From an uncultured Pelagibacteraceae bacterium (GTDB lineage: Bacteria; Pseudomonadota; Alphaproteobacteria; Pelagibacterales; Pelagibacteraceae): a stretch of 45,157 nt of DNA. The stretch covers positions 12,501-57,657 of the forward strand of contig CACKNV010000008.1 in NCBI GenBank assembly GCA_902601705.1, in the 5' to 3' direction. A program made the position numbers and the translations under genes. Below are positions 1-45,157 of this stretch, piece after piece. The notes under the pieces are model-generated. The model saw only the letters and a program-made list of their open reading frames with translations, did no database searches and had not been told where the DNA came from. Position 1 is the stretch's first letter; every line of letters starts with the position of its first letter.

Positions 1-1044
<1,044 letters not shown>

Positions 1045-1054
1045 AATAACGGCG

Positions 1055-1110
1055 CACACTAGCTTTAATAACTTTAAAGTAAATTAAAGTTATTTTTTCG
1101 TTAAAGTGTG
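1055..1110 (-). other. Hairpin in the 16S rRNA leader
   Basis: A 10-base perfect inverted repeat (AATAACTTTA at 1067-1076 with TAAAGTTATT at 1085-1094, 8-base loop) sits inside an outer pairing CACACT (1055-1060) with AGTGTG (1105-1110). It lies directly upstream of the 16S 5' end in the transcribed leader. By position it could take part in antitermination or in processing of the precursor, since 16S precursors are normally cut from a leader-spacer stem by RNase III. That role is inference; the pairing itself is visible. Confidence 0.55.
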
Positions 1111-1244
1111 TACGACAATTTCTTTATTAACCTAGCCGTCCACACTTCTCTTCTTAAATTTACAATTTAAAAAAGCTAAGATTTTGAACTATAAAATCTA
1201 CACACCTCTCCTACAATAAAATATTATTAACGTAGAGGTGAGCG

Positions 1245-1275
1245 CTGGTTTTATTACAATTTAGTAGTAAGTCAA
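1245..1275 (-). promoter_or_regulatory. Candidate rRNA operon promoter
   Basis: On the minus strand a good -35 hexamer TTGACT (1270-1275) is followed after 16 bases by TAAAAC, a four-of-six match to the -10 consensus, and then by a GC-rich stretch (CCAGCGCTC) in the discriminator position, typical of stringently controlled rRNA promoters. It is the best promoter-like arrangement I see upstream of the 16S leader, about 200 bases from the mature 5' end. The weak -10 keeps confidence low. Confidence 0.4.
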
Positions 1276-1364
1276 GGCGTTTATTGACCAAATTATTCAA
1301 TAAAATAAGGCTTTTTTTAACCATCTAACGTTGCATTGCTCACCTTATTTTTATAAAAACAACT

Positions 1365-2711
1365 ATGGCGATAATTCAAAAAATAGCTGGTTTTTTCAAA
1401 AAAAAAAGTAACCTTTTATCACTTTTAAATAGTCGAGATTTAAAAATTCAAAAATTTAACCCACTCATAATAGTGTCATTTTTAATTGTTTTTTCATCAA
1501 TATTTTTTATTTCATCAAGTCTAATTAATGTAAAAAATAAAGAGCATGCAAGTAATTTGAAGGAAATTACAGAAACAAGTGAATTTTCTAATTTAACAAA
1601 CTATTTAATTTCAAAAATAAATAGTCCGTATGAGGAAATAAGTTATGTTATTAAAAATAACGACTCAGTAGAAAAAATATTAAATAAATTTATGATAAAT
1701 AATACTGATATTAAAAAGATATCTGCTGAATTAAAAAAACAAAAACTTACAAACATATATTCTGGGAGAAAACTTAATCTTATATTTAAAAAATTGGATG
1801 ACGGATCTAATACAGTAATTAATTTTATCTATCCTATTAATAAAACTACAAGTGTTGTAATCAGGAAATCTCAAAATAATTTCATTATTAAAAAAAATAT
1901 TTTACAACTAAATAAAAAAGAGGTGGTAATAAAGAAAATTATTAAAAACAATCTATATAATTCTGCTGTAGAGTCTGGGGTCGAGCCAAATATAATAGTT
2001 GAATTTGCAAGAATTTTTGGGTTTGAGGTTGATTTTCAAAGAGATATTAGAAAAGGAGATTGGTTTGAGATATTATATGAAAAATTTGAAGATGATAATA
2101 ATAAGGTAAGAGATACTGGTAAAATAATTTATGCTTCTATGTATGTGAATGGAGAAGAATTAAATCTTTATAATTTTAAATATAAAGATGAGGAAGAATA
2201 TTATGATATTAAAGGAAAAAGTATAACTAAATCTTTAATGAAAACTCCTATTAATGGTGCACGTTTATCTTCATCTTTTGGTATGAGAAAACATCCTATA
2301 TTAGGATATAACAAAATGCATCGAGGAACTGATTTTGCTGCTCCAAGTGGTACGCCAATTATGGCTTCGGGATCAGGAACAGTTACAAGAGCAAGATGGT
2401 GTGGTGGTGGTGGAAACTGTGTAAAAATAAAACATAATTCAACTTATGAAACAATTTACGCTCATATGAAAGCATTTGCTAAAGGAATTAAAGAAGGAAG
2501 AAAAGTTAAACAAGGTCAAATTATTGGCTATGTGGGATCAACCGGGTTATCAACTGGCCCTCACCTGCACTATGAAGTTATAGTTAACGGAAAAAAAGTA
2601 AACTCACAAAAACTTAAACTGCCTTCGGGCAAAATACTTAAGGGTGAAGAGAGAAAACAATTTGAATTAGATAGAATTAAAATTGACTTAAAATTAAGTA
2701 GTTTAAGATAA
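1365..2711 (+). CDS. M23 family murein DD-endopeptidase (MepM-like)
   Basis: Zinc metallopeptidase that cleaves peptide cross-links of peptidoglycan in the periplasm. A single hydrophobic segment at about residues 31-53 anchors it to the inner membrane with the bulk outside. Residues about 90-150 (YVIKNNDSVEKILNKF and following) resemble the LysM-like/OapA module of MepM-type proteins. The C-terminal M23 (lysostaphin) domain, about 295-410, carries the zinc ligands H319 and D323 (HRGTD) and the HLH pair H400/H402. The length of 448 residues fits the family. It is the only plus-strand gene between the rRNA operon and the converging prfA group, so it is probably transcribed alone. The ATG at 1365 is chosen because it precedes the membrane anchor. 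Confidence 0.93.
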   Translation: MAIIQKIAGFFKKKSNLLSLLNSRDLKIQKFNPLIIVSFLIVFSSIFFISSSLINVKNKEHASNLKEITETSEFSNLTNYLISKINSPYEEISYVIKNNDSVEKILNKFMINNTDIKKISAELKKQKLTNIYSGRKLNLIFKKLDDGSNTVINFIYPINKTTSVVIRKSQNNFIIKKNILQLNKKEVVIKKIIKNNLYNSAVESGVEPNIIVEFARIFGFEVDFQRDIRKGDWFEILYEKFEDDNNKVRDTGKIIYASMYVNGEELNLYNFKYKDEEEYYDIKGKSITKSLMKTPINGARLSSSFGMRKHPILGYNKMHRGTDFAAPSGTPIMASGSGTVTRARWCGGGGNCVKIKHNSTYETIYAHMKAFAKGIKEGRKVKQGQIIGYVGSTGLSTGPHLHYEVIVNGKKVNSQKLKLPSGKILKGEERKQFELDRIKIDLKLSSLR

Positions 2712-2714
2712 TTA

Positions 2715-3092
2715 TTAATTAGATGTTAGTTGAGTTTTTTTTTCTGAAGTCTCTTCTTTAGTAAAACCTTTTTCATGAACAGTTTTGTCAAAATCATTCT
2801 CCCTTTTATCATTAAGTTCATTAAACCGTCTTAAAAAATGATCAGCGTGTTGTAAGTAATTTTGTGCTAAAACTGGATCACCATTACTTTGTGCATCTTT
2901 AGCAAGTTGTTGGTATTTTTGCATAGTTTTCTCTACACTATGTATGTTATTCATTGAACCGTTTCTAGCAAAACTCATGTTACCGTTATTACTCAAGCTA
3001 TTAGAATTGCTAGAGTTTAATGAACCTCCTCTTCTTCTAAAATTATTTTTTTGAGGTCTTGATCTAAAATTTCTTCTTCTATTATTATTCAT
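2715..3092 (-). CDS. DUF4167 domain protein
   Basis: A 125-residue basic, low-complexity protein. The N-terminus is Arg/Asn-rich (MNNNRRRNFRSR), followed by a Ser/Asn-rich stretch and a conserved helical core (about 50-95, VEKTMQKYQQLAKDAQSNGD then LAQNYLQHADHFLRR), which is the DUF4167 signature of alphaproteobacteria. The Arg-rich start suggests nucleic-acid binding; the function is not established. It follows prmC with only one junction base, the usual alphaproteobacterial order prfA-prmC-DUF4167, and converges on the M23 gene with a 3-base gap. The core match is clear. Confidence 0.88.
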   Translation of the reverse strand: MNNNRRRNFRSRPQKNNFRRRGGSLNSSNSNSLSNNGNMSFARNGSMNNIHSVEKTMQKYQQLAKDAQSNGDPVLAQNYLQHADHFLRRFNELNDKRENDFDKTVHEKGFTKEETSEKKTQLTSN

Positions 3093-3932
3093 TTATATTT
3101 TTATAGCTAATACACATCTGACGTTGTTTTTATAATCTTTTATAACGTTTTTTATTCTAAAATTATTTTCAATTAGTACTTTTGAAACTTTTTTAATTTG
3201 CTCATTTCCAATTTCTAAGGCGAGCATACCATTAATCTTTAAAATATCTTTGGATTTGTAAATAACTTTTTTAATAACGTCAAGTCCATCATTTCCACCA
3301 TCTAAGGCCATTCTAGGTTCATGTTTTTTTATATCGTCACTTAAATTTTTAATATCTTTTCTCATTATATAGGGAGGGTTAGATACAATTAAATCAAACT
3401 TTTTATTTATAACTTCAACTAAAGATTTATTTAAAAACTTTACTTTACAGGAAACATTGTGCTTAAAAGCGTTCTTTTTTGCTATTAATATTGCATTTCT
3501 GGAAATATCAATTCCTATTCCATTAGAATGCTCTAAATTATCAAGTAAACTAATGATAATACATCCTGAACCAGTCCCGATATCCAAAATTGATATTTTT
3601 TTTTCTTTGTATATTTTTAATATTTGATCTACTAAAATTTCAGTATCCGGTCTAGGAATTAACGTATCTTTACTAACGATAAACCTTTTACTCCAAAATT
3701 CTTTTTCTTCAAGAATGTAGGCTATTGGTTCATTATTAGATCTTCTTTTTAAATAATTTTTAAAAACTAAAATATCTTCTTTACTAATTTTTTTATCTAA
3801 GTGTGTTAAAATTTCCTCTCTAGACTTTTTTAAAGTTTTAGATAGTAATATCTCAGAGTCTAAAATATGTGATGTAATATTATTATTCTTAAGCAGATTT
3901 GAACCCGCTTTGATTATTTTAAATGTATTCAT
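3093..3932 (-). CDS. prmC: Release factor glutamine N5-methyltransferase PrmC
   Basis: Transfers a methyl group from SAM to the glutamine of the GGQ motif of peptide release factors, needed for efficient termination. It has an N-terminal helical domain (about 1-75) and a Rossmann methyltransferase domain with IPRPDTE (92-98), the SAM-binding loop DIGTGSG (117-123) and the catalytic NPPY (185-188) that grips the glutamine side chain. At 279 residues it is normal length. The start overlaps the prfA stop by 4 bases, so substrate and enzyme are translationally coupled. The C-terminus ends in RCVLAIKI. Confidence 0.96.
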
Positions 3933-5005
3933 GCTTTTAAATTTTCTAGTTTCAGGTTTTGCTCTTTTAATCGAAGCTCTTGGTTCATTTCTTCATGAAT
4001 TTCCCCGCTTAAAAATTCATCTAATTTATGCAATGTTAAATTGATTCTATGATCAGTTACTCTTCCTTGAGGAAAATTATAAGTTCTAATCCTTTCTGAT
4101 CTATCGCCGGATCCTATTTGACTTCTTCTATTGCTTGATCTTTCTTGATCTTTTTTTCTTTTCTCAGCCTCATAAACTCTCGATCGTAAAATTTTTAATG
4201 CTTTGGCTTTATTTTTGTGCTGAGATTTTTCATCTTGCTGACTAACTACTACACCACTAGGCATGTGTGTAATTCTAACAGCGCTGTCTGTTGTATTAAC
4301 TGATTGCCCGCCTGGTCCTCCAGCTCTAAAAACATCTATTCTTAAATCAGATTCTTTTATTTCTACGTCAACTTCTTCAGCCTCTGGTAGAACAGCTACT
4401 GTAGCCGCTGATGTATGTACTCTTCCCTGCGTTTCGGTCTCAGGTATTCGTTGGACCCTGTGTACTCCTGACTCATATTTAAGATAAGAATAAATATCAT
4501 TTCCATTAACAGAAAAAATTACCTCTTTGAACCCTCCAGCTTCACTTTTAGAAATATTAATAATTTCTAATTTCCATTTTTTTTTTGAGCAAACTTTTTC
4601 ATACATCTTGAAAAGGTCTGCACAAAAAAGTGAAGCTTCTAATCCTCCAGTTCCAGCTCTAATTTCCACTATTGCATTTTTACTATCATCTTCATCTTTT
4701 GGTAATAGAAATACTTTTAATTTATTCTCATTTTTTTCTTTTTTTTCTTTTATCTCGTTTAAATCTTTTTGTGCTAGTTCTATAATTTCTTTATCGTTAG
4801 ATTTATCTTGAACTATGTTGAGTAAATCATTCTGCTCGTTTTCAAAATCTAAATACTCTTTAGCGACTTTAATAATATTTCCTAAATTTGAGTACTCTTT
4901 AGATTTTTTTGCATACAATTTAGAGTCAATATTTCCTGATGAAAGCTCTTTTTCCAACGCATTATGCCTATAAATAATGTCTCTCACTTTATCAATTGGT
5001 ACCAT
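3929..5005 (-). CDS. prfA: Peptide chain release factor 1
   Basis: Recognises UAA and UAG stop codons and triggers peptidyl-tRNA hydrolysis on the ribosome. The GGQ tripeptide is at 232-234 within [21 protein letters not shown]-type context, and the codon-reading PxT motif is PET at 188-190, identifying RF1 rather than RF2. The length of 358 residues is typical. It is first in a tight cluster with prmC and DUF4167; the gap to ispG upstream is 9 bases, so transcription probably continues from lysC-ispG. Start chosen at the ATG giving the usual VPIDKV N-terminus. Confidence 0.98.
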
Positions 5006-5014
5006 AATAAAGTT

Positions 5015-6100
5015 TTATTCTTTTGTTTTTTCTTCCACTAGTTTAACTACTTTTTCAATAATTTGTGAACTCGGTACTTTGGTATGAGGAATTCCTGAGA
5101 GGTATAAAAGGTTTTTATCTTTTCCACCGCCCGTCAAACCAATTTCTGTTTGAGCGGCTTCGCCTGGTCCATTAACTACGCATCCTATTATCGATAGATT
5201 AATAGGTTTTTTAATATGAGCTAATTTTTTCTCTAAAATTTTTACTGTTTCAATTACCGGAAAAGCTTGTCTAGCACATGATGGACAAGAAATAATGTTA
5301 ACTCCTCTTGATCGAATACCTAGTGATTTAAGAATTTCATAACCTGCCTTCACTTCATCAACTGGATCTGATGATAAAGAAACTCTAATAGTATCTCCTA
5401 TACCTTCCATTAAAAGCTGTCCAATACCTATTGAGGACTTAATGCTGCCTGTAAATAATCCTCCTGCCTCTGTTACTCCTAAGTGTAAAGGATAATTACA
5501 AATTTTTGATAACTTTTTGTAAGCTTTTACTGTTAAAAATATGTCTGAAGACTTCACACTTATTTTAAAATTAAAAAAATCACTATCCTCTAAAAGTTTT
5601 ATATTTTGTTGTGCGCTTTCTACTAGAGCCTCAGGACAAGGCTCTTTATATTTTTCTAATAAATTTTTATCTAAAGAACCAGCATTAACCCCAATACGAA
5701 TTGAGCAATTATTGCTTTTAGCTGCTTTTACAACCTCAAGAACTTTATTGTTAGTTCCAATATTGCCAGGATTTATTCTTAAGCAACTCGCACCCATTTC
5801 TGCTGCCTCTATAGCTCTTTTGTAATGAAAATGAATGTCTGCAACTATGGGTACAGAAACTTCCTTAATTATATTTTTAAGCGCTTTTGTTGATCTCTCA
5901 TCGGGACATGAAACTCGAACTATATCTGCTCCCGCTTCCTCTAAAGAAAGAATTTGTTTAACTGTACTCTTCACATCAGTTGTTAGAGTATTTGTCATAG
6001 ATTGAACACTTATCGGAGCGTCACCCCCAACGCTTACTTTGCCTACTTTAATTTTCTTAGTAGTTTTTCTTTTAATTATTCTATGAGGTCTTATTTCCAT
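5015..6100 (-). CDS. ispG: 4-hydroxy-3-methylbut-2-en-1-yl diphosphate synthase
   Basis: Penultimate enzyme of the MEP isoprenoid pathway: reduces methylerythritol cyclodiphosphate to HMBPP with a [4Fe-4S] cluster. The N-terminal TIM barrel starts with the family signature around 20-40 ([19 protein letters not shown]), and the cluster ligands C272 and C275 (SCPSCAR) and C307 ([11 protein letters not shown]) are in place, with the usual glutamate at 314. At 361 residues it lacks the insertion seen in plant/chlamydial forms. Its ATG overlaps the lysC stop in a TAATG junction, so it is coupled to lysC. Confidence 0.97.
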
Positions 6101-7311
6101 TAATCTAAATCAAAAATTGTGTGTAATTTTTTTATAGCCTTTAAAATATTATTTTCTTCAATAATTACTGAAAGTTTAATTTCTGATGTTGAAATTGCCA
6201 AAATATTTATATTTTCATCAGATAAAGCTCTAAACATTCTATATGTTACTCCGGGTGTGGAAACCATCCCTGCACCTACTATTGAAAGTTTTGCAACTTT
6301 ATCATTATAAATTATTTCTTTATAATTAATTTTGGCATTTTCTTTTAGTATCTTTATAGTCTTAGAAACATCATCTCTTTTGACAGTAAAAGTGATGTCT
6401 GTAGTTTTTTGATCTGAAGAAATATTTTGAATTACCATATCAACATTTATCTGAGCTTTGTTCAAAGGCTCAAAAGTATTTGCAGCAACACCGGGTTTAT
6501 CCTCTACACCTGTAATTGTGATTTTTGCATCATCTTTAGAGTAAGCTACTCCAGTAACACTTTTAGAATAATCAATATTATCTTGATTGAATATTTTTGT
6601 ACCTTTCCTTTCTGTAAATGTTGATTTTACCTCTAAGGGAATGTCATACATCATAGCTGTTTGCACAGCAGATGACTGCATAACTTTTGCCCCCAAGGAC
6701 GACAGTTCAAGCATCTCATCAAAAGATATTTTGTCAATTTTTTTTGCAACTGGAATTTTATTTGGGTCAGTTGAAAAAACACCATCGACATCTGTGTATA
6801 TTTCACAACTATCAGCGCTAAATATTTTGGCAACGGCAACGGCTGTAGCATCAGATCCTCCTCTTCCTATTGTTGTAATGTCTCCGTTTTTAGAAATTCC
6901 TTGAAAACCAGGTATAATTGCTACACCGTCTTCATCCAAATAATTTTTTATTTTTTCTACATGCATATTTATTATTCTTGCATTAGTGTGCTCACCTTCA
7001 GTAAGTATAGGTATTTGCCAATTTAACCAAGACTTTGCCTTTATATTCATTTTAATAAGAGCTCCCGAGAGTAACGCGCATGTTACTTGCTCTCCAGATG
7101 ATAAAAGAACGTCAAGCTCTCTTTTATTGAACTCCTCTGAAATTTCATTAGAAAGTTTTATGAGTTCATTAGTATTACCTGCCATCGCAGAGACTACAGC
7201 AATAATTTTACTCCCTGAAGATACCTCTTTTTTGATAATATTAGCAACATGTTGGATTCTTTCAGTTGATCCAACAGATGTTCCGCCAAACTTTAGTACT
7301 TTTTTAACCAT
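6100..7311 (-). CDS. lysC: Aspartate kinase
   Basis: Phosphorylates aspartate as the first step to lysine/DAP, threonine and methionine. The kinase domain opens with KFGGTS (7-12) and contains the [11 protein letters not shown] nucleotide/substrate loop; two ACT domains fill about 260-403, the site of allosteric feedback by lysine and/or threonine. At 403 residues it is the monofunctional alphaproteobacterial type. It is the first gene of the minus-strand group that runs into ispG and prfA, and is divergent from ubiG with a 58-base AT-rich gap that must contain both promoters. Confidence 0.97.
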
Positions 7312-7369
7312 TTCAGAATGTAATATAATAAAATATAGATATTAATATAAATTTAAAAGTATTTACAAA

Positions 7370-8098
7370 ATGAGTACTACTATAAATAAAGAGGAAATTC
7401 AAAAGTTTTCAAAATTATCAGATGAATGGTGGGATGTAGATGGGAAATTTAAACCTCTTCATATGTTTAATCCCATCAGAATAGAATACATAACAGAGAA
7501 TATTAAAAAACATTACAAAATTAAAAAGGATAGTGCTAATTTTTTAAAAGATTTGAATATTTTAGATATTGGATGCGGTGGCGGTCTGATAAGTGAACCA
7601 ATGGCTCGACTTGGAGCTAATGTAACTGGAATAGATGCTTCTGAAAAAAATGTAAAAATTGCTAAATTACATTCTGAAAAAAATGGTCTTAAAATAAATT
7701 ATATTAATACTTCTCCTGAAAAGTTAAATGAACTAGAAAAATTTGATATCATATTAAATCTCGAAATAATTGAGCATGTTAATGATGTTAATTTATATAT
7801 TAAATCTTGTAATAAATTATTAAAAAAGAATGGTTTAATGTTTACAGCAACTCTTAATAGGTCTTTTATGTCTTATATAAAAGCAATAATAGGTGCTGAA
7901 TATATTTTAAGATGGCTTCCAATTGGCACTCATGATTGGAACAAATTCCTAAAACCTGAGGAGCTAGAAAAACTTTTAAACCTAGAAAAATTTTCTACAG
8001 TTGATATTAAAGGTTTAAATTTTAATCCATTCTTAAATAAGTGGAAAAAATCAAATAATTTATCAGTAAACTATATAATTAGTAGTGTAAAAAACTAA
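7370..8098 (+). CDS. ubiG: Ubiquinone biosynthesis O-methyltransferase UbiG
   Basis: SAM-dependent methylase acting on both O-methylation steps of ubiquinone synthesis. It has the typical start with EWWD (19-22) and PLHMFNPIR (29-37), the SAM loop DIGCGGG (66-72) and LNLEIIEHV as post-motif I/II region. 242 residues, normal. The hydrophobic segment after RSFMSYIKAI likely touches the membrane, where the substrate lies. Stands alone on the plus strand between lysC and DUF1178; its last 4 bases overlap the convergent DUF1178 gene. The lysC-ubiG pairing is also common in alphaproteobacteria. Confidence 0.96.
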   Translation: MSTTINKEEIQKFSKLSDEWWDVDGKFKPLHMFNPIRIEYITENIKKHYKIKKDSANFLKDLNILDIGCGGGLISEPMARLGANVTGIDASEKNVKIAKLHSEKNGLKINYINTSPEKLNELEKFDIILNLEIIEHVNDVNLYIKSCNKLLKKNGLMFTATLNRSFMSYIKAIIGAEYILRWLPIGTHDWNKFLKPEELEKLLNLEKFSTVDIKGLNFNPFLNKWKKSNNLSVNYIISSVKN

Positions 8099-8517
8099 TT
8101 ATTTTTATTGACCCAGGGAATTGAAATTAAATTTATCCCTTCTTCAGACAATTCCTCTTTTTCTTCAGGTGTCGCCTTCCCATATATTGCTCTCTTACTT
8201 TTTTTATCATAAAAGATTTCTCTTACTTTTTTGGTAAAGTCTTTTTCAACATAATCAAAGTTTTTTTCAACAAAATTTCTTAACTTTAAAAGATTATTTT
8301 TTTCATTTTTTAATTGATCATTTGTTATTTCAATTTGATCATAATCATTTTTAGAACTTGAGATCATTGGAGACATAATTGATTTTTTAATCTTTTTTGA
8401 AGAACAATATATACATTCTAATAAATTTTTATTATTTAACTTATCAAACTCAGCTGAATTAGAGAACCAGCTTTCAAATTCATGTTCATTATTACATTTT
8501 AGATTATACTTGATCAT
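8095..8517 (-). CDS. DUF1178 family protein
   Basis: A 140-residue soluble protein. The N-terminus MIKYNLKC...HEFESWF with C8, H12, C35 and C38 forms a rubredoxin/zinc-ribbon-like set of ligands, followed by the DUF1178 middle (KSIMSPMISS) and a conserved C-terminal part (RAIYGKATPEEKEELSEEGI). Family function is unknown to me; a small metal-binding role is inferred from the cysteines. Only 4 bases from argJ, with which it may be co-transcribed. In other alphaproteobacteria DUF1178 genes also sit next to argJ and ubiG. Confidence 0.88.
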   Translation of the reverse strand: MIKYNLKCNNEHEFESWFSNSAEFDKLNNKNLLECIYCSSKKIKKSIMSPMISSSKNDYDQIEITNDQLKNEKNNLLKLRNFVEKNFDYVEKDFTKKVREIFYDKKSKRAIYGKATPEEKEELSEEGINLISIPWVNKNN

Positions 8518-8521
8518 TTAA

Positions 8522-9826
8522 TTAATTTCTGTAGTCAGCATTTATATTTATATAATCATGGGTAAAATCACATGTATAACATTTAAATGCATCGTTTCCA
8601 AGTTTCAAATTAACCTCAATTTCAATTGCTCCCCACTCCATATATTCTTTTAATTTCTTTTCGTCATATGTTTCAGAAATTTTTCCATTTTCTGCAACTA
8701 CAAAATTACCAATTTTTATTTTTAATTTTTTTTGATCTACTATTTCACCTGATTTTCCTATTCCCATTGCAATCCTTCCCCAATTTGGGTCTTCACCTGC
8801 AATAGCTGTTTTTATCAATGGTGAATTAGCAATTGAAAAAGCAATATTTTTTGCGCTTCCTAAAGATTTTGCATTAATTACATTTATCGTTACGAATTTT
8901 TTTGCCCCTTCTCCGTCTACTACAATTTGTTTGGCTAAATTTAAACAAAGTTTTTTTAATGCAATTTCAAACTTCTGTACAACTTTATCAGTTAAAGAAA
9001 TATTTTGACCAAGTTTAATTGCTCTTGTGGAAAAAATTGAAACCATATCATTAGTTGATTGATCGCTATCAACTGTTATTGCGTTAAAGGAGTTAGCAAC
9101 AGCTCTTTTTAAGAGAGTTTTTAACAAGTTAGAGTTGATATCAGCATTTGTAAAAATGAATGAAAGCATTGTTGCTAAATTTGGAGCTATCATGCCAGAT
9201 CCTTTTGCAATGCCACAGATTTTTATTAGTTCATCTCCGATTATTATCTCCTCATAAGCTAATTTTGGCTTTGTGTCTGTTGTCATGATCGCGGAGGCAA
9301 TTTTTATCCAAAACATTTTATTGTGCTGGGCTCTAAGTAAGTTTACTAATTCCTGTAGGCGATCTTTAATTGGCTCAACAGGAAACTCTTCTCCGATAAC
9401 GCCTGTTGAAGCAAATATTAAATCTTTGATTTTAATAGTTTCACTAGTTCCTTTCTGGTTTTTAGACTCTTTTATCGTAAGAATTCTAGATAAATTTTTT
9501 GCCAATATATCGATACTCTCTTTTCCTTGTTTTCCCGTAAAAGTATTTGCATTTTTTGTGTTAACTAATAACCCTTTAATTATTTTTTTATGAGAATTAT
9601 TGTTCCAAGGAATGAATTCTGATGTTACACTATTTGTGGTAGTTAATGTGGCGTAATTAGCTCCGTTACTAAAATAAAATAGGGCTAAATCGTCTCTACC
9701 ATCCTTATACAAATCAGCTGATATAGAGGACATTTCTAATCCCTCTATTTGTTTGAGGTTTTGAAACTCACCCATTTTAGATAACTTAGCTTTATCGTTT
9801 AAAAAATTTTTAATATTTATTGTCAT
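8522..9826 (-). CDS. argJ: Bifunctional ornithine acetyltransferase / N-acetylglutamate synthase
   Basis: Transfers the acetyl group from N-acetylornithine back to glutamate, allowing the cyclic arginine pathway. The proenzyme self-cleaves between A218 and T219 in NLATM, giving alpha and beta chains with T219 as nucleophile; this motif and the downstream SFNAITVDSDQSTND and AGEDPNWGRIAMGIGKSGE signatures are intact. 434 residues, slightly longer than average because of an insertion around 117-132. Whether it is mono- or bifunctional cannot be told from sequence. argB lies elsewhere in this window (23156). Confidence 0.96.
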   Translation of the reverse strand: MTINIKNFLNDKAKLSKMGEFQNLKQIEGLEMSSISADLYKDGRDDLALFYFSNGANYATLTTTNSVTSEFIPWNNNSHKKIIKGLLVNTKNANTFTGKQGKESIDILAKNLSRILTIKESKNQKGTSETIKIKDLIFASTGVIGEEFPVEPIKDRLQELVNLLRAQHNKMFWIKIASAIMTTDTKPKLAYEEIIIGDELIKICGIAKGSGMIAPNLATMLSFIFTNADINSNLLKTLLKRAVANSFNAITVDSDQSTNDMVSIFSTRAIKLGQNISLTDKVVQKFEIALKKLCLNLAKQIVVDGEGAKKFVTINVINAKSLGSAKNIAFSIANSPLIKTAIAGEDPNWGRIAMGIGKSGEIVDQKKLKIKIGNFVVAENGKISETYDEKKLKEYMEWGAIEIEVNLKLGNDAFKCYTCDFTHDYININADYRN

Positions 9827-9870
9827 TATTACAGTTTAATTTAAATTAATAATACATATATAGGTGTATA

Positions 9871-12435
9871 ATGAATTTATTTACAAGGACTTTTAGTAAA
9901 ATATTTAAAAGCTCTAATCAACAAGAATTAGACAAAATTCAAAACATAATTGAAGCTATTAATAATAAAGAAAATGAAATTAAGTCTTTATCTGAGGCTG
10001 ATTTTAAAGAAAAAACATTTAATTTAAAAAAAAATGCTCAAAATGGATCATTAAAAATTAATGACATTATACCAGAAAGTTTTGCTTTGGTTAGAGAGGC
10101 TGCTAAACGAACTCTAGGGGAAAGACATTACGATGTTCAATTAGCTGGTGGGTTAATTCTACACAATGGAAAAATTGCAGAAATGAAGACAGGTGAAGGT
10201 AAGACTCTTGTATCAACTTTACCTGCGTATTTAAATTCTTTAGAGGGAAAAGGTGTACATATAGTTACTGTAAATGATTATTTGGCCAAAAGGGACTCTG
10301 AATGGATGGGTAAAGTTTTCAGTTATCTTGGGGTTTCGACTGGATGTATTACTAATGATCTTAATGATATTGAAAGAAAAAAAAATTATAAAAATGATAT
10401 TACATACGCGACAAACAATGAGTTAGGTTTTGATTATTTAAGAGATAATATGAAATATGAAATTGAGGAAATGGTTCAACGTGATCATAATTTTTGCATT
10501 GTCGATGAAGTAGACAGTATTTTAATTGATGAGTCTAGAACGCCTCTCATAATTTCAGGAAAACTTGAAGACAAAACAACTCTCTATATAACTTCAAATG
10601 AATTTGTTAAGCACTTACAAAAAAATGATTTTGAGTTAGATGAAAAAAATAAAAATGTAATACTTACAGATTTAGGAATTGATAAAGTCGAAAAACTTGC
10701 AATTCAAAAAAGAATATTAAAAAATAATAATTTTTATGATCCTGCTAACTTAGATTTGGTTCATCATGTAAACCAAGCTTTGAAGGCGAATTTACTATTT
10801 AATAGAGATACTGACTACATAATAAGAAATGGTAAAGTGCAAATAATTGACGAATTTACAGGGAGAGTATTAGAGGGTAGGAGGTTTTCTGACGGTCTTC
10901 ATCAAGCAATAGAGGCTAAAGAAAATGTAAAAGTTGAGGAAGAAAATCAAACATTGGCATCAGTAACTTATCAAAATTATTTTAGATTATACCGAAAACT
11001 ATCTGGAATGACTGGAACAGCATTGACGGAAGCAGAAGAGTTTTTTGATATATATAAATTACCTGTTGTTTCTATTCCAACTAATAAAGAAATGTTGCGA
11101 AAAGACTTTAATGATCAAATATATAGAACTGAAAAAGAAAAATATAACGCTATTACAAATAAAATTATTGAATGTAACAAAATAGGTCAACCAGTATTAG
11201 TAGGAACAACTAGTATTGAAAAATCAGAAAAAATCTCTTCTTACCTAAGTAATAAAAAAATTAATCATAACGTATTGAACGCTAAACAACACGAGAAAGA
11301 GGCAAAAATTATAGCTGAGGCAGGAAAGATAAATGCAGTGACAATAGCAACAAATATGGCAGGCCGAGGAACAGATATTAAGTTGGGTGGAAATAAAGAT
11401 TTTATTTATGATGGAAAAAAAGAAAATGCAGAAAATATAAAAATTAATGAAGACAAAGTTAAAAAGTTGGGAGGATTATTTATTATTGGAACTGAAAGAC
11501 ACGAGAGTAGAAGAATTGACAATCAGCTGAGGGGTCGATCAGGTAGACAAGGTGATCCTGGAAGCACGATTTTTTTTATAAGCTTGCAAGATGAATTAAT
11601 GAGAATTTTTGGAGGAGACTCCATTGATGGAATTCTTAAAAAACTAGGTCTAAAAGAAAATGAGTCTATTGATCATCCTTGGATTAATAAAGCTATGGAA
11701 AGAGCACAAAAAAAGGTTGAAAGTAGAAACTTTGATATAAGAAAAACATTAATTAAATTTGATGACGTTATGAATGATCAAAGACAGGTCATATTTTCTC
11801 AAAGATTAAAGATTTTAAAGGAAAAAAATATAAAAGAAATTCTGAGCGACTTTTTTGAAGAAATACTCATTAATTTAAATTCAGTAAGAGAAAATTTTCA
11901 AAAATCTGGAGATGAAAAATACTATCTTGCAGAAATAAAGAATATAACAGGGAATATCGTAAGTGATAGAGAAATACTAGAATTTGGAAAACTAAAAGAA
12001 GTTGAGTTCAATAAAAAAATGCAAAATTTATACTCAGAGAAAAAAAACTCGAGAGTTAAAATTTTAGGGGAAAATCAAAATAATAATTTAGAAAAAAAAA
12101 TCTTTTTACAAATAATTGATTTTTCATGGAGATCCCATCTTCAATATTTGGAACAATTAAGACAAGTTATTGGGTTAAGACAATATGGGCAAAAGGACCC
12201 CTTATCTGAATTTAAAAAAGAGGCATTTGTTTTATTTGAAGGTCTATTATCAAAAATAAAAAACGATTTAATTAAATTTCTTTTAAATCTTAATATCGTT
12301 GTATCAAATGAGGAAAAAAGTGATAACAATGCGGAAGAAAGAAGAGAGAATCAATCTATAAAAAAAGTTGGCCGAAATGAAAAGTGTCCTTGTGGTTCTG
12401 GAAAAAAATTTAAACACTGTCATGGAAATGTTTAA
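9871..12435 (+). CDS. secA: Preprotein translocase ATPase SecA
   Basis: ATPase motor that drives unfolded preproteins through SecYEG. Walker A is MKTGEGKT (105-112), the DEAD-like Walker B is DEVD (212-215), the NBD2 part carries TNMAGRGTDIKLGG and LRGRSGRQGDPGS, and the C-terminal SecB/ribosome-binding zinc finger is complete with C839, C841, C850 and H851. At 854 residues it is a compact SecA. AGGTG 5 bases ahead of the ATG serves as ribosome binding site. Single-gene transcription unit, divergent from argJ (44-base gap) and converging on the photolyase gene with a 2-base gap. Confidence 0.98.
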   Translation: MNLFTRTFSKIFKSSNQQELDKIQNIIEAINNKENEIKSLSEADFKEKTFNLKKNAQNGSLKINDIIPESFALVREAAKRTLGERHYDVQLAGGLILHNGKIAEMKTGEGKTLVSTLPAYLNSLEGKGVHIVTVNDYLAKRDSEWMGKVFSYLGVSTGCITNDLNDIERKKNYKNDITYATNNELGFDYLRDNMKYEIEEMVQRDHNFCIVDEVDSILIDESRTPLIISGKLEDKTTLYITSNEFVKHLQKNDFELDEKNKNVILTDLGIDKVEKLAIQKRILKNNNFYDPANLDLVHHVNQALKANLLFNRDTDYIIRNGKVQIIDEFTGRVLEGRRFSDGLHQAIEAKENVKVEEENQTLASVTYQNYFRLYRKLSGMTGTALTEAEEFFDIYKLPVVSIPTNKEMLRKDFNDQIYRTEKEKYNAITNKIIECNKIGQPVLVGTTSIEKSEKISSYLSNKKINHNVLNAKQHEKEAKIIAEAGKINAVTIATNMAGRGTDIKLGGNKDFIYDGKKENAENIKINEDKVKKLGGLFIIGTERHESRRIDNQLRGRSGRQGDPGSTIFFISLQDELMRIFGGDSIDGILKKLGLKENESIDHPWINKAMERAQKKVESRNFDIRKTLIKFDDVMNDQRQVIFSQRLKILKEKNIKEILSDFFEEILINLNSVRENFQKSGDEKYYLAEIKNITGNIVSDREILEFGKLKEVEFNKKMQNLYSEKKNSRVKILGENQNNNLEKKIFLQIIDFSWRSHLQYLEQLRQVIGLRQYGQKDPLSEFKKEAFVLFEGLLSKIKNDLIKFLLNLNIVVSNEEKSDNNAEERRENQSIKKVGRNEKCPCGSGKKFKHCHGNV

Positions 12436-12437
12436 AT

Positions 12438-13838
12438 TTAGATTTTTTTAAAAGCATTTAAAGCTTTTATTCTTGCATCTTCATGTTTCACTATCGGATA
12501 AGGATAATCTCTGCCTAATCTAAATTTTTCATCTTTAAATTCCCAAGGTTTGTGAACGAATTTTTTAGGTAAGTTTATTAGTTCAGGCACCCATTTTTTA
12601 ACATATTCTCCCTCTTTATCAAATTTCTCTCCCTGTAAAATTGGATTAAATATTCTAAAATAAGGGGCAGCATCCGCACCACTGCCTGCTACCCATTGCC
12701 ATCCCGCAACATTACTAGCAGGGCTATAATCCAATAAACAATTTCTAAAATATTTTTCTCCATCTTTCCAATCAATTAACAAGTGTTTTACTAAAAATGA
12801 TCCAACTATCATTCTCACTCTATTATGCATCCACCCAGTCGAATAAAGCTCCCTCATACCTGCATCGACTATTGGATAACCAGTCAAACCTTTCTTCCAA
12901 GCATTTAAAAATTTAGAATTTTTTTCCCACGGAAATTTATCAAATTTTTGTGAATAATTTTTTTTTAACATATGAGGAAAATTGTTTATTAATGAATGAT
13001 TAAATTCACGCCACCCAATCTCAGCAAGAAATTTTGATGTTCCAATATTAATTGATTTTTTTTTTGTGCACTCTTTCCATATTGTTTCAACGTGAAGTTG
13101 CCCAAATTTTATAAATGGAGATAATTTTGAAGTTCCTGTAATGTTAGGAAAATTTCTTCCCTCAGAATAGCTATTTATTCTGTTTTTAATAAAATTTTGT
13201 AATTCTTTTAAAGCACTTTGTTCCTTAGGAGACCAAATTTTCTCAAAATTTTTATACCAATTTTTTTTGGGTAATAATTTTTCAGGCTCAACACATTTTT
13301 TAAAATAATTTATTTTTATTTTACATTTTTTTATTTCTTTCTCTTTTGGCGGTATTTTCTCAATATAATATTTTTCTGCCGTTCTCCAAAAAGGAGTAAA
13401 TACCTTAAATGGAGTGCCATCACCTTTTTTTATTTCATCAATTTCATTAAGAGTATTACCTTTAAATCTTTTAAAATGAATATTCTTATTTTTAAAAGTG
13501 CTTGACAAATATTCATCGAACTTTAAGTAATCGGGTTCATAAACTTTATTCCAGTAAATTGCGAAATCTTTTTTTTTAATTAATTTATCAAAGAAAATTT
13601 TAAATGAGTTGGTCTCAACTACCTCTAAGGTAATATTTAAATCATTTAATTGCTTTCTAAAATTTAAAAGTGATTTACTAAGCCACCATCTTTGAGCCTC
13701 TTGATATTTGTAACTGTCCTTTTTGAAAAGATAAAAAACTATAACTTTATCATGATTTTCGGTAGCTTCGATTAAACCGTTATTTTTAGCTAATCTGAAA
13801 TCATCTCTTAACCAGAAAAGTCCTATTTTTTTATTCAT
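12438..13838 (-). CDS. phr: Deoxyribodipyrimidine photolyase
   Basis: FAD-dependent, light-driven repair of UV-induced cyclobutane pyrimidine dimers. It has the N-terminal alpha/beta antenna domain (LFWLRDDFRLAKNNGL) and the C-terminal FAD domain with GREFNHSLINNFP, GMRELYSTGWMHNRVRMIVGSFLVKHL and DYSPASNVAGWQWVAGSG, all hallmarks of class I photolyases. 466 residues, normal. The electron-transfer tryptophans are in the expected segments (GWMHNR, GWQW). Photolyase fits a sunlit surface-ocean life. A cryptochrome role is possible but the repair-enzyme motif NVAGWQW favours photolyase. Last gene of the minus-strand run from dcd. Confidence 0.95.
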   Translation of the reverse strand: MNKKIGLFWLRDDFRLAKNNGLIEATENHDKVIVFYLFKKDSYKYQEAQRWWLSKSLLNFRKQLNDLNITLEVVETNSFKIFFDKLIKKKDFAIYWNKVYEPDYLKFDEYLSSTFKNKNIHFKRFKGNTLNEIDEIKKGDGTPFKVFTPFWRTAEKYYIEKIPPKEKEIKKCKIKINYFKKCVEPEKLLPKKNWYKNFEKIWSPKEQSALKELQNFIKNRINSYSEGRNFPNITGTSKLSPFIKFGQLHVETIWKECTKKKSINIGTSKFLAEIGWREFNHSLINNFPHMLKKNYSQKFDKFPWEKNSKFLNAWKKGLTGYPIVDAGMRELYSTGWMHNRVRMIVGSFLVKHLLIDWKDGEKYFRNCLLDYSPASNVAGWQWVAGSGADAAPYFRIFNPILQGEKFDKEGEYVKKWVPELINLPKKFVHKPWEFKDEKFRLGRDYPYPIVKHEDARIKALNAFKKI

Positions 13839-13890
13839 ACATAATAATTATCAGATTAATTTTTGTATTTCGATGTGTAAAACTTGTTGG

Positions 13891-13965
13891 TGGTGGCCTT
13901 GGTAAGAATCGCACTTACGACACATACCTTTTCAGGGTACTGCTCTACTACTGAGCTACAAGGCC
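13891..13965 (-). tRNA. tRNA-Phe (anticodon GAA), with encoded CCA
   Basis: The reverse complement folds as a full cloverleaf: acceptor GGCCTTG/CAAGGCC, D stem GCTC/GAGC with a 7-base loop AGTAGTA, anticodon stem GTACC/GGTAT with loop CTGAAAA (anticodon GAA, Phe), variable GTGTC, T stem GTAAG/CTTAC with loop TGCGATT, discriminator A and CCA. Two oddities: the T loop has G where nearly all elongator tRNAs have U/pseudouridine 55, and the D loop has lost one base so that the GG pair 18-19 is reduced to a single G. Its first base is also the last base of the infA stop codon. No other tRNA-like sequence matches here. Confidence 0.93.
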
Positions 13966-14180
13966 TAAAATCTAAAAGTAATTCTACCTTTAGTTAGATC
14001 ATATGGCGTCATTTCAACCATTACATTGTCTCCAGCTAAAACTCTAATTCTATTCTTTCTTAATTTACCAGCTGTATGTGCTAAAATTTCATGGTTGTTT
14101 TCAAGTTTAACTCTGAACATTGCGTTAGGTAGAAGTTCGGTTACCTTTCCTTTAAATTCTAAAGTTTCTTGTTTAGCCAA
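13965..14180 (-). CDS. infA: Translation initiation factor IF-1
   Basis: Small OB-fold factor that binds the ribosomal A site during initiation. 71 residues, exact family length, with the conserved start [20 protein letters not shown], the middle [26 protein letters not shown] and the end [12 protein letters not shown]. Starts immediately after the hisD stop, and its TAG stop overlaps the tRNA-Phe gene by one base, so mRNA and tRNA must be separated by processing of a common transcript. AGGAAATTA precedes the ATG as a weak ribosome binding site. Confidence 0.98.
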
Positions 14181-15476
14181 TTAATTTCCTTTTTTTAATC
14201 TTATTTTTACTGAGTTAGCATGACCTTCTAAATTCTCATGCTTAGCTAAATTTATAACCGATGCACTTAATCTTTCAATACCTGTTTTTGTTATTTTTAT
14301 TAATGAGTGACGCTTTAAAAAATCATTAACTGATAAACCTGATGAAAATCTTGCAGATCCTGAAGTTGGCAAAACATGATTAGGTCCAGCAATATAATCT
14401 CCAATTGCCTCTGGTGAATATTTTCCGATAAAAATAGATCCAGCATTTTTTACCCCTTTGATTATTTTATTATTGATATTAGTGGATACTTCCAAATGTT
14501 CAGGTGCAATCGTATTAATTACTTCTGTTATTTTATTTTTTTTAGTTAATATCGCTAGTCCAAATTTCTTCAAGCTTTGAGAAGCTATTTTTTTTTTTGG
14601 CAATTTTTTTAATTGTTTTTTTAAAGATAAATTTACTGAATTAATTAAATTTTTATTATCAGTAATTAGTATAGACTGTGCAAATATATCGTGCTCGGCT
14701 TGAGCAATCAAATCTGCTGCGACTAAATCTGGAGCAGCTGTTTTGTCGGCAACAACACTTACTTCTGATGGCCCTGCAACCATATCTATTCCTACGTCTC
14801 CAAAAACTTCTTTTTTTGCAGTAGCAACAAATGTATTTCCAGGCCCAACTATCTTGTCTACTTTCTCAAAATTTTTAGTTCCATAAGCCATAGCAGCAAT
14901 TGTATGTGCACCACCAGTCTTGTAAATTTTTTTCACTCCACATTTTTTTGCTGCATAAACTATTGAAGGATTAATTTTAGAGTCAAGTGACGGAGTAGCT
15001 AAATATATATTTTTTACGCCTGCAACTATTGCAGGAACACAATTCATTAAAACAGTACTTGGATAACTTGCAGTTCCACCAGGAACGTAAACCCCAACTT
15101 TACTTAAAGGTGTGTATCTATAGGAAAGCTCATTTTTATATTTATCTCTAAATTTAAAAGAAACAAATTTTTGTTTTGAGTGAAATCTTTTAATTCTATT
15201 AAAAGCTAGATCAATCGCTTTTTTAATCTTTTTATCAGTTTTTTTTGAAATTTTATTTAACTCTTTATTTGAAAAAAAAACTTTAGTTGTTTTTGTCTTA
15301 ATTTTTGAAAACTTTTTTTCGTAATTTAAAACAGCTTTATCACCATTTTTTTTTACATTTTGTATAATTTTTATCACAGAAGTAGTTTTGCTTTTTTGAT
15401 TAATTTTTCTTTTATTCAAAAATTTCTCTAACTCCTTAAAAGAATTTTTCTTGTTATATTTTAATATTCTTAACAT
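14181..15476 (-). CDS. hisD: Histidinol dehydrogenase
   Basis: Catalyses the last two oxidations of histidine biosynthesis, histidinol to histidine, with NAD and zinc. Family segments are clear: VGVYVPGGTASYPSTVLMN, GPGNTFVATAKKEVFG, GIDMVAGPSEV, DLIAQAEHD with zinc-site Q/H, and the catalytic PEHLE and GPNHVLPT. 431 residues, normal. Very Lys-rich N-terminus, in keeping with the AT bias. Start overlaps the DUF2948 stop as TAATG. The order murA-DUF2948-hisD is shared by many alphaproteobacteria; no other his genes are in the window. Confidence 0.97.
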   Translation of the reverse strand: MLRILKYNKKNSFKELEKFLNKRKINQKSKTTSVIKIIQNVKKNGDKAVLNYEKKFSKIKTKTTKVFFSNKELNKISKKTDKKIKKAIDLAFNRIKRFHSKQKFVSFKFRDKYKNELSYRYTPLSKVGVYVPGGTASYPSTVLMNCVPAIVAGVKNIYLATPSLDSKINPSIVYAAKKCGVKKIYKTGGAHTIAAMAYGTKNFEKVDKIVGPGNTFVATAKKEVFGDVGIDMVAGPSEVSVVADKTAAPDLVAADLIAQAEHDIFAQSILITDNKNLINSVNLSLKKQLKKLPKKKIASQSLKKFGLAILTKKNKITEVINTIAPEHLEVSTNINNKIIKGVKNAGSIFIGKYSPEAIGDYIAGPNHVLPTSGSARFSSGLSVNDFLKRHSLIKITKTGIERLSASVINLAKHENLEGHANSVKIRLKKGN

Positions 15477-15919
15477 TATATAGTTTTGTGCTTAGGTTTA
15501 TTTTTCGTATTCCATGCATCACCTTGATCATCAAGAGTTACTTCTATAACCTCAGAAATAACTCTAATAACTGAGTCGCCTGCAAAAATTATTTTCATTT
15601 CATAGTTATTATCAGGCATAATATTTGTTTCAATAGCTAGAAAGTCTAAAAATCCATCTTTATTAAGCTGATTAATATTTTTTGAAAAAACATCTAAAAC
15701 ACTATCAAATTTTAAAACAGTTCTTATACGTTTATTTTTTCTAAAAACCCCTTTTTCTACATCCTCCCACATAAATCTATTAAGCTGCATGAGAAAAATT
15801 TTATTCTTTTTAAGACTTGCTATATCCGACACATTTACTATTGAGTCTTGAAGATGTGCAGAAACTACTCTTAAGTCTTCTTCTGTTCTTGCAATTAATT
15901 TTAAATTTTTTGCCTGCAT
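15476..15919 (-). CDS. DUF2948 family protein
   Basis: 147 residues. Recognisable by LKLIARTEEDLRVVSAHLQDS at the start, FLMQLNRFMWEDVE in the middle and the acidic FAGDSVIRVISEVIEVTLDD end, the pattern of the alphaproteobacterial DUF2948 family. No enzyme motif, signal peptide or membrane segment is visible; probably a small cytosolic protein. Function unknown. It is locked between murA (2-base gap) and hisD (1-base overlap), an arrangement conserved across the class, which supports identity more than function. Confidence 0.87.
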   Translation of the reverse strand: MQAKNLKLIARTEEDLRVVSAHLQDSIVNVSDIASLKKNKIFLMQLNRFMWEDVEKGVFRKNKRIRTVLKFDSVLDVFSKNINQLNKDGFLDFLAIETNIMPDNNYEMKIIFAGDSVIRVISEVIEVTLDDQGDAWNTKNKPKHKTI

Positions 15920-15920
15920 T

Positions 15921-17180
15921 TTAAACTCGTCTTATTTTAGCTTTACACTTTCTTAATTTGCTCTCCAAGAATTCATATCCACGATCAAGATGATAAATCC
16001 GATTAATTATTGTTCTATTTTCTGCGACTAAGCCAGCTAGCACTAGGCTCACAGAAGCTCTTAAATCAGTAGCCATAACTTCGGCGCCCGTTAATTTTGA
16101 AGGTCCTTTTATGATGGCTGTTTTATCTTTAATTTCAATTAGAGCACCCATCCTTTTTAATTCCGGTACATGCATAAATCTATTTTCAAAAATATCTTCC
16201 TTAATTTTAGATACCCCATTCACTTGAGTTAAAAGCACCATCAGTTGAGCTTGTAGATCAGTTGGAAAACCAGGATATGGTTTTGTTACAATATTTATGT
16301 TTTTCAAATTTCTTTTCTTTTTAATAATAATTGAAGTTTTTTTTTTAATTATTTGAACGCCTACTTTTCTTAAAATATTTATTTCGCTATTTATGATTTT
16401 GGGATTAATTTTATTAATTGTTAAGCTATTTTTAGCAATTAACGCACCAGCAATCATAAATGTTCCAAGTTCAATTCTATCAAAAATTACTTCATGGGAG
16501 ATATTTGGTTGATTAATTTTGCTATTTGAAATTGAAATTGTTCTACCTTTTATATTAATGTTTGTTCCGAGTTTTTTTAGAAATAAAATTAAATCTAAAA
16601 TCTCAGGTTCAACTGCACAATTTTTTAGCACAGTTTTTCCCTTAGCTTTAGACGCGGCTAATAAAGCATTTTCTGTCGCTCCTACTGAAACAGAGGGAAA
16701 TTTAATATTAGTTCCTTTTAATCCTCTTTTTGCTTCAGCAATGATATATCCATCTTTGATTTTTATCTTAGCTCCTAACTTTTTTAATGCAAACAAATGT
16801 AAATCTACGGGCCTTGATCCAATAGCACAACCTCCTGGAAGAGAAACTCTGGCTTTTCTATATTTAGTTAATAAAGAACCAAGAACTAATACTCCTGCTC
16901 TCATTGTTTTAACAAGTTTATAAGGTGCAAGAGTATTAATATTTTTTTCTTTATTTGTAATTTCAATTATTTTTTTTTTTTTAATGAATTTTATTTTAAG
17001 GCCAATAAAATTTAGTAATTCAGCCATAGTAAAAATGTCTTTTACAAGAGGAACATTTTTGAGTATCACTCTATTTGCAAGAATAGAAGCAGCTAAAATT
17101 GGAAGTGTTGCGTTTTTAGATCCAGATATAGAAATTGTACCACTTAATTCTCTCTTGCCTTTAATTATAAGCTTCTGCAT
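15921..17180 (-). CDS. murA: UDP-N-acetylglucosamine 1-carboxyvinyltransferase
   Basis: First committed step of peptidoglycan synthesis: adds enolpyruvate from PEP to UDP-GlcNAc. Contains K22-N23 of the substrate site (SGSKNATLPILAA), the catalytic cysteine C118 in LPGGCAIGSRPVDLH (the residue alkylated by fosfomycin), and the C-terminal LRASVSLVLAGLVAEN and YHLDRGYE signatures. 419 residues, normal two-domain EPT fold. Upstream dcd ends 9 bases before its ATG, so both may share a transcript. Confidence 0.98.
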   Translation of the reverse strand: MQKLIIKGKRELSGTISISGSKNATLPILAASILANRVILKNVPLVKDIFTMAELLNFIGLKIKFIKKKKIIEITNKEKNINTLAPYKLVKTMRAGVLVLGSLLTKYRKARVSLPGGCAIGSRPVDLHLFALKKLGAKIKIKDGYIIAEAKRGLKGTNIKFPSVSVGATENALLAASKAKGKTVLKNCAVEPEILDLILFLKKLGTNINIKGRTISISNSKINQPNISHEVIFDRIELGTFMIAGALIAKNSLTINKINPKIINSEINILRKVGVQIIKKKTSIIIKKKRNLKNINIVTKPYPGFPTDLQAQLMVLLTQVNGVSKIKEDIFENRFMHVPELKRMGALIEIKDKTAIIKGPSKLTGAEVMATDLRASVSLVLAGLVAENRTIINRIYHLDRGYEFLESKLRKCKAKIRRV

Positions 17181-17188
17181 TAAAAAGA

Positions 17189-17743
17189 TTAAACTTTTGG
17201 AAGTGTAACACCTTTTTGTTTCATGTATTTGCCTTTTCTTTTAGCATAGGTTACACTCGGTTTCTCATTACCTTTTATGAAAATAAATTGTGCAACACCT
17301 TCATTAGCATAAATCTTTGCTGGTAAAGGAGTCGTGTTTGAAAATTCAAGTGTTACATGTCCTTCCCATCCTGGCTCAAGTGGTGTAACATTAACTATTA
17401 TTCCACACCTTGCGTAAGTTGACTTACCTAGACAAATTACTAAAATATCATCAGGAATTTTAAAATATTCCATCGTTCTAGCTAAAGCAAAAGAATTAGG
17501 TGGGATAATACACTCTTTACCTACTTTAGTTACAAAGCTCTCTTTTTTAAAAACTTTAGGATCAACTATTCCTGAATTAACATTAGTGAAAATTTTAAAC
17601 TCATTTGAAACTCTAGCGTCATATCCGTAAGATGATAGTCCATAAGATATTTTCCCTTTTCTAATTTGTTTATCTACGAAAGGTTTGATCATTCCTTTTT
17701 GAGATACAACTTTTCTAATCCATTTATCTGAAAGAACTGTCAT
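17189..17743 (-). CDS. dcd: dCTP deaminase
   Basis: Deaminates dCTP to dUTP for thymidylate synthesis. Trimeric dUTPase-like fold; visible are [18 protein letters not shown], the nucleotide motif [21 protein letters not shown] and the catalytic E133 in TLEFSN. 184 residues, normal. The end ([23 protein letters not shown]) matches the bacterial dCTP deaminase tail. It is preceded by a 110-base AT-rich leader containing a GNRA-capped hairpin and long A-runs on the coding strand, so it is likely the first gene of the dcd-murA-DUF2948-hisD-infA transcript. Confidence 0.97.
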
Positions 17744-17797
17744 TTTTTTCTTTTTTTTTGTTTTGATTTTTTTCTTTTTTGTAAATTTCTTTTTAAT

Positions 17798-17813
17798 GAA
17801 GCCTCACGGCTTC
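17798..17813 (-). other. GNRA-capped hairpin ahead of dcd
   Basis: On the minus strand the sequence GAAGCC GTGA GGCTTC forms a perfect 6-base-pair stem closed by a GNRA tetraloop (GUGA in RNA), an island of GC in very AT-rich DNA. It lies 55 bases upstream of the dcd start and about 40 bases after the end of the small gene at 17855. No U-run follows it on the minus strand, so it is not a standard terminator. On the plus strand a T-run begins about 15 bases later (17827). It could be a cis-regulatory element for dcd or a processing/stability element. Confidence 0.5.
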
Positions 17814-17824
17814 TAATAAGAGAA

Positions 17825-17847
17825 TCTTTTTTTTCAAAAGATTTCAT
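17825..17847. repeat. Inverted repeat with internal T/A run
   Basis: AATCTTTT (from about 17823) and AAAAGATT (about 17837-17844) are perfect reverse complements around a short T/C loop. Together with the neighbouring GC hairpin this makes two adjacent stem-loops in the 110-base dcd leader, downstream of the small basic gene at 17855-18049. One or both may end that transcript; the A/T-only stem would be weak. Confidence 0.35.
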
Positions 17848-17854
17848 CTGAAGC

Positions 17855-18049
17855 TTAATTTTTATCTGGATTTGTTAAGTCCTCTAGAGTTATAGGCTTA
17901 TCGATGTCATGCATCAACTTTTCTTCAGATCTCTTAGGGCTATTATTTGAACGCTTAGCTCTTCTCTGCTCTATTCTCGCTTTTCTCTTCGCCTCTTTTT
18001 TCATAGCTTTGTCGCCACGAGTAGATTTATAATCATAGTGTATTCCCAT
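17855..18049 (-). CDS. Small basic protein, unknown
   Basis: A 64-residue protein that I cannot assign to a named family. The first half is strongly basic with Lys/Arg repeats (MKKEAKRKARIEQRRAKRS), probably one long helix; the second half is acidic and ends ITLEDLTNPDKN. The charge layout suggests nucleic-acid or ribosome association, an inference. It is likely real: the start ATG follows GAGAGGACG (a fair ribosome binding site), codon use is like its neighbours, and there is no better reading frame. It stands alone, about 110 bases from dcd and 190 from the upstream gene. Confidence 0.65.
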   Translation of the reverse strand: MGIHYDYKSTRGDKAMKKEAKRKARIEQRRAKRSNNSPKRSEEKLMHDIDKPITLEDLTNPDKN

Positions 18050-18242
18050 AAAAAGCGTCCTCTCATTGATACTTAAATTTACTTCTTGAACTCGAATTTT
18101 GCAAGCCTCTTAACTAAGCTACTGTATAATTATAAATAATATCGACAAAATTACGGCAACTAATACATCTTGAAGTGGCGTTGCTTTTGAAAGCAATAAT
18201 TGCATCAAACTACTACAAACAACCAAGTGGGCCAATTAATTT
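18050..18242 (-). other. Unassigned spacer, possible small RNA or micro-ORF
   Basis: This 193-base gap is large for this genome and less AT-biased than other spacers here. On the minus strand it contains a 28-residue ORF (18119-18205), a 6-base hairpin TTGCTT/AAGCAA (18181-18196), and a segment around 18085-18122 (GTAGCTTAGTTAAGAGGC ... GAGTTCAAG) that faintly resembles D- and T-arms of a tRNA but lacks an anticodon arm and acceptor stem. I cannot assign it; a small RNA or the 5' leader of the small basic gene are the main possibilities. Confidence 0.4.
18119..18205 (-). CDS. Possible 28-residue membrane micro-protein
   Basis: ATG at 18203-18205 opens a 28-codon frame ending in TAG. The product would be a short polar start (MQLLLSKATPLQD) followed by a purely hydrophobic helix (VLVAVILSILFIIIQ), the usual layout of a single-pass micro-protein. 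There is no clear ribosome binding site, and a short hydrophobic frame can arise by chance in T-rich DNA, so this is tentative. It lies between the DUF255 gene and the small basic gene, same strand. Confidence 0.25.
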   Translation of the reverse strand: MQLLLSKATPLQDVLVAVILSILFIIIQ

Positions 18243-19973
18243 TTAATCATCTAATTTACAACCTAGTTCATTACAATTTTTTCCCTCTTGAATATTGTTA
18301 TAGAAATCAAGAGCTCTCAACGAGGTCATCATATGATTTTTATATATATTAAGATATCCATTTAAACTCTCAGATATTTTTTTAGCCTCTTCAATCATCC
18401 CTAATCTGATTAAATTAATTAACATTATGGCATTTCCATTAGGAATAGTGTTATCACCAATATCAATAGGGTTAAAAAAGACATCATTATTATCTTTTGA
18501 ATTTTTTTGGAAAATATTTTTATCTTCGACATAAAATTTACCCATGGCTTCTAACATAATTTTTTTTGCTAAATCTTTATATTTAAAATTCATTGTTTTT
18601 TCTGAAAGATCGTTAAGTGCGTTAATTAAGAAAGCATAATCTTCGAGAAATACTATATCTTTTGAATAACTATGGTAAATTTTATCATTAACATATTTTT
18701 TTTCAATTTTTTTGAAAAAATCTTCGGCTAATTCTAAATATCCTTTTTCGGGTAATATTTCATTTGCAGCGATTAATGAGCTGATCCATAAACAGTTTAA
18801 ATCTAATTGAGTTTTGTCATCAAAAAATGGTTTCTTCTTTTTGGACCTTACTGTTAGTAACTGTTTAAGAATTTCCTTATTTGGTGTTTTTTTTTCAATT
18901 AATATAATTTTTTTTTCCCAGTTTCCTTCAGGTGAAATTTTAAAATAATCCTCAATATTTTTTATCTTTTTTATTTCTTCATAATTAAAAACATAGTATT
19001 TACCCTCTACGCCTTCGCTATCTGCATCATATGCTGATCCAAGAAATCCTTCGCTGTTTAGAAAATTTTTTTTTAGAAATTCTATGGTTTGTGTTAATTT
19101 ATTTTTGTAATATTCATCTGAATTTAATTTGCAATACTTTGATAAAAGAAGGATGAATTGAGCATTGTCATACAGCATTTTTTCAAAATGAGGCACAATC
19201 CATTGATCATCTACGGTATATCTTGCGATGCCACCTTCAACATGATCGTATATTCCTTTTGAACAAATTTGATTAATTATTAAACTAACTGGTTCAAGAT
19301 ATTTTTTGTTGTTTGATTTATTATAAAAATAAAGCAAAGTTTCATATAAATTAAAAGTTGGAAATTTAGGAGCACCTTTATAACCCCCATTTACTGTATC
19401 TAGATAATTCAAAGATGTCTCTAAAATAGGTTCAAGATCTTGGCTCAAAACCAAATTTTTTTTTAAAGCTAAGTTTTTAATGATTAATGATTTTTGTTTA
19501 ATAATACTCTCTCTTTGATCATTATAAGCATCAGAAACTTTTTTTAAGACCTCTTTAAAAGAAGGCAGACCATTCTTTGAGGTATTTGGAAAATAAGTTC
19601 CTCCCATAAATGGTACGCCGTTCTCATCCAAAAACATAGTCAAAGGCCATCCACCTCCAGCTTGATTAAATAATTGAAATGAACTTTGAAAAATAAAATC
19701 TAAATCTGGTCTTTCTTCTCTGTCAACTTTTATGTTAACAAATAATTGATTCATTATTTCTGCAGTTTCTTTATCTTCAAAACTTTCGTGAGCCATAACA
19801 TGACACCAATGGCAACTAGCATATCCAATACTAAGCAAAATTGGTTTTTTATTTTTTTTAGAAAATTTTAAAATTTCTTCAGACCATATTTGCCAATTTA
19901 CTGGATTATTTTTGTGCTGTTTCAGATAGGGACTTAACTCATCTGATAAAACATTTTCATTAATTCTTATCAT
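18243..19973 (-). CDS. DUF255 thioredoxin-domain protein (YyaL/SSP411-like)
   Basis: The N-terminal thioredoxin-like domain (about 1-165) has the hallmark NPVNWQIW, a CxxC C54-H-W-C57 in GYASCHWCHVMAHESFED and KVDREERPDLD. The rest is an alpha/alpha six-hairpin-like domain with APKFPT, DHVEGGIARYTVDDQWIVPHFEKMLYDNAQ and GSAYDADSEGVEGKYY. 576 residues, about 100 shorter than many relatives, mostly through a reduced C-terminus. The biochemical role of the family is not settled. No signal peptide, so cytosolic. Overlaps the upstream VTT membrane protein by 14 bases. Confidence 0.92.
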   Translation of the reverse strand: MIRINENVLSDELSPYLKQHKNNPVNWQIWSEEILKFSKKNKKPILLSIGYASCHWCHVMAHESFEDKETAEIMNQLFVNIKVDREERPDLDFIFQSSFQLFNQAGGGWPLTMFLDENGVPFMGGTYFPNTSKNGLPSFKEVLKKVSDAYNDQRESIIKQKSLIIKNLALKKNLVLSQDLEPILETSLNYLDTVNGGYKGAPKFPTFNLYETLLYFYNKSNNKKYLEPVSLIINQICSKGIYDHVEGGIARYTVDDQWIVPHFEKMLYDNAQFILLLSKYCKLNSDEYYKNKLTQTIEFLKKNFLNSEGFLGSAYDADSEGVEGKYYVFNYEEIKKIKNIEDYFKISPEGNWEKKIILIEKKTPNKEILKQLLTVRSKKKKPFFDDKTQLDLNCLWISSLIAANEILPEKGYLELAEDFFKKIEKKYVNDKIYHSYSKDIVFLEDYAFLINALNDLSEKTMNFKYKDLAKKIMLEAMGKFYVEDKNIFQKNSKDNNDVFFNPIDIGDNTIPNGNAIMLINLIRLGMIEEAKKISESLNGYLNIYKNHMMTSLRALDFYNNIQEGKNCNELGCKLDD

Positions 19974-20682
19974 TAAAAAATTTCTTTTTAATTATTAGAG
20001 ATAAAATTATTAAACCGATAAACATGAATATTGGCAAATAAATTTCTTTGGTTAAAATTAATTCGATCATACTGAAACTCTCTGCTTGTTCTATATAGGT
20101 ATTTAATCCGGCTCCGATTGTGTTAATAATAAAGAAGTTAGGAATTAATCCAAAAAATGTAGCCAAAAAATAGTTTATTTTTTTCATACCAAACAATATT
20201 GGAATTAAATTTTGTAGTCCAAATGGTATGCCCAATCCACCAATAAATCTAAAAATTAAAAAGTAGTAAAATTCATTTTCTTGAAATAATGAGATAAATT
20301 TTTTAAATTTTTTGTCAAATATTTTTTTTACTAGATCTCTAAAGAAAAAATTTCCTATTGAGTATAATATTAAAGCACCGATGGAAATCGAAGTTATTGA
20401 AATAAATGTACCTAACCATTGACCAAATAATATTCCAGAAATAATTAATATTGGAGATCCAAAACCAAGAAGAGCGATCCAAAAAATTGAAAAAATAAAA
20501 AAATAAATTAGATTTATAATAATATTAGCGCTTATATAAATGCTTAGATCTTTTTGTAGTTCTTTATAGTAGGAAAAATCATTCAATCTATCGATTTGAA
20601 TACTTGTGAAAATAAAATATAAAAATAGAAATAATATGAGCAAGTATGAAACACCTAAAAATATTTTCAAATTTTTACTCAT
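19960..20682 (-). CDS. VTT-domain (TVP38/TMEM64, DedA-like) membrane protein
   Basis: 240 residues with about six hydrophobic segments: one at the N-terminus (LGVSYLLILFLFLYFIF), two before the VTT core, and the core with GSPILIISGILFGQWLGTFIS and FRFIGGLGIPFGLQNLIPILFGM, which are the family's paired re-entrant/GxP motifs. Inner-membrane protein; DedA-superfamily members are linked to lipid scrambling and membrane homeostasis, exact substrate unknown. Co-directional and overlapping with the DUF255 gene, so the pair is one unit, divergent from rpmH with a 50-base spacer. Confidence 0.88.
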   Translation of the reverse strand: MSKNLKIFLGVSYLLILFLFLYFIFTSIQIDRLNDFSYYKELQKDLSIYISANIIINLIYFFIFSIFWIALLGFGSPILIISGILFGQWLGTFISITSISIGALILYSIGNFFFRDLVKKIFDKKFKKFISLFQENEFYYFLIFRFIGGLGIPFGLQNLIPILFGMKKINYFLATFFGLIPNFFIINTIGAGLNTYIEQAESFSMIELILTKEIYLPIFMFIGLIILSLIIKKKFFNDKN

Positions 20683-20732
20683 TATTTACCTGTACAATAG
20701 ACAACAATTAAAATATATACCTTTAAATATTT

Positions 20733-20867
20733 ATGAAAAGAACATATCAACCTAGCAATTTAGTAAGAAAAAGAAGACACGGTTTTAGAGCAAGAATGGC
20801 TACAAAAACTGGTAGACAACTTATCGCTCGAAGACGGGCTAAAGGTAGAAAAACTCTTTCTACCTAA
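20733..20867 (+). CDS. rpmH: 50S ribosomal protein L34
   Basis: A 44-residue ORF reading [20 protein letters not shown] and continuing [25 protein letters not shown]-type sequence, the unmistakable, nearly invariant L34. It is short but complete, ending in TAA 6 bases before rnpA. First gene of the rpmH-rnpA-yidD-yidC group, the standard bacterial order. Its promoter must lie in the 50 bases before it, shared with the divergent VTT gene. Confidence 0.98.
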
Positions 20868-20873
20868 AAATAG

Positions 20874-21224
20874 ATGGTTAAGCTTGAAAGTTTAAAAAAA
20901 AGCAACCAATTCAGAAAAGCTCTTAAAGAAAAAAAAGTCCATACAGATTACTTTTCAATTTTTGCTGCCAAAAATTTTTTTAAAGCTAAGCATAAATCTA
21001 ATTTACTCGTTAGTTTTGTAATGAAAAAAAAAATTGGAAATGCTGTCAAAAGAAACAAAATTAGAAGAAAATTAAAAGCAATTGTCCAAAAATTATTAAA
21101 AAAAAGAGGTGCAATTAATAAGGATTACACTTATATAGTTTTCGGTAAGTCTAAAGCTTATGCTCAAAAGCATGATGTGCTTTTACCGTTAATGGAGAAA
21201 AGTTTTAGTAAGCTAAAAAAGTAA
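20874..21224 (+). CDS. rnpA: Ribonuclease P protein component
   Basis: Protein cofactor of RNase P, which trims tRNA 5' leaders. 116 residues, with the RNR signature region [18 protein letters not shown] (about 57-75) and the substrate-groove [20 protein letters not shown] strands. Highly Lys-rich. Located between rpmH and yidD with 6- and 1-base gaps. The RNase P RNA gene is not in the window. RNase P would be needed to release the tRNA-Phe fused to infA in this same window. Confidence 0.95.
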
Positions 21225-21225
21225 A

Positions 21226-21477
21226 ATGACAAATATTCTAGTTTTTATAATTAAAATCTACCAATATCTAATTTCACCATTATTAGGAAATAGGTGCAGA
21301 TTTTTACCTACTTGTTCAGAATATTTTATTGAGGCTCTTAAGACCCAAGGTCTTATTAGAGGATTTGAATTAGGGTCAAAAAGAATTTTAAAATGTCATC
21401 CAATTAAAAGTTTAGGAGGTAGCGAGGGTTTAGATTTCGTTCCAAACACAAATAAAAAGGAAAACAAAAATGGATAA
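21226..21477 (+). CDS. yidD: Membrane protein insertion efficiency factor YidD
   Basis: 83 residues. The family pattern [30 protein letters not shown], with the paired cysteines, and [21 protein letters not shown] is complete. An N-terminal amphipathic helix (about 4-20) associates it with the inner membrane, where it assists YidC/Sec insertion. It overlaps the yidC start by 8 bases and carries the yidC ribosome binding site (AAAAAGGAAAAC) in its own last codons, giving translational coupling. Confidence 0.95.
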
Positions 21478-23155
21478 CAAAAATGTTTTTGTAGCAATAG
21501 CCCTTTCAATGTCTGTTTTACTTTTCTGGGGCGCTTTTTTTGAAACACCCAGAAAACCTATTGATCAACAAAACAATCAAAATGTTGAAAAAAAAACTGA
21601 ACAAAACTCTATTGCTCCTACAATTAACCAACCATTAATAGTTAAAAAACTTACAAGAGAAGAGTCTATTAGTAATAGTAAAAGGGTAAAAATTGAAAAT
21701 GATAGTATATTAGGTTCAATAAATTTAAAGGGCGCTCTTATTGACGATATATCTTTCAAAAAACATAAACAGAAAGTTGAAGATGGAAAAAATATTGTTT
21801 TTTTAAATCCATCTAATACTGAAAACGGTTTTTATATTGAAACAGGATGGACAAGTATTGGAAATGAAATAGAAGTTCCAACTAAAGACTCTGTATGGAG
21901 AGTAAATGGTAATAATATCTTAAGTAATACTTCACCAGTTATTTTACAGTGGAACAACAAAGATGGGGTGACTTTTGAAAAAAGAATTGAACTAGACGAT
22001 AAATATTTATTTAAAATATCTCAAAAAGTAAAAAATAATTCTAATTCATCGATAGATTTATTTCCTTATGCTCAAATGACAAGAAATAAAATCCCAGATG
22101 ATATTCAAAATTTTTATATTCAACATGAGGGTTTCATCGGAGTTTTTGATGATGAGTTAAAAGAGGATGATTATGACGATGTTGAAGAAAAAAAGATTGT
22201 AAGAGAGTCTAATGAAGGTTGGCTTGGAATTACAGATAAATATTGGATGACTGCTTTCGTTCCAGAAACGGGTAAAAATTTTAAATCAACTTTTCTTTAT
22301 GAAGATGGATTTAAAGCGAATTATATAATTAATAAACCTACGACTATTGGCAAATCATCTACCGGAATAAATGAATTGAGATTATTTGTTGCAGCTAAAG
22401 AGGTTGAAACGATTGATAGTTATGCAGCAAACCAAAATATTAAAAAGTTTGACTTAGTTATTGATTGGGGTTGGTTCTATTTTTTCACTAAACCCCTATT
22501 TTTTGTAATAGATTATTTATTTAAAATTTCGGGAAATTTTGGAACAGCAATCGTTCTATTAACTATTGCAATTAGACTAATTTTCTTCCCGTTAGCTAAT
22601 TTCTCATTTAGATCGATGGCAAAAATGAAAGCGGTTCAGCCAGAGATGATGAGACTTAAAGAGCTACATAAAGATGATAAGGTTAAATTACAGCAAGAGA
22701 TGATGGCTTTATACAGAAAAGAAAAAATTAATCCTGCTTCTGGGTGTTTGCCTGTATTGATTCAAATACCTTTCTTTTTTGCAATATATAAGATGCTCTT
22801 TATTTCTCTAGAAATGAGACATCAACCGTTCTTTGGTTGGATAAAAGATTTATCAGCTCAAGACCCAACTTCACTATTTAATTTGTTTGGCTTAATTCCT
22901 TGGGACCCTCCAGGATTTATGATAATTGGAATTTGGCCAATTTTGATGGGAGCCTCAATGTGGGTTCAACAAAAATTAAATCCAGCGCCAGCTGATCCAA
23001 TTCAGGCAAAAATATTTGCCTTTTTTCCATTATTTTTGACAATCATACTTGCATCTTTCCCCTCTGGTTTAGTTGTTTATTGGACGATAAATAATATTCT
23101 TACAATCGCTCAGCAATACGTAATCGTAAAAAAAACAACTGTGAAAACAAATTAA
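21470..23155 (+). CDS. yidC: Membrane protein insertase YidC
   Basis: Inserts and folds inner-membrane proteins alone or with SecYEG. 561 residues: an N-terminal membrane anchor (about 6-25), a large periplasmic beta-sandwich domain (about 60-335), then the conserved 60KD_IMP insertase core with five membrane segments, including [36 protein letters not shown] (the hydrophilic-groove arginine lies in AIRLIFFPL) and [22 protein letters not shown]. The Gram-negative P1 domain is present, as expected for an alphaproteobacterium. Its TAA is followed directly by the argB ATG. Confidence 0.98.
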
Positions 23156-24025
23156 ATGTCAAAGAATATTTCTCTAGACGAGATAAAAAAATTTTGGCCA
23201 GAGAAAGCTCCAGATATAAGTATTGTTCAGAAATATGTTAAAAAATATGAAAAAGAAAAAATAGTAATAAAATATGGAGGAAACGTTCTTATAGATAGAA
23301 ATGTTTTTAATAACTTTATATCTGATATAAATGTTCTCAATAGATTAGGTTTTTCTATTATAGTAGTACACGGGGGCGGCCCAAGAATTAAAAGAGAGCT
23401 AGATAAGAAAAAAATTGTATCAAAATTTATTAATGGATTAAGAGTAACTGATAAAAATATAATTGATACTGTAGAGGAAGTATTAATTGATTTTAATAAA
23501 GATATAGTAAGCTCTCTTAAAAAATTAGGCTCTGAAGCAGCCTCATTTCATACCAAAGCTGACAATATAATTGAGGTTGAGCCTGAAAAAGAGGAACTTG
23601 GGTTCGTTGGAATACCAAACAATATAAATGATAATTTAATTAAAAAAGCACTAAATGAAAATAAAATCCCAATTATAGCTCCCTTAGGTTTGGGAAAACA
23701 TAATCAAACATATAATATTAATGGTGATACTGCTGCAAGTGCTATTGCAAAAAAACTAAAATCAAGAAGATTAATATTAATGACAAACGTAGAAGGGGTA
23801 TACGACGATCAGAAAAAATTAATATCAGAAATCAAACCTTTTGATCTTGAAAATCTTATAAAATGGAAAGTTGTTCAAGGTGGCATGATTCCCAAAATAG
23901 AAAATTGTGTTGATGCTGTCCAAAATGGAGTAAGGGGTGTAGTAATTCTAGACGGAAGAAAACCTCACTCAGTTTTGCATGAAATTTTTTCTGATACTGG
24001 ATCTGGAACATTAATTAGAGAATGA
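23156..24025 (+). CDS. argB: Acetylglutamate kinase
   Basis: Second step of arginine synthesis: phosphorylates N-acetylglutamate, usually arginine-inhibited. Amino-acid-kinase fold with KYGGNVL (39-45), VHGGGPRIKREL, NINGDTAASAIAKKL and LMTNVEGVYDD. The roughly 30-residue N-terminal extension with the IVQKYVKKYEKEK helix is the type seen in arginine-sensitive hexameric enzymes, so feedback control is likely. 289 residues. In many alphaproteobacteria the GTPase gene engB lies between yidC and argB; here the two abut with nothing between. Confidence 0.96.
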   Translation: MSKNISLDEIKKFWPEKAPDISIVQKYVKKYEKEKIVIKYGGNVLIDRNVFNNFISDINVLNRLGFSIIVVHGGGPRIKRELDKKKIVSKFINGLRVTDKNIIDTVEEVLIDFNKDIVSSLKKLGSEAASFHTKADNIIEVEPEKEELGFVGIPNNINDNLIKKALNENKIPIIAPLGLGKHNQTYNINGDTAASAIAKKLKSRRLILMTNVEGVYDDQKKLISEIKPFDLENLIKWKVVQGGMIPKIENCVDAVQNGVRGVVILDGRKPHSVLHEIFSDTGSGTLIRE

Positions 24026-24687
24026 AAAACTTAAAAAATATAAAATTTTGGTTATTTGATTTAGATAATACACTTTACGATGGAGCTACAAAAGTTTTTG
24101 ACCAAGTAGATAAAAAAATGTCAAAATTTATCTCCGAAAAATTAAGCGTTAGCCTCGAGGAGGCTAGGAAAATTCAAAAAAACTATTTTCAAGAGTACAA
24201 CACAACTTTAAACGGGATGATTAAGAACCACAAAATAGATGCTGATGAGTTTTTAGAGTTTGTTCACGACGTTGATCTAAGTTTTTTAGATAAAGATAAG
24301 GATTTAGAGAATGAAATTAAAAAATTAGACGGAAAAAAAATAATTTTTACAAATGGCTCTAAAGCCCATGCTCTTAATGTTACAAAAAGAATTGGAATAG
24401 ATAAGCTTTTTGATGGAATTTTCGATATCAGAGACTGTGAATTTATTCCAAAGCCTTCTAAGGAGCCTTACAAAAAATTGGTAGAAAATTACAAAATTGA
24501 GCCACAATATTGTATATTCTTTGAAGATATTGCTAGAAATTTAAAGCCAGCACACGAATTAGGAATGAAAACTGTTTGGATTAAAAATGATGAACCTTGG
24601 GCAGCAAAGTATTCTGACTCAGATTTCATTAATTATAAGACTGACAACTTAACAAATTTTTTAAAGGAGATTAATGAGTTACGATAA
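24022..24687 (+). CDS. HAD-family phosphatase (pyrimidine 5'-nucleotidase-like)
   Basis: 221 residues. HAD motif I is FDLDNT (D13 and D15), motif [12 protein letters not shown], motif III lysine in PKPSKEPYK, motif [21 protein letters not shown]. The small helical cap between motifs I and II puts it with the SDT1/YjjG-like pyrimidine 5'-nucleotidase group; the actual substrate cannot be read from sequence. ATGA overlap of 4 bases with argB and a 14-base overlap with dapD place it in the middle of an amino-acid biosynthesis run. Alphaproteobacteria often have this gene between argB and dapD. Confidence 0.9.
24663..24669 (+). promoter_or_regulatory. Strong ribosome binding site of dapD inside the HAD gene
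   Basis: AAGGAG lies 5-6 bases before the dapD ATG at 24674, embedded in the last codons of the HAD phosphatase gene (lysine-glutamate-isoleucine region). It is one of the best Shine-Dalgarno matches in the window and fixes the dapD start, giving a 14-base gene overlap. Confidence 0.75.
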
Positions 24688-25501
24688 GCTAGAGAAAATA
24701 ATAACTGAAAGTTTTGAGAAAAAAGATCAAGTCGGTCCTAAGTCAGATAAAAAATTAATAAAGGCTATTAATGAAACTATAAATTTAGTTGATAGTGGCA
24801 AAATTAGAGTAGCAAACAAACTAGGTGGAAGCTGGGTTGTAAATCAATGGATTAAAAAAGCCATTTTATTGAGCTTTAGAATTAATAAAATGGAAATTAT
24901 GAGAGGTCCTTATACTACTTGGTATGACAAAGTACCTGGCAAAACAGTTAAATGGAAAGAAAAAGATTGGAAAAAAGCTGGATACCGTCATGTTCCTAAT
25001 GGAGTAGTAAGAAAAGGTGCATTCATTGCAAAAAATGTTGTTTTAATGCCTAGTTTTGTAAATCTTGGAGCTTATGTAGATGAAGGGACAATGATTGACA
25101 CTTGGGCATCTGTTGGTTCATGTGCTCAAGTTGGAAAAAATTGTCATATTTCTGGCGGTGCAGGTATTGGAGGTGTGTTGGAACCACTTCAAGCTGGCCC
25201 AGTTATTATTGAAGATAATTGTTTTATTGGTGCACGATCTGAAATAGCTGAAGGTGTTTTAGTTGAAGAAGGTGCTGTGTTATCAATGGGAGTTTATATA
25301 GGCGCTTCTACAAAAATAGTTGATAGAAACTCCGGTGAAATACATTATGGCAAAGTTCCTGCGTATTCGGTTGTGGTTCCCGGAAGCTTGCCTAACAAAT
25401 CTAACCCTAATGGACCCTCATTATACTGCGCAGTTATAGTTAAAAAAGTTGATGAGAAAACTAGAAGTAAAACCTCTATAAACGACTTGCTTCGAGACTG
25501 A
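24674..25501 (+). CDS. dapD: Tetrahydrodipicolinate N-succinyltransferase
   Basis: Uses succinyl-CoA to succinylate tetrahydrodipicolinate in the DAP/lysine pathway. An N-terminal helical domain with [16 protein letters not shown] and [13 protein letters not shown] is followed by a left-handed beta-helix of hexapeptide repeats (about 110-235: [48 protein letters not shown]). 275 residues, normal. Strong ribosome binding site. It is directly followed, with one shared base, by dapE, the enzyme two steps later. Confidence 0.98.
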
Positions 25502-26658
25502 TGACTTTAATTAACGAATTACAATTATCTAAGGATTTAATAAGATTCCCAAGTATTACTCCTAAAGATGCAGGAGCGATAAAATTTCTAAGTAAAAAAT
25601 TAAAAAAACTAGGCTTTAATTGTAAAATTCTAGAATTTAAAGGTAAAGGAAGTAAGCCAATAAAAAACCTTTATGCAAGAATTGGTAAAAAAAGACCAAA
25701 CCTATGCTATGCAGGTCATACAGATGTAGTTCCTCCAGGAAATCTTAAAGATTGGACTGTTAGTCCTTTCAGCCCAGCTGTAAAAAAAAACCATTTGATT
25801 GGAAGAGGCGCTAATGACATGAAGAGTTCAATTGCTTGCTTCGCTGCAGCAGTAAGTAAATTTTTACTAAAAAATAAAAATTTTAATGGATCAATAAGTT
25901 TTTTAATTACAGGCGATGAAGAAGGGTATGCGATAAATGGTACAAAGAAAGTTGTAGATTACCTTAAAAGAAAAAAAGAAAAAATTGATTTTTGTATTGT
26001 GGGTGAGCCAACCAATCCAAATAAACTTGGTGAGATGATTAAAATTGGAAGAAGAGGAAGTTTGTCGGGAAAAATCGAAATTTCCGGCACTCAGGGGCAT
26101 ATTGCATACCCTCACCTTTCAAATAATCCAATAAGTGCACTAGTAGCTATATGTAAAAAACTTAAAGAAAAAAAATTAGATAACGGGAATAAAAATTTTC
26201 AACCTTCAAATTTGGAATTTACATCCATTAATGTAGATAATAAGGCTCATAATGTAATACCTGCAAGAGCTAAAGCTCAGTTTAATATAAGGTACAATAA
26301 TTTACATACTTCGTCATCACTCATGAAAAAAATTAATTTAATTGTAAGGCAAATCAGTAAAAAAAATAAATGTAAATATAAAATTGATTACATTGCGAAT
26401 GGAGAAGCTTTTTTGACAAAACCAGGAAAAACTACATATATGGCAAAAAAAATTATTAAAAAAATTACAAAAATTAATCCAAAATTTTCTACAACAGGAG
26501 GCACCTCGGATGCGAGATTTATAAAAAAAATTTCACCTTGTCTAGAATTTGGCTTAGTAAATAAAACGATGCATAAAGTTGATGAGTGTGTTTCATTAAA
26601 AGATTTAAAAAATTTAACAAAGATATATCAAAATATCCTTGAGGATTATTTTAAGTGA
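25501..26658 (+). CDS. dapE: Succinyl-diaminopimelate desuccinylase
   Basis: Zinc peptidase-family enzyme (M20) that removes succinate from N-succinyl-LL-DAP. The metal ligands are in place: YAGHTDVVPPG, GRGANDMKSS, the catalytic glutamates in TGDEEGYA, and the C-terminal NKTMHKVDE histidine. A dimerisation/lid domain (about 175-295) with GRRGSLSGKIEISGTQGHIAYPHL lies between. 385 residues. Start codon ATG shares a base with the dapD stop. With lysC this covers part of the lysine and wall-DAP route. Confidence 0.98.
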   Translation: MTLINELQLSKDLIRFPSITPKDAGAIKFLSKKLKKLGFNCKILEFKGKGSKPIKNLYARIGKKRPNLCYAGHTDVVPPGNLKDWTVSPFSPAVKKNHLIGRGANDMKSSIACFAAAVSKFLLKNKNFNGSISFLITGDEEGYAINGTKKVVDYLKRKKEKIDFCIVGEPTNPNKLGEMIKIGRRGSLSGKIEISGTQGHIAYPHLSNNPISALVAICKKLKEKKLDNGNKNFQPSNLEFTSINVDNKAHNVIPARAKAQFNIRYNNLHTSSSLMKKINLIVRQISKKNKCKYKIDYIANGEAFLTKPGKTTYMAKKIIKKITKINPKFSTTGGTSDARFIKKISPCLEFGLVNKTMHKVDECVSLKDLKNLTKIYQNILEDYFK

Positions 26659-27110
26659 AGCCTTATAAAGCCAGAAGATCTAAAATTGATAATTTTGGTC
26701 TATATGCAACTAAAAATATCAAAAAAGGTTCAAAAATAATTGAATATAAAGGCAAAGTTATTACGAGAAGAGAAGCAGAGGAAAATCCTAAATATGACAA
26801 CGATAAAGCTATTTACCTTTTTAATTTAAATAAAAGGTATGATCTTGATGGTGATTTTAAATTCAATACAGCCAGATTAATTAATCATTCATGTGATCCT
26901 AACTGCGAAGTAACTGGAACTGGGCTTAAAGTTTGGGTGCATGCAATCAAAGATATAAATAAAGGAGAAGAATTTTCATATGATTATGGCTTCAGTTTCG
27001 ATGAAGATTACAAAAATTATCCATGTCGATGTAAATCTAAGAATTGTTGTGGTTACATCGTTAGGGAAGGATCTAGATGGAGAATAAAAAAAAAGAAAAG
27101 ACAAAAATAG
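26655..27110 (+). CDS. SET-domain protein lysine methyltransferase
   Basis: 151 residues starting at GTG in a GTGA overlap with the dapE stop. A complete but minimal SET domain: GLYATKNIKKGSKIIEYKGKVI-type N-terminal SET, the SAM/catalytic motif NHSCDPNC (77-84), EEFSYDYGF with the conserved tyrosine at 109-111, and a post-SET zinc cluster CRCKSKNCC (124-132). Family members methylate protein lysines. Bacterial targets are rarely known; the tail is very Lys/Arg-rich (RWRIKKKKRQK). SET proteins occur in many SAR11 and other alphaproteobacteria, so this need not be recent transfer. Base composition matches the neighbours. Confidence 0.9.
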   Translation: MKPYKARRSKIDNFGLYATKNIKKGSKIIEYKGKVITRREAEENPKYDNDKAIYLFNLNKRYDLDGDFKFNTARLINHSCDPNCEVTGTGLKVWVHAIKDINKGEEFSYDYGFSFDEDYKNYPCRCKSKNCCGYIVREGSRWRIKKKKRQK

Positions 27111-27844
27111 ATATTATTTTACCTAATTTTAATAGCTTTGAATTTATTTCTGAAACTGTAAAAAGTATTTTAAATCAGTCCTATAAAAATTGGAAATTAA
27201 TTATAGTTGATGATTTTTCAGATAAAAAAACAAGATCATTGTTAAAAAAGATTTCAAGAAATAAAAATATAAAGGTTTATTTTATGAAAAAAAACCGTGG
27301 AGCAGGTTTTTGTAGAAACTTTGCAATTAAAAAATCAAACGCATCATATCTAGCTTTTATCGACTCGGATGATACTTGGAAAAAAGATAAATTAAAAAAC
27401 CAAATTAAATTTATTAAGAAAAATAATCTTTTATTTTCTTACACAAATTACGAAACTTTTGGCTTAAAAAAAAGGAAAGTGAAAAACCCGCCAAAAATCA
27501 ATTACTTATCTTTTTTGAGAAATACTTCAATAGCTACAAGCACTATGATGGTAAAAAGAAGCCTAATAGGTAAAACAAAGTTTACAGACACTAAAATTTG
27601 TGAAGATTATTATTTTAAATGTAAGCTTCTTACAAAAACTAAATATGCATATTGTTTAAATCAATATTTAACAAAATATAGAATACGTGAAAATTCTTTA
27701 CAGAGTAGTAATTTAAGAAATTTTTATTGGATTTGGAAAATAAATAAAAATTATAATAAACTGAATATAATTGAAAATTTGATTTCCCTCTTATTTATAT
27801 CGATTAATTCTTTAAAAAAATATCGTGGAAAAAATTTTTTTTAA
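27077..27844 (+). CDS. Family 2 glycosyltransferase
   Basis: 255 residues with a GT-A fold: IILPNFNSFEFISETVKSIL at the start, the nucleotide-sugar binding VDDFSD, AFIDSDD (the DxD metal site) and an acceptor region with CEDYYFKCKL (ED motif). Similar to enzymes that build surface polysaccharide or lipid-linked sugars; donor and acceptor are unknown. No membrane segment is obvious. It starts 34 bases inside the SET gene in another frame, an unusually long overlap, and ends the plus-strand run, converging on truA with a 3-base gap. Confidence 0.9.
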   Translation: MENKKKEKTKIDIILPNFNSFEFISETVKSILNQSYKNWKLIIVDDFSDKKTRSLLKKISRNKNIKVYFMKKNRGAGFCRNFAIKKSNASYLAFIDSDDTWKKDKLKNQIKFIKKNNLLFSYTNYETFGLKKRKVKNPPKINYLSFLRNTSIATSTMMVKRSLIGKTKFTDTKICEDYYFKCKLLTKTKYAYCLNQYLTKYRIRENSLQSSNLRNFYWIWKINKNYNKLNIIENLISLLFISINSLKKYRGKNFF

Positions 27845-27847
27845 GCT

Positions 27848-28588
27848 TTAATACTTAACGTTTAATAAATATAAGCCACAAGCAGGTGCGGGCGGTGCAC
27901 ACAGACTCCTTTTTTTTGATAGAAAAGCTCTTTTAAAATCAGTAATACTCCATTTACCTGTTGATAAATATTTTAAGCAGCCAACCATTGATCTCACTTG
28001 ATTTTGAAGAAATGATTTTGAAGTAAATCTAATTTTTATTTTTCCATTTACATTAATGATTTTTATTGGATGCATCTTTTTAATTGGTGATTTAGCTGAG
28101 CACGAGGATGCTCTAAAAATTGAGAAATCATGGGTACCTTCTAAAAGTTTAGCTCCTTTTTTCATTAATTTTAAATCTATTTTTTTTTTTACATGCCAAG
28201 CTCTATCTCTATCGATAGACAAATTTCCTTGCCTATTTACAATTAAATATTCATAAGTGCGTAGCTTAGCACTAAATCTTGCATGAAACTCGTTATCCAC
28301 TGTTTGTAAATCTAATATAGAAATTAATTTTTTTTTTAAAAAAAAGTTCATGGAATTCAAAAAAAAATTTTTTTCATTAATCATTTTTTTTGATTTAAAA
28401 TTTGCATACTGAGATAAAGCATGGACACCTTTATCTGTTCTTCCAGAACCTGTTACCTTAATTTTGTTTTTTAAAACTTTTTTTAAAGCTTTTTCCACAC
28501 TATCTTGAATTGATCTTCCGTTTTTTTGACTTTGCCATCCAACAAAATTGGTTCCGTCATACTCAATTTGAATAAGATAGTTAAACAT
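27848..28588 (-). CDS. truA: tRNA pseudouridine(38-40) synthase
   Basis: Makes pseudouridine at positions 38-40 of the tRNA anticodon arm. The catalytic aspartate D52 is in SGRTDKGVHALSQ, with YDGTNFVGWQSQKNGRSIQ at the start and RFTSKSFLQNQVRSMVGCL near the C-terminus. 246 residues, normal. Adjoins fmt without a gap; the order def-fmt-truA is common in alphaproteobacteria and groups translation genes. Confidence 0.97.
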   Translation of the reverse strand: MFNYLIQIEYDGTNFVGWQSQKNGRSIQDSVEKALKKVLKNKIKVTGSGRTDKGVHALSQYANFKSKKMINEKNFFLNSMNFFLKKKLISILDLQTVDNEFHARFSAKLRTYEYLIVNRQGNLSIDRDRAWHVKKKIDLKLMKKGAKLLEGTHDFSIFRASSCSAKSPIKKMHPIKIINVNGKIKIRFTSKSFLQNQVRSMVGCLKYLSTGKWSITDFKRAFLSKKRSLCAPPAPACGLYLLNVKY

Positions 28589-29506
28589 TTAATATACTTT
28601 TTGGCCAATTTTTATCTTATTGCCTCTTAAATATTCATCCACCAACATTTGTTTTTTTCCTTCTTTTTTAAGTTCTATAATTCGCACTGCATTTTTTGAG
28701 CAAGCAATCGTCATTTCATTATCGATAATAGTCCCTACATCTCCTGTTTTCTTTATCTCTTTTGCTTTAATAATTTTAATTCTTTCGTTTTCAAGTTCAA
28801 ACCAACAGCCTGGATTAGGATGGAATGCATTAATCTTTGCAATAATTTTTTTTGCACTCTCAGCCCAGTTGATTTTAGTTTCATTTTTTTCAATTTTTTT
28901 TGCATAAGTCGCCTCTGACTCTTTTTGTTCAACGAATACAGCCTTTTTATCCTCGATTAATTTAATCGAATTCAGAATTAATTTTGCGCCGATTTCTGAC
29001 ATTTTTTTACTTAGATCAGTAAAAGATTCGTCTTGAGAAATGTTTATTTTTTCCTGCATCAGGATTGGGCCTGCATCAAGGTTTGGTACAATTTTCATTA
29101 TTGATATTCCTGTTTCAGAATCCATGTTCATAATTGATCTTTGAATTGGTGCAGCACCTCTCCATTTAGGTAATAAAGATGCATGTACGTTAATGAATGA
29201 AAGATTATCAATATCAAGTAGCTTAGCGGGTAAAATTTTTCCATAGGCAACAACTACTACTAAATCAGGTTTTAATTTTTTTATATGGTTAATCTCTTCA
29301 CTAGTTTCTAATGTTTCAGGGGACCTAACTTTTAAATTTAGTTTTTCTGCACAATGAAAAATTTCTGATTGGGTAAATTTTTGACCCCTGCCGCTTTTAG
29401 TTGCAGGCTGAGTATAAACCTCTAAAATCTTATGACCTGAATCATTAATTGCTTTCAATATCGGAACAGCAAAATGTGGGGTTCCCATAAAAATTATATT
29501 CATCAC
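28589..29506 (-). CDS. fmt: Methionyl-tRNA formyltransferase
   Basis: Formylates initiator Met-tRNA with 10-formyl-THF. The catalytic triad N106, H108 and D144 falls in INVHASLLPKWRGAAPIQ and PNLDAGPIL, at the same numbers as in E. coli. The C-terminal OB-like tRNA-binding domain begins near 205. 305 residues. ATGATG at the start leaves a one-codon ambiguity. Immediately follows def (9-base gap), the enzyme that later removes the formyl group. Confidence 0.98.
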   Translation of the reverse strand: MMNIIFMGTPHFAVPILKAINDSGHKILEVYTQPATKSGRGQKFTQSEIFHCAEKLNLKVRSPETLETSEEINHIKKLKPDLVVVVAYGKILPAKLLDIDNLSFINVHASLLPKWRGAAPIQRSIMNMDSETGISIMKIVPNLDAGPILMQEKINISQDESFTDLSKKMSEIGAKLILNSIKLIEDKKAVFVEQKESEATYAKKIEKNETKINWAESAKKIIAKINAFHPNPGCWFELENERIKIIKAKEIKKTGDVGTIIDNEMTIACSKNAVRIIELKKEGKKQMLVDEYLRGNKIKIGQKVY

Positions 29507-29515
29507 TATTTAAAT

Positions 29516-30040
29516 TTATAAAACAACTTTGTTAAATTCTTTTTTTTGTTTTATCAATTTTTTTACAATCATATCTTTTTTTAATTTAGATAAATAATCA
29601 ATAAATAAGACCCCATTGAGATGATCAACTTCGTGTTGTATGCAAGTCGCTAAAAGTCCGTCGGCCACTAATTCTTTTTCTTTTCCATCATAATCAATAA
29701 ATTTAACTTGACATTCTGCTGGTCTTTCAATTTCAGCAAAATGACCTGGTAACGAGAGACAGCCTTCCTCATAAACAGAAGTTTTTTTAGATCTAGAAAT
29801 TATTTCTGGATTTACTAAAAAAAGAGGGGTTTTTTTTTCTTCATCTTTGGAAATATCAATTACGATTATGCGTTTTAAAATTCCTACTTGAACTGCTGCT
29901 AGGCCTATTCCTGGAGCAGCATACATAGTTTCTAACATATCGTCTAATAATTTTCTTATTTCATCATCAACTTTTTCTAAGGACTCACTTTTTTTTCTTA
30001 AAATAGGATCTGGCTCAATAACAATTTTTCTTATGGACAT
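29516..30040 (-). CDS. def: Peptide deformylase
   Basis: Removes the N-formyl group from nascent proteins. Fe/Zn ligands C94, H136 and H140 with catalytic E137 are in EEGCLSLPG and QHEVDHLNG; the third signature GIGLAAVQ is at 44-51. 174 residues, class I type. Between the exported 578-residue protein (17-base gap) and fmt. Confidence 0.98.
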   Translation of the reverse strand: MSIRKIVIEPDPILRKKSESLEKVDDEIRKLLDDMLETMYAAPGIGLAAVQVGILKRIIVIDISKDEEKKTPLFLVNPEIISRSKKTSVYEEGCLSLPGHFAEIERPAECQVKFIDYDGKEKELVADGLLATCIQHEVDHLNGVLFIDYLSKLKKDMIVKKLIKQKKEFNKVVL

Positions 30041-30057
30041 TATTAATTATATTTTAA

Positions 30058-31794
30058 TTAGGTTCTTAATGGTAGGGCAGAATTTAAAACTTTATTTCTT
30101 ATTGTCACTAAATTCATTTTATTTAAAAGATTTGTTACAAAATATATAGTTTCAGGATCAAGTTCATATGGCTCATCTTCTCCAATTATCTCTACTATTT
30201 TTAAAGCCAAAAATGCTTTCTGGTCATTGTCAATTAATTTTAACAGATTGTTTGGTACGTCAAATTTTTTTGAAAGCTCATCATATTTAAAATTTGATGG
30301 TAATGAAAAACCATCGTTAATTAACGTGTCGGCCAAAGCTAAATCTTTAGCTGAAATGAAATATTTTTTATTTTTAGTTATCTTATTAAAAATCTTATCA
30401 ATATCTTTTTGTACTTTCTTTTTGCTCTCTCCCTCTACGTAATATTTTAATATCTTAGATTGATGTAAAATTTTATCATTGTATTTTACTTTTCCTAAAA
30501 TCAAATCTTCATCAGATATAATTCTAGTTGATGCTAACTCTTGATAATCTTCTGGTAAATTTTCAATACCAATTTCTTCAATTTTATCGCTTAAAAATTT
30601 TGAGTAAATGTTAGTTAAATCGGCTTTTTTAAATAATTCCTCTAGCAGAAACAGGTATTCAATTTTTGATTTGTTTCCCTCAGATAAAAGATATTTTTGA
30701 TATATAAGTGCTCTAGCATCACTTTCGTCTAATGCTTTGTAATTATTTTTAGCGTTAATTAAAGTACTTAAATTAAAAGGAACTTGTTTATAAATTTCAA
30801 AAATTTTATTTTTGTCTAATTGGTTACTATTAGCGGCTATTTCTAACTCTTTAAGTTTTTTTTTGTCAGATGCATCTTCTAATTTTATGAGGTTAGCAGC
30901 ATTCAAATATTTCCATATTTCTGGTTTAGTTTGTTTCGACGGCTCATATTTAAAATCAGTGATTGTTATACTTGAGAGATAAAAATTTAAAAGATTTTTT
31001 TCGTTTATTTTATTACTAGTTTTATCTGTGACTCCTAAAAGAAAATTAATTTTATCGTCGTAAAACTTACTTGATTGTTTCTGTTCTCGCAGAAGATCTA
31101 ATAAAAGTTGAGCCTCTGATTTTTTTTCATTAAAAATTAAACAATATATTTTAAATTTTTCTAAGTAAGCATCTTTAATTTTTGCATCAATAAATTTAAT
31201 TTTATCACATCCTTCTTTTATATTTGCGCTAGCAATATTTTTATCGACTAAATATTGTACGGCTTTACTTTTACTTTCAAATTGTTCATTTTGTTTTAAA
31301 AAACTCTCTATCAATTCTATTCTATCATTTTTTATTAACCAATTTATTTTTAGATTTACAAATTCTTTTTCATTCATTCCTTGTGGAGGGTATGAAAATG
31401 AAAATAAAATTCCCTCTAATATTTCCTCAGAAGATCTTGATAGATCAATTTTATTAATCCTTTTTAAGCTAGATCTCAAATCTTCAGCTTTAGTAGTTGA
31501 CCACATGTTTAAATTCAAATCGTAATTTGCTGGCTCATATATTCCATAAACTTTTTGTTCGTCTGGTTGTTTTACAAAATCTTCTTGGATTTGAATTTTT
31601 TCAATTGCCTCTATAGTTTGAAGAGGTTTCACCTTAGATTTTAAAGCGCCCTCATCATCCAATGGTTTGGGGATTTCCATTTTTTTTTCTTTATTTTTAT
31701 CCCAAATGTCAATTTTTTTTTCTTCACTTTGAAGAGGAGTATAAAAAAGGATAATTAATAAGCCTATTATGTAATTAAAGCTTTTTAATTTCAT
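30058..31794 (-). CDS. Exported helical-repeat-like protein, unknown
   Basis: 578 residues that I cannot name. It begins with a clear signal peptide (MKLKSFNYIIGLLIILFYTPLQS, cleavage likely near residue 23), so it is periplasmic. The body is Lys/Glu/Leu-rich and predicted mostly helical, with a spacing reminiscent of TPR/solenoid proteins (for example IKINWLIKNDRIELIESFLKQ). No enzyme motif is visible. It lies upstream of def-fmt-truA and overlaps, by 20 bases, a 59-residue membrane protein ahead of it. The same position next to translation genes suggests shared transcription rather than shared function. Confidence 0.8.
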   Translation of the reverse strand: MKLKSFNYIIGLLIILFYTPLQSEEKKIDIWDKNKEKKMEIPKPLDDEGALKSKVKPLQTIEAIEKIQIQEDFVKQPDEQKVYGIYEPANYDLNLNMWSTTKAEDLRSSLKRINKIDLSRSSEEILEGILFSFSYPPQGMNEKEFVNLKINWLIKNDRIELIESFLKQNEQFESKSKAVQYLVDKNIASANIKEGCDKIKFIDAKIKDAYLEKFKIYCLIFNEKKSEAQLLLDLLREQKQSSKFYDDKINFLLGVTDKTSNKINEKNLLNFYLSSITITDFKYEPSKQTKPEIWKYLNAANLIKLEDASDKKKLKELEIAANSNQLDKNKIFEIYKQVPFNLSTLINAKNNYKALDESDARALIYQKYLLSEGNKSKIEYLFLLEELFKKADLTNIYSKFLSDKIEEIGIENLPEDYQELASTRIISDEDLILGKVKYNDKILHQSKILKYYVEGESKKKVQKDIDKIFNKITKNKKYFISAKDLALADTLINDGFSLPSNFKYDELSKKFDVPNNLLKLIDNDQKAFLALKIVEIIGEDEPYELDPETIYFVTNLLNKMNLVTIRNKVLNSALPLRT

Positions 31795-31954
31795 TAGTAA
31801 CGTCGATTTGGTATTTTTTTTCTGGGCTGGGAAAACTTACTTTTTCTATGAGAAAAATTGCAATGATAAAAATAACAATAATTAATAATAGCTTTATTAA
31901 AATTTTAATTATTGAACTACCTAAACGTGGTTGTCTATTGTATTTAAGTTGCAT
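31775..31954 (-). CDS. 59-residue single-pass membrane protein
   Basis: Starts with ATG at 31952-31954 and ends in TAA at 31775-31777, 20 bases inside the next gene in a different frame. The product has a basic N-terminus (MQLKYNRQPRLGSSIIK), one strong membrane helix (about 15-37, ILIKLLLIIVIFIIAIFLI) and a short charged tail (EKVSFPSPEKKYQIDVTNEIK). Positive-inside rule predicts N-in, C-terminus in the periplasm, the same compartment as its exported neighbour. The overlap, orientation and membrane layout support a real gene, though I do not recognise the family. Confidence 0.7.
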   Translation of the reverse strand: MQLKYNRQPRLGSSIIKILIKLLLIIVIFIIAIFLIEKVSFPSPEKKYQIDVTNEIKKL

Positions 31955-32026
31955 ACTTTAAGATTTTATTTAAACTCAATAAATAAGACATATTTATGGA
32001 AATTCAAAATCAAAAAGTTAGCTAAA

Positions 32027-32548
32027 GTGAGAAAAAACCTTACTTTGACCGGAATGATGGGTGTAGGAAAATCTACAATCGGCAAAAACTTGGCTAAAAA
32101 GCTTAATTATAATTTTGTAGATGTTGATAAAATTATAGAAGCAAAGGAAGGTCAATCAATTAATTTAATATTTAAAAATAAAAGTGAAAAATACTTTCGT
32201 AAAATTGAAAATGATATTACTCTTTTTGAACTAAAAAAAGAAAAAGTAGTCATATCTCTAGGTGGTGGTGCTTTTTTGAATGATACAATAAGAAAAAATG
32301 CAAAAAAATCATCAGTGAGTTTTTGGTTAGATGTGCCCCTTTCAGTATTAATTAAGAGGTTAAAAAAAAGTAGACAAAGACCACTTTTATATAAGCAAAA
32401 CTTAAATGAAACAGTAAAAAAAATTTATTTCGAAAGAAAGAAAACTTATAATGAAGCTGACTACAAAATTAAATGTAGTTCTTTGAAGTTAAGCGAAATT
32501 GTAAATAGAATAATTTATTTATATGAAAAATCAAGAAATAAAGTTTAA
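32027..32548 (+). CDS. aroK: Shikimate kinase
   Basis: Phosphorylates shikimate. From GTG at 32027 the protein is 173 residues, the usual length, starting VRKNLTLTGMMGVGKST with Walker A GMMGVGKST at 9-17; then DVDKIIE, ISLGGGAF (shikimate-binding GGG) and the RQRPLL lid. The frame can be extended upstream to a TTG at 31931, but the extra 32 residues are unlike the family and would run across the start of the divergent membrane-protein gene, so I prefer 32027. aroB follows with a 26-base overlap. Confidence 0.93.
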   Translation: MRKNLTLTGMMGVGKSTIGKNLAKKLNYNFVDVDKIIEAKEGQSINLIFKNKSEKYFRKIENDITLFELKKEKVVISLGGGAFLNDTIRKNAKKSSVSFWLDVPLSVLIKRLKKSRQRPLLYKQNLNETVKKIYFERKKTYNEADYKIKCSSLKLSEIVNRIIYLYEKSRNKV

Positions 32549-33635
32549 AAATAAGAATAGTAATTACTCAATTATTGTGGGTAAAAATTCTCTTAAAATT
32601 TTACCAAATAAAATTAGATTACTGTGCCCAAGAACAAAAAAAATTGCATTAGTTATAGATAAAAAAGTACCAAAAAAATTTAAAACGATATTAAAAAAAA
32701 AACTCAAAAAATATGAAGTTTTATTTATTCAATTTAATGCTAATGAAAAAAATAAATCTATTAATACAGTAAATTACTACTTAAAAATTTTACTCTCTAA
32801 AAATTTCAACCGTTCAGATTTAATAATCAGCGTTGGAGGAGGTATTACAGGAGATACAATTGGTTTTGTTGCGAGTATTTTTAAAAGGGGAATAAATTTT
32901 ATAAATATCCCGACAACACTACTTGCTCAAGTTGACTCGGCTGTTGGTGGAAAAACTGGTGTGAATTCAGTTTATGGAAAAAATTTAATTGGGTCATTTT
33001 ATCAGCCAAAATTAGTTATTAGCGACACCGCTTTTATAAACTCCTTGCCTAAAAGAGAAATGATTTGCGGTTTTGCTGAAATTTTGAAGCATTCAATTAT
33101 AAAAGATAAACATTTTTTTAAATGGTTAGAAAAAAATTCAAAATTAGTTTTTTCAAAAAGCTCTAAAGAATTAATCTACGCAATTAAAAAGAGTTGCGAA
33201 ATAAAAAACCACTTTGTGACACGTGACACAAATGAGAAAGGTATTAGAATGGTTTTAAATTTTGGACACACTTTCGCTCATGCTATTGAAATAAAAAATA
33301 ATTACTCAAAAAAAATTACTCATGGTGAAGCTGTTTTATCGGGTATGATTTTAGAAACAAAGCTTTCTGTGATTAAAAAAATCTGCTCTATGAAAACATT
33401 GATACGTATTTTGAGTTTTTATAAAAAAAATAGTTTAGAGTATACTTATAAAAAGTATAAACATCATAAATCAATTAATCAATTAATCCCTTTTTTAAAA
33501 AATGATAAAAAAAACAATGATGATAAAATTAATTTTATTCTTTTAAATAGAATTGGAAAAACTGCATTGCCTAATAAAAGTAAAATTTCGATAAGTAATT
33601 TGAAAAAGATGATTAAGTTTATTTCTCAATACTAA
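32523..33635 (+). CDS. aroB: 3-dehydroquinate synthase
   Basis: Second shikimate-pathway step, NAD- and metal-dependent. 370 residues with VGGGITGDTIGFVASIFKRG (NAD binding), PTTLLAQVDSAVGGKTGVN and the metal ligands in HGEAVLSGM and NFGHTFAHAIE. N-terminal part (IIVGKNSLKIL) as in other bacterial AroB. Start overlaps the aroK end by 26 bases, so coupled translation. The 3' end overlaps the convergent bolA gene by 17 bases. Confidence 0.97.
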   Translation: MKNQEIKFKNKNSNYSIIVGKNSLKILPNKIRLLCPRTKKIALVIDKKVPKKFKTILKKKLKKYEVLFIQFNANEKNKSINTVNYYLKILLSKNFNRSDLIISVGGGITGDTIGFVASIFKRGINFINIPTTLLAQVDSAVGGKTGVNSVYGKNLIGSFYQPKLVISDTAFINSLPKREMICGFAEILKHSIIKDKHFFKWLEKNSKLVFSKSSKELIYAIKKSCEIKNHFVTRDTNEKGIRMVLNFGHTFAHAIEIKNNYSKKITHGEAVLSGMILETKLSVIKKICSMKTLIRILSFYKKNSLEYTYKKYKHHKSINQLIPFLKNDKKNNDDKINFILLNRIGKTALPNKSKISISNLKKMIKFISQY

Positions 33636-33876
33636 TTTCTAAAGCATGTATTTTAGTTTCTAAATCCTCTTTCAAGATTTTCATTATCATCTTTTGAGCA
33701 TTGATTCTTGATAAAGAATTCAAATATGAAGATTTAATTTTTAATTTAAGATGAAATTTTTCTGGTGAGTAAAATTTATGCCCTTTATGTTTATGAGAAT
33801 TATCAACTATTTCAATATTTTCTAATTCTATCTCATTTTTTAATTTATTACAGATTTCTTCAAAATAAATTTTCAT
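33619..33876 (-). CDS. BolA family protein
   Basis: 85 residues with the BolA/IbaG class II KH-like fold: a helix start (FEEICNKLKNEIELENIEIVDNS), the loop HKGH with the conserved histidine that helps bind glutaredoxin-held [2Fe-2S] clusters, then FHLKLKIKS and the helix INAQKMIMKILKEDL. BolA proteins take part in Fe-S handling or regulation; the precise role here is unknown. The gene is divergent from the J-protein gene (30-base gap), a neighbourhood kept in many alphaproteobacteria. Confidence 0.9.
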   Translation of the reverse strand: MKIYFEEICNKLKNEIELENIEIVDNSHKHKGHKFYSPEKFHLKLKIKSSYLNSLSRINAQKMIMKILKEDLETKIHALEISIEK

Positions 33877-33906
33877 TGATTTAATTTTACTATATAGACT
33901 TATTCA

Positions 33907-34422
33907 ATGAAAATAATTTGTGATTGGGAAAATTGTAATGAAATAGGCTCTTACAAAGCGCCTGTAGAAAAAGATAATAGCAAAAAGTATAGATTGCTTT
34001 GTTTAAATCATATTAAAATTTTTAACAAAAATTGGAATTATTTTGAAAATATGAATGATCAAGAAATTGAATTTTTTATAAAATCTGATTTAACATGGCA
34101 CAAATCTACGAAAACCTTTGGGTCATCAGAAAATTTTTTCAATATTTTGTGGAACAATGCTTTAGATGATAAATTAAATATATTTAAAAGCTCAAATTTT
34201 AGAGATTTTAAGAAAACAAAAATGTCTCAGCAAGATAAAGATGCTCTACAAGTAATGGAATTAAACCAAGAGGTAAAATGGGAGCAAATTCAATCAAAAT
34301 TCAAAGAACTTGTAAAAAAATACCATCCTGATAAAAACCAAGGCAGTAAAAAATTTGAAGATAAATTAAAAAAAATTACTTTGGCATACAGCCAGCTTAA
34401 AAAGACTTTAGGAAAAAAATGA
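33907..34422 (+). CDS. J-domain protein with N-terminal cysteine motif
   Basis: 171 residues. The C-terminal third is a J domain with HPD at 140-142 ([20 protein letters not shown]), which stimulates a DnaK-type chaperone ATPase. The N-terminus has C5, C10, C32 and H35 (CDWENC...CLNH), a possible zinc site. It ends 4 bases inside cobS, so it is translated with CobS/CobT. Alphaproteobacteria commonly have this J protein next to BolA and CobST; a chaperone role for this group is inferred. Confidence 0.9.
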
Positions 34423-35396
34423 GTTCAGAACATTTATTACAAAAAACAGACATCAAATTGTCAGTGAAACAAACATTTGGATTTGAAAGCGATATGCAAG
34501 TTGGAGCTTTTTCAAAAAAAAATCAGTATGTTCCTAAGATTGATCCTGATTATAAATTTGATAAGGATACCACTCTAGCAATTTTAGCTGGATTTTCTTT
34601 TAATAAAAGAGTTTTAATTCAAGGTTACCATGGAACAGGTAAATCTACTCACATCGAACAAGTAGCAGCTAGACTTAACTGGCCATGTGTCAGAGTTAAT
34701 TTAGATAGTCACATAAGCAGAATAGATTTAATAGGCAAAGATGCAATAATATTAAAAGATGGCAAACAAGTTACAGAGTTTAAGGAAGGTATTTTACCTT
34801 GGTCAATCCAAAATCCTGTTGCATTAGTTTTTGATGAATATGATGCAGGAAGGCCGGACGTGATGTTTGTAATACAAAGAGTTTTAGAAAGCGAAGGAAA
34901 TTTTACATTACTTGATAAAAATAAAGTTTTGCAGCAACACGATTTATTTAGAATTTTTGCAACAACAAATACTGTTGGGCTAGGTGATACAACTGGTTTG
35001 TATCATGGTACGCAACAAATCAATCAAGGTCAAATGGATAGATGGAATATTGTCTCAACGTTAAATTATCTTCCTTTTGAAAAAGAATTAGATATAGTTA
35101 TGTCCAAGAATAAAAACTTTAATAATAAAGAAGGAAAAGAACTTTTATCAAACATGATAAAGGTAGCTGATCTTACAAGAAAAGGTTTTATAAACGGTGA
35201 TATCTCTACTGTTATGAGTCCGCGTACAGTTTTACACTGGGCAGAAAATACAAGTATATTCAAAGATCAAGGTTATGCTTTTAGAATTACATTTTTAAAT
35301 AAATGTGATGAATTAGAGAAAAAAATAATTTCCGAATATTACCAAAGATGCTTTGGTGAAGACCTGCCAGAGTCTTCAATCAATATCACTTTATAA
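34419..35396 (+). CDS. cobS: CobS-type AAA+ ATPase
   Basis: 325 residues, MoxR-like AAA+ ATPase with Walker [10 protein letters not shown] (69-77), Walker B ALVFDE (135-140), sensor region [12 protein letters not shown] and an arginine-rich end. An N-terminal CobS extension (about 10-45) is present. In cobalamin makers CobS drives the CobN cobaltochelatase with CobT; no CobN or other cobalamin gene is in this window and SAR11 is not known to make B12 de novo. So the substrate here is likely something else. Overlaps the J-protein gene by 4 bases and precedes CobT by one base. Confidence 0.93.
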
Positions 35397-35397
35397 A

Positions 35398-37197
35398 GTG
35401 GAAAATAAAAAAGAAAAAATAGCTGATTTCAAAACTGCAATTAGTTCTACAGTAAGATCATTATCTAATTCAGAAAATATTGAAGTTTCATTTGGAAATG
35501 ATAACCCCAAATCAGAAACAAATTCAATTAGGCTTCCAGAATTTACAGCAATTAATAACAAGTTAAATTATAATCAAATTAGAGCGGTAGCAGATTCAAA
35601 ATCTTTAAGACGTAGATTTTCAGATCCTAAAACATTGAAAAAATATGAACCTGACGGAAATATATCTAAACAATTATATAAAATTTCAGAAAAAATTAGA
35701 TGTGAAAAGATTGGAACAAGCTATTTTAAAGGAGTAAAAAACAATATTGAAACTTTCTATCAAGAAAGACTATCCGGCTTAGACCTTAAAAGCAGTGAAG
35801 ATAAAATTGTGGAGTCTTTTGAAAACTACTTGAGAACAAAATTTCTAAATTTTGAGAATAATATACAAATCGATAAAAAACTTAAATCCTATAAGAAAGA
35901 CCTCAATGAAAAATTTAAAGATAAGATAAATAAGTTGAGTGACTTAACCTTAGATCAAGAAAAATTTAACTCATTAATTTCTAAGCTCATCACAAATATG
36001 AATCTCGATGAAAACATAGATGAAGAGGAAAAAAAAGATGACGAACAAAATAATAAAGATAATCAAAATAAACCTGATAACCAAGAGAAACAAGCAAAAG
36101 AGAAAGAAGATAAACAGGAGGAGATGTCCATAGACTCTGCTATTCCTGATCTTGAAAATGAGGCAAAAGAGTCAGACCAAGCTGAGGAAGACATTGAAAT
36201 AGAAGATAGTTCTCAGCCTGATTTAAGAAAAAAAGGTAAGAGTGCTTTAGGTGACATTAATTATAAAACCTATACCGAAGAATTCGACGAAATCATAAAA
36301 GCAGAAGAATTAGAGAGTGTTGAAGAACTTACGAGACTAAGAAAAAATTTAGATCAACAATTATTACAACTTAAAAATTTTATTTCTAAACTTGCTAATA
36401 AATTACAAAGGAAACTATTAGCAAAACAAAACAGATCTTGGAACTTTGACCTTGAAGAAGGATTATTAGATACTTCAAAATTACCAAGAATAATTATGGA
36501 TCCATTTAATTCTTTATCTTTTAAAAAAGAAAAAGATATTGAGTTCAAAGATACATTGGTAACAATTTTAATAGATAACTCCGGCTCTATGAGAGGCAAA
36601 CCTATTTCAGTTGCAGCGATCTGCGCAGACATACTTTCTAGAACATTAGAGAGGTGTGCAGTTAAAGTTGAGATACTTGGCTTTACTACGAAACATTGGA
36701 AGGGAGGATCCTCTAGAGAAAAATGGATGAAAAATGATAAACCGACTTTACCAGGAAGGTTAAACGATCTTAGACACATAATTTACAAATCTGCGGATAC
36801 ACCTTGGAGACAGGCAAAAAATAATATGGGGCTTATGCTTAAAGAGGGTTTGCTTAAAGAAAATATTGATGGAGAAGCACTTAAATGGGCTTACAACAAA
36901 ATGAATAGAAGAAAAGAAGAAAGAAAAATTCTAATGGTTATATCAGATGGAGCTCCAGTTGATGATTCTACATTATCAACAAATACAAGTGACTATCTGG
37001 AGTCTAATCTTAAAAAGACAGTTAAATGGATTGAGAGTAAAACCAATATAGAGTTGTTAGCTATAGGAATTGGACACGATGTTACAAGATACTATAATCA
37101 AGCAGTTAAAATTACTGATGTTCAGGATTTAGGTGATGTTATGATAAATCAACTAACTGATCTTTTTGTTGAAAAAAATAAAAAAACAATTCACTAA
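35398..37197 (+). CDS. cobT: CobT-type VWA protein
   Basis: 599 residues from GTG at 35398, one base after the cobS stop; an earlier TTG start (35353) would only add 15 residues read from the cobS frame overlap. The N-terminal CobT domain includes [15 protein letters not shown]; a highly acidic, Asp/Glu/Gln-rich linker spans about 200-295; the C-terminal VWA domain has the MIDAS motif DNSGS (393-397) and [12 protein letters not shown]. It forms the partner of CobS, an AAA+/VWA pair like MoxR-VWA. Function beyond cobaltochelation is uncertain; see findings. Confidence 0.93.
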
Positions 37198-37769
37198 TTT
37201 TTTATCTCTGGAACCGAGCTGTCTGAAAAATCTTTTATTTTAATCATAAGCAACCTAAATGGGATTAGCATTACCAGTGTTATAAATAGTTTAACAGCTA
37301 AATCTCCAAAAGCTAAGGTTACCCAAGAAATACCAGTTGCGAAAAACGCAATTGAAAAAAATAAAAATGTATCGGTAATAGATCCAATAACTGATGAAGC
37401 AAGAGGTGCTAAATACCATATTTTTTTTCTTAAAGTATCAAAAATTTGTACGTCTAAATTCTGAGCTATGAAAAAAGCTACTCCTGAACCAATAGCAATT
37501 CTTATAGAAATAACATCTGAAAAATTAGTAGAAACAAATAATGTCAAAAGCACTCCAATTGTGAATCCCACATATACAACTTTTCTTGCTACCAATTTTC
37601 CGTACGCACGATTTGCCAAATCTGTAATTAAAAAAGTGATTGGATAACTAAAAGCACCATAGGTAAGGATTTCATTTAATCCAAAATATTGAATTGGAAA
37701 TTGAACTAGGTAGTTCGAGAGAACAACAACCAAACCCATTAAAACAGAGAGTTTGTAAAATAAATTCAT
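37194..37769 (-). CDS. VUT-family transporter (queuosine precursor, YhhQ-like)
   Basis: 191 residues with six hydrophobic segments: [39 protein letters not shown] (the family signature), [36 protein letters not shown] and two more. YhhQ-type proteins import 7-deazaguanine precursors for queuosine in tRNA. The family match is good; the substrate is inferred from relatives. Stop overlaps the convergent cobT stop by 4 bases. 7 bases from rpmB upstream. Confidence 0.9.
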
Positions 37770-37776
37770 TATAGGG

Positions 37777-38055
37777 TTATGATTTTGCTGAAATAGATGC
37801 TTTAATTCTTTTTACTTTTTTTGAAAGTTTCGCGTTTTTTGCTGAAATCAAAAACTTATCAAGTCCCCCTTTAAAATCCACAGTTCTTAATGCAGCATTT
37901 GCTACGTTTAATTTGATATCTTTTTTTAAGATATCACTTCTAAAAATGACCTTTTTTAAATTAGGCAAAAATCTTCTTTTAGTTTTATTTTTAGCGTGGC
38001 TAACGTTGTGACCTTTTAAAGGTGATATTCCAGTTAATTCGCATCTTTTAGACAT
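37777..38055 (-). CDS. rpmB: 50S ribosomal protein L28
   Basis: 92 residues, MSKRCELTGISPLKGHNVSHAKN followed by RRFLPNLKKVIFRSDIL, the standard L28 pattern with a C-terminal extension (TVDFKGGLDKFLISAKNAKLSKKVKRI). An AGGAAAAAATT sequence precedes the ATG as ribosome binding site. Alphaproteobacterial L28 has this longer tail (about 90-100 residues). Alone between pyrD and the transporter. Confidence 0.97.
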   Translation of the reverse strand: MSKRCELTGISPLKGHNVSHAKNKTKRRFLPNLKKVIFRSDILKKDIKLNVANAALRTVDFKGGLDKFLISAKNAKLSKKVKRIKASISAKS

Positions 38056-38096
38056 AATTTTTTCCTGGTGTTATATAATTCTTGTATACAGCCGGG

Positions 38097-39143
38097 TCAA
38101 GCGTTAATTCCAACTGCTTCACTTATATTTTTAAGATTTTCTTTTTTTAAAATTGATATTAAATCTCTCTTTATCTCTTTAACAATGCCAGGCCCTTTAT
38201 AAACCATTCCAGTGTATAATTGCACTGCATCCGCACCCGCTGTTATTTTTTCAAAAGCATTTTCCCCAGAGTCTACCCCTCCAACACCGATTATTTTAAT
38301 TTTACCCTTAGTTTCTTTATAAAATTTCTTAATTAAATTTGTTGAAATATCTTTAAGCGGTTGTCCTGATAGGCCTCCAGCCTCGTTTTTTTTAATATCG
38401 GAGAGATTTTCACGATTACTATCTGTTGTGTTGGATACTATTATACCCTGTATTTTATGACTACTCACTAGTTCAACTATTGAGCCAATTTCATTATCAT
38501 TTATATCTGGTGATATTTTTATGGCTATTGGACAATCAATTTTTTTTTCTTTAATGATTTTATTAATTCCTATTAAAAGTTTTTTCATCTCCCTTTGATC
38601 ATGGAAATCTCTTAGACCCTCGGTGTTTGGAGAAGAAATATTAATTGTTATATATCCAGCATGTATACCGAGTCTTGAAAGACAAATATAATAATCATCT
38701 TCTTTATTTTTTGTCTCTTTATTTGGCCCGATATTGATTCCTAAAAAACCATCAGGATGATTGTTTGATATTCTTTTTGAAACAGTTTCTGAACCATGAT
38801 TATTAAATCCAAGTCGATTGATAAGAGCTTGATCTTTTTCTAATCTAAATATTCTTGGTTTTGGATTTCCTAATTGCTGTTTAGGAGTGACAGTACCCAC
38901 TTCAATAAAACCGAAGCCAAATTTAAAAAGTGAATTATAAACCTCAGCGCTTTTATCAAAACCAGCTGCTAAACCAATTGGATTTGAAATAGTTTTTCCT
39001 AAAATATTTGTTTCAAGCATTTCCTCATTCTCAACATTAAAAAAACTTTTTGGGAGAAAATTTGCTTTCAATGATTTTATAGCTAAATCATGAGCTACTT
39101 CTGGGTCTAATGAAAATATATAAGGTCTTAAAATTGAAAACAT
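38097..39143 (-). CDS. pyrD: Dihydroorotate dehydrogenase (quinone)
   Basis: Fourth step of pyrimidine synthesis, membrane-associated class 2 enzyme that passes electrons to ubiquinone. Motifs: NPIGLAAGFDKSAEVYNSL, FGFIEVGTVTPKQQLGNPKPRIFRL, the active-site region NISSPNTEGLRD and the FMN loop GVGGVDSGENAFEKITAGADAVQLYTG. The N-terminal helix (LRPYIFSLDPEVAHDLAI) gives membrane association. 348 residues. ATG overlaps the lysS stop by one base. Confidence 0.97.
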   Translation of the reverse strand: MFSILRPYIFSLDPEVAHDLAIKSLKANFLPKSFFNVENEEMLETNILGKTISNPIGLAAGFDKSAEVYNSLFKFGFGFIEVGTVTPKQQLGNPKPRIFRLEKDQALINRLGFNNHGSETVSKRISNNHPDGFLGINIGPNKETKNKEDDYYICLSRLGIHAGYITINISSPNTEGLRDFHDQREMKKLLIGINKIIKEKKIDCPIAIKISPDINDNEIGSIVELVSSHKIQGIIVSNTTDSNRENLSDIKKNEAGGLSGQPLKDISTNLIKKFYKETKGKIKIIGVGGVDSGENAFEKITAGADAVQLYTGMVYKGPGIVKEIKRDLISILKKENLKNISEAVGINA

Positions 39144-40711
39144 TAATTATTTTTTATTTTATCTCTCATTAACTCAATTGTCTCTTTCAATCCAAAAAAG
39201 CTGACAAAATAACCCATCCTAGGTCCATTTTCCTCTCCAAATACCACTTCATAAATTAATTTAAACCAATCACGTAAATTTTGCTCATACCCATTTTCTT
39301 TACCAGTTGCATATACAATCGTTTGGATTTCCTCCGGTTTTAAATTTTGTTTAATTTCAGTTAATTTTGAAACAAGATTTTCTAAGGCTTTCTTTTCTCC
39401 AAGCGAGGGTTTTTTAAATTTTTTATTTGGTTCAACCTTATCTTTAAAATAGTTTATTGCAAATTCGGTTAATCCATCTAAAATTGGATAATCTTTTGGC
39501 TTAATATCTTGATGAAATCTATTAATAAACTTCCATAAAATTTCTTTACTGTCTGCATTACTAGACCCGACTAAATTCAATAACATTGAAAAAGGCATTA
39601 TAATTTTTTCTGCTGGTGGTGTTCCATTATGTACATGCCAAACAGGATTTAAAATTTGATCTTTTTCTTTTTGGTTAGGGTATTTTTCAATACTTGCTAG
39701 ATACTCATCGACTGTTTTAGGTACAACCTCTGCGTAAAGTTTTTTTGCTCTTTTTGGATTAGGATACATATAAAGAGATAAGCTTTCTGGTGATGCATAT
39801 CTAAGCCATTGTTCTATAGAAATTCCATTTCCTTTCGATTTAGAGATTTTTTCTCCTTTTTCGTCTAAAAAAAGTTCATACGCAAATCCATTTGGGGGAT
39901 TTTTCCCAAGGGTTTTGCAAATCTTATTAGATAAAATAGCACTTTCAGTTAAATCTTTACCATACATTTCAAAATCAACATCAAAAGTAAACCATCTCAT
40001 TGCCCAGTCTACTTTCCACTGCAATTTGCAGTTACCATCTAAAATACTAATCTCTATTTTTTCTCCTTTATTATCAAAAATTGCTTTTCCAGCTTTACTG
40101 TCTATTTCTAGCAGTGGTATTTCTAGTACCAAACCTGTTTTTGGACAAATTGGTAAAAATGGACAATACGTTTTTCTTCTTTCCTCTCGTAGAGTTGGAA
40201 GAATAATATTCATTACATCATCATATTTTTCTGCAACTCTCGTTAGCGATTTATTAAAGACACCATTTTTATAATTTTCTGTTGAGCTTTTAAAAATGAA
40301 TTTGAACTTAAATTTATTTAAAAATTCTTTGAGTCTCTCGTTATTATGTTCGCCAAAGCTGTTAAATTTTTTAAATGGATCAGGTATATTTGTTAAAGGT
40401 TTTCCTAAATTATCTTTTAAAATTTGATCATTAGGAATATTATCAGGCACTTTTCTTAGACCGTCCATATCATCAGAAAAAGTAATAAGCTCATGATTTA
40501 TTTTTTCTATATGGTTGAGAGCATTAATCATCATGGTGGTCCTAGCAACCTCGCCAAAAGTCCCTATGTGAGGTAATCCACTGGGCCCGTACCCAGTTTG
40601 AAAAGTGATTTTACCTTTTTTTTTTATAATATCTTTTCTATCTTTTAATAGCTTTCTAATTTCCACAAATGGCCAGGATGAAGTAGATTGAATTAAGTTA
40701 TTATCCAGCAT
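39143..40711 (-). CDS. lysS: Class I lysyl-tRNA synthetase
   Basis: 522 residues with the class I signatures: HIGH-like PHIG (47-50) in GYGPSGLPHIG and KISKS (288-292). This is the archaeal-type LysRS typical of alphaproteobacteria (and spirochaetes), unrelated in fold to the class II LysRS of E. coli. It contains the zinc/cysteine stretch TYCPFLPICPKTG at about 176-188. No class II LysRS is in the window. Divergent from trkH with a 93-base gap. Confidence 0.96.
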   Translation of the reverse strand: MLDNNLIQSTSSWPFVEIRKLLKDRKDIIKKKGKITFQTGYGPSGLPHIGTFGEVARTTMMINALNHIEKINHELITFSDDMDGLRKVPDNIPNDQILKDNLGKPLTNIPDPFKKFNSFGEHNNERLKEFLNKFKFKFIFKSSTENYKNGVFNKSLTRVAEKYDDVMNIILPTLREERRKTYCPFLPICPKTGLVLEIPLLEIDSKAGKAIFDNKGEKIEISILDGNCKLQWKVDWAMRWFTFDVDFEMYGKDLTESAILSNKICKTLGKNPPNGFAYELFLDEKGEKISKSKGNGISIEQWLRYASPESLSLYMYPNPKRAKKLYAEVVPKTVDEYLASIEKYPNQKEKDQILNPVWHVHNGTPPAEKIIMPFSMLLNLVGSSNADSKEILWKFINRFHQDIKPKDYPILDGLTEFAINYFKDKVEPNKKFKKPSLGEKKALENLVSKLTEIKQNLKPEEIQTIVYATGKENGYEQNLRDWFKLIYEVVFGEENGPRMGYFVSFFGLKETIELMRDKIKNN

Positions 40712-40804
40712 AGTAATGGTTTATTAAATTTTATATGCAAAATACAGTTATAATTACAACATATTAAGTTGAATTTTAAAACTATTTAAATAATCTCATT
40801 TTTA

Positions 40805-42253
40805 ATGGCTAGTAACAAAACAGTTTTTTTCTTAATTGGTGTATTGCTCATCGTGTTGGGGCTTTCAATGCTAGCACCATATTCTATGCAAGTTATTTAT
40901 AAAGAAAATAGCCACAGTTTTATCTCATCCTCTTTTGTTACAATATTTATTGGTATTCTATGCATATTAGCAAACCTTGAAAAAGATTTAAGATTAAACC
41001 TTAGACAAACTTTTTTATTTTCAACACTTGCTTGGGTAACTGTTGCAATTTTTGGAAGCCTACCTTTTGTTTTATCCAGTCAAACATTTTCATTTAGTGA
41101 TGCTTTTTTTGAGAGCATGTCAGGTATAACGACAACGGGTGCCACTATTATCTCAGATTTAGATAATAGCCCAAAAAGTATTTTATTGTGGAGAGCTATA
41201 ATGCAATGGTTAGGAGGTATTGGTATCGTTGTAATGGCTATTACGATTTTACCTCTATTAAAAGTTGGGGGAATGCAACTTTTTAAAATGGAAGGACCTG
41301 ATAGCACTGAAAAGATTTTGCCAAGAACTATCGAGGTAGCTACTATTATAATTTCAACCTATATAATTCTTACACTATTTTGTGGTTTTTTTTACTGGAT
41401 ATTTGGAATGACAATTTTTGATAGTATTTGTCACGCAATGACAACTATAGCGACGGGTGGTTTTTCGACTCATAATGATTCAATTGGTTTTTTTAAAAAT
41501 TCAAATATTGAAATAGTCGCTAGCCTTTTCATTATTTTAGGAAGTATACCTTTTATTTCATATTTAAAATTTTCCCAAGGGAATAGAAAAATTTTCTTCC
41601 AAGATGTTCAGATAAAAGGTTTAATTTATTTATTAGCTATATCAATAGCAATAATGTTTTTATATTTATTATTCATTAATTATGAGAGTAATTTATTTGA
41701 TAAAATTCGAATATCCTCATTCAATGTAATTTCCATTTTATCAGGCACAGGATATGTAACAGATGACTTTGGTTTATGGGGTAAATTTTCTTTAATTTTC
41801 TTCTTATTTTTGATGTTCATAGGTGGTTGCGCTGGATCGACTGCATGTGGGATCAAAATTTTTAGATTACAGATGCTATTAATTTTTTTAAAAAATCAAG
41901 TTAAAAAATTAATATATCCAAACAGTGTCGTAATAAATAAATATAATAATAACAAAATTTCAGATGATTTCATTAGATCGGTAATTATTTTTATTTTTTC
42001 TTTCTTGTTTATATTTTTGATCATTGCTATGCTTCTTTCGATAAGTGGATTAGACTTTGTAACTTCAATCTCCGGTGCAGCAAGTTCTATTTCAAATGTT
42101 GGACCTGGATTAGGTGAAATAATTGGACCAGATGGAAATTATAAAAGTTTACCAGATGTATCTAAATGGATTTTAGCAACAGGAATGTTGCTAGGAAGAT
42201 TAGAGCTATTTGCGGTTTTAGTTCTTTTCTTCCCGTCTTTTTGGAGAAACTAA
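40805..42253 (+). CDS. trkH: Trk-type potassium transporter TrkH
   Basis: 482 residues, integral inner-membrane K+ channel-like transporter with about ten hydrophobic segments and four pore loops: SGITTTGATII, TMTTIATGGFSTHN, SGTGYVTDDF and SSISNVGPGLGEI (selectivity-filter glycines). It works with the NAD-binding TrkA subunit, not encoded here. Ends 3 bases before the AmpG gene, so likely co-transcribed with it. Confidence 0.95.
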   Translation: MASNKTVFFLIGVLLIVLGLSMLAPYSMQVIYKENSHSFISSSFVTIFIGILCILANLEKDLRLNLRQTFLFSTLAWVTVAIFGSLPFVLSSQTFSFSDAFFESMSGITTTGATIISDLDNSPKSILLWRAIMQWLGGIGIVVMAITILPLLKVGGMQLFKMEGPDSTEKILPRTIEVATIIISTYIILTLFCGFFYWIFGMTIFDSICHAMTTIATGGFSTHNDSIGFFKNSNIEIVASLFIILGSIPFISYLKFSQGNRKIFFQDVQIKGLIYLLAISIAIMFLYLLFINYESNLFDKIRISSFNVISILSGTGYVTDDFGLWGKFSLIFFLFLMFIGGCAGSTACGIKIFRLQMLLIFLKNQVKKLIYPNSVVINKYNNNKISDDFIRSVIIFIFSFLFIFLIIAMLLSISGLDFVTSISGAASSISNVGPGLGEIIGPDGNYKSLPDVSKWILATGMLLGRLELFAVLVLFFPSFWRN

Positions 42254-42256
42254 TTT

Positions 42257-43630
42257 ATGGAAATATATAAAAAACAAACTTTTGCGGAAACTTTCTCGGT
42301 TTATTTCGATCGCAGAATGATAAAAATTTTATTACTTGGAGCTATCAGTGGTTTTCCATGGGTTATTATAGGTAGTAGCTTAAGTCTTTGGTTAAAAGAA
42401 GATGGGTTAAGCAGAAGCACAATCGGATGGGCTGGACTAATTTTTGCTGTTTATGCTTTTAATTATTTATGGGCTCCAGTTATAGATAGAATAAGAATTC
42501 CATGGCTTACAGCAAAAGTCGGGCATAGACGGGGCTGGATCATTACAATGCAAACTTTGATTATACTTTGTTTAGTTTGCTGGAGCTTGATTAATCCAAC
42601 TACAAATTTAGCTCTAGTTATAAGTATTGGGCTTGTTATTGCAATCGCTTCAGCTACTCAAGATATTACTGTAGATGCATTGAGAATAGAACAAATCGGT
42701 GAGCATGAAGGTAAATCAATGCAGGCAGGAGCTGCAATGGCTGTTGTTGGATGGTGGACTGGATATAAATTAGGAGGCGTTATTGCTCTTAATGCAGCAG
42801 AATTATTTCAAAAAGCAGGATTTGAAAACTATTGGCAAATCACTTTTTTGATTTTAGGTATATTAATCATAGCCTGCAATATTGGTCTTCTATTTATTAA
42901 TGAACCTCAACCAACCGATAGGGCAGAAAAACAAAGACAAACTGATCAAATTATTCAAGATAAGTTAGGCTCTTCAAATTTTATATCAAAATCTGTTGCT
43001 TGGCTGACCGGTACAGTTATCGGTCCAGTGGTAAGTTTTTTTAAAAAAAATGGTTTCAAAATTGCTATAGGAATTTTAGGTTTTGTTTTTCTTTTTAAAA
43101 TAGGTGAAGCTTTTTTAGGAAGAATGTCAGTTATTTTTTACAAAGAAATTGGATTTACCAAATCTGACATAGCGCTTTATTCAAAAGGACTTGGTTGGAT
43201 AACAACAGTAATTTTTACTTTAATAGGAGGGTTGTTCGCTATTCGCTCTGGAGTGATTAAAGCTATGTTTGTGTCTGGAATCTTAATGGCTTCCACAAAT
43301 CTTTTGTTTTCTCTATTAGCATGGTCAGGTAAATCAGAGTTATTGTTTGCAATAGCAGTTATATTTGACGATATGGCAGCAGCCTTCGCCACTGTTGCAT
43401 TTGTTGCTTTTATTTCTATGCTGGTTGATAGAACTTACACTGCAACTCAGTACGCGCTTCTTTCGTCAATTGGGACAGCTGGAAGAACTACCTTGGCTGC
43501 GTCTTCAGGGGCTTTAGTTGATTGGCTAAATGGAGATTGGGGTATATTTTTTATAATAACAGCTGTGATGGTAATACCATCTCTTATCTTTCTTTATATA
43601 ATTAAAGATAAACTAAAGTTGAATGACTAA
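42257..43630 (+). CDS. ampG: AmpG-like muropeptide permease (MFS)
   Basis: 457 residues, 12-14 membrane segments of the major facilitator superfamily. The start (RMIKILLLGAISGFPWVIIGSSLSLWLKEDGLSRSTIGWAGL) and ATQDITVDALRIEQIGEHEGKSMQAGAAM are the AmpG pattern. AmpG imports GlcNAc-anhydroMurNAc peptides for wall recycling. Here it is directly followed, with an 8-base overlap, by a NlpC/P60 peptidase, which fits a recycling pair. A different solute for this MFS member remains possible. Confidence 0.88.
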   Translation: MEIYKKQTFAETFSVYFDRRMIKILLLGAISGFPWVIIGSSLSLWLKEDGLSRSTIGWAGLIFAVYAFNYLWAPVIDRIRIPWLTAKVGHRRGWIITMQTLIILCLVCWSLINPTTNLALVISIGLVIAIASATQDITVDALRIEQIGEHEGKSMQAGAAMAVVGWWTGYKLGGVIALNAAELFQKAGFENYWQITFLILGILIIACNIGLLFINEPQPTDRAEKQRQTDQIIQDKLGSSNFISKSVAWLTGTVIGPVVSFFKKNGFKIAIGILGFVFLFKIGEAFLGRMSVIFYKEIGFTKSDIALYSKGLGWITTVIFTLIGGLFAIRSGVIKAMFVSGILMASTNLLFSLLAWSGKSELLFAIAVIFDDMAAAFATVAFVAFISMLVDRTYTATQYALLSSIGTAGRTTLAASSGALVDWLNGDWGIFFIITAVMVIPSLIFLYIIKDKLKLND

Positions 43631-44360
43631 ATATTTTACAAATATTTATCCCGAGGTAAGTCTTTACAGAAAACCTTCTACTAAATCTGAGACTGTAACT
43701 CAGATGATTTACGGGGATAGTTTTTCTGTTTCAAAAAAATCAAAAAAATGGCTTAAAATAAAAATTAAAGAGGATAGATACAAGGGATACATAAAAAATA
43801 AAAACTATCCTAGTTTTTTAAAACCAACTCATAAGGTAAATTCGTTAAAAGCAAAAGTTTTTAAATTTCCTAATAAAATTAAGAAGCATGAAATAACTTA
43901 CGGTTCTAAAATAAAAGTTATAGAAAGTAATTCAAAATTTTTTAAATTTGCTAAAGGATGGATAAAAAAAAAGGACGTAAAACCTGTCTCTTTTAAAGAA
44001 AACAGCCCATTTAAAAAAATAACCTCTTTTAAAAATATAAAATATAAATGGGGTGGTAAATCTTTTAAGGGAATTGACTGCTCGGCGCTCGTGCAAGTTT
44101 TTCTAAATTTTAATAATAAATTTTGTCCACGGGATGCTAGTGACCAAGTTAAATATTTCAAAAAAAATATAAAATTAAAAAATATAAAAAAAAATGATAT
44201 TATTTATTGGAAAGGTCACGTGGCAATTGCTCTATCAAAAAAAAAATTGATACATGCTTACGGACCAATGAAAAAAACTGTGATTATGGGTATAGATCAA
44301 ACGATTAAAAGAATAAAAAGAACAGCTAAATTGAAAGTAATTGGAATTAAAAGACTATAA
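43623..44360 (+). CDS. NlpC/P60 family cysteine peptidase
   Basis: 245 residues. Two SH3b-like repeats occupy the N-terminal half (YPEVSLYRKPSTKSETVTQM, KAKVFKFPNKIKKHEI); the C-terminal NlpC/P60 domain has catalytic C153 (GIDCSALVQ) and H199 (KGHVAIALS). Relatives split the D-Glu-mDAP bond of muropeptides. There is no signal peptide, so it would act in the cytosol on imported muropeptides, consistent with its position behind ampG. Related to the YkfC type with an SH3b region. The overlap with ampG indicates coupling. Confidence 0.92.
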   Translation: MTKYFTNIYPEVSLYRKPSTKSETVTQMIYGDSFSVSKKSKKWLKIKIKEDRYKGYIKNKNYPSFLKPTHKVNSLKAKVFKFPNKIKKHEITYGSKIKVIESNSKFFKFAKGWIKKKDVKPVSFKENSPFKKITSFKNIKYKWGGKSFKGIDCSALVQVFLNFNNKFCPRDASDQVKYFKKNIKLKNIKKNDIIYWKGHVAIALSKKKLIHAYGPMKKTVIMGIDQTIKRIKRTAKLKVIGIKRL

Positions 44361-44366
44361 ACAGCA

Positions 44367-44396
44367 AAGGCAGCTTCAGTCTCCCTCCGCTGCCCT
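44367..44396. terminator. GC-rich hairpin between convergent genes
   Basis: GGCAGC (44371-44376 region) and GCTGCC (about 14 bases on) form a 6-base-pair stem, extended by AA/TT, in the 126-base gap between the convergent NlpC/P60 and beta-barrel genes. The position and stem suggest a bidirectional terminator, but there is only a short T-run (CTTATT) after it on the plus strand. Its loop is GC-rich (CTCCCTCC), unusual here. Exact edges are approximate by a few bases. Confidence 0.45.
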
Positions 44397-44486
44397 TATT
44401 CCTAATATATCTGATTCGTTAAATTCAATTAAGACTCTTTTAAGTTGTATGTGGATATTTAAACTTACTATGATAATCAATCTTAA

Positions 44487-45157
44487 TTAAAAGTTAAGTT
44501 TGAATCCCAGATTTCCAATTAAGCTTTTAACATCCTGATTAGTATTTTTTGCAGAAATACCGGCAGTAAATTTTCCATTATCTGCAATCTTTTTTTCGTA
44601 ACCTAAATTAGCAACTAATGAAATCTCTCTTGCAAGAGCATTGTCTTGTTTGTACGTGGCACTTGTGCCATTAATTGAATAAACTTGAGATTTGTCTCCT
44701 ATCAAATTTCTAAAATCTAACAACCAGCCTAGATTAAAATTATTATTATCATTATTTATAAGATTATATTTATCAGAAAAAAATACAGACACGTTGCCCA
44801 CTTTTCTGTTTCTCCATGAATAATATTTGCTCTCGTCATAACTTGGAGTAATTGAAAAACTTCCGGTAAATCCAATATTTGGAATAAGCTTGGGATTAGT
44901 TTTTGTTACACCAGAATGTACTTCGAAAGTTTGGTAATTACTGTCTATATCTAATTTACCTGATGATGTTGTGTTTGTTAAAATTGTTCTCTCACCCTCT
45001 TTTAAAGTAATTCCACCTAAAATAAAAGAATCTAAGTTTAAAAGATATTTATTGCTTGGAATATACAATCCAGCAGAAACATTTTGATATGTTATTTTAT
45101 GATCTGCTTCAAAATCTTGAGCCCCAGCTTCAAAAGCAAGAATGAAATCTGAATTTT
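44487..45157 (-). CDS. Outer-membrane beta-barrel (autotransporter-like) protein, C-terminal part
   Basis: The frame is open to the window edge, so this is a fragment of at least 223 residues; the apparent TTG start near 45068 is internal. The protein shows alternating hydrophobic strands separated by polar loops (SFSITPSYDESKY, LGWLLDFRNLIG, ISLVANLGYEKKIADNGKFTAGIS) and ends in an aromatic residue (NLGFKLNF), the usual outer-membrane insertion signal. The GYEKKI pattern is that of autotransporter-type barrels. The passenger, if any, lies outside. No function can be assigned. Confidence 0.8.
   Translation of the reverse strand, partial: NSDFILAFEAGAQDFEADHKITYQNVSAGLYIPSNKYLLNLDSFILGGITLKEGERTILTNTTSSGKLDIDSNYQTFEVHSGVTKTNPKLIPNIGFTGSFSITPSYDESKYYSWRNRKVGNVSVFFSDKYNLINNDNNNFNLGWLLDFRNLIGDKSQVYSINGTSATYKQDNALAREISLVANLGYEKKIADNGKFTAGISAKNTNQDVKSLIGNLGFKLNF

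Follow-up and report, generated by a model that had tools for sequence, protein, structure and literature searches.

In the genome of an uncultured Pelagibacteraceae bacterium (GCA_902601705.1) and in many other Alphaproteobacteria, the cobaltochelatase subunits CobS and CobT (CobST) work without CobN, because CobT is common in CobN-less genomes, the gene order around it is kept, its dN/dS is low and losses or gains of CobN are scattered over the CobST tree. On balance, we lean towards the view that the pair is a remodelling machine of the AAA+/VWA kind, that its main role in the class is independent of CobN, and that its client is perhaps metal-related.

The cobST gene cluster and its proteins

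The window (the whole stretch analyzed, 45,157 nucleotides of contig CACKNV010000008.1) carries the cluster at positions 33619-37197. A bolA-like gene (85 aa, 33619..33876, minus strand; PF01722 at 56.1 bits, cut-off 25.7) is divergent from three plus-strand genes that encode a zinc-finger J-domain protein (171 aa, 33907..34422; PF00226 at aa 115-166), the AAA+ ATPase CobS (325 aa, 34419..35396) and its VWA/MIDAS partner CobT (599 aa, GTG start, 35398..37197; PF11775 with E=1.1e-90, PF06213 with E=1.5e-39). The starts of BolA and J are 30 bases apart, the J and CobS reading frames overlap by 4 bases, and one base separates CobS from the GTG of CobT; the ORF coordinates thus agree with the preliminary description, which had J, CobS and CobT stitched together next to a divergent BolA. 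The three plus-strand genes are probably co-transcribed. The arrangement is not a product of chance, because it recurs across the class.

The Walker, MIDAS and HPD motifs are all intact in the proteins of the window. CobS matches the equivalog-level model TIGR01650 of the CobNST cobaltochelatase with 571 bits (cut-off 558.55), and also AAA_5 (PF07728); AAA_3 (PF07726) scored 22.2 bits, short of the required 27. Its Walker A (GYHGTGKST, 34623..34649, plus strand) and Walker B (ALVFDEYD, 34821..34844, plus strand) agree with the patterns G..G[TVS]GKS and DE.D-type, respectively, each found in 133 of 134 CobS (the sole exception for Walker A is L194, a fragment of 125 aa), the Sensor-1 pattern is present in 131/134, and the mean column identity among 34 CobS is 79%. 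Beyond the Cob family, sequence matches to the PDB relate CobS to Midasin, CbbQ and NorQ, the best non-Cob match of the ATPase core being Midasin (E=2.9e-25). In CobT, the MIDAS that the preliminary description had called intact is indeed complete, with DNSGSM at 36574..36591 and a second segment, SDGAPVD, at 36943..36963 (both plus strand; D.SGSM and SDG.P.D each occur in 141/141 CobT). The match of CobT to TIGR01651 is near full-length and scores 651 bits, below the cut-off of 759.05. The Walker and MIDAS motifs are likewise intact in CobST proteins from CobN-less genomes, and CobT adjoins CobS in 65 of the 75 named loci with enough flank. In having an AAA+ gene next to a VWA gene, with both sets of motifs complete, CobST is built like the MoxR/VWA remodelling pairs.

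A role in defence was considered and rejected: neither CobT nor J had a PADLOC match at E 0.001, and CobS matched weakly to IetA. One scan of viral_contigs with the CobT of the window yielded 24 hits to the pattern, none of which was a relative. PHROGs do include phage families that distantly resemble CobS and CobT.

The J protein and its relation to CobST

PF00226 together with the HPD triad (34324..34332, plus strand) shows that the protein encoded between bolA and cobS has the J domain of a co-chaperone. Its N-terminus, formerly described as Cys4-His-like, is in fact Cys3-His (C5, C10, C32 and H35; C-x4-C-x21-C-x2-H, 33919..34011, plus strand), a putative zinc ligand. These four residues are invariant among 68 aligned J proteins, as are N40, H140, P141 and D142, and the 4/21 spacing occurs in 105 of the 119 J proteins with a Cys3-His motif. 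In Pfam searches with the N-terminal zinc domain, any single family reached at most 4 of 56 members, with 0.017 as the best E. The AlphaFold2 model of J has a mean pLDDT of 84.5; with the whole model, Foldseek gave 81 rows, the best 50 of which are J domains or chains that contain one (best listed E 0.015), and with the N-terminal domain alone (pLDDT 77.4) nothing was found at E 0.001 or better. The top row for that domain, a ClpG disaggregase domain, has an E of 1.3, which proves nothing. A strong J match is present in 33 of the 56 genomes without CobT, which rules out J as an obligate partner of CobST; in 20 J loci fetched from CobT-less genomes, BolA adjoins J in four, one of which has both genes on the same strand.

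That J is separable from CobST is what would be expected of a general co-chaperone. CobST, J and Hsp70 might serve general protein quality control, taking on any aggregated or misassembled protein and not metalloproteins specifically, with chelator and copper phenotypes as indirect effects; the position of J, with its intact HPD, in the same gene string and the proximity of the CobS core to Midasin outside its own family would fit such a role. Against it speak BolA in the neighbourhood and a screen in Caulobacter crescentus, in which cobT is named as the exception among the copper-fitness genes in that it affects fitness under EDTA (section 5 of PMC12004947), and we regard general quality control as unlikely, while giving it appreciable weight. 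The metal link from the literature consists of this one sentence of PMC12004947; the main text of PMC8224329, one of the three copper references given there, makes no mention of cobT.

CobN and corrin-pathway genes

The preliminary description had pointed to the absence of CobN from the window, and a genome-wide search agreed: the genome from which the window comes (94.85% complete, with 1.08 Mb on 15 contigs) has no match to the CobN family PF02514, a family that by name also counts Mg-chelatase (BchH), and none to CbiC/CobH (PF02570), a single marker of the corrin pathway. Across the order, whose genomes are small (0.7-1.5 Mb), PF02514 was found in 0/117 genomes and CobT in 114/117 (76/76 of the good genomes).

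CobST could in principle still be a cobaltochelatase or a B12-salvage machine, by way of an undetected large subunit or of scavenged corrinoids. CobN, CobS and CobT occur together in the solved entries 9uka-9ukc, and PF02310 (B12-binding) matches are common in a second family of the order (f143). However, PF02514 is missing from all 117 genomes of the order, seven CobT-bearing genomes that are single contigs and belong to the same family as the window (G175, G251, G294, G298, G300, G305 and G311) have no B12-binding match, and the match in the window's genome reaches only 19.8 bits, below the cut-off of 32.1. We therefore judge this explanation very improbable, even with the close association of CobT with CobN in the class, where 119 of 121 CobN carriers also have CobT.

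The sample of the class comprised 289 genomes, and CobT was present (a match at E 0.001 or better) in 233. CobN/BchH is missing in 114 of these carriers, 111 of which are also without CbiC/CobH; the named control genome, Caulobacter vibrioides, has a CobT match and no CobN match. The TIGR01651 score is under the cut-off in 40 of the 114 CobN-less CobT matches, that of the window included, and above it in only 33/117 genomes of the window's order. These counts support a role of CobST apart from CobNST cobaltochelation. The findings that would have told against the preliminary description, a CobN elsewhere in the genome or a cluster confined to B12 makers, did not appear, and conservation of the cluster without CobN proved to be widespread.

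The gene order is the same in 43 of 60 CobN-less loci, in 18/20 CobN-bearing loci and in 21/21 loci of the window's order (that of the window included), and the divergent position of bolA is conserved across relatives; in 17/60 CobN-less loci, J, BolA or CobS is missing beside CobT. The genes downstream (3') of cobT vary, with no one enzyme gene recurring (15 loci, read by eye). This argues against CobST being dedicated to one respiratory or Fe-S enzyme, in the manner of RavA-ViaA or NorQ-NorD, an explanation that has the common AAA+/VWA architecture and the similarity of CobS to NorQ and CbbQ in its favor and that we consider improbable.

Phylogeny and selection

In the unrooted CobST tree of 141 chosen loci, CobN-less loci are scattered among CobN-bearing ones and do not form a separate clade; the label of CobN presence requires at least 33 changes, and the starred branches alone force 20 of them.

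CobS, J and CobT are under strong purifying selection. Compared with the four nearest relatives (from the real start codons of the window, with AroB as comparison gene), dN/dS was 0.017-0.031 for CobS, 0.023-0.034 for J and 0.039-0.065 for CobT, versus 0.087-0.173 for AroB; against a fifth, more distant relative, CobT rose to 0.181 and AroB to 0.311. Constraint on BolA is weaker (0.081-0.233 against the same four), and in all five comparisons with relatives its dN is higher than that of the other three genes of the cluster. Of the four-gene module proposed in the preliminary description, the shared gene order stands, whereas its reading as one machine is weakened by the J proteins of CobT-less genomes, the higher dN of BolA and the incomplete CobN-less loci.

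The scattering of CobN-less loci among CobN-bearing ones might also suggest that CobST is a relic of lost B12 synthesis whose deletion is pending. This reading is refuted, because no internal stop occurs among the CobT matches listed and constraint is strong (dN/dS is lower than that of AroB), and we give it practically no credence. The retention of CobT in nearly all of the small genomes of the order also speaks against it, as does the branch length: in the 15 sister pairs (every two-row fork of the CobST tree with one CobN-bearing and one CobN-less row), the CobN-less branch is longer in 11, by a median factor of only 1.14, and relaxed selection in CobN-less lineages was not significant (sign test, p=0.12).

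A proposed role for CobST

We suggest that hexamers of CobS would hydrolyze ATP while CobT presents a protein client through its metal-dependent MIDAS face, and that the ATP-driven motion may open the client for insertion of a metal or cofactor, or for the reset of a damaged protein. In this model CobST would remodel proteins, and its client may be related to metals. J, presumably anchored by its Cys3-His zinc finger, could recruit Hsp70 to these clients or to others nearby, and the divergent BolA might connect the cluster with iron or Fe-S status; both would then cooperate with CobST, and metal-cofactor insertion could be the business of the cluster. In B12 makers, CobN would be one client of CobST, with the corrin as substrate of CobN, and in the window's lineage and many others only the non-CobN client or clients would be left.

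A wider claim, to which we give somewhat less than even credence, is that CobST is misnamed across the Alphaproteobacteria: its ancestral and chief role would be a near-universal remodelling of metalloproteins with an undescribed zinc-finger J family, tied to BolA, and cobalt insertion would be a side use in genomes with CobN. Neither a BolA-J-CobST module nor CobST without CobN in Alphaproteobacteria was found in the openly licensed PMC literature. PMC4303638 puts forward a gene named cobT as an indicator of the complete B12 pathway. Two different genes go by this name, and either may be meant there. About half of the CobT carriers sampled (114 of 233) are without the enzyme for which it is named.

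Comparison with known systems

CobST of the window shares with the CobNST cobaltochelatase its families (TIGR01650, TIGR01651), intact Walker and MIDAS motifs and the neighbourhood seen in CobN-bearing relatives, without forming a separate clade; it differs in that its genome is without CobN or CbiC/CobH and its CobT falls below the TIGR01651 cut-off. Midasin (Rea1), the best non-Cob match of the ATPase core, also has its AAA+ motion coupled with a MIDAS domain; unlike CobS, it is one giant chain, which serves ribosome assembly in eukaryotes. Pairs of the MoxR type (RavA-ViaA, NorQ-NorD, CbbQ-CbbO) act without a tetrapyrrole-binding large subunit, the client of NorQ-NorD being NO reductase. 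CobST forms a family apart from these pairs and is preceded by a J gene. The MoxR-type pairs have adjacent AAA+ and MIDAS/VWA genes, as in CobST, and complex I and fumarate reductase are named as clients of RavA-ViaA (passages of PMC10743472). ChlI/ChlD pairs without ChlH or CobN likewise have the small and medium chelatase subunits and no large one, but they belong to other lineages and are not arranged as J-CobS-CobT; their role is called unexplored in a passage of PMC9227772. What the motor subunits of chelatases do without the large subunit (cf. PMC9227772) becomes experimentally approachable in Caulobacter.

CobT without CobN in the Pelagibacterales and across the Alphaproteobacteria

The absence of the cobaltochelatase large subunit CobN from the window, pointed out in the preliminary description, extends to the whole genome: no match to PF02514 (which counts BchH too) was found in it, nor to the corrin pathway marker CbiC/CobH (PF02570), at an estimated completeness of 94.85%. 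CobN was likewise found in none of the 117 genomes of the order (0.7-1.5 Mb; PF02514). CobT was present in 114 of these, including all 76 that were >=90% complete and <=5% contaminated, with matches over the TIGR01651 cut-off in only 33 of the 117. The B12-binding domain PF02310 matched in 77 of the 117 genomes (63 over cut-off), the single match in the window's genome scoring 19.8 bits against a cut-off of 32.1. In many genomes of a second family of the order (f143; e.g., G387:C2:24519-24866), this domain is encoded some 1.4 kb past the cobT 3' end, on the other strand, by an ORF that is roughly 720-736 aa long and perhaps specifies methylmalonyl-CoA mutase.

The class was sampled evenly with 289 genomes (>=90% complete), of which 233 matched CobT at E 0.001 (173 over cut-off), 121 CobN or BchH and 108 CbiC/CobH. 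CobT and CobN occurred together in 119 genomes, CobT only in 114, CobN only in 2 (G006, G209), and neither in 54. The association (Fisher p=1.9e-12) is real but one-sided: CobN goes with CobT, whereas CobT does not depend on CobN. Among the 114 CobN-less carriers, 74 had CobT matches over the cut-off and 111 also lacked CbiC/CobH; the other three (G020, G111, G249) contained it, so CobN may be missing there through assembly. In a draw of 299 genomes from the phylum, 118 matched CobT; all 102 matches over cut-off belonged to the class, those in 10 genomes from elsewhere in the phylum being weaker. Caulobacter vibrioides (one species with C. crescentus), the only control genome to match CobT, gave no CobN match (PF02514). 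Its CobT match is one ground for reading the class as Alphaproteobacteria, the labels of the named loci described below being the other. CobN was present in 13 of 21 named CobS genomes searched and absent from 8, namely Oleisolibacter albus and MAGs labelled Caulobacter (2), Phenylobacterium (2), Parvibaculum, Sphingomonadales and Hyphomonadaceae; since the completeness of the MAGs is not stated, each such absence is weak.

Conservation of the gene order

The layout at 33619-37197 is as originally read: bolA on the minus strand and, 30 bases away on the plus strand, the gene of a zinc-finger J-domain protein (J), cobS and cobT, with a 4-base overlap of J and cobS and a GTG start of cobT after a one-base gap. 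A vitamin/queuosine-precursor transporter gene (PF02592, TIGR00697; 37194-37769) overlaps the 3' end of cobT tail-to-tail by 4 bases, followed by L28. We compared 100 neighbourhoods. Sixty came from CobN-less genomes of the class that do not belong to the window's family (60 of 110, as a rule a single genome for each family), 20 from the 119 CobN-bearing genomes and 20 from the order; with the window, this gave 101 stretches. The order of minus-strand BolA, J, CobS and CobT was kept without CobN, in 43 of 60 CobN-less loci vs 18 of 20 CobN-bearing loci, and in all 21 loci of the order (window included). J adjoined CobS in 48/60, 20/20 and 21/21 loci, respectively, and CobS alone stood beside CobT in 56/60, 20/20 and 21/21. 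Five loci (L111, L115, L117, L118, L119), from genomes of 1.5-2.0 Mb, have CobS-CobT without an adjoining J. Of the 101 stretches, 61 contained AroB and 55 L28. The distance from aroB to bolA is shorter by about 1.3 kb in the window (33635-33876) and many loci of its family than in most relatives, as if an intervening gene had been lost.

A CobS alignment built from the genomes studied retrieved a further 80 named loci; their labels were mostly alphaproteobacterial (a few MAGs were labelled Gammaproteobacteria, Proteobacteria or only bacterium). J and BolA were upstream of CobS in 51 of the 66 whose upstream flank reached 3 kb or more, and CobT just downstream in 65 of the 75 with enough flank. 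In eight loci with labels of Caulobacterales or related groups (L234, L235, L242, L268, L270, L280, L285, L294; downstream flank 3-7 kb, about 3 kb in L285), no CobT was found up to about 7 kb from CobS, and the pair is therefore not one operon there. About 4 kb separate CobS from a downstream CobT in L254 and L281.

Phylogeny and constraint of CobS and CobT

A FastTree phylogeny was built from CobT of 141 loci, with CobS where present (134); it comprised the 101 stretches and 40 more CobN-bearing loci, some picked for sharing a family with a CobN-less member, and contained several long branches. The CobN label requires at least 33 changes on this tree (20 are forced by the starred branches alone) against a mean of 45.8 with shuffled labels, and is thus clustered. 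CobN-less copies form no separate subfamily in these sequences, and gain and loss of CobN are indistinguishable on the tree. Where a CobN-less and a CobN-bearing locus were sisters (15 pairs), the former had the longer branch 11 times (sign test p=0.12), and the median length ratio was 1.14.

Walker A and B were intact in 133 of 134 CobS (the remaining one is a fragment), both MIDAS segments in all 141 CobT, and mean column identity of CobS was 79% (34 members). Comparison of the window with its four nearest relatives gave dN/dS values of 0.017-0.031 (CobS), 0.023-0.034 (J), 0.039-0.065 (CobT), 0.024-0.095 (L28), 0.087-0.173 (AroB) and 0.081-0.233 (BolA); these are rough, since most pairs have a dS close to 1 or higher. 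With a more distant fifth relative, the values were 0.045 (CobS), 0.181 (CobT), 0.311 (AroB) and 0.294 (BolA), with none for J and L28. Judged by its sequences, CobST (CobS with CobT) without CobN is not a relic.

The J protein and the limits of the module

The preliminary description had taken the four genes as one module, a view that is weakened here: BolA, a protein linked to the handling of iron and Fe-S clusters, evolves faster than the other three products, and J is separable. Of the 56 CobT-less class genomes, 33 keep a strong J match (E of 1e-30 or below), and J therefore has work apart from CobST. In 20 such CobT-less J loci (L203-L222), BolA adjoined J in 4 (divergent in 3) and aroB lay upstream of J in 4. 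The cluster has the look of an older J locus that lost CobST in some genomes. In one of these loci (L210, genome G258), a full-length cobS (4424-5410) follows J, and neither the locus nor the genome has a CobT match (TIGR01651), i.e., CobS occurs without CobT.

The N-terminal Cys-His motif of J was confirmed, but it is Cys3-His (C5, C10, C32, H35) and not Cys4-His; across 68 aligned sequences, no columns are invariant apart from these residues, N40 and the HPD triad. The AlphaFold2 model has an N-terminal domain of high confidence (pLDDT 86-97 for blocks within residues 1-60), a weak linker and the J domain; modelled alone, the N-terminal domain was less confident (pLDDT 77.4). A Pfam search of 56 members showed no family for it (best E 0.017), and this zinc-finger domain, a side result, is apparently undescribed.

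Possible function and known counterparts

By its parts, CobST would be an AAA+/VWA remodelling pair. CobN, CobS and CobT share the PDB entries 9uka, 9ukb and 9ukc, so a large client can be held by CobST, which may also grip clients other than CobN. A possible connection to metals, proposed earlier as cofactor insertion distinct from cobaltochelation, comes from a transposon screen of C. crescentus CB15, in which disruption of copper-fitness genes had no strong EDTA fitness effect save for cobT (CCNA_01367), called a predicted B12 component and named without value or sign of the effect in the passages used here (PMC12004947). Since the control genome of the species lacks CobN, this phenotype, as reported in those passages, is unlikely to reflect cobaltochelation by CobNST.

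No report of a CobN-less CobST module was found in the literature searched, mostly without subscription papers; for ChlI/ChlD without the large subunit, a passage of PMC9227772 states that the function is unexplored. Within 34419-37197 of the window, CobS matched the phage family phrog_249 (labelled porphyrin biosynthesis; E 5.9e-49) and CobT phrog_1576 (unknown function; E 9.6e-56) in PHROGs, and such phage pairs may act without CobN too. CobS and CobT themselves are well-known families, as is the idea of an AAA+/VWA metal-insertion machine; among PDB sequences from other families, the nearest to the CobS core is Midasin, followed by CbbQ and NorQ.
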